From NCBI RefSeq assembly GCF_011044495.1, contig NZ_CP049143.1, forward strand, positions 620,001-684,000: DNA of 64,000 nucleotides. The letters are read 5' to 3'. Each line of letters begins with the position of its first letter. The stretch's first letter is position 1. The notes beneath the pieces are model-generated. The model made no database searches. It saw only the letters and a program-made list of their open reading frames with translations, and was not told where the DNA came from. Made by a program: the position numbers and the translations under genes. The stretch comes from Roseimicrobium sp. ORNL1. Lineage in GTDB: Bacteria > Verrucomicrobiota > Verrucomicrobiia > Verrucomicrobiales > Verrucomicrobiaceae. Positions 1 to 64,000 of this stretch are shown one piece after another.

Positions 1-27
1 GCGGTCTTGTCGCCTCAAGGCACTAGC

Positions 28-55
28 TTGAAATTTTCTCAAACTGCACTAGAAA
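28..55 (+). promoter_or_regulatory. possible sigma70-type promoter before tRNA-Trp
   Basis: A TTGAAA hexamer (28-33) is separated by 16 bases from TAGAAA (50-55), about 25 bases before the tRNA. This would drive the tRNA-Trp/secE/nusG transcript. It is a pattern match only; an upstream gene outside the window could also read through. Confidence 0.35.
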
Positions 56-79
56 TAACGACTGTCCGTCAAGACGCAT

Positions 80-155
80 ACGCCAGTAGCTCAATTGGTA
101 GAGTAGTGGTCTCCAAAACCATTGGTTGGGGGTTCGAGTCCCTCCTGGCGTGCCA
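80..155 (+). tRNA. trpT: tRNA-Trp (CCA anticodon)
   Basis: A full cloverleaf can be folded by eye. The 7-bp acceptor stem pairs ACGCCAG (80-86) with CTGGCGT (145-151), followed by discriminator G152 and an encoded CCA tail (153-155). The anticodon stem GTGGT/ACCAT closes a 7-base loop with anticodon CCA at 113-115. The T arm carries TTCGAGT. tRNA-Trp directly before secE-nusG is a common bacterial arrangement, which supports the call. It is probably co-transcribed with secE, whose start lies 36 bases downstream. Confidence 0.96.
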
Positions 156-191
156 ATTTTCCCGGAAAGTCGAAGCCTCCTTGACGTTCAA

Positions 192-401
192 ATGACCCGC
201 CTGTCGCGCTATCTTTCCGAAGTTTGGGCTGAGCTCAAGAAGGCCACCTGGCCTTGGGATCCCAAGGAAAAGGGCTTCGCCAAGTACAAGGAGCTCACTG
301 ATGCCACCATCGTGGTGTTTGTTGCCATGATCCTGCTTTCCGGTTTCGTGGGTTTCTTCGACTTCGTCCTGCGCATGTTCTTCCGCGCCTTCACGACCTA
401 G
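192..401 (+). CDS. secE: preprotein translocase subunit SecE
   Basis: This is the small essential subunit of the SecYEG inner-membrane channel. The 69-residue protein is the short, single-span form. It begins MTRLSRYLSEVWAELKKATW, which carries the conserved amphipathic ELKKATWP element of SecE, followed by one transmembrane helix near residues 40-60. An in-frame upstream start at 126 lies inside the tRNA, so the ATG at 192 is preferred. The gene sits between tRNA-Trp and nusG, the canonical position. Confidence 0.95.
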   Translation: MTRLSRYLSEVWAELKKATWPWDPKEKGFAKYKELTDATIVVFVAMILLSGFVGFFDFVLRMFFRAFTT

Positions 402-460
402 TCCCTGCTTAGTCGCCGGTCCTGCTGCCAGCTTCCAGATTTCCATTTTTCGTCTCTCTC

Positions 461-1030
461 ATGCCTATCATCCCCTCACCTCGTGATCAGTGGTACGTGC
501 TTCACGTCCGCGCCGGACTGGAGCAGCGGGTGCGTGAGAACATGGAGCGCCGCATCCAGACTGAGGAGATGGGCGACTACATCTACAAAGTCATCGTGCC
601 GACCGAGCGTGTGGCCGAGGTCAAGAAGGGTAAGAAGAGCGAGTCTACCCGCAAGGTGTTCCCTGGTTACATCCTGGCCAACATGTGGCTGCTGGATGAA
701 AACAACAAACCTGTCGTCCAGGCCTGGCATTTCGTAAAGGAAACGGACGGCTTCCTCAATTTCGCCGGTACCAAGGATCATCCGATTCCGCTTCGCCCGA
801 AGGAAGTGGAAACTCTCCTTGGCCAGATCAAGGAGCGCGAAGAAGGCGCCAAGCCCAAGTTCTCCTTCGCCGTTGGTGACAGTGTCCGCGTGGCGGACGG
901 TCCCTTCGAAAGCCAGACTGGCATCATCGAAGAAGTGGATCCCGAGAAGGGCCTGCTTCGCGTCTCGGTCAACATCTTCGGTCGCGCTACGCCGGTGGAC
1001 CTCGAGTACTGGCAGGTCGAGAAAGCCTAG
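461..1030 (+). CDS. nusG: transcription termination/antitermination protein NusG
   Basis: NusG binds the RNA polymerase clamp, promotes processive elongation, and couples transcription to Rho or the ribosome. The 189-residue protein has the usual layout. An NGN domain starts at QWYVLHVRAGLEQRVRENM (residues about 10-110). It is followed by a KOW domain near residues 135-185, with the pattern VGDSVRVADGPFESQTGIIE. Length and order match the family with no large insertion. The spacing to secE is 59 bases, and the gene is followed by ribosomal protein genes. Confidence 0.97.
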   Translation: MPIIPSPRDQWYVLHVRAGLEQRVRENMERRIQTEEMGDYIYKVIVPTERVAEVKKGKKSESTRKVFPGYILANMWLLDENNKPVVQAWHFVKETDGFLNFAGTKDHPIPLRPKEVETLLGQIKEREEGAKPKFSFAVGDSVRVADGPFESQTGIIEEVDPEKGLLRVSVNIFGRATPVDLEYWQVEKA

Positions 1031-1101
1031 TGGCTCGTTTCAATGCGCCCCGCGCAATTCAATTTTCTAAACACCTAACGCACAACACGGAGTAATCAGC
1101 A

Positions 1102-1527
1102 ATGGCCAAAGAAGTCGTCAAAGTCATCAAGCTTCAGATCAAGGCTGGAGCCGCCAATCCTGCCCCCCCGATCGGACCTGCGCTGGGCCAGGCGGGCGTG
1201 AACATCATGGCGTTCTGCAAGGAGTTCAACGCAGCTACACAGAAGGTGGCCGGCGACATCCTGCCGACCGTCATCTCCGTGTACAAGGATAAGAGCTTTA
1301 CCTTCATCACGAAGCAGCCCCCGGCCTCCATTCTGCTCAAGAAGGCTGCCAACCTGGCTTCCGGCTCCAAGGAGCCGAACAAGACCAAGGTGGCCAAGCT
1401 GACCCGCAAGCAGCTTGAAGATGTGGCCAAGGCCAAGATTGCCGACCTCAACACCACTGACCTGGACGCCGCCTGCCGCATTATGGCCGGTACTGCCCGT
1501 CAGATGGGCATTGAGATCGCCGGCTAA
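1102..1527 (+). CDS. rplK: 50S ribosomal protein L11
   Basis: L11 forms the base of the ribosomal stalk with 23S rRNA helices 43/44 and contacts elongation factors. At 141 residues it is exactly the typical length. The proline-rich N-terminal hinge ([19 protein letters not shown]) and the C-terminal rRNA-binding region ([11 protein letters not shown]) are intact. A GGAG site at 1089-1092 sits about 10 bases before the ATG. It starts the rplK-rplA-rplJ-rplL block. Confidence 0.98.
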
Positions 1528-1595
1528 GTTTTCAGTCGTCATAACATCCAAATCCGCAGGAGAGCCTCGCGGCTCGCTACCACTGCACCCCATCC

Positions 1596-2300
1596 ATGAA
1601 ACAAAGAAGCAAGCGCTACAACAAGGCCGCCGAAATGGTGCCTGCCGACAAGCTCTTCTCCCTCGAAGAAGCTGCCGAGCTGATCAAGAAGCTCCCGACC
1701 GCCAAGTTCTCCGAAACGGTGAGCTTGTCCTTCAAGCTTACCGTCGACCCGAAGAAGTCTGACCAGATGGTCCGCGGCACCTGCCCGCTGCCCAACGGTT
1801 CCGGTAAGTCGGTAAAGGTGGCCGTGTTCGCCCAGGGCGACGCCGCTGCTGCCGCGAAGGCCGCTGGCGCTGAAATCGTCGGTTACGAAGACCTCATCGC
1901 CAAGGTGAAGGATGGATTCACGGATTTCGATGTCGCCATCGCCACTCCCGCTGCGATGACCGAAGTGCGTAAACTCGGTAAGCAGCTCGGTCCGCGTGGC
2001 TTGATGCCCAACCCGAAGACCGGCACCGTGACGGATGACACCGCTGGTGCAGTGAAGGCAGTGAAGGCCGGCCGAGCCGACTTCAAGCTCGACAAGAACG
2101 GCAACATCGCCGCCGGCATTGGCAAGGTCAGCTTCGATGCGAAGGCCCTTGTTGAGAACGGCAACGCTCTCATCGAAGCCGTTATGCGCGCCCGCCCCGC
2201 CAGTGCGAAGGGTCGCTACGTGGCGAGCATCACGCTCGCTTCCACCATGTCCCCCGGCGTGAAGGTGGACGTCACCAAGTACCTCAAGATCGCCGCTTAA
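1596..2300 (+). CDS. rplA: 50S ribosomal protein L1
   Basis: L1 forms the mobile L1 stalk at the tRNA E site and in many bacteria represses the L11 operon by binding its mRNA. The 234-residue length is standard. The family signature is seen in KLGKQLGPRGLMPNPKTGTV (residues about 126-145). It follows rplK by 68 bases and precedes rplJ by only 18 bases, so the three are very likely co-transcribed. I did not identify an L1-binding mimic in the rplK leader. Confidence 0.98.
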   Translation: MKQRSKRYNKAAEMVPADKLFSLEEAAELIKKLPTAKFSETVSLSFKLTVDPKKSDQMVRGTCPLPNGSGKSVKVAVFAQGDAAAAAKAAGAEIVGYEDLIAKVKDGFTDFDVAIATPAAMTEVRKLGKQLGPRGLMPNPKTGTVTDDTAGAVKAVKAGRADFKLDKNGNIAAGIGKVSFDAKALVENGNALIEAVMRARPASAKGRYVASITLASTMSPGVKVDVTKYLKIAA

Positions 2301-2318
2301 CGGGAAGGACCCCAGACC

Positions 2319-2834
2319 ATGAAAGCTGAAAAGACTGTTTTGATTGACCACCTTCTCCAGAAGGTGAACGCCTCCCCGTTCCTGTTCGTCGTGGACTATG
2401 CTGGTCTCACCGTCGACAAGTTCGAAGAGCTGCGCAAGCGCCTCCGCGCCACCGGTGCTGAGATGCATGTGTACAAGAACACCCTTGTGAAGCAGGCCAC
2501 CACGAAGGCCGGACTTCCTGCCGAGCTCGGCGAGTCCCTCACCGGACAGACCGCCATCGTGACTGGTGAGAAGGACGTCTGCGCCGCCGCGAAGGTGATG
2601 AAGACCTTCTCGACCGAGTTCCAGAAGCCCCAGCTCAAGGCTGGCGTGCTCGACGGCAAGTTCCTCGGTGTCGACAACATCAACAACCTGGCCGACCTGC
2701 CTTCCCGCGAAGTGCTCCTTGGCCAGCTCCTCGGTGTTCTCCAGGCTCCCGCTTCCACGTTGGTTCGCCTCCTCAACGAACCCGCCGCTTCTCTTGCCCG
2801 CGTCCTCAAGGCCAAAGGCGAACAAGCAGCGTAA
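2319..2834 (+). CDS. rplJ: 50S ribosomal protein L10
   Basis: L10 anchors L7/L12 dimers to the ribosome and autoregulates rplJL translation in many bacteria. The 171-residue protein has the usual N-terminal rRNA-binding domain and a C-terminal L12-binding helix ending VLKAKGEQAA. A purine-rich site (GGAAGGA, 2304-2310) precedes the ATG. Only 18 bases separate it from rplA, so the long rplJ leader that L10 binds in Escherichia coli is absent. Regulation, if any, must be sited elsewhere, perhaps in the structured spacer that follows. Confidence 0.97.
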   Translation: MKAEKTVLIDHLLQKVNASPFLFVVDYAGLTVDKFEELRKRLRATGAEMHVYKNTLVKQATTKAGLPAELGESLTGQTAIVTGEKDVCAAAKVMKTFSTEFQKPQLKAGVLDGKFLGVDNINNLADLPSREVLLGQLLGVLQAPASTLVRLLNEPAASLARVLKAKGEQAA

Positions 2835-2861
2835 TCATTATTTCACCCCTTTGATTAGATG

Positions 2862-2951
2862 GCGGGGGAGACCCCGCCTGAACGTCCAAACATCCAATGG
2901 TTCCTTGCCGGGCTGGAAGCTTCCAGCCTCAAAATACCCGGAGCTCCGGGT
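2862..2951 (+). promoter_or_regulatory. three consecutive hairpins in the rplJ-rplL spacer
   Basis: The 140-base spacer has three strong inverted repeats. The first is GGCGGGG-GAGA-CCCCGCC (2862-2879), a 7-bp stem with a GNRA-type loop. The second is the perfect palindrome GGCTGGAAGCTTCCAGCC (2911-2928). The third is a 16-base palindrome around CCCGGAGCTCCGGG (2936-2951), ending 23 bases before the rplL ATG. None is followed by a T run, so they look more like mRNA processing or translational elements than terminators. The role is inferred. Confidence 0.6.
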
Positions 2952-2974
2952 GACGGCGACACCGAAATACTACT

Positions 2975-3355
2975 ATGGCAGACCTGAATAACATCGTTGA
3001 TACCCTCAGCGGCCTTACCGTCCTGGAAGTCGCTGAACTTGTGAAGACCCTTGAAGACAAGTGGGGCGTGAGCGCCGCCGCTCCTGTCGCCGTCGCTGGC
3101 CCCGCTACCGGTGGCCCTGCCGCTCCTGCGGCTGTTGAGAAGACCGAGTTCGACGTCATCCTCGTTGATGGTGGCGGCAACAAGATTGCGGTCATTAAGG
3201 AAGTGCGCGGACTCGTCGCAGGCCTCGGCCTCGCCGAAGCCAAGGCCCTCGTCGAAAAAGGCGGAGCCAAGGTCAAGGAAGGCGTCAAGAAAGAGGAAGC
3301 CGAAGAAGCCAAGAAGAAGCTCGAAGCTGCCGGCGCCAAAGTCGAGATCAAGTAA
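2975..3355 (+). CDS. rplL: 50S ribosomal protein L7/L12
   Basis: L7/L12 is the multicopy stalk protein that recruits GTPase factors. The 126-residue protein has an N-terminal dimerisation domain ([20 protein letters not shown]), an alanine/proline/valine-rich hinge near residues 35-55, and a globular C-terminal domain containing [14 protein letters not shown]. The alanine-rich hinge is normal for the family. It follows the structured spacer, which fits the known need for more L12 than L10. Confidence 0.98.
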
Positions 3356-3369
3356 GTGCTTTTACACCC

Positions 3370-3400
3370 GTGATTCGCGGCCCCTGTGGTCGCGAATCAC
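3370..3400 (+). repeat. 10-bp inverted repeat after rplL
   Basis: GTGATTCGCG (3370-3379) and CGCGAATCAC (3391-3400) form a perfect 10-bp stem with an 11-base loop, starting 14 bases after the rplL stop. No T run follows. It could protect the rplL mRNA 3' end or be a processing site ahead of the attenuator at 3518. Confidence 0.6.
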
Positions 3401-3517
3401 ACCTCCCCGAAAACAGACACCCGCAATGCCGATTTTTTCCCCTTTCTGCCAGTCACCCCGCACCGTTTCGGTGCGCCGTGCCTGCAGAATGGGTCGCGGT
3501 CTGCCTCTCTGTTTTGC

Positions 3518-3550
3518 GCCCCGGATGCGTTCGCATCCGGCGGCGTTTTT
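3518..3550 (+). terminator. intrinsic terminator/attenuator between rplL and rpoB
   Basis: The stem GCC-CCGGATGC / GCATCCGG-C-GGC (one bulged base at 3541) closes a GTTC loop (3529-3532) and is followed by G and five T residues (3546-3550). This is a good intrinsic terminator shape. The rpoBC genes lie downstream on the same strand, so it probably acts as a partial attenuator, as known for rplL-rpoB in E. coli. I saw no convincing promoter between it and rpoB. Confidence 0.75.
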
Positions 3551-3684
3551 GTCTTCAAATTCAGTGAAATAACATAGGCCCGCTTCCGAGTCCCGGTCGC
3601 GTCGCCGCCCTGCCGCCCCCCATTTCACCGGAACGTCCTTCCGGATTTGCTCCAACCCTTGCCAACTCACAGCCACCCCGTCGT

Positions 3685-7524
<3,840 letters not shown>

Positions 7525-7560
7525 TTTCCGAAGAGAAACCACCATCCATACCAAGAACCC

Positions 7561-10500
7561 ATGAGTTTTGATAACCATCTCAAGGAAATCTTCGGGGAGT
7601 CGCACAAGACCGGCGGCTTCGACATGGTCTCCATCTCCGTTGCTTCACCGGATCGCATCCGCTCCTGGAGCCACGGCGAAGTAAAGAACCCGGAGACGAT
7701 CAACTACCGTACCTTCAAGCCTGAAAAGGGCGGTCTTTTCTGCGAGCGCATCTTTGGTCCCACGCGTGACTGGGAGTGCGCCTGCGGCAAGTACAAGCGC
7801 ATCAAGCACAAGGGCGTCATCTGCGACCGTTGCGGCGTGGAAGTGACCCTGAGCCGCGTGCGTCGTGAGCGCATGGGCCACATCGAGCTGGCCGTGCCCG
7901 TCACGCACATCTGGTTCTACAAGTGCATGCCTTCCCGCATCGGCCTCATGCTCGACATGACGGCCCGTTCGCTGGAGCGCGTGATCTACTACGAAGATTA
8001 CATCGTCGTCTCCCCTGGCAACACCCCGCTGCAGCGCGGCCAGCTCCTCACGGAAATGGAACTGCGCGAAGCTGAGGACCAGTACGGTGCCGAAAGCTTC
8101 AAGGTCGGCATGGGTGCCGAGGCCATCCGCGACATTCTCGCCCAGGCGAACCTGGCGGAAATGGTCAAGGAACTCGAGCTGGCCATGACGAAGACCCGCT
8201 CCAAGCAGCTTCGCAAGAAGATCGCCAAGCGTCTCAAGCTTTGCCAGGGCTTTGCCACTTCGCACACCCGTCCGGAGTACATGGTCATGGAAGTGCTGCC
8301 GGTCATCCCGCCGGACCTCCGTCCGCTGGTGCCCCTCGAAGGCGGCCGCTTCGCGACCTCCGACTTGAACGACCTCTACCGTCGTGTCATCAACCGTAAC
8401 AATCGTCTCAAGAACCTGCTCTCGCTCAAGACGCCGGATGTCATCATCCGCAACGAAAAGCGCATGCTGCAGGAAGCTGTCGATGCGTTGTTCGACAACG
8501 GCCGCCACGGCCGTGCGGTGACCGGTGCGGGCAACCGTCCGCTGAAGTCCCTGTCCGACATGCTCAAGGGCAAGTCCGGTCGTTTCCGCCAGAACCTGCT
8601 GGGCAAGCGAGTGGACTACTCCGGTCGTTCCGTCATCGTGATCGGTCCGGACCTCGGTCTGCATCAGTGCGGTCTTCCCAAGAAGATGGCGCTCGTGTTG
8701 TTCGAGCCCTTCATCATCCGCCGTCTCAAGGAGCTTGGCCTCGTGCATACCGTGCGCTCCGCCAAGAAGATGATTGAGCGCCGCACCCCGGAAGTGTGGG
8801 ACATCCTCGATGAGGTGACCCGCGGACACCCGGTGCTGCTCAACCGTGCGCCGACCCTGCACCGCCTCTCGATCCAGGCTTTCGAACCGAAGCTCATCGA
8901 AGGTGAAGCCATCCGCGTGCATCCGCTCGTGTGTACCGCTTACAACGCGGACTTCGACGGTGACCAGATGGCTGTGCACGTGCCGCTGTCGATCGAAGCG
9001 CAGATGGAGGCCCGCCTCCTCATGCTCGCTCCGAACAACCTGTTCTCCCCTGCGAGCGGCAAGCCCGTGATGACTCCTTCCCAGGACATCCCGCTGGGCT
9101 GCTTCGCCCTCACCTACCTGCGCGAAATCCCGCAGCATGATGACGGCAAGAAGAAGAAGGATGCTCCGCGCCTCCCGCTCTTCAACGACCCGTCCGAAGT
9201 GGAATTCGCCCTCAGCGAAAACGCTGTGGAAGTGAACCAGAAGGTGCTCTACCGCAACCCGGACTTCCAGAGCAAGGGCCGCACCTATGGCGACCCGACC
9301 AAGGCGGTCATCGAGACCACCGCTGGCCGCATTCGTTTCAACGAAATCTGGCCCGACGAGCTCGGTTACTACAACAACACTGTGGGCAAGAAGCAGCTCT
9401 CGGACATCATCTGGCGTTGTTTCCAGAAGACCGGTCACCAGGAAACGGTGGCGGCTCTGGACCGTCTGAAGAACCTCGGCTTCCGCGAAGCCATGAAGTC
9501 CGGCTGCTCCATCGGCATCACCGACATGGTGATTCCGAAGGCGAAGTACGACAAGGTGGACGCGGCTCGCGCCGAAGTCACCAAGGTCGAGAAGCAGTAC
9601 AAGAACGGTATCATCACCGCCGGTGAAAAGTACCAGAAGGTCATCGACATCTGGACCGGAGCTGGCGATCAGGTCACCGACGAGGTGTTCCGCACGCTCG
9701 AGTTCAACGACGGCAAGAAGTACCACAACCCGCTGTACATCATGGTCACCTCCGGTGCCCGTGGTAACAAGACGCAGATCAAGCAGCTCGCCGGTATGCG
9801 CGGCCTTATGGCCAAGCCCGACGGCTCCATCATTGAGCGTCCCATCACCTCGAACTTCCGTGAGGGCCTCACGGTGCTGGAGTACTTCATCTCCACGCAC
9901 GGTGCTCGTAAGGGTCTTTCCGACACCGCTCTGAAGACGGCGGACTCCGGCTACATGACCCGCAAGCTGGTCGACGTGGCCCAGGACGTCATCGTGACGG
10001 AAGATGATTGCGGCACGGTCAACGGCATCCACCTCTCCTCCATCTATCAGGGTGACGAAGAGGTTGTGGATCTCAAGACCCGTATCTATGGACGTGTCTC
10101 CTGCGAGACCGTGCATGATCCGGTGGATCGCAAGAACACCATCGTGGAGCACGGCCAGCTCATCACCGAAGACGTGGCGAACAAGCTCGTGAAGATCGGT
10201 GTGGAGAAGCTGAAGATCCGCTCCGTGCTCACCTGCGAAAGCAAGCGCGGTTGCTGCTCCAAGTGCTACGGCCTCAGCCTCGCCACCAGCCGTATGGTGA
10301 AGGTGGGTGAAGCGGTCGGCATTGTGGCCGCCCAGTCCATCGGTGAACCTGGAACGCAGCTGACCATGCGTACGTTCCACGTCGGTGGTGTGGCGAGCGG
10401 TGCGTTCAAGCAGCCCATCATCGTCGCGAAGAACAACGGTTCCCTCCGCTTCAACGACATCCGCGTCGTGCAGACCCCGGAAGGCTGGATCGCTCTCAAC

Positions 10501-11700
10501 AAGAACGGTACCATCAGCATCCTTGATGACGATGGCCGCGAGCTCGAGTCCCACAAGATCGTGCTTGGCGCCGTGATTGCCAAGGAAGAGCATGGCAAGG
10601 TGAAGAAGGGCGAGACCATCGTCACCTGGGATCCGTACAACGTGCCGATCATCACGGAGAAGGCGGGTAAGATCGAATTCCGCGACATGATGAGCGGTGT
10701 GACCTTCACCAAGGCCGTCAACCAGGCGACCGGCAATGAAGAGACCGTCGTCATCGAGCACAAGGAAGACCTGCACCCGCAGATCGTCGTGGTGGATCCG
10801 AAGACGAAGGAAATCCTCGCCAGCTACACCATCCCTGCAGGCGCTCACCTTTCGGTGAAGAACAACGAGAAGATCGAAGCCGGTACCATTCTGGCCAAGA
10901 CGCCTCGCAAGGCCTCCAAGACGAAGGACATCACCGGCGGTCTGCCGCGTGTGGCCGAACTCTTCGAAGCCCGCAAGCCGAAGGACGCGTGCGAAATCGC
11001 GAAGATCGACGGTGTCATCGAAATCGCCGGCCTCGTACGTGGCAAGCGCAAGGTGCTCATCACCGATCCGAAGTCCGGCCAGCAGGAGGAACACCTCATC
11101 CCGCGCAGCAAGCACATCTTCGTGCAGAACGGCGATGTGGTCACCAAGGGCGACCAGCTCACGGAAGGCGCGGTCGTGCCGCATGAAATCCTCGAGATCC
11201 TCGGACCTCAGGCTCTGCGCGAGCACCTGGTGAACGAAGTGCAGGAAGTGTACCGCGCCCAGGGCGTGGAAATCAACGACAAGCACGTCGAGATCATCAT
11301 CCGCCAGATGCTGCGCAAGGTGAAGATCACCGAACCGGGCGACACCACGTTCCTCTGGGGCGATCAGGTGGACCGCCTCCAGTTCGAGCGCGAGAACCAG
11401 CGCGTCTCCGACGAGGGCGGCAAGCCCGCGAGCGGCGAGCCGGTGCTCCTCGGCATCACCAAGGCCAGCCTCGAAACGGACAGCTTCATCAGCGCCGCGA
11501 GCTTCCAGGACACCACCCGTGTTCTTACCGAAGCCGCCACCCTGGCGAAGAACGACCTGCTCCGCGGCTTCAAGGAAAACGTCATCATGGGACACCTCAT
11601 CCCCGCTGGTACCGGTTTCCAAAGCAACCGCGACTTCCACATCAACGAGACCGTCAAGGTGGCCTACTCCACCGCGGAGACTCAGGAAGAAGTGGCGTAA
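7561..11700 (+). CDS. rpoC: DNA-directed RNA polymerase subunit beta'
   Basis: This is the beta' subunit, which carries the catalytic magnesium. The 1379-residue protein contains the invariant NADFDGDQ motif at residues 462-469. An N-terminal zinc site begins at [20 protein letters not shown] (from about residue 73). A second zinc site around [13 protein letters not shown] lies near residue 892. The bridge-helix and trigger-loop region ([20 protein letters not shown]) is intact. It is the last gene of the cluster, and an intrinsic terminator follows 41 bases later. Confidence 0.99.
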
Positions 11701-11741
11701 GCCAGCCAGAGCCTGTTCGCGAAGAACTAAAACTCTTACCG

Positions 11742-11773
11742 AAAAACCCGCCTGTGAACCAGGCGGGTTTTTT
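11742..11773 (+). terminator. intrinsic terminator of the rpoBC operon
   Basis: A perfect 10-bp stem AACCCGCCTG/CAGGCGGGTT with a 5-base loop is preceded by an A run and followed by a T run to 11773. The A and T runs make it potentially bidirectional. It cleanly ends the essential gene cluster. Confidence 0.92.
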
Positions 11774-11845
11774 GTGCGTTGGTGGGATGGGGGAAGGGAA
11801 GTGGTTCTGTGACGCGATGGCGCCGGCAAAGTAGCTTTCAAGGGT

Positions 11846-11865
11846 CGGGGACATTCCTGTCCCCG
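11846..11865. repeat. short hairpin upstream of the beta-helix gene
   Basis: CGGGGACA-TTCC-TGTCCCCG is a perfect 8-bp stem with a TTCC loop. It lies in the 175-base gap between the rpoC terminator and the next gene. It may be a small dispersed repeat or an operator; no T run follows. Nothing else recognisable was seen in this gap. Confidence 0.5.
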
Positions 11866-11948
11866 CAGCGCGTACCACCTCCCGCCGCATCGCCATATCG
11901 CGGCACCCGCAAGTCCCCCTCATTGACACATCTCCATCACACGCCCAA

Positions 11949-14621
11949 ATGCATCCCATGCATCGCGTTTCCGCTGCTCTCATTTTCACCATCGCGCTCA
12001 CCTGCGCGCCTTTCATCACGCAGGCTCACGAGATCCATGTCTCACCTGATGGCCCCATCAAATCCCTGATGGAAGCCCGCGACGCCATTCGCGCCTGGCG
12101 CTCTGGGGAAGGCAAGGACAAGGCGGAGCCCATCCGCGTCACCATCGCCGACGGCACCTACACCATTACCGAACCTCTCGCCTTTGAGACGCAGGATACC
12201 GGCACCAGCACTTCACCCATCACGTACGAAGCTGCTCCCGGAGCAAAGCCCATCCTCAGTGGCGGACGCCGCATCACGGGTTGGAAAAAGGAGCCGGACG
12301 GTCTCTGGTCTGCGGAAATTCCCGAAGTGAAATCCGGTCAGTGGTACTTCCAGGAACTTTGGATCAACGGCCGCCGCGCTACTCGTGCGCGCACGCCAAA
12401 CAAGCGCTACTTGCACGCCTCCAAGCCAGCGCTGGAGTCACGCGCCGGAGCCCCACCCATGAAGGCGCCGGAGAACACCGCCTTCTACGCGATGAGCGAG
12501 GACCTCAAGGCGATTGACCCCTTGTCACCCAAAGAACGCGAAGACGTGGAAGTCATCGTTTTCCAGACATGGCAGATTGCGCGCCATCGTGTGGCGTACC
12601 TCGAAGCGCCTGCAGGCTATGTGCAGTTCACCGCCCCCTCGCGCTGGCCTTTCCTCGTGTATGAAGCGGGACAGCGCTACATCCTGGAAAACTTCCGCGG
12701 CGCATTGGATGAGCCCGGCGAGTGGTACCTCTCACGCGACGACGGCAAGCTGCTCTACAAACCCCTGCCTGATGAGGACATGAGCAAAGTGGAAGCTATC
12801 GCGCCCGTTGCCGAGCACTTGCTGGTGGTGAAGGGTGAGCCTGCGAATGGGAAGCTCGTGAAGCACATCGCCTTCAAAGGAATCCGCTTTCACCACACCG
12901 GTTACCACATCCCCAAGGAGGGCCACATCGACAGCCAGGCGGACTCGAAGATTCCCGCCGCTGTGATGCTAGATGGTGCGTCGCACATCTCCTTCGACCG
13001 CTGCGAAATTGCGCACACCGGCACCTATGCCATCTGGTTCCGCAACGGCTGCACGGACAGCAGCATCACCCACAGCCACCTGTATGACATGGGCGCCGGT
13101 GGGGTGCGTATCGGTGAGGGGAGTGTGGACTCGAATCCCGCGGGCCGTACGCATCACATCACCGTGGACAACAGCATCATCCAAAACGGTGGCCGCTACT
13201 TCATGGGCAGCGTAGGGGTGTTCATCCAGCAGAGCAGTGACAACGTGATCACGCACAATGACATCGGCGACTTCTTCTACACCGGCGTGTCCGTGGGCTG
13301 GGTGTGGGGGTATGGAGAGAGTCTCTCGCACCACAACAAGATCGACTTCAATCACATCCACCACCTCGGGTATGGCGTGCTGAGCGACATGGGCGGGTTT
13401 TATGGTCTAGGGCCTGCCTCCGGCACCTCCGTCTCGAACAACCATGTGCATGATGTGCAGGGCTATCGCTACGGGGGTTGGGGTCTGTACACGGATGAAG
13501 GCAGCAGCGGCGTGCTGATGGAAAACAACCTGGTGCACAACACCCGGCACGCCACCTTCCACCAGCACTATGGGAGGGACAATGTGATCCGGAACAACAT
13601 CTTCGCCTTTGGCAATGAGGCGCAGATCCAGCGCTCACGTACCGAGGACCATCTCAGCTTTACGTACGCGAACAACATCGTGCTCTTCGACAGCGGCATC
13701 CTCTTCTACGGCCAGTGGAACAAACCCAAGGTGCGCATGGAGAGCAACCTGTATTGGGACCTTCGCAAGCAGCCCATCGATTTCGCAGGCAGTGACTTTG
13801 CCGGCTGGCAGAAGCAGGGCTTTGATCGCGGCTCGCGCGTGGCGGATCCGCTGTTCGTGAATGCGAAGGGTGGAGACTACCGTCTCAAGCCGGATTCGCC
13901 CGCGCTGGCCATGGGATTCAAGCCCTTCGATTACACCAAAGCCGGAGTGTATGACGCGGATGCCTCGGATGGCTGGCGTGCTCTTGCCGCCGTGCGTACG
14001 TATCCTGAGGTGGAGCTGGAGCCTGTGCCGCTCTTCAGCTACGAAGATGACTTCGAGGGCACGCCCATTGGCAAGCCTCTGTGGAACGCCCGCCTCGACG
14101 TGCACAACAAGGGCGACAGCATCGCGGTCACCGATGAGAAGGCAAAGAGCGGGAAGCGCAGCGTGAAGGTACAGGACGCACCGGGCCTGCCCAATCCGTG
14201 GACACCGCACTTCAATTTTGACTGCAATCACAAGTCGGGCACCAGCCGAGTGTCGTTTGATTTGTGGATGGAGCCGGGAGCGAAGTTCAACCACGAATGG
14301 CGGAACAAGCTCGCGAAGTATGAAGTGGGCCCGTCCATCGACGTGCAGGATGGTGCGCTCTTCAGCCGGAAGAAGGAACTCATGAAGCTGCCGGTGGAGC
14401 AGTGGGTGCATTTCGAACTGAGCGCGCCGCTTGGGGAAGCCTCGAAAGGCGCCTGGACTCTGAAGGTCACGCTGCCTGATGGAAGCGCGAAGGTCTTCGA
14501 GGAATTGCCGAATGGCAGCAAGATGTGGGACACGCTGGAGTGGCTCGTCTTTGTCAGCAATGCCACCGAGAAGAAGGCCTTCTATCTGGACAATCTGGTG
14601 ATCAAAAATGCTGTGCCATAA
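11949..14621 (+). CDS. secreted right-handed parallel beta-helix protein with C-terminal LamG-like domain
   Basis: This is probably a secreted polysaccharide-active or polysaccharide-binding protein. The 890-residue product starts with a clear signal peptide (through the FITQAHE region). The pattern EARDAIRAWR...GTYTITEPLAF follows, typical of secreted beta-helix enzymes. Repeated His/Asn/Gly-rich turns such as FDRCEIAHTGTYAIWFRNGC and NNHVHDV run over roughly residues 280-600, consistent with right-handed beta-helix coils. A separate C-terminal region (about 690-890) ends KKAFYLDNLVIKNAVP and resembles a concanavalin-like/LamG fold. The substrate is unknown; pectate lyase-like or GH120-like activity is possible. 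A remnant of a paralogue's 3' end lies at 16347-16436. Confidence 0.75.
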   Translation: MHPMHRVSAALIFTIALTCAPFITQAHEIHVSPDGPIKSLMEARDAIRAWRSGEGKDKAEPIRVTIADGTYTITEPLAFETQDTGTSTSPITYEAAPGAKPILSGGRRITGWKKEPDGLWSAEIPEVKSGQWYFQELWINGRRATRARTPNKRYLHASKPALESRAGAPPMKAPENTAFYAMSEDLKAIDPLSPKEREDVEVIVFQTWQIARHRVAYLEAPAGYVQFTAPSRWPFLVYEAGQRYILENFRGALDEPGEWYLSRDDGKLLYKPLPDEDMSKVEAIAPVAEHLLVVKGEPANGKLVKHIAFKGIRFHHTGYHIPKEGHIDSQADSKIPAAVMLDGASHISFDRCEIAHTGTYAIWFRNGCTDSSITHSHLYDMGAGGVRIGEGSVDSNPAGRTHHITVDNSIIQNGGRYFMGSVGVFIQQSSDNVITHNDIGDFFYTGVSVGWVWGYGESLSHHNKIDFNHIHHLGYGVLSDMGGFYGLGPASGTSVSNNHVHDVQGYRYGGWGLYTDEGSSGVLMENNLVHNTRHATFHQHYGRDNVIRNNIFAFGNEAQIQRSRTEDHLSFTYANNIVLFDSGILFYGQWNKPKVRMESNLYWDLRKQPIDFAGSDFAGWQKQGFDRGSRVADPLFVNAKGGDYRLKPDSPALAMGFKPFDYTKAGVYDADASDGWRALAAVRTYPEVELEPVPLFSYEDDFEGTPIGKPLWNARLDVHNKGDSIAVTDEKAKSGKRSVKVQDAPGLPNPWTPHFNFDCNHKSGTSRVSFDLWMEPGAKFNHEWRNKLAKYEVGPSIDVQDGALFSRKKELMKLPVEQWVHFELSAPLGEASKGAWTLKVTLPDGSAKVFEELPNGSKMWDTLEWLVFVSNATEKKAFYLDNLVIKNAVP

Positions 14622-14776
14622 GCGAGGAAAGACAACCGCACTCCAAGGGGATCAGGCGGCCTTGTTCTTTGTGCAGGGACTTGATGGAACACTCGCAGCA
14701 GCACCCGAAAATTCTCCGCGAATGTCTGCACCAACTGCATTGCCATGCGCGGAAAATCTTGCCACTCTCAGGGCAG

Positions 14777-16348
14777 ATGCGTCCACTGACCTCTTTTTTA
14801 GGAACCGGCGTGGTTCTTCTCATGCTGCTGGCGGACACCGCTTGCACATCAGTCCAACATAAACTGCAGGACGTGGAGTGGGAGAAGGACCCGCTTCGCG
14901 GGCTCGCCGAGAGCAAGCCGAAGCTGGAGAAGAAGGAGCTGCCGGTGGAAACACGCGCCTTGGCCGCCATGCAAATGATGGTGTACCGGGCGAGGCTTCC
15001 GGAAACCAAGGAGGCCGACCTCGTCACCGAGTGGAAGGGGATCGTCAAGAGTTTCACGCCTCTTCCCGGGGAGGTTGAGCCCGGGGATCTTGATCGGGCG
15101 GCATTCACCCTCCCGCGCAGCCTGATGAGCATGGGCTACCACGATGCCGGAGAGCGGATGCTGGCAGCGCTGGCGAGTGGCAAGATGGTCGCGCTGGATG
15201 ACAAATACAAGGAACAGCTTAAAACGATCCGGAAGGCGCTCAGCGAAGCGCGCGCCGTTGCCCCGATACAGGCACGCGTGCGTGAATACCTGCAGAAAAA
15301 CCCCTGGCCAGATGCGGACAAGGTCGAGCGCGGCGATCATGTGGACGACTATTACGACTGCCAGGAAACCATGATGGGTTACAAGCGGGATTTTCCGCTG
15401 CGGTTCCGCTACGCCCTACGCGTCCTGACGCACTACGGGCCGCAGCCCGGGTATGATGCGCGTTTGCGGGATGCTCTCGAGTACGCAGAAGAGTGGCTCG
15501 AAGCAAAAAACAAGCCCACGCCGCCTCCGGGGCTGGAGGCCCTGATGGATTTCCTGGTGCAGGCGTGGGCGGACACACCTCGTCGATTCGCGCGCGATGA
15601 GGCCGCCATCTTCCAAGGCAAGATGATCAATCGTCGGGCGGGCACTGCGGCTGCGGTGGCTCACTACCGTACGATTGCCGCCAACCCGAAGGCCCACGAA
15701 ACTGACCGTTTCAACGCGCTTTCCGACGCTTCGTGGATGGTCTTTGAGACGAAGGACTATCCCGGCACGCTGGAAGCGTGGAAGTTGATCCAGGGCATGG
15801 AAAACAAGATGCTCGCGCGGCCCTACGCGTTGGATGCGGCGTACCTGGCACTCATCATCAAAGATTACAAGGAAGTGTGGCGCACTCTGGATCTCGTGGC
15901 TGACAGCGACTTCGAGGATATGAACGACATCCATTCACATTCACAAGTACTTCACAAAGACATCAAGACGCTCGTGAAGGACCGCGCGGCAGCGGAAGCG
16001 TGGTGGAAGGCCAGCGAGGCCTGGTGGCCCGAATGGCAGGCCCTGGCAAGGGCGATCGGCTTGAAATCGCTGAAGCTTCAGCAGGAATTCAGGCCCTGGA
16101 CCGATTGGGACTACATCGTCGAAAATGCCGACACCCAGCTCGACAACTCGAAGAAGTACGGCGTGAACTGCGCTATCGCGTATGCAGAACTTCTTCAGCG
16201 GACAATGGTGATCGCCCGCTGGCATCGGGCGCATGCGGGTGTGTCGGTGAAAGTTTTGCGGGAACACGTGGCCAAGCGGCATCCCAAACACGCTGAAGCG
16301 GCCCTTGCGCTCGCTGCGCGGATAGAGAAGGAAGCAGAGAAGCGGTAG
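14777..16348 (+). CDS. putative lipoprotein of unknown function
   Basis: I do not recognise the family. The reading frame is open further upstream, but the ATG at 14777 gives MRPLTSFLGTGVVLLMLLAD followed by TACTS. That is a signal peptide with a lipoprotein-like cysteine, although the -3 residue of the lipobox is not the usual Leu/Val/Ile. The 523-residue mature region is mostly helical in appearance, with repeated Ala/Trp/Leu-rich segments such as AHYRTIAANPKAHETDRFNA, suggestive of TPR-like helical repeats. It lies between the intact beta-helix gene and the remnant of a second copy. Confidence 0.6.
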   Translation: MRPLTSFLGTGVVLLMLLADTACTSVQHKLQDVEWEKDPLRGLAESKPKLEKKELPVETRALAAMQMMVYRARLPETKEADLVTEWKGIVKSFTPLPGEVEPGDLDRAAFTLPRSLMSMGYHDAGERMLAALASGKMVALDDKYKEQLKTIRKALSEARAVAPIQARVREYLQKNPWPDADKVERGDHVDDYYDCQETMMGYKRDFPLRFRYALRVLTHYGPQPGYDARLRDALEYAEEWLEAKNKPTPPPGLEALMDFLVQAWADTPRRFARDEAAIFQGKMINRRAGTAAAVAHYRTIAANPKAHETDRFNALSDASWMVFETKDYPGTLEAWKLIQGMENKMLARPYALDAAYLALIIKDYKEVWRTLDLVADSDFEDMNDIHSHSQVLHKDIKTLVKDRAAAEAWWKASEAWWPEWQALARAIGLKSLKLQQEFRPWTDWDYIVENADTQLDNSKKYGVNCAIAYAELLQRTMVIARWHRAHAGVSVKVLREHVAKRHPKHAEAALALAARIEKEAEKR

Positions 16349-16436
16349 CGGTGGTGTGCAGCATCTTGGAAACTGCCTCGCGACCTCGAAGAGCGCGTTC
16401 TACATGGATAATCTCGAAATCCGGAACGCGCCGTAG
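16347..16436 (+). pseudogene. 3' remnant of a paralogue of the beta-helix/LamG gene
   Basis: Read in the frame that ends at the TAG of 16434-16436, the sequence gives LATSKSAFYMDNLEIRNAP. The intact protein ending at 14621 finishes SNATEKKAFYLDNLVIKNAVP. The match over the last 15 or so residues, including the stop position, is too good to be incidental. No start codon or upstream domain is present, and the frame differs from that of the preceding lipoprotein gene. It is best read as the tail of a duplicated gene whose body was lost. Confidence 0.65.
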
Positions 16437-16469
16437 CGCACCTTGCCAACGAAGCAGCACCTACTGCTG

Positions 16470-17264
16470 CTACTTCGAGCTGGTCGTTTCCACCAAGCTC
16501 TTCCGCGGCCGGCAGATGGTGCAGTACTCCTCGCCATCTGAGGTCACGCGGAATTCGAGTTTGGGGTCATCGAGGTCCGTCTTGCCGCAGTTGGCGCACT
16601 TGTGGAAGAAGGTGCCTTGAGGCGCCTTGGCTGAGTCGAAGCGCGCGCGACGTTGCACGACCGTACCGCGCTGCTTCAGCATGCGGATGAAGCCGGGGGT
16701 GAAGGCGAGGAGGAAATTGAGATGGGCAAAAAAGATGGAGGATCGGCTGTCTGGCTGTCCGATGAATGTCAGCAGAGAAATGCCGCCCGTAATCAAGCCG
16801 AGGTATTTCACCTTGATGGGCATGATGAGATACAAGCTGATCTCATAGTCCGGAACGATCACGCAGAAAGCGAGAAAGATGCTCCCGTAAAGAAAAAGCC
16901 CCGTGGGGACGGAGCCAAAAAACCAGTGGCCTAGAATGATGAAAAGGATGCCGCTGAAAACATAGAGGTTCACCTTGAAAGCTCCCCAGGCATGGTCAAG
17001 AACGGAACTGAACGTCAGCATGAGCATGACCCCAAAAAGCAGCCAGAGGACGCTGAAGGAGTTGGGGATGAAAATCCAGGTAATGAGCCGCCATACCTCA
17101 CCCTGGTCCACCAGTGCGCGATGAAGCACCAGGATGTCCACGAATCCCGGGAAAAAAAGCACCATCACCCACACAGCCGCCTGGATGATCGCCAGAATTG
17201 CCACCAGACCGGGGATGGCAAAGCGGCCGAAGCGGTTTTCCAGGGAGTTCAAGAAGGAATTCAT
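16470..17264 (-). CDS. rhomboid-like membrane protein with C-terminal zinc ribbon, probably not a protease
   Basis: The 264-residue protein starts at the ATG at 17264 (MNSFLNSLENRFGRFAIPGL). It has about six hydrophobic segments over residues 20-200. The EVWRLITWIFIP segment resembles the rhomboid WR motif. The position of the catalytic GxSG serine reads LFLYGSIFLAF instead, and a catalytic His is not obvious. It is therefore likely an inactive rhomboid-fold protein. The C-terminal 60 residues carry CANCG and CTIC pairs, a probable zinc ribbon. It is divergent from gcvT. A longer in-frame start at 17345 would overlap gcvT and is less likely. Confidence 0.65.
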   Translation of the reverse strand: MNSFLNSLENRFGRFAIPGLVAILAIIQAAVWVMVLFFPGFVDILVLHRALVDQGEVWRLITWIFIPNSFSVLWLLFGVMLMLTFSSVLDHAWGAFKVNLYVFSGILFIILGHWFFGSVPTGLFLYGSIFLAFCVIVPDYEISLYLIMPIKVKYLGLITGGISLLTFIGQPDSRSSIFFAHLNFLLAFTPGFIRMLKQRGTVVQRRARFDSAKAPQGTFFHKCANCGKTDLDDPKLEFRVTSDGEEYCTICRPRKSLVETTSSK

Positions 17265-17320
17265 GGGAGGGGTTTGAGTAGCGCAGAAGGGATACGCCTG
17301 CCACTGCATTCGCGCACGGT

Positions 17321-17348
17321 TTGACAACACCCGCCAGCCCTCCACAAT
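17321..17348 (+). promoter_or_regulatory. possible promoter immediately upstream of gcvT
   Basis: A perfect TTGACA (17321-17326) is followed 16 bases later by CACAAT (17343-17348), a 4/6 match to the -10 consensus. Transcription would begin near 17355, almost at the proposed GTG start of gcvT (17357), implying a leaderless or near-leaderless mRNA. No Shine-Dalgarno sequence is present there, which is compatible with this reading. Confidence 0.4.
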
Positions 17349-17356
17349 GGCCCGGC

Positions 17357-18472
17357 GTGTCTGATTCCTCGACCTTGCAACGTAGTCCGCTCCACGAAGC
17401 TCATGTAGCGATGGGAGCGCGGATGGTGCCCTTTGCGGGCTGGGAAATGCCGGTGCAATACACTGGAATCGTGGAGGAACACAAGGCGGTGCGAGAGCGC
17501 GTGGGTATCTTTGACATTTCGCACATGGGCCAGTTTCTCTTTGAAGGTCCGGGAGCCGAGGCCTTCCTGAACCGCGCCTTCACCAACAATGTCAGCACAC
17601 TGCAGCCCGGTCAGGGGCAGTACACCCTCATGCTGAACGCCCAAGGCGGCGTGATTGATGACCTCATCGTCTACCGGTTGAGCGAGCGGGAGTATTTCGT
17701 GGTGGTGAATGCCTCCATGATTGCAGAGGATGAAGCCCACCTCCGCTCCCTCAATTGGGGCGATGACGTGGAATTTGCCAATATCAGTGCCGTGACAGGC
17801 GGCGTAGCCGTGCAGGGGCCCAAAAGTCGCGAAGTGTTCGCGAAAGTCTTCGGACCGGACGCGCATTTTCCCGAGCGCAACACCATTGCCCTGAGCGTGA
17901 CGGAGGAGGGAATTTTGTACCTCTGTGGTACTGGGTACACCGGTGAGGAGGGCTTTGAGTTCTTCGCACCAGCCGTCACCTTCCGTGGGTGGTTCGAGAA
18001 TCTGGTGGGCGCTGCCCGCGAAGTGGGCGGCCAGGCATGTGGCCTGGGCTCGCGGGACTCGCTACGACTGGAGATGGGCTACCCGCTCAATGGCAATGAC
18101 CTTGCGCCGGACAAGACGCCACTGGAGGCAGGCCTGGGTTTCTTTGTGGATCTCACCAAGGAGACTTTCACCGGCCAGGATGTGCTGCTGGAGCAAAAGG
18201 CTCAGGGCTTGCGCACGAAGCTCACCGGATTCCGCATGACCTCCGCCGGTCCACCTCCGCGACCACACTACACCGTGTGGAGCGAGGGTGCCCAGGTCGG
18301 CGAGGTGTGCAGTGGAGGGCTGGGCCCTTCGCTGGGGCAGGGGATTGGCATGGCCTACCTCCCAGCAAACCTGAGCAAGCCCGGCACCGCGATCGAAATC
18401 GAAATCCGCGGCAAGCGTTACTCCGCCGAAACGGTGAAGAAGCCCTTCTACCGTCCGGAAAAGCAATCCTGA
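17357..18472 (+). CDS. gcvT: glycine cleavage system aminomethyltransferase (T protein)
   Basis: GcvT transfers the methylene group from aminomethyl-lipoyl GcvH to tetrahydrofolate, releasing ammonia. From the GTG at 17357 the protein has 371 residues and begins [20 protein letters not shown], close to typical GcvT N-termini. The family segment [15 protein letters not shown] follows, and [13 protein letters not shown] lies near residue 195. A TTG start 36 bases upstream is possible, but its bases coincide with a TTGACA promoter hexamer. The gene is followed by gcvH (48-base gap) and gcvP. No glycine riboswitch is visible upstream. Confidence 0.93.
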
Positions 18473-18520
18473 AAGTCGAATTCAGTCACTCTCACCACCA
18501 CCCACAGTTACTTCACCGCT

Positions 18521-18895
18521 ATGAGCCAAGTTCCTGACAACCTTCGTTACCGCGAATCGCACGAGTGGATCGATCCTGCCACCGGCACAGTGGGCATCAC
18601 CGACCACGCGCAGGCTGAACTCTCCGACGTGGTGTATGTGGAACTGCCCAAGGTGGGCGCCCAGGTGAAGGCCGGCGATCAGGTGGCCGTGGTGGAGTCT
18701 GTGAAGGCTGCCAGTGACATCTACACGCCGGTGGATGGCGAGATCGTCGAAGTGAACTCTGCCCTGCCGGACAATCCCGCGCTGCTGAACTCCGAGCCGT
18801 ACAAGGGAGGCTGGATCTTCAAGCTGAAGGTCGCTAACCCCGGCTGCACAGATACTCTCATGGATGCTGCGGCTTATCAGCAGCACATCGCGTAA
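18521..18895 (+). CDS. gcvH: glycine cleavage system H protein
   Basis: GcvH is the lipoylated shuttle of the glycine cleavage complex. The 124-residue protein has the expected length and fold pattern. The lipoylation site is Lys62 in [15 protein letters not shown]. The N-terminal [11 protein letters not shown] and the C-terminal [12 protein letters not shown] are standard. It lies between gcvT and gcvP, giving the T-H-P order. Confidence 0.98.
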
Positions 18896-18937
18896 TTACT
18901 CTCTAGAAAAAGAACGGGAGGGTTGGGCGATGTCCTG

Positions 18938-18956
18938 CTGACAGGCGATCTGTCAG
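18938..18956. repeat. 7-bp inverted repeat between gcvH and gcvP
   Basis: CTGACAG (18938-18944) and CTGTCAG (18950-18956) flank a 5-base spacer, 49 bases before the preferred gcvP start. No T run follows. It may be a small mRNA hairpin or a protein-binding site. Confidence 0.4.
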
Positions 18957-19005
18957 GGGGTGGCCAGTGCAAAAAATGGCGCGCCCCTCCTCCGCACATC
19001 CGAAC

Positions 19006-21837
<2,832 letters not shown>

Positions 21838-21870
21838 CGCCAGACGCCAGCCACACCCGCCTCAATTCTT

Positions 21871-22377
21871 TTGCTACCAGCAACCACATATCCTCTTCCT
21901 GACTGGACAGCGTGGCAGCCGACCGTGCGTGCCACGTTGATGTTCATCGTCGAGGATGGGAAGGTGCTGCTGATCCAGAAGAAGCGGGGCTTTGGCATGG
22001 GAAAAGTAAACGGTCCCGGGGGCAAGCTGGATCCCGGTGAAGAGGAATTGGCCTGCGCGGTGCGTGAGACGGAAGAGGAGCTTCACGTCACCGCGATCGA
22101 TGCGGTGAAGCGTGGGGAGCTCTGGTTCCAGTTCGTGGATGGCATGGCCATGCATGTGGCGGTGTTCCAGGCGCCAAAGTACACAGGTCATGCCGCGGAG
22201 ACGGAAGAAGCGGTGCCACTGTGGACGCCGATTGATGCCATTCCATTTGAACGCATGTGGGCGGATGACATCCACTGGCTGCATCGTATGCTCACCGGCA
22301 CGGAGCAATTCCTTGGCACGTTCCTTTTCGATGGCGACACCATGCTCACCCACGATGTAGTGTGGAGAGATGCCTGA
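21871..22377 (+). CDS. MTH1-like Nudix hydrolase (probable 8-oxo-dGTP diphosphatase)
   Basis: This probably cleans oxidised purine nucleotides from the pool. The Nudix box runs from Gly51 to Val73 (GKLDPGEEELACAVRETEEE), with His where the usual second Gly sits. The protein resembles animal MTH1/NUDT1 along its length. KKRGFGMGKVNGPGG (Asn48) matches the MTH1 substrate pocket, and FERMWADDIHW (Trp130, Asp132, Asp133) matches its WPDD recognition motif. The TTG at 21871 gives 168 residues; a shorter form from 21925 or 21940 is possible. It overlaps the next gene by 8 bases. Confidence 0.82.
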   Translation: MLPATTYPLPDWTAWQPTVRATLMFIVEDGKVLLIQKKRGFGMGKVNGPGGKLDPGEEELACAVRETEEELHVTAIDAVKRGELWFQFVDGMAMHVAVFQAPKYTGHAAETEEAVPLWTPIDAIPFERMWADDIHWLHRMLTGTEQFLGTFLFDGDTMLTHDVVWRDA

Positions 22378-23290
22378 AGAACTGCGCTTGGGAATGATCG
22401 GACTCGACACTTCACACAGTGTCGAATTCACCCGGCGGCTGAATGATCCCGCCAACCCGCAACACATCCCAGGTGCACGCGTGGTGCATGGTTTCCCGGA
22501 GTTCAGCCCGGACATGTCATGGAGCGTGGAGCGGGTGAAGGAATTTACCCGCGAACTCGAAGAACAGCACGGTGTGCTCATGCTGGGCAGCATCGCGGAA
22601 GTAGTGGCCGAGTCGGATGCCATTCTGCTCTGCAGCCTCGATGGCCGGAAGCACCTCGCACAGGTGGAGCCTGTGTTCGCCGCGAAGAAACCCGTATTCG
22701 TGGACAAGCCGGTCGCTGCCACGCTTAAGGACGTCGTCTCGCTCTACGAACTGGCTGCGGAGTCCGAGACGCCGTGTTTCAGTGCCTCTGCGATGCGGTG
22801 GTATCCCGGCATCATTGGGGTGGCTCAAGCGGACGTGGGCGCAGTGCGTGGCGCCATTTCGTACGGCCCTTCTCCACTGGAGCCAAATCATCCTGATCTC
22901 TTTTTCTACGGCATCCATCCCACCGAGGCCCTCTTCACTGTGCTCGGTTCCGGATGCCAGCGTGTACAACGCGTCACCACGCCGCACACTTCCGTGGTGA
23001 CTGGCATGTGGGAGGATGGGAAGGTCGGCACGCTGCATGCGATTCATCGCTGGCCTGCGGAGTACAAGGTGACGAAGTTCGGCGACACCGGCATCTTCGA
23101 GCAGAAAGAAGCTGGTGATTACACGCCCATGCTGCGGGAGATTGTGAAGTTCTTCCAGACGCGGAAAGCTCCCGTGACCATGTCCGAGACGCTGGAGATC
23201 TACTGTTTCATGGAAGCCGCGGATGAGAGTCGGAGATGGGGTGGCACGAGTGTGGAACTGAGCGAGGTGCTGGCACGGGCGAGCGAGTGA
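22370..23290 (+). CDS. Gfo/Idh/MocA-family oxidoreductase
   Basis: This is a probable NAD(P)-dependent oxidoreductase of sugars or related compounds. The N-terminal Rossmann segment reads LRLGMIGLDTSHSVEFTRRL, a divergent form of the GxGxxG loop. The family EKP-type lysine motif is seen as KKPVFVDKPVAATLKD near residues 106-121. The 306-residue length is slightly short for the family, and no signal peptide is present. The start overlaps the Nudix gene, so the two are likely translated together. Substrate is not inferable. Confidence 0.75.
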   Translation: MPEELRLGMIGLDTSHSVEFTRRLNDPANPQHIPGARVVHGFPEFSPDMSWSVERVKEFTRELEEQHGVLMLGSIAEVVAESDAILLCSLDGRKHLAQVEPVFAAKKPVFVDKPVAATLKDVVSLYELAAESETPCFSASAMRWYPGIIGVAQADVGAVRGAISYGPSPLEPNHPDLFFYGIHPTEALFTVLGSGCQRVQRVTTPHTSVVTGMWEDGKVGTLHAIHRWPAEYKVTKFGDTGIFEQKEAGDYTPMLREIVKFFQTRKAPVTMSETLEIYCFMEAADESRRWGGTSVELSEVLARASE

Positions 23291-23331
23291 AGGGGTTCCG
23301 GAGAACGGCGCGACATCAGTTGCCGAAGGCT

Positions 23332-23474
23332 TTGGACTGCGTGCAGCCTGCTGCTGCTTTCTTCAGCGCAGCTTGCTGCGCGCATTCACCGCGACGAAGT
23401 CGCCAAGCATTCTCCCAGTACTTCAAACTACGGATGAGTGTCACCATCGCCGCAGCAGGCTGCACGCAGTCCAA
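23332..23474. repeat. large REP-like inverted repeat between convergent genes
   Basis: A perfect 23-bp inverted repeat has arms 23332-23354 and 23452-23474 (5' arm begins TTGGACTGCGTGCAGCC). The 97-base interior has its own hairpin, GCGCAGC-TT-GCTGCGC (23366-23381). It occupies most of the gap between the convergent oxidoreductase and permease genes. It could terminate or protect both transcripts. The CTGC-rich arms resemble bacterial REP elements; whether it is repeated elsewhere in the genome cannot be seen here. Confidence 0.75.
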
Positions 23475-23510
23475 GGACGCTTCGCGTCACTTGAGAGGCC
23501 ACTCCTTTTG

Positions 23511-24482
23511 TCACCTCCCACTCCGCGGATCCAGCGCATCACGCAGGCCATCACCGAGGAAGTTCAGGGCGAGAAGGGTGAGGGCAAAAAAGAGACCGGG
23601 AAAAGTCAACAGCCACCAGGCATTCTCGATCTGTGTGGATCCGTCATTGATCAACACACCCCAAGAAGCGGCAGGTGGTTGAATGCCCAAGCCGAGGAAA
23701 CTCAGGGTGGCTTCCAGCAGCATGACGCCGGGAACAGTCAGGCTGGCGTAAATGATGACCGGGCCAATCACATTCGGCAAAAGGTGACGACCCAGGATGC
23801 TCCAACCGCGGGCACCGAAAGCGCGTGCGGCGGTGATGAACTCCTGCTTTCGCAAAGCCAGTGTCTGTCCACGCACTACGCGTGCCATGGTGAGCCATTC
23901 CACCGCACCGATGGCCGCAAACAGGATGATGAAGCTGGCATTGAACCCAATGTCTTCCAACGCCCCCTTTACCCCGGGAATGACTCCGAGCCAATTGAGC
24001 ACCTTTGCGGTGAAATGCTCGACGGCCTCGTTCTTTCCCAAGACGGCATTGAGCAGGATGACGAATACGATGAAGGGAAACGCATACAGGATATCCACGA
24101 TGCGCATCATGAAGGCATCGAGCCGGCCACCCACCAGGCCTGAGACCAGTCCGTAGGTAACACCGATCACTGCGGCGACCGCTGTGGCCACCAGCCCCAC
24201 GAGTAGCGAGACCCGACCGCCATACATCACTCGAGTAGCCACATCACGCCCCAGAGAGTCTGTCCCCATCCAATGTTGCGCGGAAGGGGGCGAAGCTTGC
24301 TTCTGCAAATCCTGATCCGACTGCTTGTAGGGAGACCGCATGGGGCCAAAGACGCAGACTGCCCCCAGGATAATCAGAAAAATGAACCCGCCTACCGCGA
24401 GCACATTGTGCGTAAGGCGTCGGAAAGCGAGGCGCCACGGCGACTCACCTGCGATGGGTGCGATTGGAGAAACGGCACTCAT
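23511..24482 (-). CDS. oligopeptide/dipeptide ABC transporter permease, DppC/OppC type
   Basis: This is an inner-membrane permease of a peptide-type ABC importer. The 323-residue protein has an N-terminal helix, the family segment WMGTDSLGRDVATRVMYGGR, and the EAA coupling loop in EFITAARAFGARGWSILGRH. The C-terminal LSFLGLGIQPPAASWGVLI motif is typical of OppC/DppC. A longer loop near residues 160-190 separates two transmembrane helices. The start is 6 bases after the DppB-type gene. No ATPase gene follows. Confidence 0.93.
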   Translation of the reverse strand: MSAVSPIAPIAGESPWRLAFRRLTHNVLAVGGFIFLIILGAVCVFGPMRSPYKQSDQDLQKQASPPSAQHWMGTDSLGRDVATRVMYGGRVSLLVGLVATAVAAVIGVTYGLVSGLVGGRLDAFMMRIVDILYAFPFIVFVILLNAVLGKNEAVEHFTAKVLNWLGVIPGVKGALEDIGFNASFIILFAAIGAVEWLTMARVVRGQTLALRKQEFITAARAFGARGWSILGRHLLPNVIGPVIIYASLTVPGVMLLEATLSFLGLGIQPPAASWGVLINDGSTQIENAWWLLTFPGLFFALTLLALNFLGDGLRDALDPRSGR

Positions 24483-24488
24483 GTCACG

Positions 24489-25409
24489 TCACGTCTTGAG
24501 GCCAATCTTGGGGTTCACCGCAGCCTGGAGCAGGTCCACGAGGATGTTGAACACGACCACCAGCACCGCGAAAAAGAGCGTGATGCCCATGGCGAGATTG
24601 TGATCATTCTCGAAAGCCGAGTTCACGAAGTGCTGCCCGAGACCGGGAATCTGGAAGACTGTCTCAATGACGAAGGATCCCGTAAGCAAACCAGCCACCG
24701 CAGGGCCGAGGTAATTCAGCACAGGAAGGCAGGCCAGCTTCATGGCGTGCCGCACCACCACGCCGCGCTCATCCACTCCCTTGGCCCGAGCGGTGCGGAT
24801 GAAGTCCTGCACCAGGGTCTCCCGCAGTCCTCCACGCGTCAGACGCGCAATGGGGCCACTGTAGATGAAGCCCAGTGTCAACGAAGGCAGGACCCAATCA
24901 CCCGGGTCCATCCAGCCTGATACATTAAACCAGCCCAGCCAGAGTCCAAAAATCAGCGCGACGATGGGCCCCAGGACCAAGCTTGGCAGGCAGACACCCA
25001 GAGTGGCGAGGAACGTAGCCGTCCGATCCTGCCACGTGTGTGGCTTCAGTGCCGCGATGGCTCCCAGGGGAATTCCCAGAAGCAACGCGATCAGAAGCGA
25101 GGGAACGGCAATGGCCAGCGACACTGGAAACGCCTGCACAATGATCTCACCGACACCCCGCCCCGGCTTCTTCATGCAGTTGGGAGGGTTCAAGGTGGCG
25201 TAGTGCGTGAAGACACGCCAAAGCTGTTCGTCCCACCTCTTGTTGAATCCAAAGTATTCCTCAAAGCGGGCCCGTTGCTCCGGCGGAATCTCCCTTTCAT
25301 TGTTGAATGGGCTGCTTGGCGAAAGCTTCTGCAGGAAAAACGTGATCACCAGCACCGCCAGCACCACAACGATGCCCTGAAGAATGCGGCTGGCGAGGAA
25401 TTGAACCAT
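24489..25409 (-). CDS. oligopeptide/dipeptide ABC transporter permease, DppB/OppB type
   Basis: This is the partner permease of the preceding entry. The 306-residue protein begins with MVQFLASRILQGIVVVLAVL, the first membrane helix. It carries the EAA-type loop in DFIRTARAKGVDERGVVVRH and ends with the family segment FNILVDLLQAAVNPKIG. Length and motifs are those of ordinary OppB/DppB proteins, in contrast with the enlarged permease of the divergent operon. It follows the binding-protein gene by 27 bases. Confidence 0.94.
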   Translation of the reverse strand: MVQFLASRILQGIVVVLAVLVITFFLQKLSPSSPFNNEREIPPEQRARFEEYFGFNKRWDEQLWRVFTHYATLNPPNCMKKPGRGVGEIIVQAFPVSLAIAVPSLLIALLLGIPLGAIAALKPHTWQDRTATFLATLGVCLPSLVLGPIVALIFGLWLGWFNVSGWMDPGDWVLPSLTLGFIYSGPIARLTRGGLRETLVQDFIRTARAKGVDERGVVVRHAMKLACLPVLNYLGPAVAGLLTGSFVIETVFQIPGLGQHFVNSAFENDHNLAMGITLFFAVLVVVFNILVDLLQAAVNPKIGLKT

Positions 25410-25436
25410 GAGGCGCTTCGTTTTGTTTTCCTTGAA

Positions 25437-27071
25437 TCAGGGGGCAAGTTCAAGCGCCTTGTAAGAACGATGTTCGAGGACGCTGGGTTTCCAACCCTTC
25501 ACCTCCGGTCGCATCAGGTAGCTGTGCACATACCAGTAAATGGGAATGATGGGGAGATCCTCAAGCAACAGGGCCTCTGCCTGCCCCAGCAGTTCGAGGC
25601 GCTTTTTCGCATCGCCTTCTACCGAGGACTTCGCCAGCAACTCGTCATAGGCAGGATTGCTCCATCCCGTCTCGTTGTTGCCGTCGCCTGTCTTCCAGAT
25701 GCTGAGGAACGTGTACGGATCAGGGTAGTCTCCCACCCAGCCGGCGCGGCACACAGAATAGTCCAACCGGCGTTGTGATTCGAGATAGACGCCCCAGTCT
25801 TGATTGTGAATGCCCACCGGAATGTTCAGGTGCTTCTTCCACATTTCCTGGATGGCTTCTGCGATGGTGCGATGGCCTTCGCTGGTATTGATGAGGATGT
25901 CGAACTTGGGGAAGCCCTTGCCGTCTGGAAAGCCAGCCTCTGCCAGCAAGCGACGGGCTTCCTCCGGATCAAACTTCAACACCTGTGGCGCATTCGTGTA
26001 GCCGAGGTATTCCGGGTGCGGGGTCATACCCACGGCAGGCTTCTGTCCGCCCCTGAGTACATTCTTGATCAAACTCTCGCGATCCACCGCGAGTGCCAGT
26101 GCGCGCCGCACGCGCTTGTCGTTGAGCGGCGGCTTGGTGGTGTTGATCCGGTAGAAATAGACGCTCAGCAGCGGATCCTCATGAAATACATCCTGGTGAT
26201 TTTTGCGGTAGTCCGGAATCTGCGGCAGCGGCATGGTCATGGTGGCATGCAACTGCCCGTCACGAAACGCACGCTCCTCCGTGGCATCACTCTTGATGGG
26301 CAGGAAGACAATTTCGTTCAGCTTCACCGCGCCCGCGTCCCAATAGTACGGGTTCCGTTCCACCGTGGTGGAATGGGTGAAGCGCCATTCCTTGAGACGG
26401 AAGGGGCCGTTGCCCACCATGTTCCCCGCGCGGGTCCAGCGCGATTCGCGATCTGTCATGCTGCCAAACTTCTCAACCACATGCCGTGGGACAGGGAACC
26501 ACGAATAGTGCTTCATCATTCCCAGCACATAGGGCATGGGACCCGTGAGCGTGAGCTCGAGTGTGTGGTCGTCCTTCGCCTTGATCCCCACTTCCGAGAA
26601 ATCCTTGATTTTTCCGGCATTAAACTCCTCCGCATTCTTCAGCGGAAAGAGCATGGACGCATACTGGGCTATCAACTCAGGAGTGAGCATCCGCTGGTAA
26701 GACCACACGAAATCATGGGCGGTGAGTGGAGTTCCATCGCTCCACTTGGCCTCCGGCCGGAGGTGGAAGGTCCAGTGGATGAAATCTGTGGTTTCCCAGC
26801 TCGAAGCCACTCCGGGAGCGTTGGCATCAGGGTTGTTTGGGTCAGGAGCGACGAGGCCCTCAAAGAGGGCGGAGAAGATCATGTGCTCAGGCTGACCCGT
26901 GGCCAGGTGGGGATCGAGCGTGCCGACCTCTGACCCATTGCCAAGAATAAGACGCTGCTCACGCGCCGCCGCAATGACGCGAGGTGGCCGGTTGGTGCGC
27001 CACTCATGGAAGGCGTACACTCCCGTGACCAGGAACACCAGAACGGCGAGGCGGATAAGCCAGGATTTCAT
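25437..27071 (-). CDS. peptide ABC transporter substrate-binding protein (family 5, OppA-like)
   Basis: This periplasmic binding protein captures oligopeptides or related ligands for the two permeases encoded downstream. From the ATG at 27071 it has 544 residues and starts MKSWLIRLAVLVFLVTGVYA, a signal peptide or anchor. Family 5 features include SEVGTLDPHLATGQPEHMIF near the mature N-terminus and RPEAKWSDGTPLTAHDFVWS. An in-frame start five codons upstream (27086) cannot be excluded. It is the first gene of a three-gene minus-strand operon with no ATPase. Confidence 0.92.
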   Translation of the reverse strand: MKSWLIRLAVLVFLVTGVYAFHEWRTNRPPRVIAAAREQRLILGNGSEVGTLDPHLATGQPEHMIFSALFEGLVAPDPNNPDANAPGVASSWETTDFIHWTFHLRPEAKWSDGTPLTAHDFVWSYQRMLTPELIAQYASMLFPLKNAEEFNAGKIKDFSEVGIKAKDDHTLELTLTGPMPYVLGMMKHYSWFPVPRHVVEKFGSMTDRESRWTRAGNMVGNGPFRLKEWRFTHSTTVERNPYYWDAGAVKLNEIVFLPIKSDATEERAFRDGQLHATMTMPLPQIPDYRKNHQDVFHEDPLLSVYFYRINTTKPPLNDKRVRRALALAVDRESLIKNVLRGGQKPAVGMTPHPEYLGYTNAPQVLKFDPEEARRLLAEAGFPDGKGFPKFDILINTSEGHRTIAEAIQEMWKKHLNIPVGIHNQDWGVYLESQRRLDYSVCRAGWVGDYPDPYTFLSIWKTGDGNNETGWSNPAYDELLAKSSVEGDAKKRLELLGQAEALLLEDLPIIPIYWYVHSYLMRPEVKGWKPSVLEHRSYKALELAP

Positions 27072-27405
27072 GGTGGAAACAGTCATTAGGGGCAGGGCAG
27101 CGTTCAAATAATCATGAGCAATTGGGCCGCGGTGGGGTCGAAGTACGGTGGCGCATGATGCTAAAAGCGTACCGGAGTCCGGAGCAATCATCTTTTCTCG
27201 CAGAAAGCGCTTCTTTGAGCGTAAATTTCAACTTCATGCGTAGATGATGATTGGTAAGTGTGCACCCGGCCCCTGCGGCGGCGGTTGACTTCCGGGTCGG
27301 AGTCGCCAAAGCCCTTGTGCCCACGCGCCTGCCGATCCAAGCTTTGCCCGTGACTCTGAACTTGCCTGCTTAGACCTGAACTGATCCCGTTTTGCCAGCC
27401 TGCCC
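27072..27405. other. divergent intergenic region between two peptide-transporter operons
   Basis: This 334-base region separates the minus-strand and plus-strand transporter operons and must hold their promoters. A TTGACT hexamer occurs at 27285-27290, but no good -10 sits 16-18 bases downstream. No regulator gene, riboswitch or strong inverted repeat was recognised. Confidence 0.5.
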
Positions 27406-28923
27406 ATGAGGGACTATTTCATTCGCCGCTTCCTATTGATGATTCCGACGCTGGTCGGAGCGACGATGATCGTCTACTTCATCATCCGCATGGCGCCGGG
27501 CGGCCCGGTCGAGGCCATGATGCGACAGCAGCAGGCGCTCAATGCCCAGCGCAGCATGAAGGACCCGGGAGGCAGCCTGAGTGAGGAGCAAAAGGACCAG
27601 CTCCTGATGCACTTCAAACTCGATAAGCCGTACCTCATTGGTTACCTCATGTGGCTCGGAGCTCTACCGAGTGAAGAGCAATATCAAATGATTCCCCTGG
27701 AGGGCGTGCCCAAAAGCGTCCCGGTGAAGCTGACGGTGGCAGAGCTCGACAAAGGTGGGACCCCCACAGGCAAGATGGTGGAAGTCGAGGCCACGGCTCA
27801 TACGGATGGAAGTGTGGTAGGTGCCAACGGCCAGGCAATCCCCACGTGGCGGGCGACCCCGGACTGGGACAATGACCGGATGATCGTGTCCCGAGCTGGA
27901 TGGTCTGGTTGGTTTAGCTCCCTATTCAATGCATCACAGCGCAGCCAGAAGGTGGAGATGAAGAGGGTGGAGCAGAAGGTGGAAGCGAACCTACGCCGGC
28001 TGCTGCCGAAGAAGCAATGGACCCCCACCAACGCTTATGAAGTGGTGAAGGCCACGGTGAGCACGGATGGCAGCATCGTGGGAGCGGACAGGAAAAAAAT
28101 CGACGGATGGAGAGCTCGCACTGACTGGAACAAGGGGCGCATCGTGGCCTACAGGCCGGACTTTGAAGGCGTGCTGCAGGGAACTTTTTACGACTCCCTC
28201 CGGTACAATGAACCTGTGGTGAACATGATGGCCGCGCGCATGCCGGTGTCCCTTTTCTACGGCCTGATTTCGACCATCATCACCTATGTCATCTGCCTTC
28301 CGCTCGGGATCTTGAAGGCCATTAGACATCGGACCGTTCTCGACAACACTACGTCCCTCCTGATTTTTGCCGGATACGCGGTGCCGGCCTTCGTACTGGG
28401 CAGTGTCCTGGCCGTGTTCCTCGCGGCAAGGTTCGGCTGGTTCCCGACATCAGGGTTTGTCAGTGAGAACTTCGAGGATCTTTCCATCGGAGGGAAGGCG
28501 TGGGACCTGATCCATCACGGTACCCTTCCGATGATTTGCTACCTCATCGGAAACTTCGCGTTCCTCACGATGCTCATGAAAAACAGCCTGCTGGACAACC
28601 TCGCGGCTGATTACGTGAGGACGGCCATTGCCAAGGGCTCCGGCTTCAAGACAGCCGTCTTCCGCCATGCGCTGAGGAATTCGCTCATTCCCATCATGAC
28701 CACCCTGGGAGGCATCGTGGGTGTGTTCGTCACCGGCTCGATTTTGATTGAGCGCATTTTTGATATCAATGGCTTCGGCATGCTGAGCTATCAGGCGATT
28801 CTGGACCGCGACATGTTCCTGATGATGGGAATTCTCACGGTGAATGTGTTCCTCATCATGCTGGGGAATATCCTCTCTGACTACTTCGTGGCCCTGATGG
28901 ATCCACGCATCCGCTTTGACTAG
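27406..28923 (+). CDS. YejB-like ABC transporter permease with a duplicated soluble insertion
   Basis: This is an inner-membrane permease of a YejABEF-type importer (microcin C/oligopeptide). The N-terminus MRDYFIRRFLLMIPTLVGAT and the C-terminal half are typical, including FYDSLRYNEPVVNMM, the coupling loop DYVRTAIAKGSGFKTAVFRH and the end YFVALMDPRIRFD. At 505 residues it is far longer than E. coli YejB (about 364). The excess lies between helix 1 and helix 2. It contains two related copies (residues about 124-171 and 212-254) with the pattern TDGS[VI]VGA...W[RA].[TR].DW[DN].[DG]R. The insertion is predicted to be periplasmic; its role is unknown. Confidence 0.88.
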   Translation: MRDYFIRRFLLMIPTLVGATMIVYFIIRMAPGGPVEAMMRQQQALNAQRSMKDPGGSLSEEQKDQLLMHFKLDKPYLIGYLMWLGALPSEEQYQMIPLEGVPKSVPVKLTVAELDKGGTPTGKMVEVEATAHTDGSVVGANGQAIPTWRATPDWDNDRMIVSRAGWSGWFSSLFNASQRSQKVEMKRVEQKVEANLRRLLPKKQWTPTNAYEVVKATVSTDGSIVGADRKKIDGWRARTDWNKGRIVAYRPDFEGVLQGTFYDSLRYNEPVVNMMAARMPVSLFYGLISTIITYVICLPLGILKAIRHRTVLDNTTSLLIFAGYAVPAFVLGSVLAVFLAARFGWFPTSGFVSENFEDLSIGGKAWDLIHHGTLPMICYLIGNFAFLTMLMKNSLLDNLAADYVRTAIAKGSGFKTAVFRHALRNSLIPIMTTLGGIVGVFVTGSILIERIFDINGFGMLSYQAILDRDMFLMMGILTVNVFLIMLGNILSDYFVALMDPRIRFD

Positions 28924-28926
28924 GAG

Positions 28927-30444
28927 ATGTCCCCGAGAAATTTTGGCCTGCTTCTGACCCTGTATGCAGCCCTCGCGGGAGTGCTCCGCGGGCTGGGACT
29001 GAATGTGCCTGTGTTCAAAGTGCCCTTCTTGGGTGGTGAGACCGCCGGGTGGATCTTGAGTGTCCTGTTCTTTTTGGTCGGCCTGTGGTTGCTGATTTCA
29101 GGCTCCAGGGATTGGCAGTTGAGCCCCCTTACGCTCAAGCAAATTCGCCGGTTCCGCTCCATCAAGCAGGGCTATTGGTCCTTCCTGATCCTGCTAGCGC
29201 TGACGGGCGTGGCAATGCTGGACAACCTCCTCGTGGGCAGGCGTGCGCTCGCTGTGAAGTATGAAGGCCAGCTCTACCTCCCCTTCATCCAGGACGGCAT
29301 CATTCCGGGCAGCAAGTTCGGCCTCGGCTATGAGGCGGAAACTGACTATCGCGAGCTGCGCAAACTTTTCCAAAAGGAGAACAAGGGCAACTGGGTCGTG
29401 CTTCCTTTGATTCCCTTCGCTCCCAGCCAGGATTCGCCCGATGTCATCGAAGTGCTGGAGAAGCGCGGAGATGGAAAGTACTACCGCCAAGGCATCGACG
29501 AGCCTTTCAGCGGACGCGCCTATACCTCCTTCAAAGAGAAGCCCACCCAGAAGCGCCGCGAGTACACGCTCCGCTATGGAGTCTTCCAAGGCGAGATGCG
29601 CGGATGGGACGCGAAGGGGGAGCAGAACGAGCGCGGCAAATATCAAGACGGCAAGCGCACGACATACACCGACTACCAAAACGGTGCAGGAGAGGCACTG
29701 GAGACCCAGGCGAGCCCTGACCTGCAGGCGCAGATCTTCCCACCAGCTGCCCCTTCATGGCACAATGGCCACTTCCTCGGCACGAGCTCCTCTGGGGGTG
29801 ACATCCTGGCCACGCTATTCGGTGGATGGCAGCAGGCTCTTCTCGCCTCTGTGCTGTACGTCACGTTTGTCTTTGTAGCGGGCGTGGTGGTGGGGGGTGT
29901 CTCGGGATACTTCGGCGGGCTGACGGACTTGCTCGGCCAGCGCATCCTGGAAATCTGGGCCGCACTGCCATTCCTCTTTGTGGTGATGATCGTGAGTTCA
30001 CTCATCGAGCCGCGGTTGCTCATTCTCGTGGGCATCATCGCCTTCTTCGGGTGGAAGGGCGTCGCCAGCTACATCCGTACGGAAACCTTGAGGGAAAAGG
30101 CGAGGGACTACGTGGCCGCAGCGAAACTCACTGGCGCCAGCACGGGGCGCATCCTCTTCAAGCATGTGCTGCCAAATACGATCTCTGTGCTGGTGACGCT
30201 GGCTCCGTTTGAAGTGACGGGCATCATCACCTCGCTGGCGGCGCTGGACTTCCTTGGCTTCGGTCTGCCGCCGGATGAGCCCAGTTGGGGACGTCTGCTC
30301 CAGGAAGGCACGGAGAATTTCAACTACCCATGGATTGTCGCTTCCGCCTTCGCGGCGATGGTCATCGTGCTGGTGCTCGTCACGTTTGTCGGGGAAGCGA
30401 TCCGTGAGGCCTTTGATCCCAAGAAATTCACGACGTACCGCTGA
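28927..30444 (+). CDS. YejE-like ABC transporter permease with N-terminal extension and MORN/YwqK-like insertion
   Basis: This is the second permease of the Yej-like system. YejE features include IKQGYWSFLILLALTGVAML, ALAVKYEGQLYLPF, HFLGTSSSGGDILATLFGGW, the coupling loop DYVAAAKLTGASTGRILFKH and the end FVGEAIREAFDPKKF. The 505-residue chain has two additions. An N-terminal block (residues 1-60) has two extra hydrophobic helices. A hydrophilic insertion at about 169-262 has glycine/tyrosine-rich repeats such as YYRQGIDEPFSGRAYTSF and GVFQGEMRGWDAKG, resembling MORN/YwqK repeats. It starts 3 bases after the YejB-like gene. Confidence 0.87.
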   Translation: MSPRNFGLLLTLYAALAGVLRGLGLNVPVFKVPFLGGETAGWILSVLFFLVGLWLLISGSRDWQLSPLTLKQIRRFRSIKQGYWSFLILLALTGVAMLDNLLVGRRALAVKYEGQLYLPFIQDGIIPGSKFGLGYEAETDYRELRKLFQKENKGNWVVLPLIPFAPSQDSPDVIEVLEKRGDGKYYRQGIDEPFSGRAYTSFKEKPTQKRREYTLRYGVFQGEMRGWDAKGEQNERGKYQDGKRTTYTDYQNGAGEALETQASPDLQAQIFPPAAPSWHNGHFLGTSSSGGDILATLFGGWQQALLASVLYVTFVFVAGVVVGGVSGYFGGLTDLLGQRILEIWAALPFLFVVMIVSSLIEPRLLILVGIIAFFGWKGVASYIRTETLREKARDYVAAAKLTGASTGRILFKHVLPNTISVLVTLAPFEVTGIITSLAALDFLGFGLPPDEPSWGRLLQEGTENFNYPWIVASAFAAMVIVLVLVTFVGEAIREAFDPKKFTTYR

Positions 30445-32372
30445 TGAACGCGCGCTTTCTTCACCTCCTGTATGCCGCGGCCATCACCGCATGGATGGCG
30501 GTATCCATGCCCGCTTCGGCCGCAGACGATCGGTTTCCTCCTTACGACAACACTTCGGAGGTGCAGGCCTTCTGGAAATCGCAGCCGGAGTTCTTCCAGT
30601 GGAAGACACCTGAGGATCTGCCCAAGGATCTGAAATGGGAAAATGGTGGGGACAACCTTCCTGAAATGGGCGACCCTGCTGCCAAGAAGGGCGGCACCTT
30701 CCACGACATGGTGGACACCTTTCCCGCCACGCTGCGCAACATTGGCCCCGATGCCAACAACTCCTTCCGCAGCGAGCACCATGACAACATCCTGATCACG
30801 CTGGTGCAGCGTCATTTGAACGTGGACGCATGGGTGCCAGCCCTGGCAGATCAATGGGCCATTTCGCCGGACAGGAAGACTGTTTACTACAAGCTCGATC
30901 CGAAGGCCACCTACTCAGACGGCAAACCAGTGCGGGTGGAGGATTTCTTCATGACGTTCTACATCATGCGCAGTCCCCATATTCAGGACCCGTGGTACAA
31001 CGACTTCTACAAAAAGGAATATTCCAATATCACCAAGTATGATGAACACACGCTGTCCATCACCATTCCTGCGGTGAAGCCGGACCCGCTGTGGTTCGCG
31101 GACCTTCCACCCTCGCCCATGGAGTTCTACAAGGAGTTCTCGGAGGACTTCCCCAAGCGCTATCAGTGGCGCAAGACACCCACCACCGGCGCCTACGAAA
31201 TCTACGACGACGATGTGAAGAAGGGGCGCTCCATCACACTGACGCGCGTGAAGGACTGGTGGGCGAAGGACAAGAAGCATTTCCGCTATCGCTTCAATCC
31301 GGACTACATCCAGTACACCGTCGTCGGCAGCCTGGACAAGGCGTTCGAAATCTTCCGTCAGGGGAAGCTCGACTGGTTCGCGATGGGTCTGCCTCGCTAT
31401 TGGTATGACAAGTCCGAGATTCCGGAGGTGTACAAGGGATACATTGAGCGGCAGATCTTCTTCAATGACTATCCGCGCATCTCTCGCGGCATCTATATCA
31501 ACCAGAGCAAGCCTGAACTGGACAAGCTCGATGTGCGCATTGGCATTGCCCACTCGCTGAACTTCCAGAAGGTCATTGATGTGGACTTTCGCGGTGACTA
31601 CCAGCGGATGAAAAGCACCTTTGCTGGATTTGGGAGATTCACGAATCCCAACGTCCGCCCCAGGGAGTACGATGTGGTCAAGGCACGCGAACACTTTGCC
31701 AAGGCGGGGTACACCAAAGCGGGGCCTGACGGTGTGCTCGTGAATGGCTCAGGTCGCAGGCTGTCGTTCACGTTGTCCATGCCTCAGGGGCCGTTTGTTC
31801 CCATGATGCTCCGCTTGAAGGAAGAAGCGCTCAAGGCAGGCCTGGATATTGTGGTGGAAGCGCAGGATTCCACCCAGCTCTTCAAGAAGCTGGATCAAAA
31901 GAACCACGAAATGTGCCTCGTGGGTTATGGCGCTTCGCTACCCTATCCGCGCTTTTGGGAGAACTATCATAGCGATAATGCGTGGAAGATCGGTCCTGAT
32001 GGCACGAAGAAGATCGTGCCGGACACCAACAACATCACCATGACGGCGGATCCCGTGATGGACCCCATCATCGATCGGCAACGCATCGCGGCCACGGAAG
32101 ATGAGATGCAGGATCTCTCCTGGAAACTCCAGGAAATGGTGGAGGCTTTGAGCGTGTCCATTCCCGCGTGGGAGTCGCCCTCTTACCGCTTCTCCCACTG
32201 GCGCTGGATTCGCTGGCCACACGACGGCAACCTCAAGCGCAGCCAGCTTCCCCTGGATACCATGGTCCACTGGATTGACGAGGACGTGGAAAAAGAAACC
32301 CGCGAGGCCATGCGTGAAGGCAAGTCCTTTGGCGAGGTCATTCGCATCTTCGACCAATTCCGGATTCAATGA
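30444..32372 (+). CDS. YejA-like extracellular solute-binding protein (family 5)
   Basis: This is the periplasmic binding protein of the Yej-like importer. The 642-residue protein starts with a signal peptide ending near MPASAADDR. Family 5/YejA features include [20 protein letters not shown] near residues 75-95 and the ligand-pocket segment [20 protein letters not shown]. The ATG overlaps the stop of the preceding permease by one base, and its own stop overlaps the ATPase start in an ATGA. In E. coli the binding-protein gene comes first; here it is third. Confidence 0.9.
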
Positions 32373-33355
32373 GCAGCGGCGCCTCCATTCTAGAAGTCAG
32401 GAATCTCGTCACCGCGTTCGACACGGACGCGGGACGCGTGGTCGCCGTGGACGGCATCAGCTTCGAAGTGCCGCGTGGAAAGACGCTCGGCATCGTCGGG
32501 GAGTCAGGATGCGGCAAGAGCGTGACGGCCTTTTCCATCACGCGATTGCTGCCCCAGCCCCATGGCAAGATTCTTGAGGGTGACATCCTCTATGAAGACC
32601 GCAATCTTCCCAAGCTCCCCTTGGACGAGATGAAGAAGCTGCGCGGGAAGGAAATCAGCATGATCTTCCAGGAGCCCATGACGGCGCTCAACCCCGTGCA
32701 GACGGTGGGCCGACAGCTGGCGGAAGCGATTCTCCTGCACTCGGACTGCGGCAGGCGTGAGGTGCTGGAGCGTTCGCTGGAACTCATGCGGAAGGTGCGC
32801 ATCCCTTCGCCTGAGGTGCGCCTCGGAGAGTATCCCCACCAGCTCAGCGGTGGCATGCGCCAGCGTGTGATGATCGCCATGGCGCTGATCCACAAGCCGA
32901 AGCTGCTCATCGCGGATGAACCTACCACCGCACTGGATGTGACGGTGCAGGCGCAGATTTTGGAGCTCATCTCGGACCTGCAAAAGGAAATGGGCATGAG
33001 CGTGGTGCTCATCACGCATGACATGGGCGTCATTGCGGAAGTTTGCGATGAGGTCGTGGTGATGTACGCCGGTCGCATCGTGGAGCGCGCTCCGGTGTTC
33101 GAGCTCTTTGCCAATCCGCGTCACGCATACACGCGCGGACTGCTGGCTTCGATTCCCCGCCTGGATGATGTGCCCAAGACCAAGCTGCGCGCCATCCCGG
33201 GAAGTGTGCCGGCGATCAATACGCTGAAGCCCGGCTGCCGCTTCGCGGAGCGCTCTGGGAAGCCGCATGAACACGATCATCTGAACGTGCGCCCGCCCTA
33301 CCACGAAATCTCCCCCGGTCATTGGGTGGAGCATTGCCCCATCTGCGTCTCATGA
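32369..33355 (+). CDS. oligopeptide ABC transporter ATP-binding protein, OppD/DppD type
   Basis: This ATPase powers the Yej-like importer. The 328-residue protein has Walker A GESGCGKS (residues 44-51), signature LSGGMRQR, and Walker [14 protein letters not shown]. The C-terminal oligopeptide extension follows ([20 protein letters not shown]). It overlaps the binding-protein gene by ATGA and the next ATPase by ATGA. E. coli YejF is a single fused ATPase; here the two halves are separate genes. Confidence 0.96.
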
Positions 33356-34323
33356 GTCTGCTGAAGATTGAAAACGTCAAGATGCACTTCCCCGTGCGCG
33401 GGGGTGTGCTGCGCCGCGCCGTGGCGCAGTGCAAGGCCGTCGATGGTGTCAGTCTGGAAGTGGCCAAGGGCGAGACGCTGGGTCTGGTGGGCGAGAGCGG
33501 TTGCGGCAAGACGACGCTGGGCAAGACCATTGTGCGATTGCTGAGTCCCACGGAGGGGCGCATTGAATTCGACGGCACGGACATCTCTCATGCCAGTCAC
33601 CGCTCGCTCCGTCCTGTGAGGCGGAACATGCAGATGATTTTCCAGGATCCGGCGGAGTCGCTCAATCCACGCCTCACGGTGCGGGACATTCTGGAGGAGC
33701 CGTTCATCGTGCAGAAGCTTGGCACACGCGAGGAGCGCCGGCAGTGGGTGATTGATCTTCTGGAAAAGGTGGGCCTGCAGGCGGCGCATGCGGATCGTTT
33801 CCCCTTCGAGTTCTCCGGCGGGCAGCGCCAGCGCATTGGCATTGCCCGTGCCATTGCGCTCAAGCCAAAGCTTGTGGTGTGCGATGAACCCGTGTCCGCG
33901 CTGGACGTCAGCGTGCAGAGCCAGGTGCTGAATCTCATGCTGGATCTGCAGCGTGACCTTGGTCTGAGTTACCTCTTCATCGCACATGGTCTGAGTGTGG
34001 TGAAGCACATGAGTGACCGCGTGGCGGTGATGTACTTGGGGAAGGTGGTCGAGCTTGCGTCGGCGGAGGCGCTTTATCGTAATCCGCGCCATGCCTATAC
34101 GAAGGCCCTTCTGGATGCCATTCCCGAGCCTGATCCGGCCAAGCGTCATCCCCGTCGCTTGTTGAGCGGTGATGTGCCCTCTCCCATCAATCCCCCGGAG
34201 GGCTGCGCCTTCGGTCACCGCATGAAACATCCGCGCTGGAAGGAAAGTGTGGGCATCGACCTCAAGCTGGAAGAGGTTCAGCCCGGTCATTGGGTGCAGA
34301 AGTGCCCCTGCTGCGTGGAGTAG
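33352..34323 (+). CDS. oligopeptide ABC transporter ATP-binding protein, OppF/DppF type
   Basis: This is the second ATPase of the importer. Walker A is GESGCGKT (residues 48-55), the signature is FSGGQRQR, and Walker B is [12 protein letters not shown]. The oligopeptide C-terminal region holds [20 protein letters not shown]. The ATG at 33352 overlaps the OppD-type stop (ATGA), so it is chosen over an in-frame start at 33322. The two ATPases may also serve the divergent operon, which lacks its own. Confidence 0.96.
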
Positions 34324-34740
34324 CGCTGTAGAATACAGCAGCAATATCCTCCTGGCCGAAGCGGACGACAGCACTCACTGGCTGCGATGCATTGCCGCAG
34401 TGAAGGGCACCTTTGAACGAGACTGTTTGGTATACCGAAGCGGGCGTTGAAGCCGGTCGGTTTTCACGTCGCTTTGCCCGAGTTGACCTGGCTGCCAGGA
34501 TGATAGCCGCCTTTTCCTGGCAAGACTGAGCGTCGAAAAATTCAGAGGTTACAGGTAAAAATCCTTAGTAAAGACTAGTGCATTTTGCACCGCCAACGCT
34601 GCATCCGGTTGGGGTAAGGCAGACGAATCGACAGGCGTAATTACAACGTCGTTTGGCGCATGTGAGTGGGACTTTTTGCTTCTTGCTTCCACGGCGCAAA
34701 ACGCCCTATGCTCACCTGAATTCCATCATAAATACCTATC
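34324..34740. other. gene-free region after oppF with possible sod promoter
   Basis: A small hairpin GCTGTA-GAA-TACAGC (34325-34339) lies right after the oppF stop but has no T run. Near the right end, TTGCTT (34683-34688) and TATGCT (34707-34712) with an 18-base spacer could form a promoter for the superoxide dismutase gene. Nothing coding was recognised in the 417 bases. Confidence 0.4.
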
Positions 34741-35493
34741 ATGAACCGCCGTCATTTTATCGCAGCAAGCGGAGCAGCCGCAGCGGGAACAGTCTTCGCT
34801 GCTGACAAGGAAAAAGGGAAGGAGCAGGAGACCCACATCATCCCCAATGGAGTGCCTCTTACCCAGGAGCCTCTGGCCTATGAATATGCAGCCCTGGAGC
34901 CGCATATAGATGCGAAGACCATGGAGATCCATTACAGCAGGCACCATGTCGCCTACCTGACGAATCTCACCAAGGCGCTTGATGAGGCCAAGTTGAAAGT
35001 GGCCAACGCCATCTCTCTCATTCAGGACATCAATGGACTGCCTGATTCCCTCCAGACGGTGGTGCGCAACAATGGTGGCGGTCATGTGAATCACACGCTT
35101 TTCTGGCGCTGGCTGCGACCTGAGGGCAAAGGAGTCAAGGAACCCGGCGGCAAGCTGGCGGAAGCGATTCAGAGCGACCTTGGCGGCTTGGATAACCTCA
35201 AGAAGGCCATGAACGAAGCGGCCATGAAGCGCTTTGGCTCCGGCTGGGCGTGGTTGATCTATGGTCCAGACAAGAAACTGATGGTCACCTCCACCGCCAA
35301 TCAGGACAACCCCATGATGAAGGGCATTGTACCCGATGCCGAAGTGGGACGTCCTCTCTTCGGCGTGGACGTGTGGGAGCATGCCTACTACCTCAAGTAC
35401 CTCAACAAGCGCCAGGACTACCTCACTGCCTGGTGGAATGTGGTGAACTGGGAACGCGCTGAGCGCAACTACGCCCTGGTGACCTCGGCATGA
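34741..35493 (+). CDS. sodA: Tat-exported superoxide dismutase, Mn type
   Basis: This converts superoxide to peroxide and oxygen. The 250-residue protein has the full Mn/Fe SOD domain from about residue 38. Metal ligands are His64 (MEIHYSRHH), His118 (GGGHVNHTLFW), Asp210 and His214 (FGVDVWEH). Gln188 in TANQDNP favours the Mn type over Fe. The N-terminus MNRRHFIAASGAAAAG contains an Arg-Arg followed by a short hydrophobic stretch, a probable Tat signal, so folded enzyme would be exported. The stop overlaps the next gene by ATGA. Confidence 0.93.
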   Translation: MNRRHFIAASGAAAAGTVFAADKEKGKEQETHIIPNGVPLTQEPLAYEYAALEPHIDAKTMEIHYSRHHVAYLTNLTKALDEAKLKVANAISLIQDINGLPDSLQTVVRNNGGGHVNHTLFWRWLRPEGKGVKEPGGKLAEAIQSDLGGLDNLKKAMNEAAMKRFGSGWAWLIYGPDKKLMVTSTANQDNPMMKGIVPDAEVGRPLFGVDVWEHAYYLKYLNKRQDYLTAWWNVVNWERAERNYALVTSA

Positions 35494-35834
35494 GTCGCGA
35501 GAATCTCGCGCGCGGTTTGAGCAAGCGTGAAGTCGAAGGCCTCCGACAGGAGGCCTGGATCGGCGATGCCGTGCTGGAACTCTACGTGCGGGAGTACATC
35601 CTCAAACAAGATGCGTCGCGTGATGATGCGCGGCGCATCAGCCTGGTGCGGAATTCGTTTCTTAATCGGATTGGCCAGCCCACCCGCGTCGAGGCGGAGA
35701 TTGGCCGCCGCTACAACGAAGGCGGGTTGGACGCGGCCTATGCATGGATACGCGAGCAGTTGGAGCCCCTGATAACAGAGGCCCAGAAGGCACTGCCACG
35801 TGCTGCTCCCCAGCGAAAGAAAGCCCGGCGCTGA
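35490..35834 (+). CDS. miniature RNase III-fold protein
   Basis: The 114-residue protein resembles a compact RNase III catalytic domain. EAWIGDAVLELYVREYIL (residues 21-38) matches the first catalytic helix of RNase III/Mini-III. LVRNSFLNRIG (52-62) resembles the conserved SN..L segment. VEAEIGRRYNEGGLDAAYAW (67-86) matches the second acidic motif (FEA.IGA.Y...G). Spacing between the motifs is unusually short, and there is no double-stranded RNA-binding domain. The tail is basic. Whether it cleaves RNA is untested. It is translationally coupled to the SOD gene. Confidence 0.65.
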   Translation: MSRENLARGLSKREVEGLRQEAWIGDAVLELYVREYILKQDASRDDARRISLVRNSFLNRIGQPTRVEAEIGRRYNEGGLDAAYAWIREQLEPLITEAQKALPRAAPQRKKARR

Positions 35835-35862
35835 GCAGACTCAAAGTCTCGCACTGGAGCAT

Positions 35863-35874
35863 CACGCATGCGTG
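35863..35874. repeat. 12-base palindrome between convergent genes
   Basis: CACGCATGCGTG is a perfect palindrome in the 55-base gap between the RNase III-like gene and the convergent SHD1-protein gene. It may be part of a transcript end or a protein-binding site. Confidence 0.35.
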
Positions 35875-35889
35875 CCTGACTGCTGACCC

Positions 35890-37170
35890 TTAACTGGACT
35901 GGGACAACTGGTGGAGGCGCTTCAGTTCCGACTGGTCTTCCGGAGAGAATTTTTCTACAGGCACATCGAATTCCTGGCCGTCTTCACGGCGGAACCGCGC
36001 CGTGGCGCCCGTGGAATCATTGAAGCGCACCAACGAGGCCTTCATTGGCCTGCCATCGGCGCTTCTCCACTCCCGCACTTCCGTGGGGAGTGCTGCGGTA
36101 GTAGGTGACGCAGCAGATGACGCTGGCATCGCCGGAGGAGACGTCGATGCCGTGGGAGGTGCAACCTCAGGACTTGCAGGCGCTGGTGTCACCGAGTTCG
36201 ATGCCGATGGTGACGCCTCCGGTTGTGCCTTGGCACTTGCTGCTGCCTTCTCACTTGCTGCGGAAGTGGGCTTCGTTCCCTTCGCCATGGTGCCGGTGTC
36301 CTTCGCGGGCTTTGGCGGAGCAAAGAAGGGAAACACCACCTGCTTGTTCATGCCATCGTAACGCCGCTGGATTCCCTTCGCCGGATCTTCCGAGTCGCCC
36401 ACCGCGGAGCCGATGACGATTTCCTCATAGAACATGGCGCCCCGCACCCCCACGGCAAGCCGCGTGGGCAGTTTCGGCTGGCCCGCGAGCACGAGGTTCG
36501 CTGTATGCCACGCTGCGGTGCAGATGAACTTCTTCGCCTCGCCGTTGAACTTCCTAAGGTCAGGCACATGCACCAGGAAGACGCAATCGTCTTCGCGGAG
36601 ATGGCAGTATGTCAGGAACTGACCGTCCGTGAGAGACAATGAGGACTTCTTCTTGGCCTTCTCGACGCCAGCGTTGCGATACTCCCGGATCACCAGGGAG
36701 AACTTTTCGGCCAGTTCCTTTGCTACGGGCGTGTTTCCATGAGCGGCACCATTGCGGTTCGAGGTGATGAGGCTGTTTGCACTGTCGAACTCGGCGTTCC
36801 CTGGCCCTGCAAGCGCTTTCCCCTCCGGCAATTTGACGAAGGGGAGGAGGACGGACATCGCGATGGCCAGCAGCACGCTGAGGATCGTCCAGACGTTGGC
36901 AGGAATGAAGAAGAAGGTGTGCGGGTGGTACTTATACACCCATGGCTGCCCGGTTTTGGGGTTCACCATCATCTGTTGCACGGGCTTGCCCAGCGTGGCG
37001 GCATACAGCCAGACACATAGCGCCGATGTCCAGAATCCGAGGATCATCGACAATGTCGACATCTCGATTTTAGCAAGGGCGCCCAAAACGCCAAAGACTA
37101 ACGAGCCGCCAATGAGACCGGCCACCGCTGCGACCGGGATAAGAATACCGTGACCTCTCCAAATAAGCAT
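35890..37170 (-). CDS. membrane protein with C-terminal SHD1 domain
   Basis: I do not recognise a specific function. The 426-residue protein has membrane helices near residues 8-30, 40-60 and 90-112. A soluble middle region follows, then a low-complexity Ala/Pro/Ser/Thr linker at about 290-365. The C-terminal segment REWRSADGRPMKASLVRFND and PVEKFSPEDQSELKRL match the SHD1 (SLA1 homology) domain, common in Planctomycetes and Verrucomicrobia secreted or membrane proteins. The middle region is not assignable. It is convergent with the RNase III-like gene. Confidence 0.7.
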   Translation of the reverse strand: MLIWRGHGILIPVAAVAGLIGGSLVFGVLGALAKIEMSTLSMILGFWTSALCVWLYAATLGKPVQQMMVNPKTGQPWVYKYHPHTFFFIPANVWTILSVLLAIAMSVLLPFVKLPEGKALAGPGNAEFDSANSLITSNRNGAAHGNTPVAKELAEKFSLVIREYRNAGVEKAKKKSSLSLTDGQFLTYCHLREDDCVFLVHVPDLRKFNGEAKKFICTAAWHTANLVLAGQPKLPTRLAVGVRGAMFYEEIVIGSAVGDSEDPAKGIQRRYDGMNKQVVFPFFAPPKPAKDTGTMAKGTKPTSAASEKAAASAKAQPEASPSASNSVTPAPASPEVAPPTASTSPPAMPASSAASPTTAALPTEVREWRSADGRPMKASLVRFNDSTGATARFRREDGQEFDVPVEKFSPEDQSELKRLHQLSQSS

Positions 37171-37289
37171 ATTCCATCATCACTCCTCAGATTTTATTCT
37201 TATGCAAGTAAATAGATGTGCGTGCGGCTATAAGGTCAGTTAACTAGTTGGCGAACGATGAAACATGGGATGCATACCCTGCGTCAAGC

Positions 37290-38789
37290 ATGGGGATGTG
37301 TGCTCGCACCCTACTTATTGTCATCACCTTTGCCCTATCCTTCCTGATCGCCGTACGCTCTGCGGAGGCCCAGTCGCCCAACATCATCTACATCCTCGCA
37401 GATGACCTCGGTCGTGGCGATTTGGGTTGCTACGGGCAGAAGACTCTGACAACACCGAATATCGATCGCCTGGCAGGGGAGGGGATGAAGTTCACCCGCC
37501 ACTATGCCGGCAGCACGGTTTGTGCTCCTTCGCGCTGCGTGCTCATGACCGGCCTGCACACCGGGCATTGCCGTGTGCGGGGTAATGGGGAGGGCTTCGT
37601 TCCGGACCCCGACCTCACGGTACCCAAGGTCTTGCAGCAGGCAGGTTATCGCACGGCGTGCATCGGCAAGTTTGGCCTGGGCAAGCCACTGCCACTGGAC
37701 GATCCGAAGGCCAAGGGCTTCGACTATTTCTTTGGCTACGTAGGCACCAGCCATGCGCACAATTTCTACACCGAGGCCCTGGTGCGGAATGGCCAGGTCG
37801 TGCCCCTGCAGAACAAGACGATTCCCGGCAGTGGTAAAAATGCCGCTGACTACAAGGACAGCGAACTCGTGGGCACAGGGGTCGCCACTCCGGAGGGCAG
37901 GAAGGAGTGGGCGCCGCAGCTCTTCTCCGATGACGTCCAGCGCTACCTCGATGAGCGAGGCAAGGAAAAGGAGCAGGGGAAACCGTTCTTCCTCTACTAC
38001 GCGCTCAACATCCCCCACACGAACAATGAGGCTGCCAAGGACTCACCCCTTGGGCACGGCATGGAGGGGCCTGGCTATGGCGAGTTCGCCGCCAAGGACT
38101 GGCCTGATGCGGAGAAGGGCTTTGCTCAATTCATCCGCTTCCTCGACAACGAAGTGGGAGCGATTCTCGCGAAGCTCAAAGCGCAGGGGCTGGATGAGAA
38201 TACCATCGTCATGTTCGCCAGTGACAACGGCCCGCACCAGGAAGGCGGTCACAAGTCGGACTTCTTCAACAGCAACGGTGATCTCAACGGCATCAAGCGC
38301 GACCTGACGGATGGTGGCATCCGTGTTCCCTTTCTCGTGCGCTGGCCTGGAAAGGTGAAGGCGGGCAGCGTGAGTGACCACGTAAGCGGCTTTCAGGATC
38401 TGCTGCCGACGGTGACTGAACTGAGCGGCGCGAAGGCGGAAGCGCAGACGGATGGCATCTCCTTCGTACCCACCTTGCTCGGTAAGGACAGCGGCGAGCA
38501 GAAGCAGCATCCGTTTCTCTACTGGAACTTCGATGAGCAAGGCGGCAAGCGCGCCGTGCTGCAATGGCCGTGGAAGCTCATCCACCTGAATACCGGTGGC
38601 GCCCGTCCCAATGCCGCAGGCGCAGGGAAGAAGAATCAGAATCCCGGCAAACCCAAGCCGCTGGAGGTGCAACTCTACAATCTGGACACCGACGTGGGTG
38701 AGGAAAACAATGTGGCCAAAGACAACGCAGCCAAGGTGGCCGAGCTCGAGAAACTCATGCACGAAGCCTGGCGTGCCCCGGCTCTGTGA
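37290..38789 (+). CDS. secreted sulfatase (arylsulfatase family)
   Basis: This hydrolyses sulfate esters, probably of polysaccharides. From the ATG at 37290 the protein has 499 residues, with a signal peptide ending SAEA before QSPNIIYILADDLGRGDLGC. The metal-binding DD and the sulfatase signature CAPSR (Cys78, the residue converted to formylglycine) are present, followed by CVLMTGLHTGH. The ATG at 37296 is an alternative start. The Cys-type site requires a formylglycine-generating or anSME enzyme, not identified in this window. No neighbouring glycanase was seen. Confidence 0.93.
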   Translation: MGMCARTLLIVITFALSFLIAVRSAEAQSPNIIYILADDLGRGDLGCYGQKTLTTPNIDRLAGEGMKFTRHYAGSTVCAPSRCVLMTGLHTGHCRVRGNGEGFVPDPDLTVPKVLQQAGYRTACIGKFGLGKPLPLDDPKAKGFDYFFGYVGTSHAHNFYTEALVRNGQVVPLQNKTIPGSGKNAADYKDSELVGTGVATPEGRKEWAPQLFSDDVQRYLDERGKEKEQGKPFFLYYALNIPHTNNEAAKDSPLGHGMEGPGYGEFAAKDWPDAEKGFAQFIRFLDNEVGAILAKLKAQGLDENTIVMFASDNGPHQEGGHKSDFFNSNGDLNGIKRDLTDGGIRVPFLVRWPGKVKAGSVSDHVSGFQDLLPTVTELSGAKAEAQTDGISFVPTLLGKDSGEQKQHPFLYWNFDEQGGKRAVLQWPWKLIHLNTGGARPNAAGAGKKNQNPGKPKPLEVQLYNLDTDVGEENNVAKDNAAKVAELEKLMHEAWRAPAL

Positions 38790-38815
38790 GATACTCACCC
38801 TGCCTGCGAATGCGG

Positions 38816-39493
38816 CTACGGCACGACCGTCACCGGCGTGCCCATGGGGGTGGCGTTGTAGAATTTTCTGGCCATGTGCCCGGGCAGGCGGATACAGCCG
38901 TGTGAGGCGGCATAGCCGGGCAGGTAGCCCTCGTGCATGCCCACCCCTCCGTAGATGCGCATGAAGTAGTTCATCTTTGCTCCCTCGAATCTCGCGCCCG
39001 GCGGTCGCGGGTGCTTGCGGTTGTCGACGTTCTGCACCACGACCCTGCCCCCCTGATCCTCGTAGTCGCCGTAGATGGAGGACTTGTGGTCGATGTCCTT
39101 CTCGATGATGCTGTAGCGTCCTGGGCGGGTGTCATACCCCTCGCGCCCGGAGGAAATGGGCGAGGCACCGGCGAGTTTGCCGCCCTTGTAGAAATAGACC
39201 ATCTGATCCCCTAAATCGATCTTGATGGAGGGTTTTCCATACATCCCATCCGCCTCCCAGAAGGAGCCATCAGCGCGGAACACACTCGCCAGACGGGCTT
39301 GGAATTCCCGCATGTCCTGCACTTTCTGCTGGCCGTAGCGGAAGGCATTCTGTCTCCAGGCATCGGTCTGTCGACGAATGCTTTGCGTTTCCACGGTGGT
39401 GCAACTCGTTCCTAGCGTGCACAGCAGAGCCAGCAGGCAAAATGCAAAGACACGAAGGCGGAGGCGGACCTGAGACTGGGGGGCGGTACTCAT
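38816..39493 (-). CDS. L,D-transpeptidase (YkuD domain) lipoprotein
   Basis: This enzyme probably cross-links peptidoglycan or attaches proteins to it. From the ATG at 39493 the product has 225 residues, with a signal peptide and lipobox LGTSC. The catalytic YkuD motif is seen near the C-terminus as HEGYLPGYAASHGCIRLPGH, containing the catalytic Cys. The N-terminal FYKGGKLAGASPISSGREGY block is also characteristic. It is divergent from the ferredoxin oxidoreductase genes and convergent with the sulfatase. Confidence 0.9.
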   Translation of the reverse strand: MSTAPQSQVRLRLRVFAFCLLALLCTLGTSCTTVETQSIRRQTDAWRQNAFRYGQQKVQDMREFQARLASVFRADGSFWEADGMYGKPSIKIDLGDQMVYFYKGGKLAGASPISSGREGYDTRPGRYSIIEKDIDHKSSIYGDYEDQGGRVVVQNVDNRKHPRPPGARFEGAKMNYFMRIYGGVGMHEGYLPGYAASHGCIRLPGHMARKFYNATPMGTPVTVVP

Positions 39494-39719
39494 GGCGGGC
39501 CTATTCAGCCCGACTGGCGGGGGCAATGCAACCCTTTTGGAGGTCATCGGCGACCTTTGGAGAATGGCCGGCGAAGGAACGATTCTTCGAAAGATGCCCT
39601 TGTGCCACACGTCGTTATGCAGTCCGCCGGGCCGGGGGAGGGTGTTTGATATATCCTTGCCTTGGACTGTCGGATTCTATTAATCTTGAATTTCATGGCG
39701 CGTCGCACCGCCTTCCTCC
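39494..39719. other. divergent intergenic region between the L,D-transpeptidase and korA genes
   Basis: The 226-base gap must contain promoters for both genes. Towards korA there is a -10-like TATTAAT (39678-39684) with a TTGCCT 15 bases upstream (39657-39662), a sub-optimal spacing. No inverted repeat or RNA gene was recognised. Confidence 0.35.
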
Positions 39720-41537
39720 ATGTCCTCCAGCACTATCGAATCCGCCGGTTCCTCCACGTCGTCCCGCACCCTTCGCAACGCAGTCATCCGGTTTGCCGGT
39801 AACTCGCAAGATGGCATCCAGTCCATCGGCGGTTTCCTGGCCCGTCTCGCCGGACGCACTGCCCAGGAGGTGATGACCTACATGACCATCCCCTCCACCA
39901 TCAGCGGGGGGCCGTCCATCTTCCAGGTGCACATCGGCTCCGGCCAGGTGCTGACCTCGGGTGATGAGGCGGACGTGCTCGTGGCCTTTTACCAGCACAG
40001 CTATGATGGCCACATCAGCTCGCTGCGCGACGGTGGTATCTGTTTGTACGATAGCACGCCGACCTCCATGGAACGTGATGCGGTGGTGAACCTGAAGCAC
40101 GAGCGTGGCATCAAGCACATCGGCATTCCCTTCACCTCCGCCACCGTGGAAGCCGTGGGTGGATCCCCCCGTGACCGTGGCAAGAACATGTTTGTGATGG
40201 GCCTCATCTGCGCCGTCTTCAACCTGGACCGCGACAAGCTGGTGGGCATCATCGCCCGCCAGTTCGGCAAGAAGGATGAGCAGGTGCTGCGCAATGCCAT
40301 GCTGGCCTTCGACGCCGGATACGCCTACCAGGTGGGCGACCTCGACAGGTTCTTCTTCGAGCACGGTGAAGCGGAAGCGGGACACCGCATCAGCACGGAT
40401 GGCAACCAGATGCTGACCCTCGGCCTGCTGGCCGCTGGGGTGCGTTATGGTGCAGCATACCCTATCACACCATGGTCGACCATCATGGAGACGCTTCGCA
40501 CGGAGCTGCCGAAGTATGGCGGCATCTATGTGCAGGCGGAAGATGAACTGGCCGCCGTGAGCCTGACCATTGGCGCCGCCTTCGCGGGGCACCTCGCGGT
40601 GACGGGAAGCTCCGGCCCCGGTCTCTCGCTGAAGATGGAAGCGCTCAGCTACGCCAGCATGGCGGAACTGCCGCTCATCGTGATCAACGTACAGCGCGGT
40701 GGTCCCTCCACCGGTCTGCCCACCAGCGTGGAGCAGAGCGACCTCATGCAGGCCATCTACGGCAGCCATGGCGACTGCCCGCGCATCGTGCTCGCCCCGC
40801 AGGATGTGGAAGACTGCTTCTACATTGCACTGGAGGCCGGCAAGCTGGCTCGTAAGTATTCCTGCCCGGTCATCATTCTCAGCGACCAGGCCCTGAGCAG
40901 CCGCATTGAGGCCTTCCATGAGCCGGATGTGGACATGCACTGGGTGGAGCCCACGCTGAATCTCACGCCCAAGGATGCCGAGTTCAAACCGTACCCGCTG
41001 GAGCGCACGACACACCACGCGGCCCCCGGCACGAAAATGCTCGGTGGGAAGTATCCCGTGGTCACCGGCCTGGAGCATGACGAGTGGGGGCACCCCAGCG
41101 GCAGCCCGAAGATGCACAGCGCCATGACCAACAAGCGCCGTCGCAAGTTGCTGGACGCCGCCGCGGAAATCGCCGCGCCGAAGGTGCACGGCGACCTCGA
41201 GGGCGATGTCCTCCTCGTGGGCTGGGGCAGCACCTATGGTCCCCTCCGCGAGAGCACCGATCGCCTGCGTGCGGAAGGGTACAAGGCCGGTCACCTGCAC
41301 CTGCGCCACATCCATCCGCTGCCGAATGGCATCCAGCCCGTGCTGAACCACTACAAACACATCGTCGTGGTGGAGATGAATGATTATGGCGCCTACGGCT
41401 ACGGCCAGCTTGCCATGCTGCTGCGCGCCCGTTTCTGCAACCCGGCCATCCGCTCGGTGTGCAAGACGGACGGCCTCGCCTTCCGCATCAAGGACATCGT
41501 CACCGGTGTGGAAAAACACCTCGCCGGCGTGGATTGA
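39720..41537 (+). CDS. korA: 2-oxoacid:ferredoxin oxidoreductase subunit alpha (fused gamma-alpha)
   Basis: This is part of the enzyme that reversibly decarboxylates a 2-oxoacid (probably 2-oxoglutarate) with reduction of ferredoxin. The 605-residue chain joins a gamma domain (GNSQDGIQSIGGFLARLAGR, about residues 25-200) to an alpha domain starting near residue 225. The alpha domain carries the YPITPWSTIMETLR and QRGGPSTGLPT motifs. This fused layout is typical of KorA-type proteins. The beta subunit follows after 75 bases. No delta (ferredoxin) subunit is encoded nearby. Confidence 0.93.
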   Translation: MSSSTIESAGSSTSSRTLRNAVIRFAGNSQDGIQSIGGFLARLAGRTAQEVMTYMTIPSTISGGPSIFQVHIGSGQVLTSGDEADVLVAFYQHSYDGHISSLRDGGICLYDSTPTSMERDAVVNLKHERGIKHIGIPFTSATVEAVGGSPRDRGKNMFVMGLICAVFNLDRDKLVGIIARQFGKKDEQVLRNAMLAFDAGYAYQVGDLDRFFFEHGEAEAGHRISTDGNQMLTLGLLAAGVRYGAAYPITPWSTIMETLRTELPKYGGIYVQAEDELAAVSLTIGAAFAGHLAVTGSSGPGLSLKMEALSYASMAELPLIVINVQRGGPSTGLPTSVEQSDLMQAIYGSHGDCPRIVLAPQDVEDCFYIALEAGKLARKYSCPVIILSDQALSSRIEAFHEPDVDMHWVEPTLNLTPKDAEFKPYPLERTTHHAAPGTKMLGGKYPVVTGLEHDEWGHPSGSPKMHSAMTNKRRRKLLDAAAEIAAPKVHGDLEGDVLLVGWGSTYGPLRESTDRLRAEGYKAGHLHLRHIHPLPNGIQPVLNHYKHIVVVEMNDYGAYGYGQLAMLLRARFCNPAIRSVCKTDGLAFRIKDIVTGVEKHLAGVD

Positions 41538-41612
41538 TTTTCCGTCGCCCCGTCTCGCACCGCATCTGTCGATTTTTCGCTCCTCTTTAGTCTCACCCTT
41601 TCCTCACCTGCC

Positions 41613-42572
41613 ATGTCCAACGAGTCCAACGTGCTCACCACCGCACCAGCAGACGCCACTTCCACGCCAGCACCCGCACCCGTGCCCGCCGCTCCCGTGG
41701 CGGACAAGCTGACGAAGAAGGCCCTCACCGCCGACCATCCCACCTGGTGCCCCGGCTGCGGCGACTTCGCCGTGCTGAACATCTTCTACCGTGTGCTGGA
41801 GAAGCTCCAGTACCCGCATGAGAACATTGTGTGCGTCGCAGGCATCGGCTGCTCCAGCCGCTTCCCGTACTTCATGAACACGCACGGCATCCACTTCATC
41901 CATGGCCGTGCGTTGCCGCTCGCCACGGGTGTGAGCCTCAGCCGTCCGGATGTGCATGTGTTCGTCTTCGGTGGCGACGGCGATGGCTTTTCCATCGGTG
42001 GCAACCACCTGAACCACGCTGCGCGCAAGAACGTGAAGTTGACCTACATCATCATGGACAACTTCGTGTACGGCCTCACGAAGAAGCAGACGAGCCCCAC
42101 CTCGCCCATCGGCTTCAAGTCGAAGACCGACCCGACCGGCTCCATCGACCGCCCCATCAACCCCATGCGCCAGCTTCTCGCCAGCGGCGCCACCTTCATT
42201 GCCCGCACGCACGCGGCACAGGTGAAGCACATGGAAGCGATTTTCGAGCGCGCCATCAAGCATGACGGTTTCAGTGTCGTCGAGTGCCTGAGCGAGTGCG
42301 TGATGTTCTACGCCAGTGCTTTCGATGACTCCACTCCGCGCAAGGGCGGTGTGTTCGAGACCATTGATGAAACACAGCACGATGTCACTGACGAGAGCGC
42401 GGCCTTCAAGATGGCGGAGAATCTCGCGCCCGGAAAATTCGGCGTGTACTACCAGGTGAATCGCCCCACGAAGAATGCCCTTGAGCAGAAGTGGATCGAT
42501 GACACCCAGTCCAAGATGAACGGGATGACTCCGAAGGATGTGATGAAGAAGAGGCTGGAGTCGATGCGGTAG
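41613..42572 (+). CDS. korB: 2-oxoacid:ferredoxin oxidoreductase subunit beta
   Basis: The beta subunit binds thiamine diphosphate and a 4Fe-4S cluster. Cysteines in WCPGCGD (Cys46, Cys49), GIGCSSRF (Cys80) and the later ECLSECV match the cluster ligands. The thiamine diphosphate motif is FGGDGDGFSIGGNH. The 319-residue protein has an N-terminal Ala/Pro-rich tail of about 30 residues not typical of the family. It pairs with the preceding alpha subunit. Substrate specificity (2-oxoglutarate versus pyruvate) is inferred, not proven. Confidence 0.93.
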   Translation: MSNESNVLTTAPADATSTPAPAPVPAAPVADKLTKKALTADHPTWCPGCGDFAVLNIFYRVLEKLQYPHENIVCVAGIGCSSRFPYFMNTHGIHFIHGRALPLATGVSLSRPDVHVFVFGGDGDGFSIGGNHLNHAARKNVKLTYIIMDNFVYGLTKKQTSPTSPIGFKSKTDPTGSIDRPINPMRQLLASGATFIARTHAAQVKHMEAIFERAIKHDGFSVVECLSECVMFYASAFDDSTPRKGGVFETIDETQHDVTDESAAFKMAENLAPGKFGVYYQVNRPTKNALEQKWIDDTQSKMNGMTPKDVMKKRLESMR

Positions 42573-42593
42573 CCCTGCGAGGATGGTTCATAG

Positions 42594-42971
42594 ATGAACA
42601 TCGACCAGGCAGCCATGGTAACGGAATGCATTGAGGCCTTCCTGAACCTTGTGCTGCCTGCGCTCTTGATGCTTCATCCTGCCGTCGCGAAGCGGATTCC
42701 CAGGATTTTCCTGCGGCTGTGTTTCTCCGTCTGGTTCTGCTGGATGGTGATCATCATCTTTCATCTCTTCATTGAGATTCCCGTGAACCGGGCATTCGAT
42801 GAAGAGTACCAGCTCGATCCGGAAAGCCGCTCGCGTCGAGTGGACCACTCGCTGACGATTGCGGCTGGCTGGGCAATTCCTCTTGTCGTGTGCGCCATCA
42901 CTTTGGTTTCTCGCTGGACATGGGTAACGCTACGCCGTCATATGGTCGGGCATGCGCGTCCACACCCTTGA
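42594..42971 (+). CDS. small membrane protein of unknown function
   Basis: I do not recognise this 125-residue protein. It has three hydrophobic segments (residues about 15-35, 38-62 and 88-108) and charged ends. It starts 21 bases after korB and overlaps the following metallo-hydrolase by 20 bases, which supports a real operon member, but no conserved motif is visible. Confidence 0.5.
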   Translation: MNIDQAAMVTECIEAFLNLVLPALLMLHPAVAKRIPRIFLRLCFSVWFCWMVIIIFHLFIEIPVNRAFDEEYQLDPESRSRRVDHSLTIAAGWAIPLVVCAITLVSRWTWVTLRRHMVGHARPHP

Positions 42972-43842
42972 TCTCCACTTCCAAGGCCAGACCGAAATCA
43001 TCGCGGCCTACCTGATTGATACGGGCAAGGAACTCGCGCTCATCGAAACCGGACCGGGCTCCACATTGCCGACCCTGCTGGAAGGAATCCGCGCACTGGG
43101 TTTCGCTCCAGAAGCGGTGAAGCATGTCTTCGTCACCCACATTCACCTCGACCACTCGGGTGCTGCGGGCTGGTGGGCGCAGCAGGGTGCCACGGTGTAC
43201 GCGCACCCGAAAGCGGTGCCGCATCTTGTGGATCCGTCCAAGCTGATTGAGAGCGCCCAGCGCATCTACCAGGACCGCATGCAGACGCTCTGGGGCGACA
43301 TCCTGCCCGCGCCCGCCGAGCGTGTGGTGACGCTGAAGGACGGAGACACCGTGAAGCTTGGCAAGACCATCATCACTGCCATCGACACCCCCGGCCATGC
43401 GCGGCACCACCACGCCTATGCCATCGGTGACGTGTGCTTCACCGGAGATGTCGCCGGCATGAAGTTGCCGCACAGCAGCTACGTCAGCGTGACCGCTGCC
43501 CCTCCGCAGTTCGACCCGGTGGCCTACGGTGACTCCCTCCAGCGCCTGCACGCCGCGAACTTTTCCAAGCTGTACCTCACCCACTTCGGCGAAGTCACGG
43601 ATGTGGCCGGCCATCTCTCGCGCTATGCCGCCCGTGTGGAGCAATGCTACGAGTGTATTGCAGACCTCCTCGCCCAAGGCCTCAAAGGCGATGCTCTCCA
43701 CGAGGCCTACGGCAAGGCCGAGCGCGCTATTGCCATTAAAGCCGGTGTCAGCGACGCCGACTGGGACAAATACGAAGGCGCCAACAACACCGCCATGTGC
43801 GCGGACGGCATTGCGCTCTTCTGCGAGAAGTCCCCCAAGTAA
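42952..43842 (+). CDS. MBL-fold metallo-hydrolase
   Basis: This is a metallo-beta-lactamase-fold hydrolase of unknown substrate. The zinc motif VTHIHLDHSG gives His63, His65, Asp67 and His68. Further ligands are likely His in TPGHARHHHAYAIGDVCFTG near residue 150 and in LYLTHFGEV. The 296 residues fit a one-domain enzyme of the glyoxalase II/alkyl hydrolase group. No signal peptide is present. It overlaps the small membrane protein and may be co-transcribed with korAB. Confidence 0.85.
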   Translation: MRVHTLDLHFQGQTEIIAAYLIDTGKELALIETGPGSTLPTLLEGIRALGFAPEAVKHVFVTHIHLDHSGAAGWWAQQGATVYAHPKAVPHLVDPSKLIESAQRIYQDRMQTLWGDILPAPAERVVTLKDGDTVKLGKTIITAIDTPGHARHHHAYAIGDVCFTGDVAGMKLPHSSYVSVTAAPPQFDPVAYGDSLQRLHAANFSKLYLTHFGEVTDVAGHLSRYAARVEQCYECIADLLAQGLKGDALHEAYGKAERAIAIKAGVSDADWDKYEGANNTAMCADGIALFCEKSPK

Positions 43843-43872
43843 AAGCCTCTCCCCCGGCTCCACCACGGAGGA

Positions 43873-43905
43873 CCTCCTTTGCGTTTTTTGCGTTCTTTTG
43901 CGGCC
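43873..43905. repeat. one-armed copy of the CGCAAA-type repeat
   Basis: Read on the minus strand, this stretch gives GGCCGCAAAAGAACGCAAAA then ACGCAAAGGAGG. It closely resembles the arms of the large inverted repeat at 47586-47687. It lies in the gap between the MBL hydrolase and tyrS and lacks the second arm. A small CCGGG-TTTT-CCCGG hairpin follows at about 43912-43925. Confidence 0.6.
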
Positions 43906-44031
43906 ATTCCTTCCGGGTTTTCCCGGATTCCCGCCCCCTGACCGCGAAGGAACTCGCGGACTACGTTGGCTTCGCCCACGGTTGACTCCCGGTCACCCCG
44001 CCCCCATCTTGCCGACCCTCTGCCGGGTGCC

Positions 44032-45330
44032 ATGAACATTCTCGACGACCTCAAATTCCGCGGCCTCATCGCTGATTACACCGGCGTGCCTGAGTCGCGC
44101 ACGGATATCCTCCCCTTGCCGGAGCGCCTGGCGTCCAAGCCCATCACTCTGTATTGCGGATTTGACCCCACCGCTGACTCCCTGCACGTGGGTCACATCG
44201 TGCCCCTGCTGGCACTGCGCCGTTTCCAGAAGGCGGGGCACCACCCCATCGCGGTGGCAGGTGGGGCGACGGGCTCTATTGGCGACCCCAGCGGGAAGTC
44301 TGCGGAGCGGTCCCTTCTGACCAAGGAGCAGATCCAGGCGAATGTGGACGCGGTGCGCCCGCAACTCGCCAAACTGCTCGACTTCGAGACCAAGACAAAT
44401 CCGGCCCGCCTCATGGACAACGCGGACTGGTTCGGCCCCATCACCTACCTCGATTTCCTGCGGGACGTGGGCAAGCATTTCACCGTCAACCAGATGGTGG
44501 CCAAGGAGAGCGTGCGTGCCCGCATGGAGGACCGCGACGTGGGCATCAGCTACACCGAGTTCAGCTACATGCTGCTCCAGTCCTACGACTACTACCACCT
44601 GGCGAAGGAGTGCGACTGCGAACTCCAGATCGGCGGCTCCGACCAGTGGGGAAACATCACCACGGGCATCGACCTCGTGCGCAAGAAGCTCGGGCGCCAT
44701 GCTTATGGCCTGACCCTTCCGCTCATCACGAAGTCGGACGGCACCAAGTTCGGCAAGACCGAGGGTGGCGCCATCTGGCTCGACCCGAAGCGCACCAGCG
44801 TCTACAAGTTCTACCAGTTCTGGATCAACACGGATGACCGCGACGTGGTGAAGTACCTGAAGTTCTTCACCTTCCTGCCGCATGATGAGATCACGGACCT
44901 GGAACAGTCTCATGTGGACAACCCCGGTGGACGTCGCGCGCATCAGGCGCTGGCGCAGTCCATCACCACGCTGATCCATGGCGATACTGCCGCGAACGAT
45001 GCGATCCGCGCGAGCGAGATCCTCTTCGGCGGCTCGGTCGATGGTATCTCGGAGTCCACGCTGGATATCTTGAGCGAGGAAGTCCCCACGGCGAAACTCA
45101 CGGCGGACCAGCTCGGCGGTGAAGGCTTGACCTTGGTGGATGCGCTGGTGGCTGCCGGACTCTCCACGAGCAAGGGACAGGCCCGCAAGGACATCGAAGC
45201 CGGCGGGGTGTATCTCAACGGCGAGCGCGCCGCGTCCGCCACGCAAAAGGTGACCAAGGACTCGACGCTGCACGGACGCTACCTCATGCTGCGCAAGGGC
45301 AAGCGTAACTACGCGCTGCTCACCCTCTAG
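44032..45330 (+). CDS. tyrS: tyrosine--tRNA ligase
   Basis: TyrRS charges tRNA-Tyr. The ATG at 44032 gives 432 residues, starting MNILDDLKFRGLIADYTG as in typical bacterial TyrRS; an upstream in-frame start at 43966 is less likely. Class I motifs are HVGH (residues 52-55) and KFGKT (239-243, the KMSKS equivalent). The tyrosine-binding region QIGGSDQWGNI and a C-terminal S4 RNA-binding domain (about residues 365-430) are present. It lies 5 bases before the prephenate dehydratase gene. Confidence 0.98.
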   Translation: MNILDDLKFRGLIADYTGVPESRTDILPLPERLASKPITLYCGFDPTADSLHVGHIVPLLALRRFQKAGHHPIAVAGGATGSIGDPSGKSAERSLLTKEQIQANVDAVRPQLAKLLDFETKTNPARLMDNADWFGPITYLDFLRDVGKHFTVNQMVAKESVRARMEDRDVGISYTEFSYMLLQSYDYYHLAKECDCELQIGGSDQWGNITTGIDLVRKKLGRHAYGLTLPLITKSDGTKFGKTEGGAIWLDPKRTSVYKFYQFWINTDDRDVVKYLKFFTFLPHDEITDLEQSHVDNPGGRRAHQALAQSITTLIHGDTAANDAIRASEILFGGSVDGISESTLDILSEEVPTAKLTADQLGGEGLTLVDALVAAGLSTSKGQARKDIEAGGVYLNGERAASATQKVTKDSTLHGRYLMLRKGKRNYALLTL

Positions 45331-45335
45331 TCTGC

Positions 45336-46406
45336 ATGAGCGAGTCCACTCCCAAGCCCAAGCGCATCGGATTCCTCAGGCCTGCCCGTCTCACCAACGG
45401 GTACACGGCTGCCACGCGCTTCGCTGCGCATCACGCCGGACGCATCGATGGCATGGATGCTTTCACGCCGGTGCCCTTCGCTTCGCACGCGGAAGTCATC
45501 GCGGCGCAGGCGAGGGGAGACATCGATTTCGGGGTCATTGCCATCGAGAACACCCTCGATGGCATCATCGTGGAGTGTGTGAAGGATCTGGAGCGCCTCT
45601 TCGAGGGGAACCAGACGCGTCGCACGTGGGTGGTGTGGGAGGAGCTTCTGCCCATCCAGCATTTCCTCATGACCCAGAGCGGCACGCTCGATGGTGTGGA
45701 GGCGATTCGCAGCCACCACAGCGCCGTGCGCCAGTGCTCGAAGGTATTGCAACGTCTCAAGGACCACCTGAACATCCGCGTGGAACAGGCGGAGAGTACG
45801 GGAGCTGCGACCGTGGAAGCCGCGAATGATCCCACCATCGGTGCCATCGCCTCCCGTGAAGCGCTGGATGTGTACAGCGATCGCCTGAGGGCCGTGGATC
45901 TCGCGGTGCTGGAGCGCGACCACCAGCTTGGCCTGGAGCAGACGGAGCGTCTCTCGGACTATGCCAATGGCTTCACCCGCTTCTGGATTCTGGGTGATGA
46001 GCGCCACTTGAAGGAGCTGGGCACGGCAAAGCTCAATGGTGCGGAGCACACGCTGAACAAGACCTGCTTTCTGTTCAACCTGCCCAATGAAACGGGCACC
46101 TTGCACGAGGCGCTGGGCATCATCCGTCAGCAGAATATTTTCCTCTCCATCATCTATCCCTTCCCGCGGGTGGAGCGTGATTTCGAATACATGTTCTTCG
46201 TGGAGGTGGAGGGTCACATCCATGATGAAGCAGTGCGCGCCGTGCTGGAGGGCATCAATGCCACCTACCCACAGCGACCGGACAGCCCACCCTCGTGTGT
46301 GTGGCTGGGTTCCTTCCCGAACACCGAGCTGCTGAAGCAACACCCGGAGCATCAGCGCGCCTTCCGCGATCGTTATTATCCCAAGGAGATGAAGTGGGGC
46401 GATTAA
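45336..46406 (+). CDS. pheA: prephenate dehydratase with ACT domain
   Basis: This makes phenylpyruvate from prephenate in phenylalanine synthesis. The 356-residue protein has no chorismate mutase domain. Dehydratase motifs are present in divergent form: DFGVIAIENTLDGIIVE near residues 65-81, ESTGAATVEAANDPTIGAIA near 152-171, and NGFTRFWIL near 210. A C-terminal ACT domain (LPNETGTLHEALGIIRQQNI, IYPFPRVERDFEYMFFVEVE) probably senses phenylalanine. It is linked to tyrS, so the pair suggests an aromatic amino acid unit. Some motif residues differ from the consensus, so the call is slightly less certain than its neighbours. Confidence 0.85.
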   Translation: MSESTPKPKRIGFLRPARLTNGYTAATRFAAHHAGRIDGMDAFTPVPFASHAEVIAAQARGDIDFGVIAIENTLDGIIVECVKDLERLFEGNQTRRTWVVWEELLPIQHFLMTQSGTLDGVEAIRSHHSAVRQCSKVLQRLKDHLNIRVEQAESTGAATVEAANDPTIGAIASREALDVYSDRLRAVDLAVLERDHQLGLEQTERLSDYANGFTRFWILGDERHLKELGTAKLNGAEHTLNKTCFLFNLPNETGTLHEALGIIRQQNIFLSIIYPFPRVERDFEYMFFVEVEGHIHDEAVRAVLEGINATYPQRPDSPPSCVWLGSFPNTELLKQHPEHQRAFRDRYYPKEMKWGD

Positions 46407-46447
46407 GCTGAATCCCCACGCTCTCCGCTCTAGCCAGTCAGTCATCC

Positions 46448-47569
46448 ATGTCCTTTGTCGATACGTTCAATGTCCTGCCCGAGCAGAAGTCACCCCTGCT
46501 CCGCAAACTGCTGGCATTGCTGGAACCCAAGACGCCCAAGCAACTTGAAGCCATGGCCGCTGAGGCGGCGGCGCTCACGCGGTCGTACTTTGGCAAGACC
46601 ATGCGGCTCTTCGCCCCGCTTTACCTCTCCAATGAGTGCGTGAACAATTGCGCCTACTGCGGCTTCTCGCGGGACAATCCCATCTTCCGTGTCACGCTGA
46701 ATGTGGATCAGGTGATCAAGGAAGCGAAGCACCTGGAGGCTCAAGGCTTCCGGCACATCCTACTGGTAGCGGGTGAGCATCCCAAGTTTGTTTCGAACGG
46801 CTACCTTGAGGAATGCATTCGCGCCATCAAGCCCTTCATCCCCACCGTGGGCATTGAGGTCGGTCCCATGGAGCAGCCGGAGTACGAACGCATGGTGCAC
46901 GCAGGCTCTGAAGGCCTCGTGGTGTATCAGGAAACGTACGACCGCGCTGCTTACAATGAATACCACACCGCCGGACCGAAGAAGGATTTCGACTGGCGTC
47001 TGGAGTGTCCCGAGCGCGGCTATCATGGAGGCTTCCGTCGCATCGGTCTCGGTGCTCTGCTGGGGCTCGCCGACTGGCGCACGGAGGCGCTCGGTCTCGC
47101 CGCCCATCTGGAGTACATGCAAAACCATGGATGGAAGGCCAGCTACACCATCGCCTTCCCACGCCTCCGTCCCGCGGCAGGCAGCTTTGAGCCGAAGTAT
47201 CCTGTGGACGACGCGAAGTTCATCCAACTCCTCTGCGCCTTCCGTCTCTGCTTCCCGCAGGTGGGCATCGTGCTGAGCACGCGTGAGTCCCCTGCGCTGC
47301 GGGATGCGCTGCTGCCCATCTGCATCACCACCATGAGCGCAGGCAGCCACACCGAACCTGGTGGCTACACGGGTGAAGGCCGCGATGACTTGCACCTCAC
47401 AGTGAAGGGGCGTCGTGTGGAGCTTCAGCAGAAGTCCTCCTGCGACGAGGCTACGGGCCAGTTCGACATTTCGGACCATCGCAGTCCGCAGGAAATCTCC
47501 GATCTCATCACCCGCCGTGGTTTCGACCCCGTGTGGAAGGATTGGGACGAGGCGATCCTGCAGGCGTGA
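46448..47569 (+). CDS. thiH: 2-iminoacetate synthase ThiH
   Basis: This radical SAM enzyme cleaves tyrosine to 2-iminoacetate for the thiazole part of thiamine. The 373-residue protein has the CX3CX2C cluster motif as NECVNNCAYCGFSRDNP (Cys64, Cys68, Cys71). The C-terminal Biotin/thiamine-synthase associated region includes TMSAGSHTEPGGYTG and the family ending GFDPVWKDWD. Other thi genes are not in the window. It starts 41 bases after the prephenate dehydratase gene. Confidence 0.95.
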   Translation: MSFVDTFNVLPEQKSPLLRKLLALLEPKTPKQLEAMAAEAAALTRSYFGKTMRLFAPLYLSNECVNNCAYCGFSRDNPIFRVTLNVDQVIKEAKHLEAQGFRHILLVAGEHPKFVSNGYLEECIRAIKPFIPTVGIEVGPMEQPEYERMVHAGSEGLVVYQETYDRAAYNEYHTAGPKKDFDWRLECPERGYHGGFRRIGLGALLGLADWRTEALGLAAHLEYMQNHGWKASYTIAFPRLRPAAGSFEPKYPVDDAKFIQLLCAFRLCFPQVGIVLSTRESPALRDALLPICITTMSAGSHTEPGGYTGEGRDDLHLTVKGRRVELQQKSSCDEATGQFDISDHRSPQEISDLITRRGFDPVWKDWDEAILQA

Positions 47570-47585
47570 AGAGGCCTGATTTTTT

Positions 47586-47687
47586 AGCCGCAAAGAAACG
47601 CAAAAGGCTCAAGAAGGTGAGCAGAGGGCGTGAGTCACGCCTCGTGATGCTCTTCCCTTTTTGAGCCTTTTGCGTCTTTTTGCGGCT
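47586..47687. repeat. 102-base CGCAAA-type inverted repeat between convergent genes
   Basis: Arms 47586-47617 and 47656-47687 (32 bases each) pair at 29 Watson-Crick positions plus two G-U in the RNA. The 5' arm begins AGCCGCAAAGAAACGCAAAA. The 38-base interior has nested stems GAGCA/TGCTC and GGCGTG-AGT-CACGCC. The element fills the gap between thiH and the convergent esterase. It probably ends or protects both transcripts, but its arms also resemble the stretch at 43873-43905, so it may be a dispersed mobile-type repeat. Confidence 0.8.
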
Positions 47688-47703
47688 ACCCTCAGGCAGT
47701 TCG

Positions 47704-48927
47704 TTACTTCACCGTGATTTCGAGCGCGAGCTTGTTCGCGCCTTCCTTCACCTCATAGGTGAGGTCTTCGGTGGCATCGGGCGTGGCTTTCGTGGTGCTC
47801 ATCACACCGGTGTTGCTTGCGTCTGCAATGTTGCTGAGGTTCGCCGTGCTGAAGGTCACCTTGAGTTTGTTCTTCCCGATGACTGCGCCGTCACGCTCGG
47901 GAAGCTGGAACTTGCCATTCATCAGTCGGGCGGAGGCGACGGGTGTGGCGGGATCTTCCGAGGTGAAGACCACCGTGCCCCAATTTCCTGGAGTGCCATT
48001 GATCTTTACGGTGCCTTCCACGGCGGCGCGTTTGGCGGGTTTCAGCCAACCGTTGTTGCGCAGCCAGTCGGTGAGGTGCTGGCTCCAGGTGGAGAGCACG
48101 GGATCGCCCAGGTGCAGGCCCACGCCGTGCGGTCCGCGCTGGTAGATGTGCATTTCCGCGGGGACCTTGTTCTTGCGCAGGGCGAGGTAGAACTGCACTG
48201 CATTCTCCGCGGGTACCACGGTGTCTTCATCGGTCTGGAAGATGAAGGTGGGGGGCGTGTTGGCCGACACATTGAGGTAGTTGCTCAAACCACGCGCGAC
48301 CTCCTCATTGTCCTTTTGATCACCGAGCAGGTTGTTGCGTGAACCGCGATGCATGAAGTCATCCGACATGGAGATGACCGGGTAGCAGAGCATCAGGAAG
48401 TCTGGACGGGAGCTCTGCTTGTCGATGGGGTCCTTGGCATTCGGATCTCCGCTGTCGAAGAGCGTACCCACCGTGCTGGCCAGGTGACCGCCCGCGCTGA
48501 AGCCAATGAGGCCAAGGCGGTTCGCATCGATCTTGTACTTCTCCGCGTTTGCCCGCGCCCAGCGCACGGCACGCTTGGCATCATTCATCTCGATGGGATG
48601 GTGATAACCCTGCGAACCCAGCCGGTAGAAACAGACGAACGCCGTGACACCGAGCCGGTTGAAATACTGCGCGATCTGCTTGCCCTCGTGATCCGCCGCC
48701 AGCCCGCCATACCCACCACCCGGCAGCACCACCACGCCAGCACCACAGGAAGGAGCCGTGGGCAGGTACACGTCCACGCGCGGGGTATCCTCGGGACGTT
48801 CGCCTTTCGATCCAGGCGCGCCTTCCGGCCATAGTTTGATGGTTTCAGGCGCTGCGATCAGTGAACCTGCCGCGAACGAGATGGCGCAAGCTGCGATGAG
48901 GAGACGACGAAGAGGTGGGAGATGCAT
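47704..48927 (-). CDS. secreted alpha/beta-hydrolase esterase with C-terminal beta domain
   Basis: This is probably an acetyl-xylan or related carbohydrate esterase. The 407-residue product has a signal peptide (LLIAACAISFAAGSLIAAPE) and begins the mature form with IKLWPEGAPGSKGE, as in many secreted Verrucomicrobia esterases. The nucleophile elbow is GFSAGGH near residue 145. Likely acid and base are in TDEDTVVP and GPHGVGLHLGDP. The last 100 residues (after WLKPAKRAAVEGTVKING) form a separate beta-rich domain resembling a carboxypeptidase-regulatory or similar sandwich. Substrate is inferred only. Confidence 0.82.
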   Translation of the reverse strand: MHLPPLRRLLIAACAISFAAGSLIAAPETIKLWPEGAPGSKGERPEDTPRVDVYLPTAPSCGAGVVVLPGGGYGGLAADHEGKQIAQYFNRLGVTAFVCFYRLGSQGYHHPIEMNDAKRAVRWARANAEKYKIDANRLGLIGFSAGGHLASTVGTLFDSGDPNAKDPIDKQSSRPDFLMLCYPVISMSDDFMHRGSRNNLLGDQKDNEEVARGLSNYLNVSANTPPTFIFQTDEDTVVPAENAVQFYLALRKNKVPAEMHIYQRGPHGVGLHLGDPVLSTWSQHLTDWLRNNGWLKPAKRAAVEGTVKINGTPGNWGTVVFTSEDPATPVASARLMNGKFQLPERDGAVIGKNKLKVTFSTANLSNIADASNTGVMSTTKATPDATEDLTYEVKEGANKLALEITVK

Positions 48928-48966
48928 ACGAGGTGTTGAACTGGGAAAAGAGAACCGTGGTCCCGC

Positions 48967-49416
48967 TTAGTACGAGGAGACACGAAGAACACGTGATGAA
49001 AGCACCTCATCATACGGCGACTCCGAGTAAGCTCCTCGCGACGTCTCGCGCACATACTTGAAAATTTCCCAGGCCGACGGCCCTTCCCCCGCCGCTCCCT
49101 GAGCCCCCAGGCGCGTGGCACCCGCCGCAATACGGTAGGGCGCCGCGTACATGAACTTCACCTCGAGCTGGAAATACGGGTCCAACCGGAATCTCTCCAC
49201 GCCGGTAAGTGCTGAGTCGTCTCCCGGCCCATGCTCAGGCGTGATACGGCGCATTTTCGGGAAGGCGCGTTCCAGCTGCGCACGGGTCGCGCCTTTCCCC
49301 AGCACGCCGAGCGTCTGCTTGTAAGAGGCCTCGCGCTGGTTCACGTCCGCGTGACGTTGCGTGGAGGCGCAGGCCGTGAGGACAGCAGCAAGAGTCAGAA
49401 GGACGAGGGCACGCAT
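48967..49416 (-). CDS. small lipoprotein of unknown function
   Basis: The 149-residue product starts at the ATG at 49416 with MRALVLLTLAAVLTACAS, a short signal peptide with lipobox LTAC. A segment KGATRAQLERAFPKM resembles SmpA/OmlA-type beginnings but is not diagnostic. No other domain is recognised. It is divergent from the SUMF1 protein gene. Confidence 0.65.
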   Translation of the reverse strand: MRALVLLTLAAVLTACASTQRHADVNQREASYKQTLGVLGKGATRAQLERAFPKMRRITPEHGPGDDSALTGVERFRLDPYFQLEVKFMYAAPYRIAAGATRLGAQGAAGEGPSAWEIFKYVRETSRGAYSESPYDEVLSSRVLRVSSY

Positions 49417-49507
49417 GCCGCATCTCACCAAAACGCCCCGGCACTGGCAAGCCTGCCGCACAACATCTTCGCTTGGCAGGAGGGCCGGGAGCGCTAGCGT
49501 CGCGCGC

Positions 49508-51037
49508 ATGAGCACCCTCCGCCTGTTCCCGGGAATTGGACTTCTCACGGCCGTCTTGTTGTTCACCCAATCTCCGGTGCTACGCGCCGCGGATGCCACG
49601 CTGGCGCTGGACCTCGGCAGCGGTGTGAAACTGGACCTCGTGCTCATCCCTACGGGCGGCTTCATGCAAGGCTCACCCGCAAGCGAACCGGAGCGCGGCG
49701 CAGACGAAGCCCAGCGTTTCGTCCATCTCTCCAAGGAGTACTACATCGGCAAGACCGCCGTGACGCGTGCCCAGTGGGAGCGCTTCGCTGCGGAAACGGG
49801 TTACCGCACCGAGGCAGAAAGCGGGCCGAGCGGTGGCTTTGGCTGGGATGGCAAAGCGCTCACGCAGCGAAAGGAATTCACCTGGCGGAATCCCGGCTTC
49901 CCCCAGGATGGCAGCCACCCGGTGACCATCATCACGTACCCGGACGCGGAAGCCTTCTGCAAATGGCTGACGAAGAAAACCGGTCGCAAGATCAGCCTGC
50001 CCACCGAGACCCAATGGGAATATGCCTGCCGTGCCGGCGCCACCACGGCATGGCACTCGGAGAGTGATGACCCTGCTGCCAGCAACGAGGTGGCCTGGCA
50101 CAAAGGGAACGCCGGGAATGCCACGCACCCTGCAGCGTCCACGAAGGCAAACGGCTGGGGACTGCACATCGGCGGGAATGTGGCCGAATGGTGCCAGGAC
50201 TGGTACGCGCCCTATGAAAATGGTCCGCTGACCGATCCCCTTCAAACCAATCAGAACCTCTCGGACAAACCACGCCGGGTGCTGCGTGGCGGCTCGTGGA
50301 ATCGCGACGCGAAGAACACCCGCAGCGCCGCACGTTTCCGCGCCGACCCCCAGAGCCGCAATGCGGACATCGGCTTTCGCATCGTAGCTGCGACCGTGGT
50401 GACGCCGGTGGCTGCTCCAGCGTCGGACGCTCCTCTGCTGCCGCGTTCGCAACCGAGTGCCTCCACATCTCCCGATTCGAGTCCTGGCACGCCGTCTCCT
50501 TCGGCGCCAGATGGAGGTCATGCCGGCTCAGCCCCCGAGAAGCCCGGTACCTGGGTGGACGCCTTGATCGGCTTCGTCTGCTGCCTCGGTTTCCCCCTCG
50601 CGATTCTGGGTGGCCTGATCTATTTCATTGTGAAGAAGACCACTGCCAGCGCCAAGTCAGCGGCGGCGTACGGTGCCGCCGGCACCACTGCCAAGGCCAT
50701 GGCCGATGCGCTGAGCAAACCCTCCGTGATGCGTGGCATGCCCAAGCTGCGCATTGTAGATGACGGCTTCTGGATGCTGCTCGATGTGCTGCCTAATACG
50801 GACATTGACTACCTCTTCCGCCCGAGGGGCGGCATGGAAGCTCGCGGTACAATAAGCTACCAGCCGGGACCTGAGGGGCACTTCGTCTATACGGGTGTGC
50901 GCCCGGAAAGCGTGCGCGTGGTCAGTGCCGGTGGTGTACCCATGGATGATGTGTTCACCGGAGGCTCTTCATCTTCGTCTCCAGACAACCGCCTGGATGA
51001 TGACAATCGGCCTCCGCGCTATCCGTCGGCTTACTAG
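49508..51037 (+). CDS. SUMF1/FGE-domain protein with membrane anchor, lacking the FGE cysteines
   Basis: The 509-residue protein starts at the ATG at 49508 with a signal peptide through SPVLRAADA. A SUMF1-type domain follows (about residues 40-295), with PTGGFMQGSPASE, LPTETQWEYACRAG, GGNVAEWCQDWY and RGGSWNRDAKNTRSAARFRA. The Cys pair that copper-dependent formylglycine-generating enzymes use near the last motif is absent, so it is not a convincing FGE. A Pro/Ser/Ala linker precedes one membrane helix (about 345-375) and a small cytoplasmic tail domain. Role unknown; possibly ligand binding. Confidence 0.72.
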   Translation: MSTLRLFPGIGLLTAVLLFTQSPVLRAADATLALDLGSGVKLDLVLIPTGGFMQGSPASEPERGADEAQRFVHLSKEYYIGKTAVTRAQWERFAAETGYRTEAESGPSGGFGWDGKALTQRKEFTWRNPGFPQDGSHPVTIITYPDAEAFCKWLTKKTGRKISLPTETQWEYACRAGATTAWHSESDDPAASNEVAWHKGNAGNATHPAASTKANGWGLHIGGNVAEWCQDWYAPYENGPLTDPLQTNQNLSDKPRRVLRGGSWNRDAKNTRSAARFRADPQSRNADIGFRIVAATVVTPVAAPASDAPLLPRSQPSASTSPDSSPGTPSPSAPDGGHAGSAPEKPGTWVDALIGFVCCLGFPLAILGGLIYFIVKKTTASAKSAAAYGAAGTTAKAMADALSKPSVMRGMPKLRIVDDGFWMLLDVLPNTDIDYLFRPRGGMEARGTISYQPGPEGHFVYTGVRPESVRVVSAGGVPMDDVFTGGSSSSSPDNRLDDDNRPPRYPSAY

Positions 51038-51075
51038 CCTTGCCTTGGATCAAGACTGCACCGCCGTCTTCTGTG

Positions 51076-53844
51076 ATGCGCGCCCTGATTTTCGCCGCTG
51101 AACCACGCAGGCCGTGGCTTCTGGAGCGCACTCGACGAAGTCTGCGAGCTGCGGGATTCGAGCATATCTCGCAAGTGGATGGCAGTGCAGGCACGATGCC
51201 GCATGATGCGGGGGCTACGTTGCTGATTCGTGCCGGTGCGTGGCTGCGGCATCCGTTGAGGTTTGCACCGCCTCCGGCCAGTGGCACAGGCAAGCCTCTG
51301 GTGGCGTTTGGATTTCCTGCCGCAGGCCATCACCGCGAAGCCTGGCAGCCGTTCTTCCGGACGCATGGCGGTGATTTCTCCCATGCGCTGCAGCTTCCAC
51401 CGTGCCTGTGCGAATGGTACGATGAGCATGCAGTCAGTGCAGGTCTCTTCGCGGAACGCATGGCCGGACTGGAGGGGCTGGCGCGTCCCGCTCCCTCGCG
51501 CACACAGCGCCTGATTCCCACCCGCTGGCGGCGCGTGCCACACCGGCTCATTCACTGGAGTGCTCTCGACTGCGGTCATAACGAGCATCTGCGCGCCCTC
51601 GAAGTCGTAACCAGCCTGCAGCACGGTGGCGCGGAACGCATCGCGTGGGAGCTGAATCGCCTGTTGCCACATCACGGAGTCTCATCACGCATGGTGATCT
51701 TGGGTTCACCTCTGCGTCAGGAGTTGCCGCGTCCTGCATCCTTGGTGGACCTGTCAGGATTGAATCGCGAACGTCGCGCTTCTGCCATGGAGACGGCGGC
51801 CTTGGACTTCGGCGCGGATGTCCTGCATGGGCACCTCATCGATGCGGAGGACACACGTCTTTTCTCAAAAGTCCTCCCGGTCGTGCTTACCATTCACAAC
51901 GCGCGGCAGGCCTGGCCAGAAGGCACGCAAAGTCTACGCAAGGACGACTGCGCTCTGCTCATTGCCTGTGCCCAGATGGTCGAGCGCGAGTTGAAGGAAA
52001 CGCTGCCACACCTGCGCACACGCACCGTGTGGAATGGCATTGACCCGCAGCGGTTCGCTGTTCGTGATGGAAAGGAGAACGGCAAGGCCACACACAAAAC
52101 GCTCACCCTGGTATGCGTGGCGAATCCCAGGCACCAGAAGCGGCTCCACCTGCTGCCGGGCATCCTGAAGGCTACGCAAGAGGAACTCGCCCAGCGCGGT
52201 TTCGCCAGCAGAGTCAGGCTCATTCTCGCGGGTGAGGCCTCTTCACGCAGTCCTCAGGCGCTGGAGTGCATGGCCAAACTCGAGGAGGAGTCCCTCCGGC
52301 ATGGTGTATCCGATGCCATCATCTTCACTCGCGGAGAACGCGCGGTGGAGGAGGTATTCACGGAAGGTGATGTGATGATTTCCTGCAGCGCCTATGAGGG
52401 CCTGAGTCTCGCCCACTTGGAAGGTCTCGCTGCAGGCCTCCCGTTGGTGACGACAGATGCCGGTGGCACGGCTGAACTGGCCTGGCGCAATCCGGCCGTG
52501 ACACTGCTCCCTCTGGAAGCCGCCTCACAAGCATATGCCAAGGCTGCCGTAGATGCTTTCCTCCAACCCAAGAGTGGACGTGCCGGGATGGAGCGCGATT
52601 TTTCTGCTGCCGCGATGGCTCGACGCACCGCCAGTCTCCTGCATCGTGCAGCTTCCGGCAACCAGCGTGGAGATACAGTGTGGTTCATCACGAACAACCT
52701 CTCCACCGGAGGCGCACAGTCCTCACTCAAGCGCCTCACCGCGGCCTTCCACCGGCAGGGCATTTCTGTGCGGGTGGCGCTCCTTCAGGAGTATCCTGAG
52801 CACCCTACTCCCGGCAGGCTCGAGCTCCTGCGCGAAGGCGTGCCCGTGCATGTGCCACGTCCGGTGGGGAAGGTGGATACAGCCGAAGTCGTAGCCGACA
52901 TCCTCGCGGAGATGAATGTCCATTCTCCGCACTGCGTGTGCTTCTGGAATGCCATCCCGGCGTGCAAACTCATGCTGGCCGATGCGCTGTGGCACACGCC
53001 CGTGTATGACGTGAGCCCGGGTGAGATGTACTACACCTCGCTGGAGCGTTGTTTCGAGAATCCGCCTGCGGCCTTGCCGTACCGCAGCGCAGAGGGGTAC
53101 GGCTCCCGGCTCGCCAGGGTGGTGGTGAAATATGCGGCTGAGGCTCCGCGGGCATCTGCCATGCTTGGCACTCCTGTGAAGTCGATTCCGAATGGAATCA
53201 CCTTCCCGCAGGTCCCCACACGCGACCGGGACCCATCCAAGCCTCTGCGCATCGGCACCGCCGCACGCCTGAGCCCTCAGAAGCGCATTGAGGATCTCAT
53301 CGAAGCGTTTCGCGTGGCCCTTCCCGACCTGCCCTGCTGCGAACTGCTGATTGCAGGCGAAGCCGAAACCGGCAGCGAGACCTATGCAGATGCCTTGAAA
53401 GCCTCCACCACAGACCTGCCCGTGCGCTGGCTAGGAGAGCACCGCGACTTGGGTGACTTCCACGCCTCTCTGGACATCTTTGCCATGATTTCCGAGCCGG
53501 CGGGATGCCCGAATGCCTCCCTGGAGGCGATGGCCTCCGGCCTGCCGGTGGTCGCCACGGATGTGGGCGGTGCCTCCGAGCAGGTGCTCGATGGCGTCAC
53601 GGGCCGCCTCGTTCCGCCCCGGAATGCCGCCGCTTTTGCCGCCGCGCTCGTGGAAGTTTCCCGGGACCTGGCCCTCTGCGCTTCCATGGGCCGCACCGCG
53701 CGCCTGCACGTGGAGCAGCACTTTTCCATGGACCGCATGGTGGCCGCCTACCGGGCCCTGCTGTGGGATGGACCGGGATCGCAAGTGGGTGAAAGCGCGC
53801 TTGCCGCAGGGGCGTTCCCTGTGTTCTCCTCGTTGCACCCATGA
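51076..53844 (+). CDS. tandem two-domain glycosyltransferase (GT4 + GT4)
   Basis: This has two GT-B glycosyltransferases in one chain. The ATG at 51076 gives 922 residues. The first GT4-like domain (about 175-510) contains VVTSLQHGGAERIAWELNRL and ISCSAYEGLSLAHLEGLAAG. The second (about 530-905) contains NNLSTGGAQSSLKRLTAAFH and SEPAGCPNASLEAMASGLPV. Both have the E-x7-E-like donor-binding pattern. The N-terminal 170 residues resemble no domain I recognise. It may build a two-sugar step of a glycan or polysaccharide. It overlaps the next gene by ATGA. Confidence 0.82.
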   Translation: MRALIFAAEPRRPWLLERTRRSLRAAGFEHISQVDGSAGTMPHDAGATLLIRAGAWLRHPLRFAPPPASGTGKPLVAFGFPAAGHHREAWQPFFRTHGGDFSHALQLPPCLCEWYDEHAVSAGLFAERMAGLEGLARPAPSRTQRLIPTRWRRVPHRLIHWSALDCGHNEHLRALEVVTSLQHGGAERIAWELNRLLPHHGVSSRMVILGSPLRQELPRPASLVDLSGLNRERRASAMETAALDFGADVLHGHLIDAEDTRLFSKVLPVVLTIHNARQAWPEGTQSLRKDDCALLIACAQMVERELKETLPHLRTRTVWNGIDPQRFAVRDGKENGKATHKTLTLVCVANPRHQKRLHLLPGILKATQEELAQRGFASRVRLILAGEASSRSPQALECMAKLEEESLRHGVSDAIIFTRGERAVEEVFTEGDVMISCSAYEGLSLAHLEGLAAGLPLVTTDAGGTAELAWRNPAVTLLPLEAASQAYAKAAVDAFLQPKSGRAGMERDFSAAAMARRTASLLHRAASGNQRGDTVWFITNNLSTGGAQSSLKRLTAAFHRQGISVRVALLQEYPEHPTPGRLELLREGVPVHVPRPVGKVDTAEVVADILAEMNVHSPHCVCFWNAIPACKLMLADALWHTPVYDVSPGEMYYTSLERCFENPPAALPYRSAEGYGSRLARVVVKYAAEAPRASAMLGTPVKSIPNGITFPQVPTRDRDPSKPLRIGTAARLSPQKRIEDLIEAFRVALPDLPCCELLIAGEAETGSETYADALKASTTDLPVRWLGEHRDLGDFHASLDIFAMISEPAGCPNASLEAMASGLPVVATDVGGASEQVLDGVTGRLVPPRNAAAFAAALVEVSRDLALCASMGRTARLHVEQHFSMDRMVAAYRALLWDGPGSQVGESALAAGAFPVFSSLHP

Positions 53845-54755
53845 ACCGCCGCCATTTCCTTTCCACTGCCGCCGCCACGCTCGGCGCCTCCGCTCTGCCC
53901 GCCCTCGAACCCATCAATCGCAAGGGGAAATCGCGCATGATGCTGGGCCTCGCCGCCTACTCCTTCCGCGACAACATGAAGTGGATGAAGGGCAAGGAGA
54001 ACACCAAGCTGAAGGCTGGCGGTCCGGCCTGGGACATTCTCGACTTCATCGACTACTGCGCGGACCAGGGCTGCCCCGGCGCGGAGCTCACGAGCTACTT
54101 CTTCCCGCCGGATTGCGATGAGAAGTACCTGCTGGAAGTGAAGCGCCAAGCCTACCTGCGCGGCGTGAATATTACCGGTACCGCAGTGGGCAATACCTTC
54201 ACCCACCCCAAGGGCGAAGCTCGCGACAAGGAAATCGCCTACGTGAAGGACTGGATCGAGAAGTCCACCATCATGGGCGCTCCGCACATCCGCGTCTTTG
54301 CCGGTACGGTGCAGAAAGGCAGCACGGTGGAAGAGGCCGAGAAGAACTGCCAGGAGTGCTACGACGAATGCCTCGCCTTCGCAGACAAGAAGGGCGTCTT
54401 CCTCGGACTGGAAAACCACGGCGGCATCGTCGCCGAGCCTGATCCTCTCATCCGCATGGTAAAAGCCGCGAAGAGCCCCTGGGCCGGCATCAACTTCGAC
54501 AGTGGCAACTTCCATACCGAAGACCCGTACGGCGACATGGCGAAGATCGCGCCGTACGCCGTGAACGTGCAGCTGAAGACCAAAGTCACCCCGAAGGGAG
54601 CGAAGGAAGGCGAACCGAGCGACGTCCCCCGGGTGCTCAAGATCCTCAAGGATGCCAACTATCAAGGCTGGTTCACCCTTGAGTACGAAGACAAGGAAGA
54701 TCCCTTTGTCGCCGTTCCCCGGATCCTGGCGGAATTGAAGCCGCTTCTCGGGTAA
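53841..54755 (+). CDS. Tat-exported sugar phosphate isomerase/epimerase-like protein
   Basis: This TIM-barrel protein of the xylose isomerase-like/AP endonuclease 2 family has 304 residues. The N-terminus MNRRHFLSTAAATLGASALP has a Tat-type twin Arg and hydrophobic stretch. Barrel features include LGLAAYSFRDNMKWM, GLENHGGIVAEPDPLIRMVK and INFDSGNFHTEDPY, with likely metal ligands Glu, His and Asp. Such secreted members are common in Planctomycetes and Verrucomicrobia; the substrate is unknown. Translation is coupled to the glycosyltransferase. Confidence 0.8.
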   Translation: MNRRHFLSTAAATLGASALPALEPINRKGKSRMMLGLAAYSFRDNMKWMKGKENTKLKAGGPAWDILDFIDYCADQGCPGAELTSYFFPPDCDEKYLLEVKRQAYLRGVNITGTAVGNTFTHPKGEARDKEIAYVKDWIEKSTIMGAPHIRVFAGTVQKGSTVEEAEKNCQECYDECLAFADKKGVFLGLENHGGIVAEPDPLIRMVKAAKSPWAGINFDSGNFHTEDPYGDMAKIAPYAVNVQLKTKVTPKGAKEGEPSDVPRVLKILKDANYQGWFTLEYEDKEDPFVAVPRILAELKPLLG

Positions 54756-54831
54756 AAGGGCTCCCGCGTTGCCATTGAGCGTCCAAAAAGGCGCGTTCAG
54801 GGCTGTACCTATCGATCACTCTCATTCTCCC

Positions 54832-56328
54832 ATGTCCACTACTCCCAAGCTGACCACGACCCACTGGTTGATCATCATCATCGCGAGCATCGGGTTCCTC
54901 TTTGATACCTATGAATTGCTGATGACACCGCTGGTGGCGGCTCCAGCGATTGCGGAGTTGCTGAAAATTCCGCAGAACAATCCCATCGTGACAGACTGGG
55001 TGGGCCGGCTGTTGTGGATTTCGGCACTGTGCGGTGGGGTTTTTGGACTTCTCGGCGGGTGGCTGGTCGACAGGTTCGGGCGCAAGAAGGTGATGGCTGC
55101 GAGTATCTTCCTCTACTCCTTCTCGCCTTTCGCAGCCGCATTCGCCACCTCGCTGCCGGTGTTCGTCTTCTTCAGAAGTACCACCTTCATCGGCGTGTGC
55201 GTGGAGTTTGTGGCAGCCATCACCTGGCTGGCGGAAGTCTTCCAGGATCGGAAACAGAGGGAGAAGTGGCTCGGCATCACCCAGGCATTCGCTTCGCTGG
55301 GTGGCGTGCTGGTCACGGCCATGAGCATGTGGATCAACAACCATGGTGCAAGCCTGCCTCACATGGGCCTGCCGCTGGGTCTTGGGGCGACGGATCCCTC
55401 TTCGTGGCGTTACCTCCTGATGACCGGCATCCTCCCGGCCATCCCCATTGCGCTGCTACTTCCCTTCGTGCCGGAATCCCAGGTGTGGAAGGACAAGCGC
55501 GCAGCGGGCACGCTCAAGCGTCCGAGCTTTGGTGCGTTGTTCGCGCCTGAGCTGCGCCGCGTGACTATTGTCACAGCCATCCTTTCCGCCTGCGCCTATG
55601 GCATCGCATTCGGCGCGTTGCAGGTCACGGTCGCGCGTGTCACCCCCGGCCTGCCGGAGTTGAAGGAACAATCGAAGCAACTGGCCCCTCTTCGCAAGGA
55701 AGCAGAGTCGCTCAATAATCAACTCAACGAAGTTCGTAAGACGGCCGCGGGCTCGCCGCAGGACAAGGAGCTTGTCGCCAAGATCAAAGCCAACTTTGCC
55801 CAGCAGAGACCCATCAATGATGTGGTGAAGAAGAAGGCGGACCAGGTGCAGTTCTACCAGGAGATGGGGGGATTGGCCGGCCGAATTCTTCTCGCGCTCC
55901 TCTTGATTTGGGGCATCAGCCGCGTCGCCCTTTTGAAGATCTTCCAGGTCCCCGCGCTGATTGTGCTGCCGGTGACCTACTTCGTGCTCTTCCACCAGGG
56001 TGGGCCGGCCTTCCTCTGGGCTTATGCTGTCTGCGGTCTTCTTACCGTCGCGCAGTTCAGCTATTTCGGAGAGTATCTGCCCAAGGTCTTCCCCCTGCAC
56101 CTGCGCGGGACCGGGGGAAGTTTTGCCACGAACGTGGGTGGCCGCATGATTGGCACCAGCATGGCCTTCGTCACCACGAACCTTGTCGCGCCCATGCTGG
56201 CAGGCTCCGGCCCCATGCTGCCCATGCACGTGGCCAAGGCGGCGGGTATTGTCGCGGTGAGCATTGCGGTCATCAGCTTTGTGGTGGGCTTCTTCCTTCC
56301 GGAGCCGAAGAGCGAAGGCGCGGATTGA
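54832..56328 (+). CDS. MFS transporter with coiled-coil insertion
   Basis: This is a major facilitator superfamily carrier, with substrate perhaps a sugar acid or other small organic molecule. The ATG at 54832 gives 498 residues. The inter-helix motif GGWLVDRFGRKKVMAASIFL is clear after helix 2. The second half is interrupted at about residues 269-346 by a charged, Leu/Lys/Glu-rich segment (LPELKEQSKQLAPLRKEAES and onward) predicted to form coiled-coil helices between two membrane helices. This insertion is not usual for the family. It is 76 bases after the isomerase-like gene. Confidence 0.8.
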   Translation: MSTTPKLTTTHWLIIIIASIGFLFDTYELLMTPLVAAPAIAELLKIPQNNPIVTDWVGRLLWISALCGGVFGLLGGWLVDRFGRKKVMAASIFLYSFSPFAAAFATSLPVFVFFRSTTFIGVCVEFVAAITWLAEVFQDRKQREKWLGITQAFASLGGVLVTAMSMWINNHGASLPHMGLPLGLGATDPSSWRYLLMTGILPAIPIALLLPFVPESQVWKDKRAAGTLKRPSFGALFAPELRRVTIVTAILSACAYGIAFGALQVTVARVTPGLPELKEQSKQLAPLRKEAESLNNQLNEVRKTAAGSPQDKELVAKIKANFAQQRPINDVVKKKADQVQFYQEMGGLAGRILLALLLIWGISRVALLKIFQVPALIVLPVTYFVLFHQGGPAFLWAYAVCGLLTVAQFSYFGEYLPKVFPLHLRGTGGSFATNVGGRMIGTSMAFVTTNLVAPMLAGSGPMLPMHVAKAAGIVAVSIAVISFVVGFFLPEPKSEGAD

Positions 56329-56349
56329 TTGGCAGCCAGAGGAGAAGGC

Positions 56350-56373
56350 GGCTCCCCAGTCATTTCTGGGGAG
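56350..56373 (+). terminator. hairpin after the MFS gene
   Basis: GCTCCCCAG (56350-56358) and CTGGGGAGC (56365-56373) form a 9-bp stem with a 6-base loop, 22 bases after the MFS stop. There is no T run, so it may need a factor or act in mRNA 3' protection. The rest of the 290-base gap to rlpA shows only a small CCCC/GGGG stem near 56443. Confidence 0.5.
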
Positions 56374-56620
56374 CTCAACCCTTCAGATGGTGACATCCAG
56401 GGCAAGGGCTTCGTTCTGAATTGCCCGCGCGCTTCTTCGGGCCACCCCGTTGAAGGGGTATAGCCGTGAGGCTTTGTTCATTTCACATCGCCATTTTTAT
56501 TGCAGCCCGCCCGGACGCATTGCGGCTTGCGATACATGGGTGATGAACAGCCTGGCCTCACTTCCCCATGGTTCCGCGGACTCGCGGGAGGGCAGGCCGG
56601 GCACCTTCCCCACGCTTCCC

Positions 56621-57211
56621 ATGAACGCGATGGCACGCCGGCACTTTTGGAAGGTGATCATTGTGCTGTTCATCGTCTTGGGTGCTCTCTGGGTGGCGCC
56701 CCGGCTGTCCCGTCAGGAGTCCATGCCGTTCCGGCCAGAGTCCGCACCGGTGCCCTCCACCAAGCCTCTGCCAACGGATCCACCCGCCCGAACGCTGGAC
56801 AATGCACCGAGCGCGCCGATTCATCAACAGCAGCCAAATCCCGCGCCGGACGCGAAGCAAGCTGCGGTCAAACTGAAGGCGCAGAAGGGCAAGGCATCTT
56901 TCTACGGCGCCATGTTTCACGGTCGTCCTACGGCCAGTGGCGAGCGGTATGATCAGAATTCCCTCACGGCAGCTCATCGCACCCTTCCCATGGGCACCCG
57001 CGTGAAGGTGAAAAATATGCGCAACGGCCGCGAGGTTGTGGTGCGCATCAACAATCGCGGACCCTATGTGAAAGGGCGCATCATTGATCTTTCGTCACGA
57101 GCCGCCAAGGACCTGCGGATGACCGGCGCTGGTGTGGTGGCCGTGGAGGTGACGGTGCTGCCGAAGGAAACGGTGCAGAAACCCGTCGAAGCGCTGCTCG
57201 CGAAAAAATAG
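56621..57211 (+). CDS. RlpA-like protein with double-psi beta-barrel domain
   Basis: RlpA proteins are septal-ring lytic transglycosylases or related peptidoglycan-binding proteins. The ATG at 56621 gives 196 residues with a membrane anchor ([18 protein letters not shown]). A Pro-rich linker leads to the RlpA/DPBB domain from about residue 90. That domain contains [40 protein letters not shown] and [20 protein letters not shown]. The catalytic Asp-equivalent context VRINNRGP and RIIDLS are intact. An in-frame start at 56543 is possible. Confidence 0.82.
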
Positions 57212-57255
57212 GTGTGCCTTGTGCTCGTCCCTGCATTCCGGCTCAAGGGCCAACC

Positions 57256-57690
57256 TCATTCCGGGTTGCCATCGGGCATCTGCATTACCTGGATGGCGCC
57301 CTTCTTTGGCAAGGAGACGATCATTACTTCGGTCTTCGGTTTTTTGGAGTCGTCGTAGCGCGTGCGTTTCAGCCGCACATGCACGGTGTAACCTCCGATA
57401 TTTTCGTAGCCCGGCTCTCGCGTGATGGCGATGCTGGCGAGCGGGTATCCGTGAAGTTTGGCTAGGTCTGCTTTTCCCAGTGACTCCTCGCGGTCAAAGG
57501 CATGAATCCGAAGCGAGGTCAGTTCATCTTTGTCAGCCGTGGCTGTGACTCGGACAGCACCGGTTTCCGGTGTTGCTTCCGCTTCGATCACGACAGACTG
57601 CCACGGGACGTGGTCTTCCTCGGAGGCAAGGGAGGAGGCGCCATTCAGAAACAGCAACAGCAACAACAGAATGCAGGTGAATGGCTTCAT
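57256..57690 (-). CDS. exported protein of unknown function
   Basis: The 144-residue product starts at the ATG at 57690 with a signal peptide (MKPFTCILLLLLLFLNGASS). The mature part looks like a small beta-rich domain (IEAEATPETGAVRVTATADK, HVRLKRTRYDD). I do not recognise a family. It lies just downstream of the rhodanese-like gene on the same strand. Confidence 0.6.
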   Translation of the reverse strand: MKPFTCILLLLLLFLNGASSLASEEDHVPWQSVVIEAEATPETGAVRVTATADKDELTSLRIHAFDREESLGKADLAKLHGYPLASIAITREPGYENIGGYTVHVRLKRTRYDDSKKPKTEVMIVSLPKKGAIQVMQMPDGNPE

Positions 57691-57706
57691 GGCGTGAAGT
57701 ATGGCG

Positions 57707-58240
57707 CTACTGCTTCTTTCCCGTGAAGGGAAGGACTGACTTGCTGATGTCGATGAATGGGCCCAGCTCATACACGTTGGTGTAGCCGTAGCCATAGAGC
57801 GTGTTGAAGGTGAAAATGTTCAGCGAGAGCCGCACCCCCTTGCCGGGGAAGGCTTCCGGAGCCTTGTCGAAGTTGTTGTTGCAGTAGATCAGCACGCGAG
57901 TGATCTTTGAGGGAATGACCTTCGCCAGGTCAGCCTCGGTCATGTCAGGCAGGCTCAGGTTCTTGGCTCCCTTAATGTGGAGTTTGCCGTATTTTTCTGT
58001 GCTGCGGGCGTCGAGGATAATGGTGTCTGGATCCTGCATCATCTCGAGGAATTGCTTCTCGGTGATGCGGCGCTTTTCACGGAGTACGCCCACCTTGTCC
58101 GCATCCTTGAGGAAACCGGGATAGTCAATCTGAGGATTCGCGATGGCAGATGCCTTCTGCGCCGGTGACTTCTTTTCCGCTGCCTGGAACGCAGCAGTGA
58201 GGATCAGCAGGATGACTACGACGGAGCTGATGGTCTTCAT
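57707..58240 (-). CDS. exported rhodanese-like domain protein
   Basis: The ATG at 58240 gives 177 residues with a signal peptide ending FQAAEKK. A rhodanese-like fold follows: ITEKQFLEMMQDPDTIILDA, RSTEKYGKLHIKGAKNLSL, and the catalytic-loop Cys in RVLIYCNNNFDKAP. The loop after the Cys is longer than in sulfurtransferases that use a 6-residue CRxGx[RT] loop, so sulfur transfer is uncertain. A start six codons upstream is possible. The exported unknown protein gene follows after 16 bases. Confidence 0.75.
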   Translation of the reverse strand: MKTISSVVVILLILTAAFQAAEKKSPAQKASAIANPQIDYPGFLKDADKVGVLREKRRITEKQFLEMMQDPDTIILDARSTEKYGKLHIKGAKNLSLPDMTEADLAKVIPSKITRVLIYCNNNFDKAPEAFPGKGVRLSLNIFTFNTLYGYGYTNVYELGPFIDISKSVLPFTGKKQ

Positions 58241-58325
58241 GGTGCCAACCTGCGCCATGAGGCGTCAGGCTACCGTCAAGGCATTGTAAAAAATCGGGAC
58301 GATAGCAGGGAGGATGTATTGCGGT

Positions 58326-58364
58326 CGGGCCGGAAGGCCCGCCCACTGTCAGGGCGGAAGCCCT
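58326..58364. repeat. two adjacent GGAA-loop hairpins after queC
   Basis: CGGGCC-GGAA-GGCCCG (58326-58341) and AGGGC-GGAA-GCCCT (58351-58364) are two neighbouring stems with the same GGAA loop, in the gap after queC and before the rhodanese-like gene. No T run follows. They could be REP-like or a processing/termination signal for queC mRNA. Confidence 0.5.
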
Positions 58365-58376
58365 AACCTCCTTGCC

Positions 58377-59060
58377 TTACTTGGGCCTCTGAGGCAGCGG
58401 TTCGGTCGACACGTACTTCGTGGGGTCTGGAACGCCAGCGTTGATGAAGGCCTCACGCCGCTCTACGCAGGTGCCGCAGGTACCACAGTGGATCTCGCCG
58501 CCTTTGTAGCAGCTCCACGTTTTTGCGTAATCGATGCCGAGTTTCACGCCACGCCGTACGATCTCGGCCTTGTCGTAATCGATGAACGGGCGCAGCAGAT
58601 GGATGCCCACATACGTGCCACTGCGCATCGCATCCGACATGGCTTGCATGAAGGGTTCACGGCAATCCGGATAGATGGCGTGGTCCCCGCTGTGCGCGGC
58701 GATCACCAGTGCCTCCGCCCCGTGGCTCTCTGCCAGACCGCAGGCGATGGAGAGCATGATGCCATTGCGAAAGGGCACCACGGTGCGCTTCATGCTCGCC
58801 TCTTCATAGTGACCATCCGGAATCTCACCCCCGCTCTGCAGCAGGTCCGAGGTGAAGTGGCGGTTGATGAAGTCGAGGTGAATAACGTCGTGCTTCACCC
58901 CGAGCTGCGCCGCATGCCACTCCGCCATGGGAATCTCCTTCGCATTGTGCTTCGAGCCGTAGTCGAAACTGACTGCCGCAAGCACACCCTTTTCCTTCGC
59001 GGCCCAGTAGAGTGCCGTCACGGAATCCATGCCGCCGGAGAGAAGGACGAGAGTGCTCAT
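58377..59060 (-). CDS. queC: 7-cyano-7-deazaguanine synthase
   Basis: QueC makes preQ0 for queuosine synthesis. The 227-residue protein has the PP-loop SGGMDS (residues 8-13). Zinc cysteines are 184, 192, 195 and 198 (CYKGGEIHCGTCGTC), and the family segment AAHSGDHAIYPDCREPF is intact. It is downstream of queF on the same strand; queE and queD are not in the window. The queF-queC gap holds the ACTGA inverted repeat. Confidence 0.97.
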   Translation of the reverse strand: MSTLVLLSGGMDSVTALYWAAKEKGVLAAVSFDYGSKHNAKEIPMAEWHAAQLGVKHDVIHLDFINRHFTSDLLQSGGEIPDGHYEEASMKRTVVPFRNGIMLSIACGLAESHGAEALVIAAHSGDHAIYPDCREPFMQAMSDAMRSGTYVGIHLLRPFIDYDKAEIVRRGVKLGIDYAKTWSCYKGGEIHCGTCGTCVERREAFINAGVPDPTKYVSTEPLPQRPK

Positions 59061-59061
59061 A

Positions 59062-59154
59062 TTCAGTAAGCGGTAGGTCAGTGATCAGTAGAACTGTGAA
59101 CGAGGTGGAGGCTCTCAAATACTGAGTACTGATCCACTGAATACCGTTCACTGA
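59062..59154. repeat. ACTGA/TCAGT-rich inverted repeat between queF and queC
   Basis: The arms 59062-59090 and 59127-59154 are largely complementary. The 5' arm contains TCAGTaagCGGTA and CAGTGATCAGTA, and the 3' arm contains TACTGATCCACTGA and TACCGTTCACTGA. The 3' arm also iterates ACTGA at short intervals. It fills the whole gap and so may affect queC expression. It looks like a palindromic repeat rather than a riboswitch. Confidence 0.6.
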
Positions 59155-59160
59155 TGACTC

Positions 59161-59673
59161 TCAGTGATGATGACACCCACCTTCACAGATCGCCTCTTCC
59201 TCATCCGGCCAGTCTGGGAACTTGGCTTCGCAGGAGAGCGAGATGCCGCCTCGGGCGCCGAAGTCGCCACGGATGTGCATTTGCTTGGGCGCACAGGCTT
59301 TCACGAGGTCATCGAGAATGCGGTTCACGATCACTTCGTTGAAGGCGGGGAAGTTGCGGTAGGAGGCCAGGTAGAATTTGAAGGACTTGGTCTCGATGCA
59401 GAGCTTGTCAGGCACATACACAATCTCCAGATGTGCCGAGTCCGGCTGGCCGGTTACGGGGCAGAGCGAGGAGAACTCAGGCGCGCTGAGATTGATGCGG
59501 TAGTTGCGGCCCGGCGTGCGGTTTGGGAATACTTCCAACGTCGCTTCGTCAGGAGACGTGGGGAGCCGGTTCTCGGAGTGACCGAGCAGGGTCAGCGGGG
59601 CAGCTTTGGTCGCCGCTGGGGCGGGAGCCTTGCTCTTGTCCTTCTTCTTGTCTTTGCCTTTGTCTTTAGCCAT
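59161..59673 (-). CDS. queF: NADPH-dependent 7-cyano-7-deazaguanine reductase
   Basis: QueF reduces preQ0 to preQ1. The core from about residue 30 is the short (YkvM-like) form. FSSLCPVTGQPDSAHLEI gives catalytic Cys71 and Asp78, and LCIETKSFKFYLASYRNFPA holds the substrate-binding Glu. The 170-residue protein has a lysine-rich N-terminal tail (MAKDKGKDKKKDKSKAPAPA) not usual for the family and a C-terminal CHHH. It is followed by queC. Confidence 0.95.
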   Translation of the reverse strand: MAKDKGKDKKKDKSKAPAPAATKAAPLTLLGHSENRLPTSPDEATLEVFPNRTPGRNYRINLSAPEFSSLCPVTGQPDSAHLEIVYVPDKLCIETKSFKFYLASYRNFPAFNEVIVNRILDDLVKACAPKQMHIRGDFGARGGISLSCEAKFPDWPDEEEAICEGGCHHH

Positions 59674-59713
59674 GGCTCATGATGCCGCAGGGAGGGGAAT
59701 TCTGCAATGGTAC

Positions 59714-60217
59714 TTAGATTGCATCTGACGGGCGTCGCGCATCGTGGATGGCATCCGAGAGTTTCCGGATGAGCTTGTCGAGTTCTGGACTGTGAGGTTT
59801 GGGCAGAATTTTCAGGAGCTGCGTGTGGATGTTCTCTAGGAAGGCGAGGTTCTCGATGTCGAGCGTCGCGTAGGTCCAGAAGTTGGAGTACTGGCTGGCG
59901 ACGGCCGGACTGTTGTATTGCTTGCTGATGCGGTCCCAGAGGTAGAGCGGAGGTTGGGACTCACAGGTGATGGTGTAGACGCGTGAGCCATCGTCCAACC
60001 GGCGCACATGGCTGACGGATTCCAGCCGTCGTGTGCCAAGACCAGCCTTCCAATAGGGGCGCCGCTCGCCGATGGGATAGATGAGGGGAGGGAAGAAGCC
60101 GGAGTGGGCGCTTGCTTCCGCATGAGGCGTCGTCGTCGAGCTGCAACTGGATAAGCCCAACATCAAGGCACCCCATGCCACCGCCACCCAGGTGAGGCAG
60201 GTAATTGGAAGTTTCAT
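59714..60217 (-). CDS. lipoprotein of unknown function
   Basis: The 167-residue product has a signal peptide with lipobox LSSC (MLGLSSCSSTTTP). The mature region has no recognisable domain; segments such as YPIGERRPYWKAGLG and FWTYATLDIENLAFLENI suggest a small alpha/beta fold. It lies between queF and the large exported protein gene on the minus strand. Confidence 0.6.
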   Translation of the reverse strand: MKLPITCLTWVAVAWGALMLGLSSCSSTTTPHAEASAHSGFFPPLIYPIGERRPYWKAGLGTRRLESVSHVRRLDDGSRVYTITCESQPPLYLWDRISKQYNSPAVASQYSNFWTYATLDIENLAFLENIHTQLLKILPKPHSPELDKLIRKLSDAIHDARRPSDAI

Positions 60218-60350
60218 GGCAACCTCCGGGTGTTGTTCTGGCGGCGTGTCCGCCCTTCTGAAGAATATGACAGATCAGCCCCGGGGAATGTTCGGAGGAC
60301 AGCAGTTGCTTTTGCTTCCGGAAGCCACACTGTCGTCGGCCGTCTTGCTG

Positions 60351-61925
60351 CTAGCTTCCCGCCTCGAAGCCCCCCTCCGCATGGGCATGCAGCCACTCCA
60401 GGGCCGTGCGGAACTCGGGATGAGTCACGGTTTTGATCCAGGCCTTCATTCCTTCAGGATCAACGACAGCCCACAGGCGCAGGCAACCGTAGGTGCGATC
60501 ATCCATCGAGCCATCCACGGGATTTTCCTTTCCGGTCCAGACTTTCACGACGTGATCGATCGGGAACTGCGCGTCAGGATTGGTGGCGGCTTCCTTGATG
60601 AGCCAGTGCACCCCATGTCGCGCTGCCTCCGCGAAGTTGATGTCACCCCACTCTTCCATGTTCATGTAGTCCATTTGGTCATCGACCAAAGTAGGGAATG
60701 CCTCGATTGCCTCGATGATGGGTTGGCGGAATTCCGCAAGGGTGGCTACGCGATAAAACGCGTCGCGAGCGGCCTCGCTAAAACCCGACCGGCCACCGTG
60801 TTGAAGGGCGAATTCAAAGGCCACCTTTGGTTCCAAGACTATCCAACGTTCCAGGAATGAGGGCAGGGCTTCGTCGTAGTCGCCGGGTTTGTGCTCAGGT
60901 CTAGTGATGAGCCAACGTAAAATGGCTTCGCGCTGTTCAATGTTCGCGTAGGGCAGGAATTCACTGACATGGTCGGGGCGTTTTTCCCCCGGCAAAGAAA
61001 CGAGCCACGTATACGCACCTTTTGGTGCGATGGCAGCCCAGGTATTGACGACCTTGTCCAGGTGGTTCGGCTGCGGTTGCGCCTCTGCCCATTTGATGAT
61101 CTCCGATATGGCGCCTGGCTGGACCATCACCCAGCGCCGCAATCCGCAGATGACCGCAGCTTCATTGCGACGCGTCACCGCGCCATCCAGTAGAGCCGGG
61201 AAGGAAGTCGCAGGTGCCTCGAGCACCTGGCGAACAAAAGGATAGTCGATTTCGGGTGGCGGTGGTGTTGGCTCGGTGGTTGCGCTTGATGGAGCAGGCG
61301 TGGTCAGTGCCGAGTAGTCCGGTGGGGAATCCAGGTGAAACGCTTTTGCATAAGCTTGTGCATACTCCTTTTGCAGCGTGTTCTTGAGTTCTGTCGTAGC
61401 TCCTGACTGGAATAGGCCCTTTCTGAAGGCTTCAAAATCGCGCTCATCATGAACGATGCTCCCAGCTCTTAGCGAAGTCCGATTAGCTGGTGGAAGAATC
61501 TTTTGTGACCAATCGTCTTTGAAGTGATCGGAATCCACAGCTTGGGCAAACCAGTCCTTGATCAGAAGCCAGGCTGCTTGGGGGTCTTTCTTTGCCCAAG
61601 CCTCGATAAGCAGAGTACGTTGCAAACTTTTCTGGCGCATTTGCAGGCGGCAAAGCGCCTCAAAGGCGGGGGGAAATTGGTCAGCAGGCAGAGTCGCTAG
61701 ATATCCTTCCAGCAGTGGATCCTGCAGCTCCCAGTAGTTTCCCGGGCAGAGGATCCATCGCATCGTGACCTCGTGTGAGGCGTCACGAGGTGGCACCTGC
61801 AGGTGAAGCGGTAGAGGCGGGGCCGAAGGTGCGTCTGATGAGCTTGCCTGGCCCGCTGCACTCGCCGTCAGTATTCCCATGAGCAGGATGAGCAACATCA
61901 AATGCGGATAGGCCCCGGTCTTCAT
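60351..61925 (-). CDS. large exported protein of unknown function
   Basis: The ATG at 61925 gives 524 residues with a signal peptide (LMLLILLMGILTASAAGQAS). The rest is rich in Trp/Ala/Pro and has repeated helical-pair patterns such as WAKKDPQAAWLLIKDWF and WAAIAPKGAYTWLVSLPGE. This suggests an alpha-helical repeat fold seen in Verrucomicrobia hypothetical proteins. A Pro/Thr/Ser-rich linker interrupts at about residues 205-225. It precedes the lipoprotein gene and follows an ABC exporter gene pair on the same strand. No function is assigned. Confidence 0.55.
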   Translation of the reverse strand: MKTGAYPHLMLLILLMGILTASAAGQASSSDAPSAPPLPLHLQVPPRDASHEVTMRWILCPGNYWELQDPLLEGYLATLPADQFPPAFEALCRLQMRQKSLQRTLLIEAWAKKDPQAAWLLIKDWFAQAVDSDHFKDDWSQKILPPANRTSLRAGSIVHDERDFEAFRKGLFQSGATTELKNTLQKEYAQAYAKAFHLDSPPDYSALTTPAPSSATTEPTPPPPEIDYPFVRQVLEAPATSFPALLDGAVTRRNEAAVICGLRRWVMVQPGAISEIIKWAEAQPQPNHLDKVVNTWAAIAPKGAYTWLVSLPGEKRPDHVSEFLPYANIEQREAILRWLITRPEHKPGDYDEALPSFLERWIVLEPKVAFEFALQHGGRSGFSEAARDAFYRVATLAEFRQPIIEAIEAFPTLVDDQMDYMNMEEWGDINFAEAARHGVHWLIKEAATNPDAQFPIDHVVKVWTGKENPVDGSMDDRTYGCLRLWAVVDPEGMKAWIKTVTHPEFRTALEWLHAHAEGGFEAGS

Positions 61926-61944
61926 AGGAATGGGTGGAGAGAAT

Positions 61945-63063
61945 TCAGTTCCGCATCGCATTCGCCGGAGACATACGGGAGCCCAGCCAGGCGGGATAGA
62001 AACCACCCAGGGCACCTAGCGCAACGGCGACGAGCAGGGAAACTAGGAGCAGGCCCGGCGTGATGTCTGCTTCGATCTTGCCGCGCAGCCACGGGGTGGC
62101 CTGGATGAGTTTCGTGCCGACGACTCCGAGCATGCAACCGATGGCGCCACCAACAAAGCCGAGCACCACCGACTCCAGCAGGATCATGCGGCGGATGCGC
62201 GAACGTTTCCAGCCAATCGCGAGCAGCACGCCAATCTCATCGATCCGCTCGAAGACACTCATGAGGATGGTGTTCATCACGCCAACGGCTCCGACGATGA
62301 GGGCGATGAGTGAGGTGCCGATGCTCATGGCCTTGGCCAGTTGCACGCCCACGCTGTTCTGCGCGAGTGACCCAGCGCTGAAGGCACTGAAGCCGGGCAT
62401 CATGGTCTTGATTTGGGTCTGCAACTCGGCGAGCTGTGCCTCCGTGGTGCCGGGCTCCAGGAAGACCTCGAAGAAGTTCACCTTGTCTTCGCGGTCGCTG
62501 AGTTCCTGCATGGCACGAAGGGGCAGGACAATGGAGCTGTTCTCCGCCATGGCTGGGCTGCTGTAGATGCCGACGACTTTATACTCCTTCGTTTCAATCT
62601 GCACCGTGTCACCCACGGTTTTGTGCAGGAGTTCGGCAGCAACTTCTCCGACATACGCGGCATCCATGGAGTCCGGTGCAGGAATGGCACCTTTCACCGT
62701 GCGCACCTTCTCCCATGATGGGGCTCCGGGTTCCCATCCAGCCACAATCATCGTGGGCGCGTCTTCGATGCTGTAGATGTCGCAAAGTGTTCCTGCGACG
62801 GTCTGCACATGAGGCAATGCACGCAGGGCAGTGATGTAGGTGTCGTCAAACGCCGCCGGCATGGCCCCGCGAATCTTGGACTGCGTGACGATGAGATCCA
62901 CGCCGCGCGAGCGATACACGTTCGACCAGCTCAGCTCAAAACCCCACGCCAGACTCGTGAGTGCCACCACGGCCGCAATGCCGATGGCGATGCCCAGCAG
63001 CGTGAGCAGGCTGCGCGAAGGCCGCCGGAGCAGGTTCTTGAAGATGAGCGTGAGGAAAGCCAT
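61945..63063 (-). CDS. MacB/LolC-type ABC transporter permease
   Basis: This is the permease of a MacB/Lol/FtsX-type exporter. The 372-residue protein has an N-terminal helix (LTLLGIAIGIAAVVALTSLA), a large periplasmic domain, and three C-terminal helices in the FtsX-like region (LIALIVGAVGVMNTILMSVF, LESVVLGFVGGAIGCMLGVV). The ATPase gene lies 8 bases upstream on the same strand. Substrate (lipoprotein, drug or peptide) is unknown. Confidence 0.92.
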   Translation of the reverse strand: MAFLTLIFKNLLRRPSRSLLTLLGIAIGIAAVVALTSLAWGFELSWSNVYRSRGVDLIVTQSKIRGAMPAAFDDTYITALRALPHVQTVAGTLCDIYSIEDAPTMIVAGWEPGAPSWEKVRTVKGAIPAPDSMDAAYVGEVAAELLHKTVGDTVQIETKEYKVVGIYSSPAMAENSSIVLPLRAMQELSDREDKVNFFEVFLEPGTTEAQLAELQTQIKTMMPGFSAFSAGSLAQNSVGVQLAKAMSIGTSLIALIVGAVGVMNTILMSVFERIDEIGVLLAIGWKRSRIRRMILLESVVLGFVGGAIGCMLGVVGTKLIQATPWLRGKIEADITPGLLLVSLLVAVALGALGGFYPAWLGSRMSPANAMRN

Positions 63064-63071
63064 GCGCTCTG

Positions 63072-63764
63072 CTATGCAGCAGGTTTGTGATGCACTATCT
63101 CCTCGACGATTTCACCGTCCAGCATGCGCAGGCTGCGCTCGGCACGCGCGGCCACGGTGGGATCATGGGTGACCATGAGGATGGTCATTTTCTGTTTCTG
63201 ATGCACTTCATCGAGTACCTCCAGAATCATCTGCGCGCTCTTGCTGTCGAGATTGCCGGTGGGTTCATCCGCGAGGAGGAAGCTCGGTTCATTCGCCAGG
63301 CTGCGTGCGATGGCCACGCGCTGGCGCTCGCCACCGGAGAGCTTGGCCGGCAGGTGATGCATGCGCGCCTTGAGCCCCATGGATTCCAGCAAGGTCTCCG
63401 CTCGTGCCTTGCGCTGCGGCCCTGTAAGCGAAGTCTCGAACATAGGCATCTGCACATTCTCCAAGGCGGAGAGTGTGGGCAGTAGGTGGAAGGATTGGAA
63501 TACAAAGCCAATCACCTTGGAGCGGAAGCCTTCGGGGTCCTCCAGCTTCCGGAGATCGAAACCATTGATGCTCAACGTGCCCTCAAACTCATCATCGAGT
63601 GCGCCGATGAGCCGGAGCAGCGTGGATTTTCCAGAGCCACTTGGGCCGGTGATGGACACGAACTCGCCGCGTGCAATTGAGAAGGTCACTCCGCGCAGGG
63701 CCTGCACGGCGTCTTGATCATAGGAGCGCCGGAGGTCCCGCGCTTCGACCATGGGTGATTGCAT
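63072..63764 (-). CDS. ABC transporter ATP-binding protein, LolD/MacB type
   Basis: This is the ATPase partner of the permease encoded just downstream. The 230-residue protein has Walker A GPSGSGKST (about residues 40-48), signature LSGGERQR and Walker B LLADEPTGNLDS. The short length and GALDDEFEGTLSING segment fit the LolD/MacB group. The start at 63752 is an alternative. Nothing in the short gap to the next gene (63765-63848) is recognised. Confidence 0.94.
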   Translation of the reverse strand: MQSPMVEARDLRRSYDQDAVQALRGVTFSIARGEFVSITGPSGSGKSTLLRLIGALDDEFEGTLSINGFDLRKLEDPEGFRSKVIGFVFQSFHLLPTLSALENVQMPMFETSLTGPQRKARAETLLESMGLKARMHHLPAKLSGGERQRVAIARSLANEPSFLLADEPTGNLDSKSAQMILEVLDEVHQKQKMTILMVTHDPTVAARAERSLRMLDGEIVEEIVHHKPAA

Positions 63765-63848
63765 GTGTAGGGTTCTACCAAAGCCGGGCCGAATCGGAAA
63801 GCAACGAAACCGCGAGGTCGGTCCGCTGCTTTCTGAACGGGGCCTGGC

Positions 63849-64000
63849 TTAGAACCGTCCCGCCAGCAACTCACGCTGGTAGATCAGCTCTTTGGGCAGG
63901 TGGTCGTAGAGGTCGAGGTAGAGCTCCTCGCTGGAGAGCAGCTCGGCGCGCAGTTCTTTGTGATCCACCCGCATGAGGTGCTCGAAGGTCTCGCGGGAGA
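63849..64000 (-). CDS. C-terminal fragment of an unidentified protein, perhaps GTP-type PEP carboxykinase
   Basis: Reading the minus strand into the TAA at 63849-63851 gives a tail ending YDHLPKELIYQRELLAGRF, preceded by EHLMRVDHKELRAELLSSEE. The gene continues beyond the right edge of the window. The acidic/leucine-rich end with LPKEL resembles the C-terminus of GTP-dependent phosphoenolpyruvate carboxykinase, but this is a weak guess from a short piece. Confidence 0.45.
   Translation of the reverse strand, partial: SRETFEHLMRVDHKELRAELLSSEELYLDLYDHLPKELIYQRELLAGRF

Follow-up and report, generated by a model that had tools for sequence, protein, structure and literature searches.

The 64,000-nucleotide stretch of Roseimicrobium sp. 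ORNL1 DNA analysed here (contig NZ_CP049143.1, positions 620,001 to 684,000; hereafter the window) encodes a YejB-like permease of 505 residues (27406..28923, forward strand) with a duplicated insert, raising the question of what a domain present in two copies contributes to a transporter subunit of otherwise known kind. Importers of this type decide the entry of peptides, cell-wall fragments and peptide antibiotics, and the original prediction had proposed that the insert might dock the substrate-binding protein or select the substrate. The open reading frame and its Pfam and NCBIfam matches identify the gene product as a six-helix subunit of a type I ABC importer. Its permease core, spanning residues 298-503 (28297..28914, +), matches BPD_transp_1 (PF00528) with an E value of 9.4e-31 and 107.4 bits against a curated cut-off of 26.4. 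The top-scoring of 13 NCBIfam models is YejB (NF011712), at 227.5 bits, and because this falls short of the model's cut-off of 445 the protein is designated here as YejB-like.

The downstream genes, all on the forward strand, identify the transport system. The partner permease (28927..30444, 505 aa), assigned through family models, starts 3 bases past the stop of the first gene and in the same frame, and has YejE as its best NCBIfam model (230.7 bits, under the cut-off of 439). It is followed by a YejA-like substrate-binding protein of family 5 (30444..32372, 642 aa; PF00496, E 2.6e-45) and by two ATPase subunits (32369..33355 and 33355..34323; both PF00005) that match, respectively, the first half of E. 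coli YejF at 47% and its second half at 45%. YejE-, YejA- and YejF-like neighbors thus accompany the permease, with two adjoining ATPase genes, one for each half of YejF, in place of a fused two-domain gene. Taken together, these similarities and the paired ATPase genes define the system as a YejABEF-like importer of peptides whose ATPase genes are split, and the same gene order, B-E-A-D-F, occurs in the relatives with enough flanking sequence. Only TAG and GAG part the two permease genes ahead of the ATG (28921-28929), and an in-frame permease pair across a single stop is also seen in 21 of the relatives checked. A divergent oligopeptide set, composed of a binding protein and OppB-like and OppC-like permeases, adjoins the operon on the reverse strand (23511-27191); among the open reading frames scanned between 22000 and 34000, none is an ATPase gene belonging to this set. 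Several relatives have comparable divergent permeases upstream. This set and the Yej-like system may use common ATPases, those encoded at 32369-34323.

The insert contains an internal repeat. The motifs TDGSVVGA (from residue 133) and TDGSIVGA (from residue 220), as well as DWDND (at 153) and DWNKG (at 240), recur at a constant offset of 87 residues, and alignment of the insert against itself (BLOSUM62, gaps 11/1) yields a best score of 124, whereas 1000 shuffles gave a mean of 26.4 and a maximum of 46, so that the two related copies postulated in the original prediction exceed chance similarity. The repeat boundaries it gave, about residues 124-171 and 212-254, delimit the best-conserved part of a longer unit. 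Comparison with single-copy relatives places the full unit at about residues 87-174 and 175-261, which takes in the entire insert as well as the segment ahead of membrane helix 2. Self-alignment and a profile of single-copy modules from the family distinguish the two copies: copy 1 (27664..27927, +) is diverged (17.4 bits) and terminates with the pre-helix-2 segment in degenerate form, and copy 2 (27928..28188, +) is the one nearest to the single module of relatives (84.9 bits). Copy 1 starts like the module of Prosthecobacter sp. VE4 (L031; LPSEE), copy 2 closes in the manner of the native junction, and the copies meet in a degenerate junction. The copies are 32% identical across 80 aligned residues and 39% identical in an ungapped 59-residue core (115-173 against 202-260), where dN is 0.63 and dS is saturated, indicating an old event. 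Likewise, local alignment of the copies at the DNA level spans only about 24 bases, so the duplication is not recent. An EF-hand reading of DWDND and DWNKG was rejected: relatives have no acidic loop at this position, and no EF-hand family matches the window's protein.

Hydropathy analysis locates membrane-like segments at residues 8-31 and 279-306, with the insert in between. The first of these segments is the first membrane helix (27427..27498, +), predicted as a helix from residue 2 to 29 in the structural model. The insert therefore most likely lies on the periplasmic side, upholding the location originally proposed. Residues 32-86 (27499..27663, +), with predicted helices at 34-49, 60-69 and 76-84, separate the first membrane helix from the insert. 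In a study of E. coli DppB (PMC12136057), the region between helices 1 and 2 is described as a scoop, which connects a short helix to helix 1 and inserts into the DppA cleft; scoop residues 32-62 appear to correspond by position to the stretch that precedes the insert here, which would make this stretch the counterpart of the scoop.

Both permeases were modeled as one artificial chain, with the stop read as Q and a 100-row alignment of loci, resulting in a mean pLDDT of 75.5 and a pTM of 0.66. Each copy is predicted to form six strands in identical order (89-97, 104-114, 120-132, 136-139, 144-153 and 158-163 in copy 1; 181-184, 191-199, 211-219, 224-226, 236-240 and 245-252 in copy 2), with pLDDT values of about 61-70 over most of copy 1 and 68-74 over most of copy 2, dropping to 43-50 at the junction. 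Modeled alone with a 56-row alignment, copy 2 is again all beta (pLDDT 76.8, pTM 0.60), and the module is hence predicted to adopt an all-beta fold. The overall arrangement of the two-permease model is sensible, given its match to the fused double permease FbpB (9j4r_A; Z 22.8, rmsd 4.3, 431 residues), and its partner half matches DppC (8z1w_B) with a Z of 28.3. The model also contains two additional predicted helices at the N-terminus of the partner (28927-29120; starting at model residues 512 and 545), ahead of the match to DppC from residue 574.

We surveyed the distribution of the insert at three levels. In an alignment of 110 proteins (the window's, one from the same genus, 28 others and 80 loci, of which the wrongly cut row L078 was left uncounted), the insert is absent in 19 (0-1 residue), spans 70-148 residues in 89 and reaches 170 residues in the window. 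In the insert-free proteins the flanks meet with 0-1 residue, denoting a constant insertion place, and the stretch after the insert measures 251 residues in nearly all aligned proteins. Within the same family, 64 of 68 genomes have a match, the remaining four being only 52-76% complete. Sixty of these 64 carry a single module, scored as a match continuous over the profile within 1242-1326 bases, one (the window) is double, and three (G004, G418 and G437) have no insert, indicating that the module is dispensable in those three. A single module, with an extra internal stretch, is present in the one other genome of the genus. In a sample of 387 genomes from the phylum, 190 have a match; besides the window, all 43 matching genomes of the same order are continuous, that is, insert-bearing, as are four of 146 outside the order (G119, G135, G326 and G412), and the remaining out-of-order matches start at profile position 158 at least, among the matches listed. 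The insertion is thus not universal among YejB homologs, yet a single module is ordinary in the order, and the notion of the insertion as a special feature must be narrowed to its doubling, found in this genome only.

Trees of the permease core and of the module bear on the descent of the duplication. The core tree comprises 107 rows and unites the window's permease with those of L031 and L003 (100/100), both of which carry a single module, with L003 as the nearest (97/63), and on a small module tree the two copies pair with each other (0.92) beside L031 (0.78). The single-module state of the nearest relatives and the pairing of the copies indicate a tandem duplication on the branch leading to the window. 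The same-genus locus L017 falls among other rows of the core tree, and the histories of the permease gene and of the genome may therefore differ. The score of copy 1 against the family profile, although well below that of copy 2, exceeds the best of 1000 shuffles (8.4 bits against 17.4), and the two scores, 17.4 and 84.9 bits, indicate that copy 1 is the faster-changing copy.

The module family is common to the order, with a profile of the Verrucomicrobiaceae set aligning to a profile of the remaining 60 inserts over 59 columns at a probability of 91.5%. Across 153 pairs from 18 family proteins, the C-terminal core has a median identity of 0.73 and the module one of 0.51, and module dN exceeds core dN in 13 of the 14 closest pairs. 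In the 13 of these pairs where dS is finite, module dN/dS ranges from about 0.04 to 0.34. The module is consequently a protein domain under purifying selection that changes faster than the permease core, as surface domains do. These data bear on a neutral explanation, in which an insertion-tolerant loop would have acquired and retained a folded spacer that has no particular role and the second copy would be a drifting chance duplicate. Such an origin would agree with the strong divergence of copy 1, with the three of 64 family genomes that do without the module and with the unrelated-looking, EF-hand-like inserts that occupy the same place in four loci. It is, however, hard to reconcile with single-module dN/dS values well below 1, with retention of the module in 60 of 64 family genomes and with a copy 1 that has kept its open frame, its predicted strand order and its key residues, and we consider it unlikely.

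Searches for a known family or fold returned no confident match for the module. Pfam searches of 56 modules hit 18 scattered families, none in more than three modules and with a best E value of 0.0051; comparison of a profile of the modules with PDB sequences gave a best E value of 0.17, to ETS domains; a Foldseek search with the module model against 350,542 chains reached a best E value of 0.64; and a second comparison, by VIA-align, gave Z values of at most 3.3. All or nearly all of the Foldseek and VIA-align rows are immunoglobulin-type, with immunoglobulin variable domains as the best, among the matches listed, at values too weak to indicate a common fold. We do not take the absence of a confident match as proof of a new fold. 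No description of the insert was found among the listed titles and abstract openings of the open PubMed Central literature, and the module and its doubling are, as far as these reach, apparently undescribed.

In four loci (L051, L056, L058 and L070) a different-looking insert of 139 residues (L051:9268-9684, for example) occupies the same place and bears two EF-hand-like loops (e.g. DWDGDGYLQRQE). Profile comparison reveals no clear similarity between this insert and the beta-module (1.6% and 1.3%), and the partner permease of these loci has no extra loop. EF-hand models weakly match four of 38 proteins, with a best E value of 0.0097, and these need not be the same four loci.

The EF-hand-like loops do bear on the possibility that the module binds another ligand, be it substrate, peptidoglycan or a regulatory ion, and thereby tunes import. 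PMC9790009 reports that a YejBEF system imports muropeptides in Agrobacterium, and this report, together with the lack of any match to the AmpG model in the Roseimicrobium genome, could likewise speak for such a role. AmpG scores over the cut-off in none of 24 genomes searched (the window's own and 23 relatives), an absence that would fit muropeptide import as the function. The absence of AnmK, another recycling enzyme, from all 24 of the same genomes does not support it, and leaves the muropeptide idea without genomic support here beyond a borderline match to NagZ in the own genome (207.9 bits against a cut-off of 207). Since the window's module, moreover, has neither an EF-hand nor a family match, ligand binding of this kind seems highly improbable.

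The YejE-like partner also departs from its shorter homologs, through an extra insertion, some 95 residues long, within the first loop on the periplasmic side (about residues 170-267; 29434..29727, +; edges approximate) that alignment, model and hydropathy delimit and that is predicted to be beta-rich; short YejE proteins have no such insertion. A by-eye likeness of this insertion to MORN_2 repeats receives no backing from Pfam, which yielded no MORN match at E values up to 1 in 32 partners, a search that short repeats can escape; nor did Pfam return any other match for the insertion in the 32 proteins. The two insertions tend to occur together: of 105 scored loci, 80 have both, 19 neither, six the B insert only and none the partner insertion only, figures that amount to a pattern and not a test given that the loci are related and include identical or near-identical genomes (for example L016/L034, L025/L048 and L026/L082), which make the counts non-independent. 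This count leaves out the window (L001), L078 (start wrongly cut) and four loci without a partner gene (L035, L064, L085 and L105). The six B-only loci, comprising L029, L104 and the four with EF-hand-like loops, indicate that the insertions are not inseparable. No insertion in the YejA-like protein of this genome tracks whether the module is present; in relatives that carry the insert, YejA tends to include a stretch of about 37 columns at its N-terminal end, which the window's YejA-like protein does not share.

To examine how the module diverges relative to the other components, we computed partial correlations of distances across 50 loci, controlling for both cores with their squares. Partial correlations between distance matrices test an association only indirectly and often err on the optimistic side, and the coefficients obtained are to be read in that light. 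Module divergence correlates with that of the partner insertion (partial r 0.30, p 0.001) and of the binding protein (0.17, p 0.003), with lower values for the scoop region (0.15), the N-terminal helices of the partner (0.11) and its older loop (-0.04). Inclusion of the other segments leaves the partner insertion at 0.30 and the binding protein at 0.21, with the N-terminal helices at -0.03 and the scoop at 0.03; the N-terminal segment of the partner is as variable as its insertion, yet module divergence does not track it. In the set that includes the ATPases (28 loci, after 23 were left out for incomplete operons), values are 0.33 for the partner insertion, 0.41 for the partner core, 0.13 (p 0.08) for the binding protein, -0.08 for D and 0.02 for F. 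Comparison of sequence distances thus weakly favors a tie between the module and the outer face of the complex, in which the binding protein is not singled out.

Docking of the binding protein, as first envisaged, is plausible in that the insert follows the counterpart of the scoop and that module divergence weakly tracks the binding protein in both sets; it is less well served by the stronger association with the partner insertion and, in the smaller set, with the partner core. That association is what would be expected if the module served mainly the assembly or stability of the permease pair, packing on the partner insertion without contact to the binding protein and with a duplication that is tolerated or stabilizing. 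The 80 loci with both insertions, set against none with the partner insertion only, fit such a role, but six loci maintain the module without the partner insertion. Moreover, the position beside the scoop, as deduced from PMC12136057, would make it difficult for the module not to touch the binding protein. A function confined to the permease pair therefore strikes us as somewhat unlikely.

Among the readings considered here, the one that we tentatively favor, based on position, co-occurrence and weak co-divergence, is that the doubled all-beta module and the loop of the partner together build a collar on the periplasmic side, adjacent to the scoop, to serve the binding protein. The YejB-type permease of the order would have gained, after the scoop helices and ahead of the short pre-helix-2 segment, a module of about 85 residues with an all-beta fold. 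The module is single in most relatives, whereas in the lineage of the window an 87-residue stretch, comprising the module and its adjoining segment, was doubled in tandem and in frame, with both copies retained. Located on the outer face of the permease, beside the scoop, the module and the extra loop of the YejE-like partner could build a raised collar round the outer mouth, which would hold or orient the YejA-like binding protein and help to close the outward-facing cavity during peptide handover; a second copy would make the collar longer or provide one more contact. The repeat, its location in the chain, its distribution and duplication, the purifying selection on the module and its co-occurrence with the partner insertion are observed, and the all-beta structure is predicted, whereas the periplasmic side, the collar, its contact with the binding protein and an effect on transport are inferred. 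A broader proposal, which we hold to be doubtful, is that both halves of YejBE in this order grew co-evolving periplasmic domains that constitute a docking collar undescribed for peptide importers, at a loop that acts as an insertion hot spot (with a beta-module in most cases and an EF-hand-like insert in some); in this species, tandem duplication would have extended the collar to two docking arms on one side.

Comparison with characterized transporters sets these features in context. In E. coli K-12, the YejABEF importer of microcin C and peptides has the gene order A-B-E-F and a fused YejF, unlike the B-E-A-D-F order and two ATPase genes found here. Its YejB (364 aa) resembles the window's permease in the core (41% over 248 residues) and at the N-terminus (47% over 47), and presents no residues opposite the insert of about 170 residues, in agreement with the original prediction that it has no such module. 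The partner permease is 41% identical to E. coli YejE over 228 residues, and the binding protein 22% identical to YejA over 550 residues (E 3e-19). A parallel is offered by the maltose transporter, where the P2 loop of MalF, likewise a folded periplasmic domain of a permease, is said, in work by Daus et al. in 2009, to contact the binding protein throughout the cycle. MalF P2 belongs to a different loop and a different permease family; the module has no confident fold match to a docking domain of this kind among the 350,542 chains or in the VIA-align comparison, and weak or missing matches do not exclude a likeness. Among solved structures, the best sequence match is to E. coli DppB (8z1v and related; E 1.4e-31), an alignment from residue 253 onward that leaves the whole module uncovered, and the passages on the scoop in PMC12136057 describe no beta-module there. 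Where the solved relatives have a short scoop, this order appears to have added a folded domain next to it, and one species has doubled that domain. Among the single-module relatives, the YejB of Prosthecobacter sp. VE4, for example, shares the gene order, the insertion place and a core that is 74% identical over 337 columns, and differs in having one 83-residue module against the two found here. If the domain governs docking, these natural zero-, one- and two-copy proteins would provide a ready series for the study of recognition between permease and binding protein.
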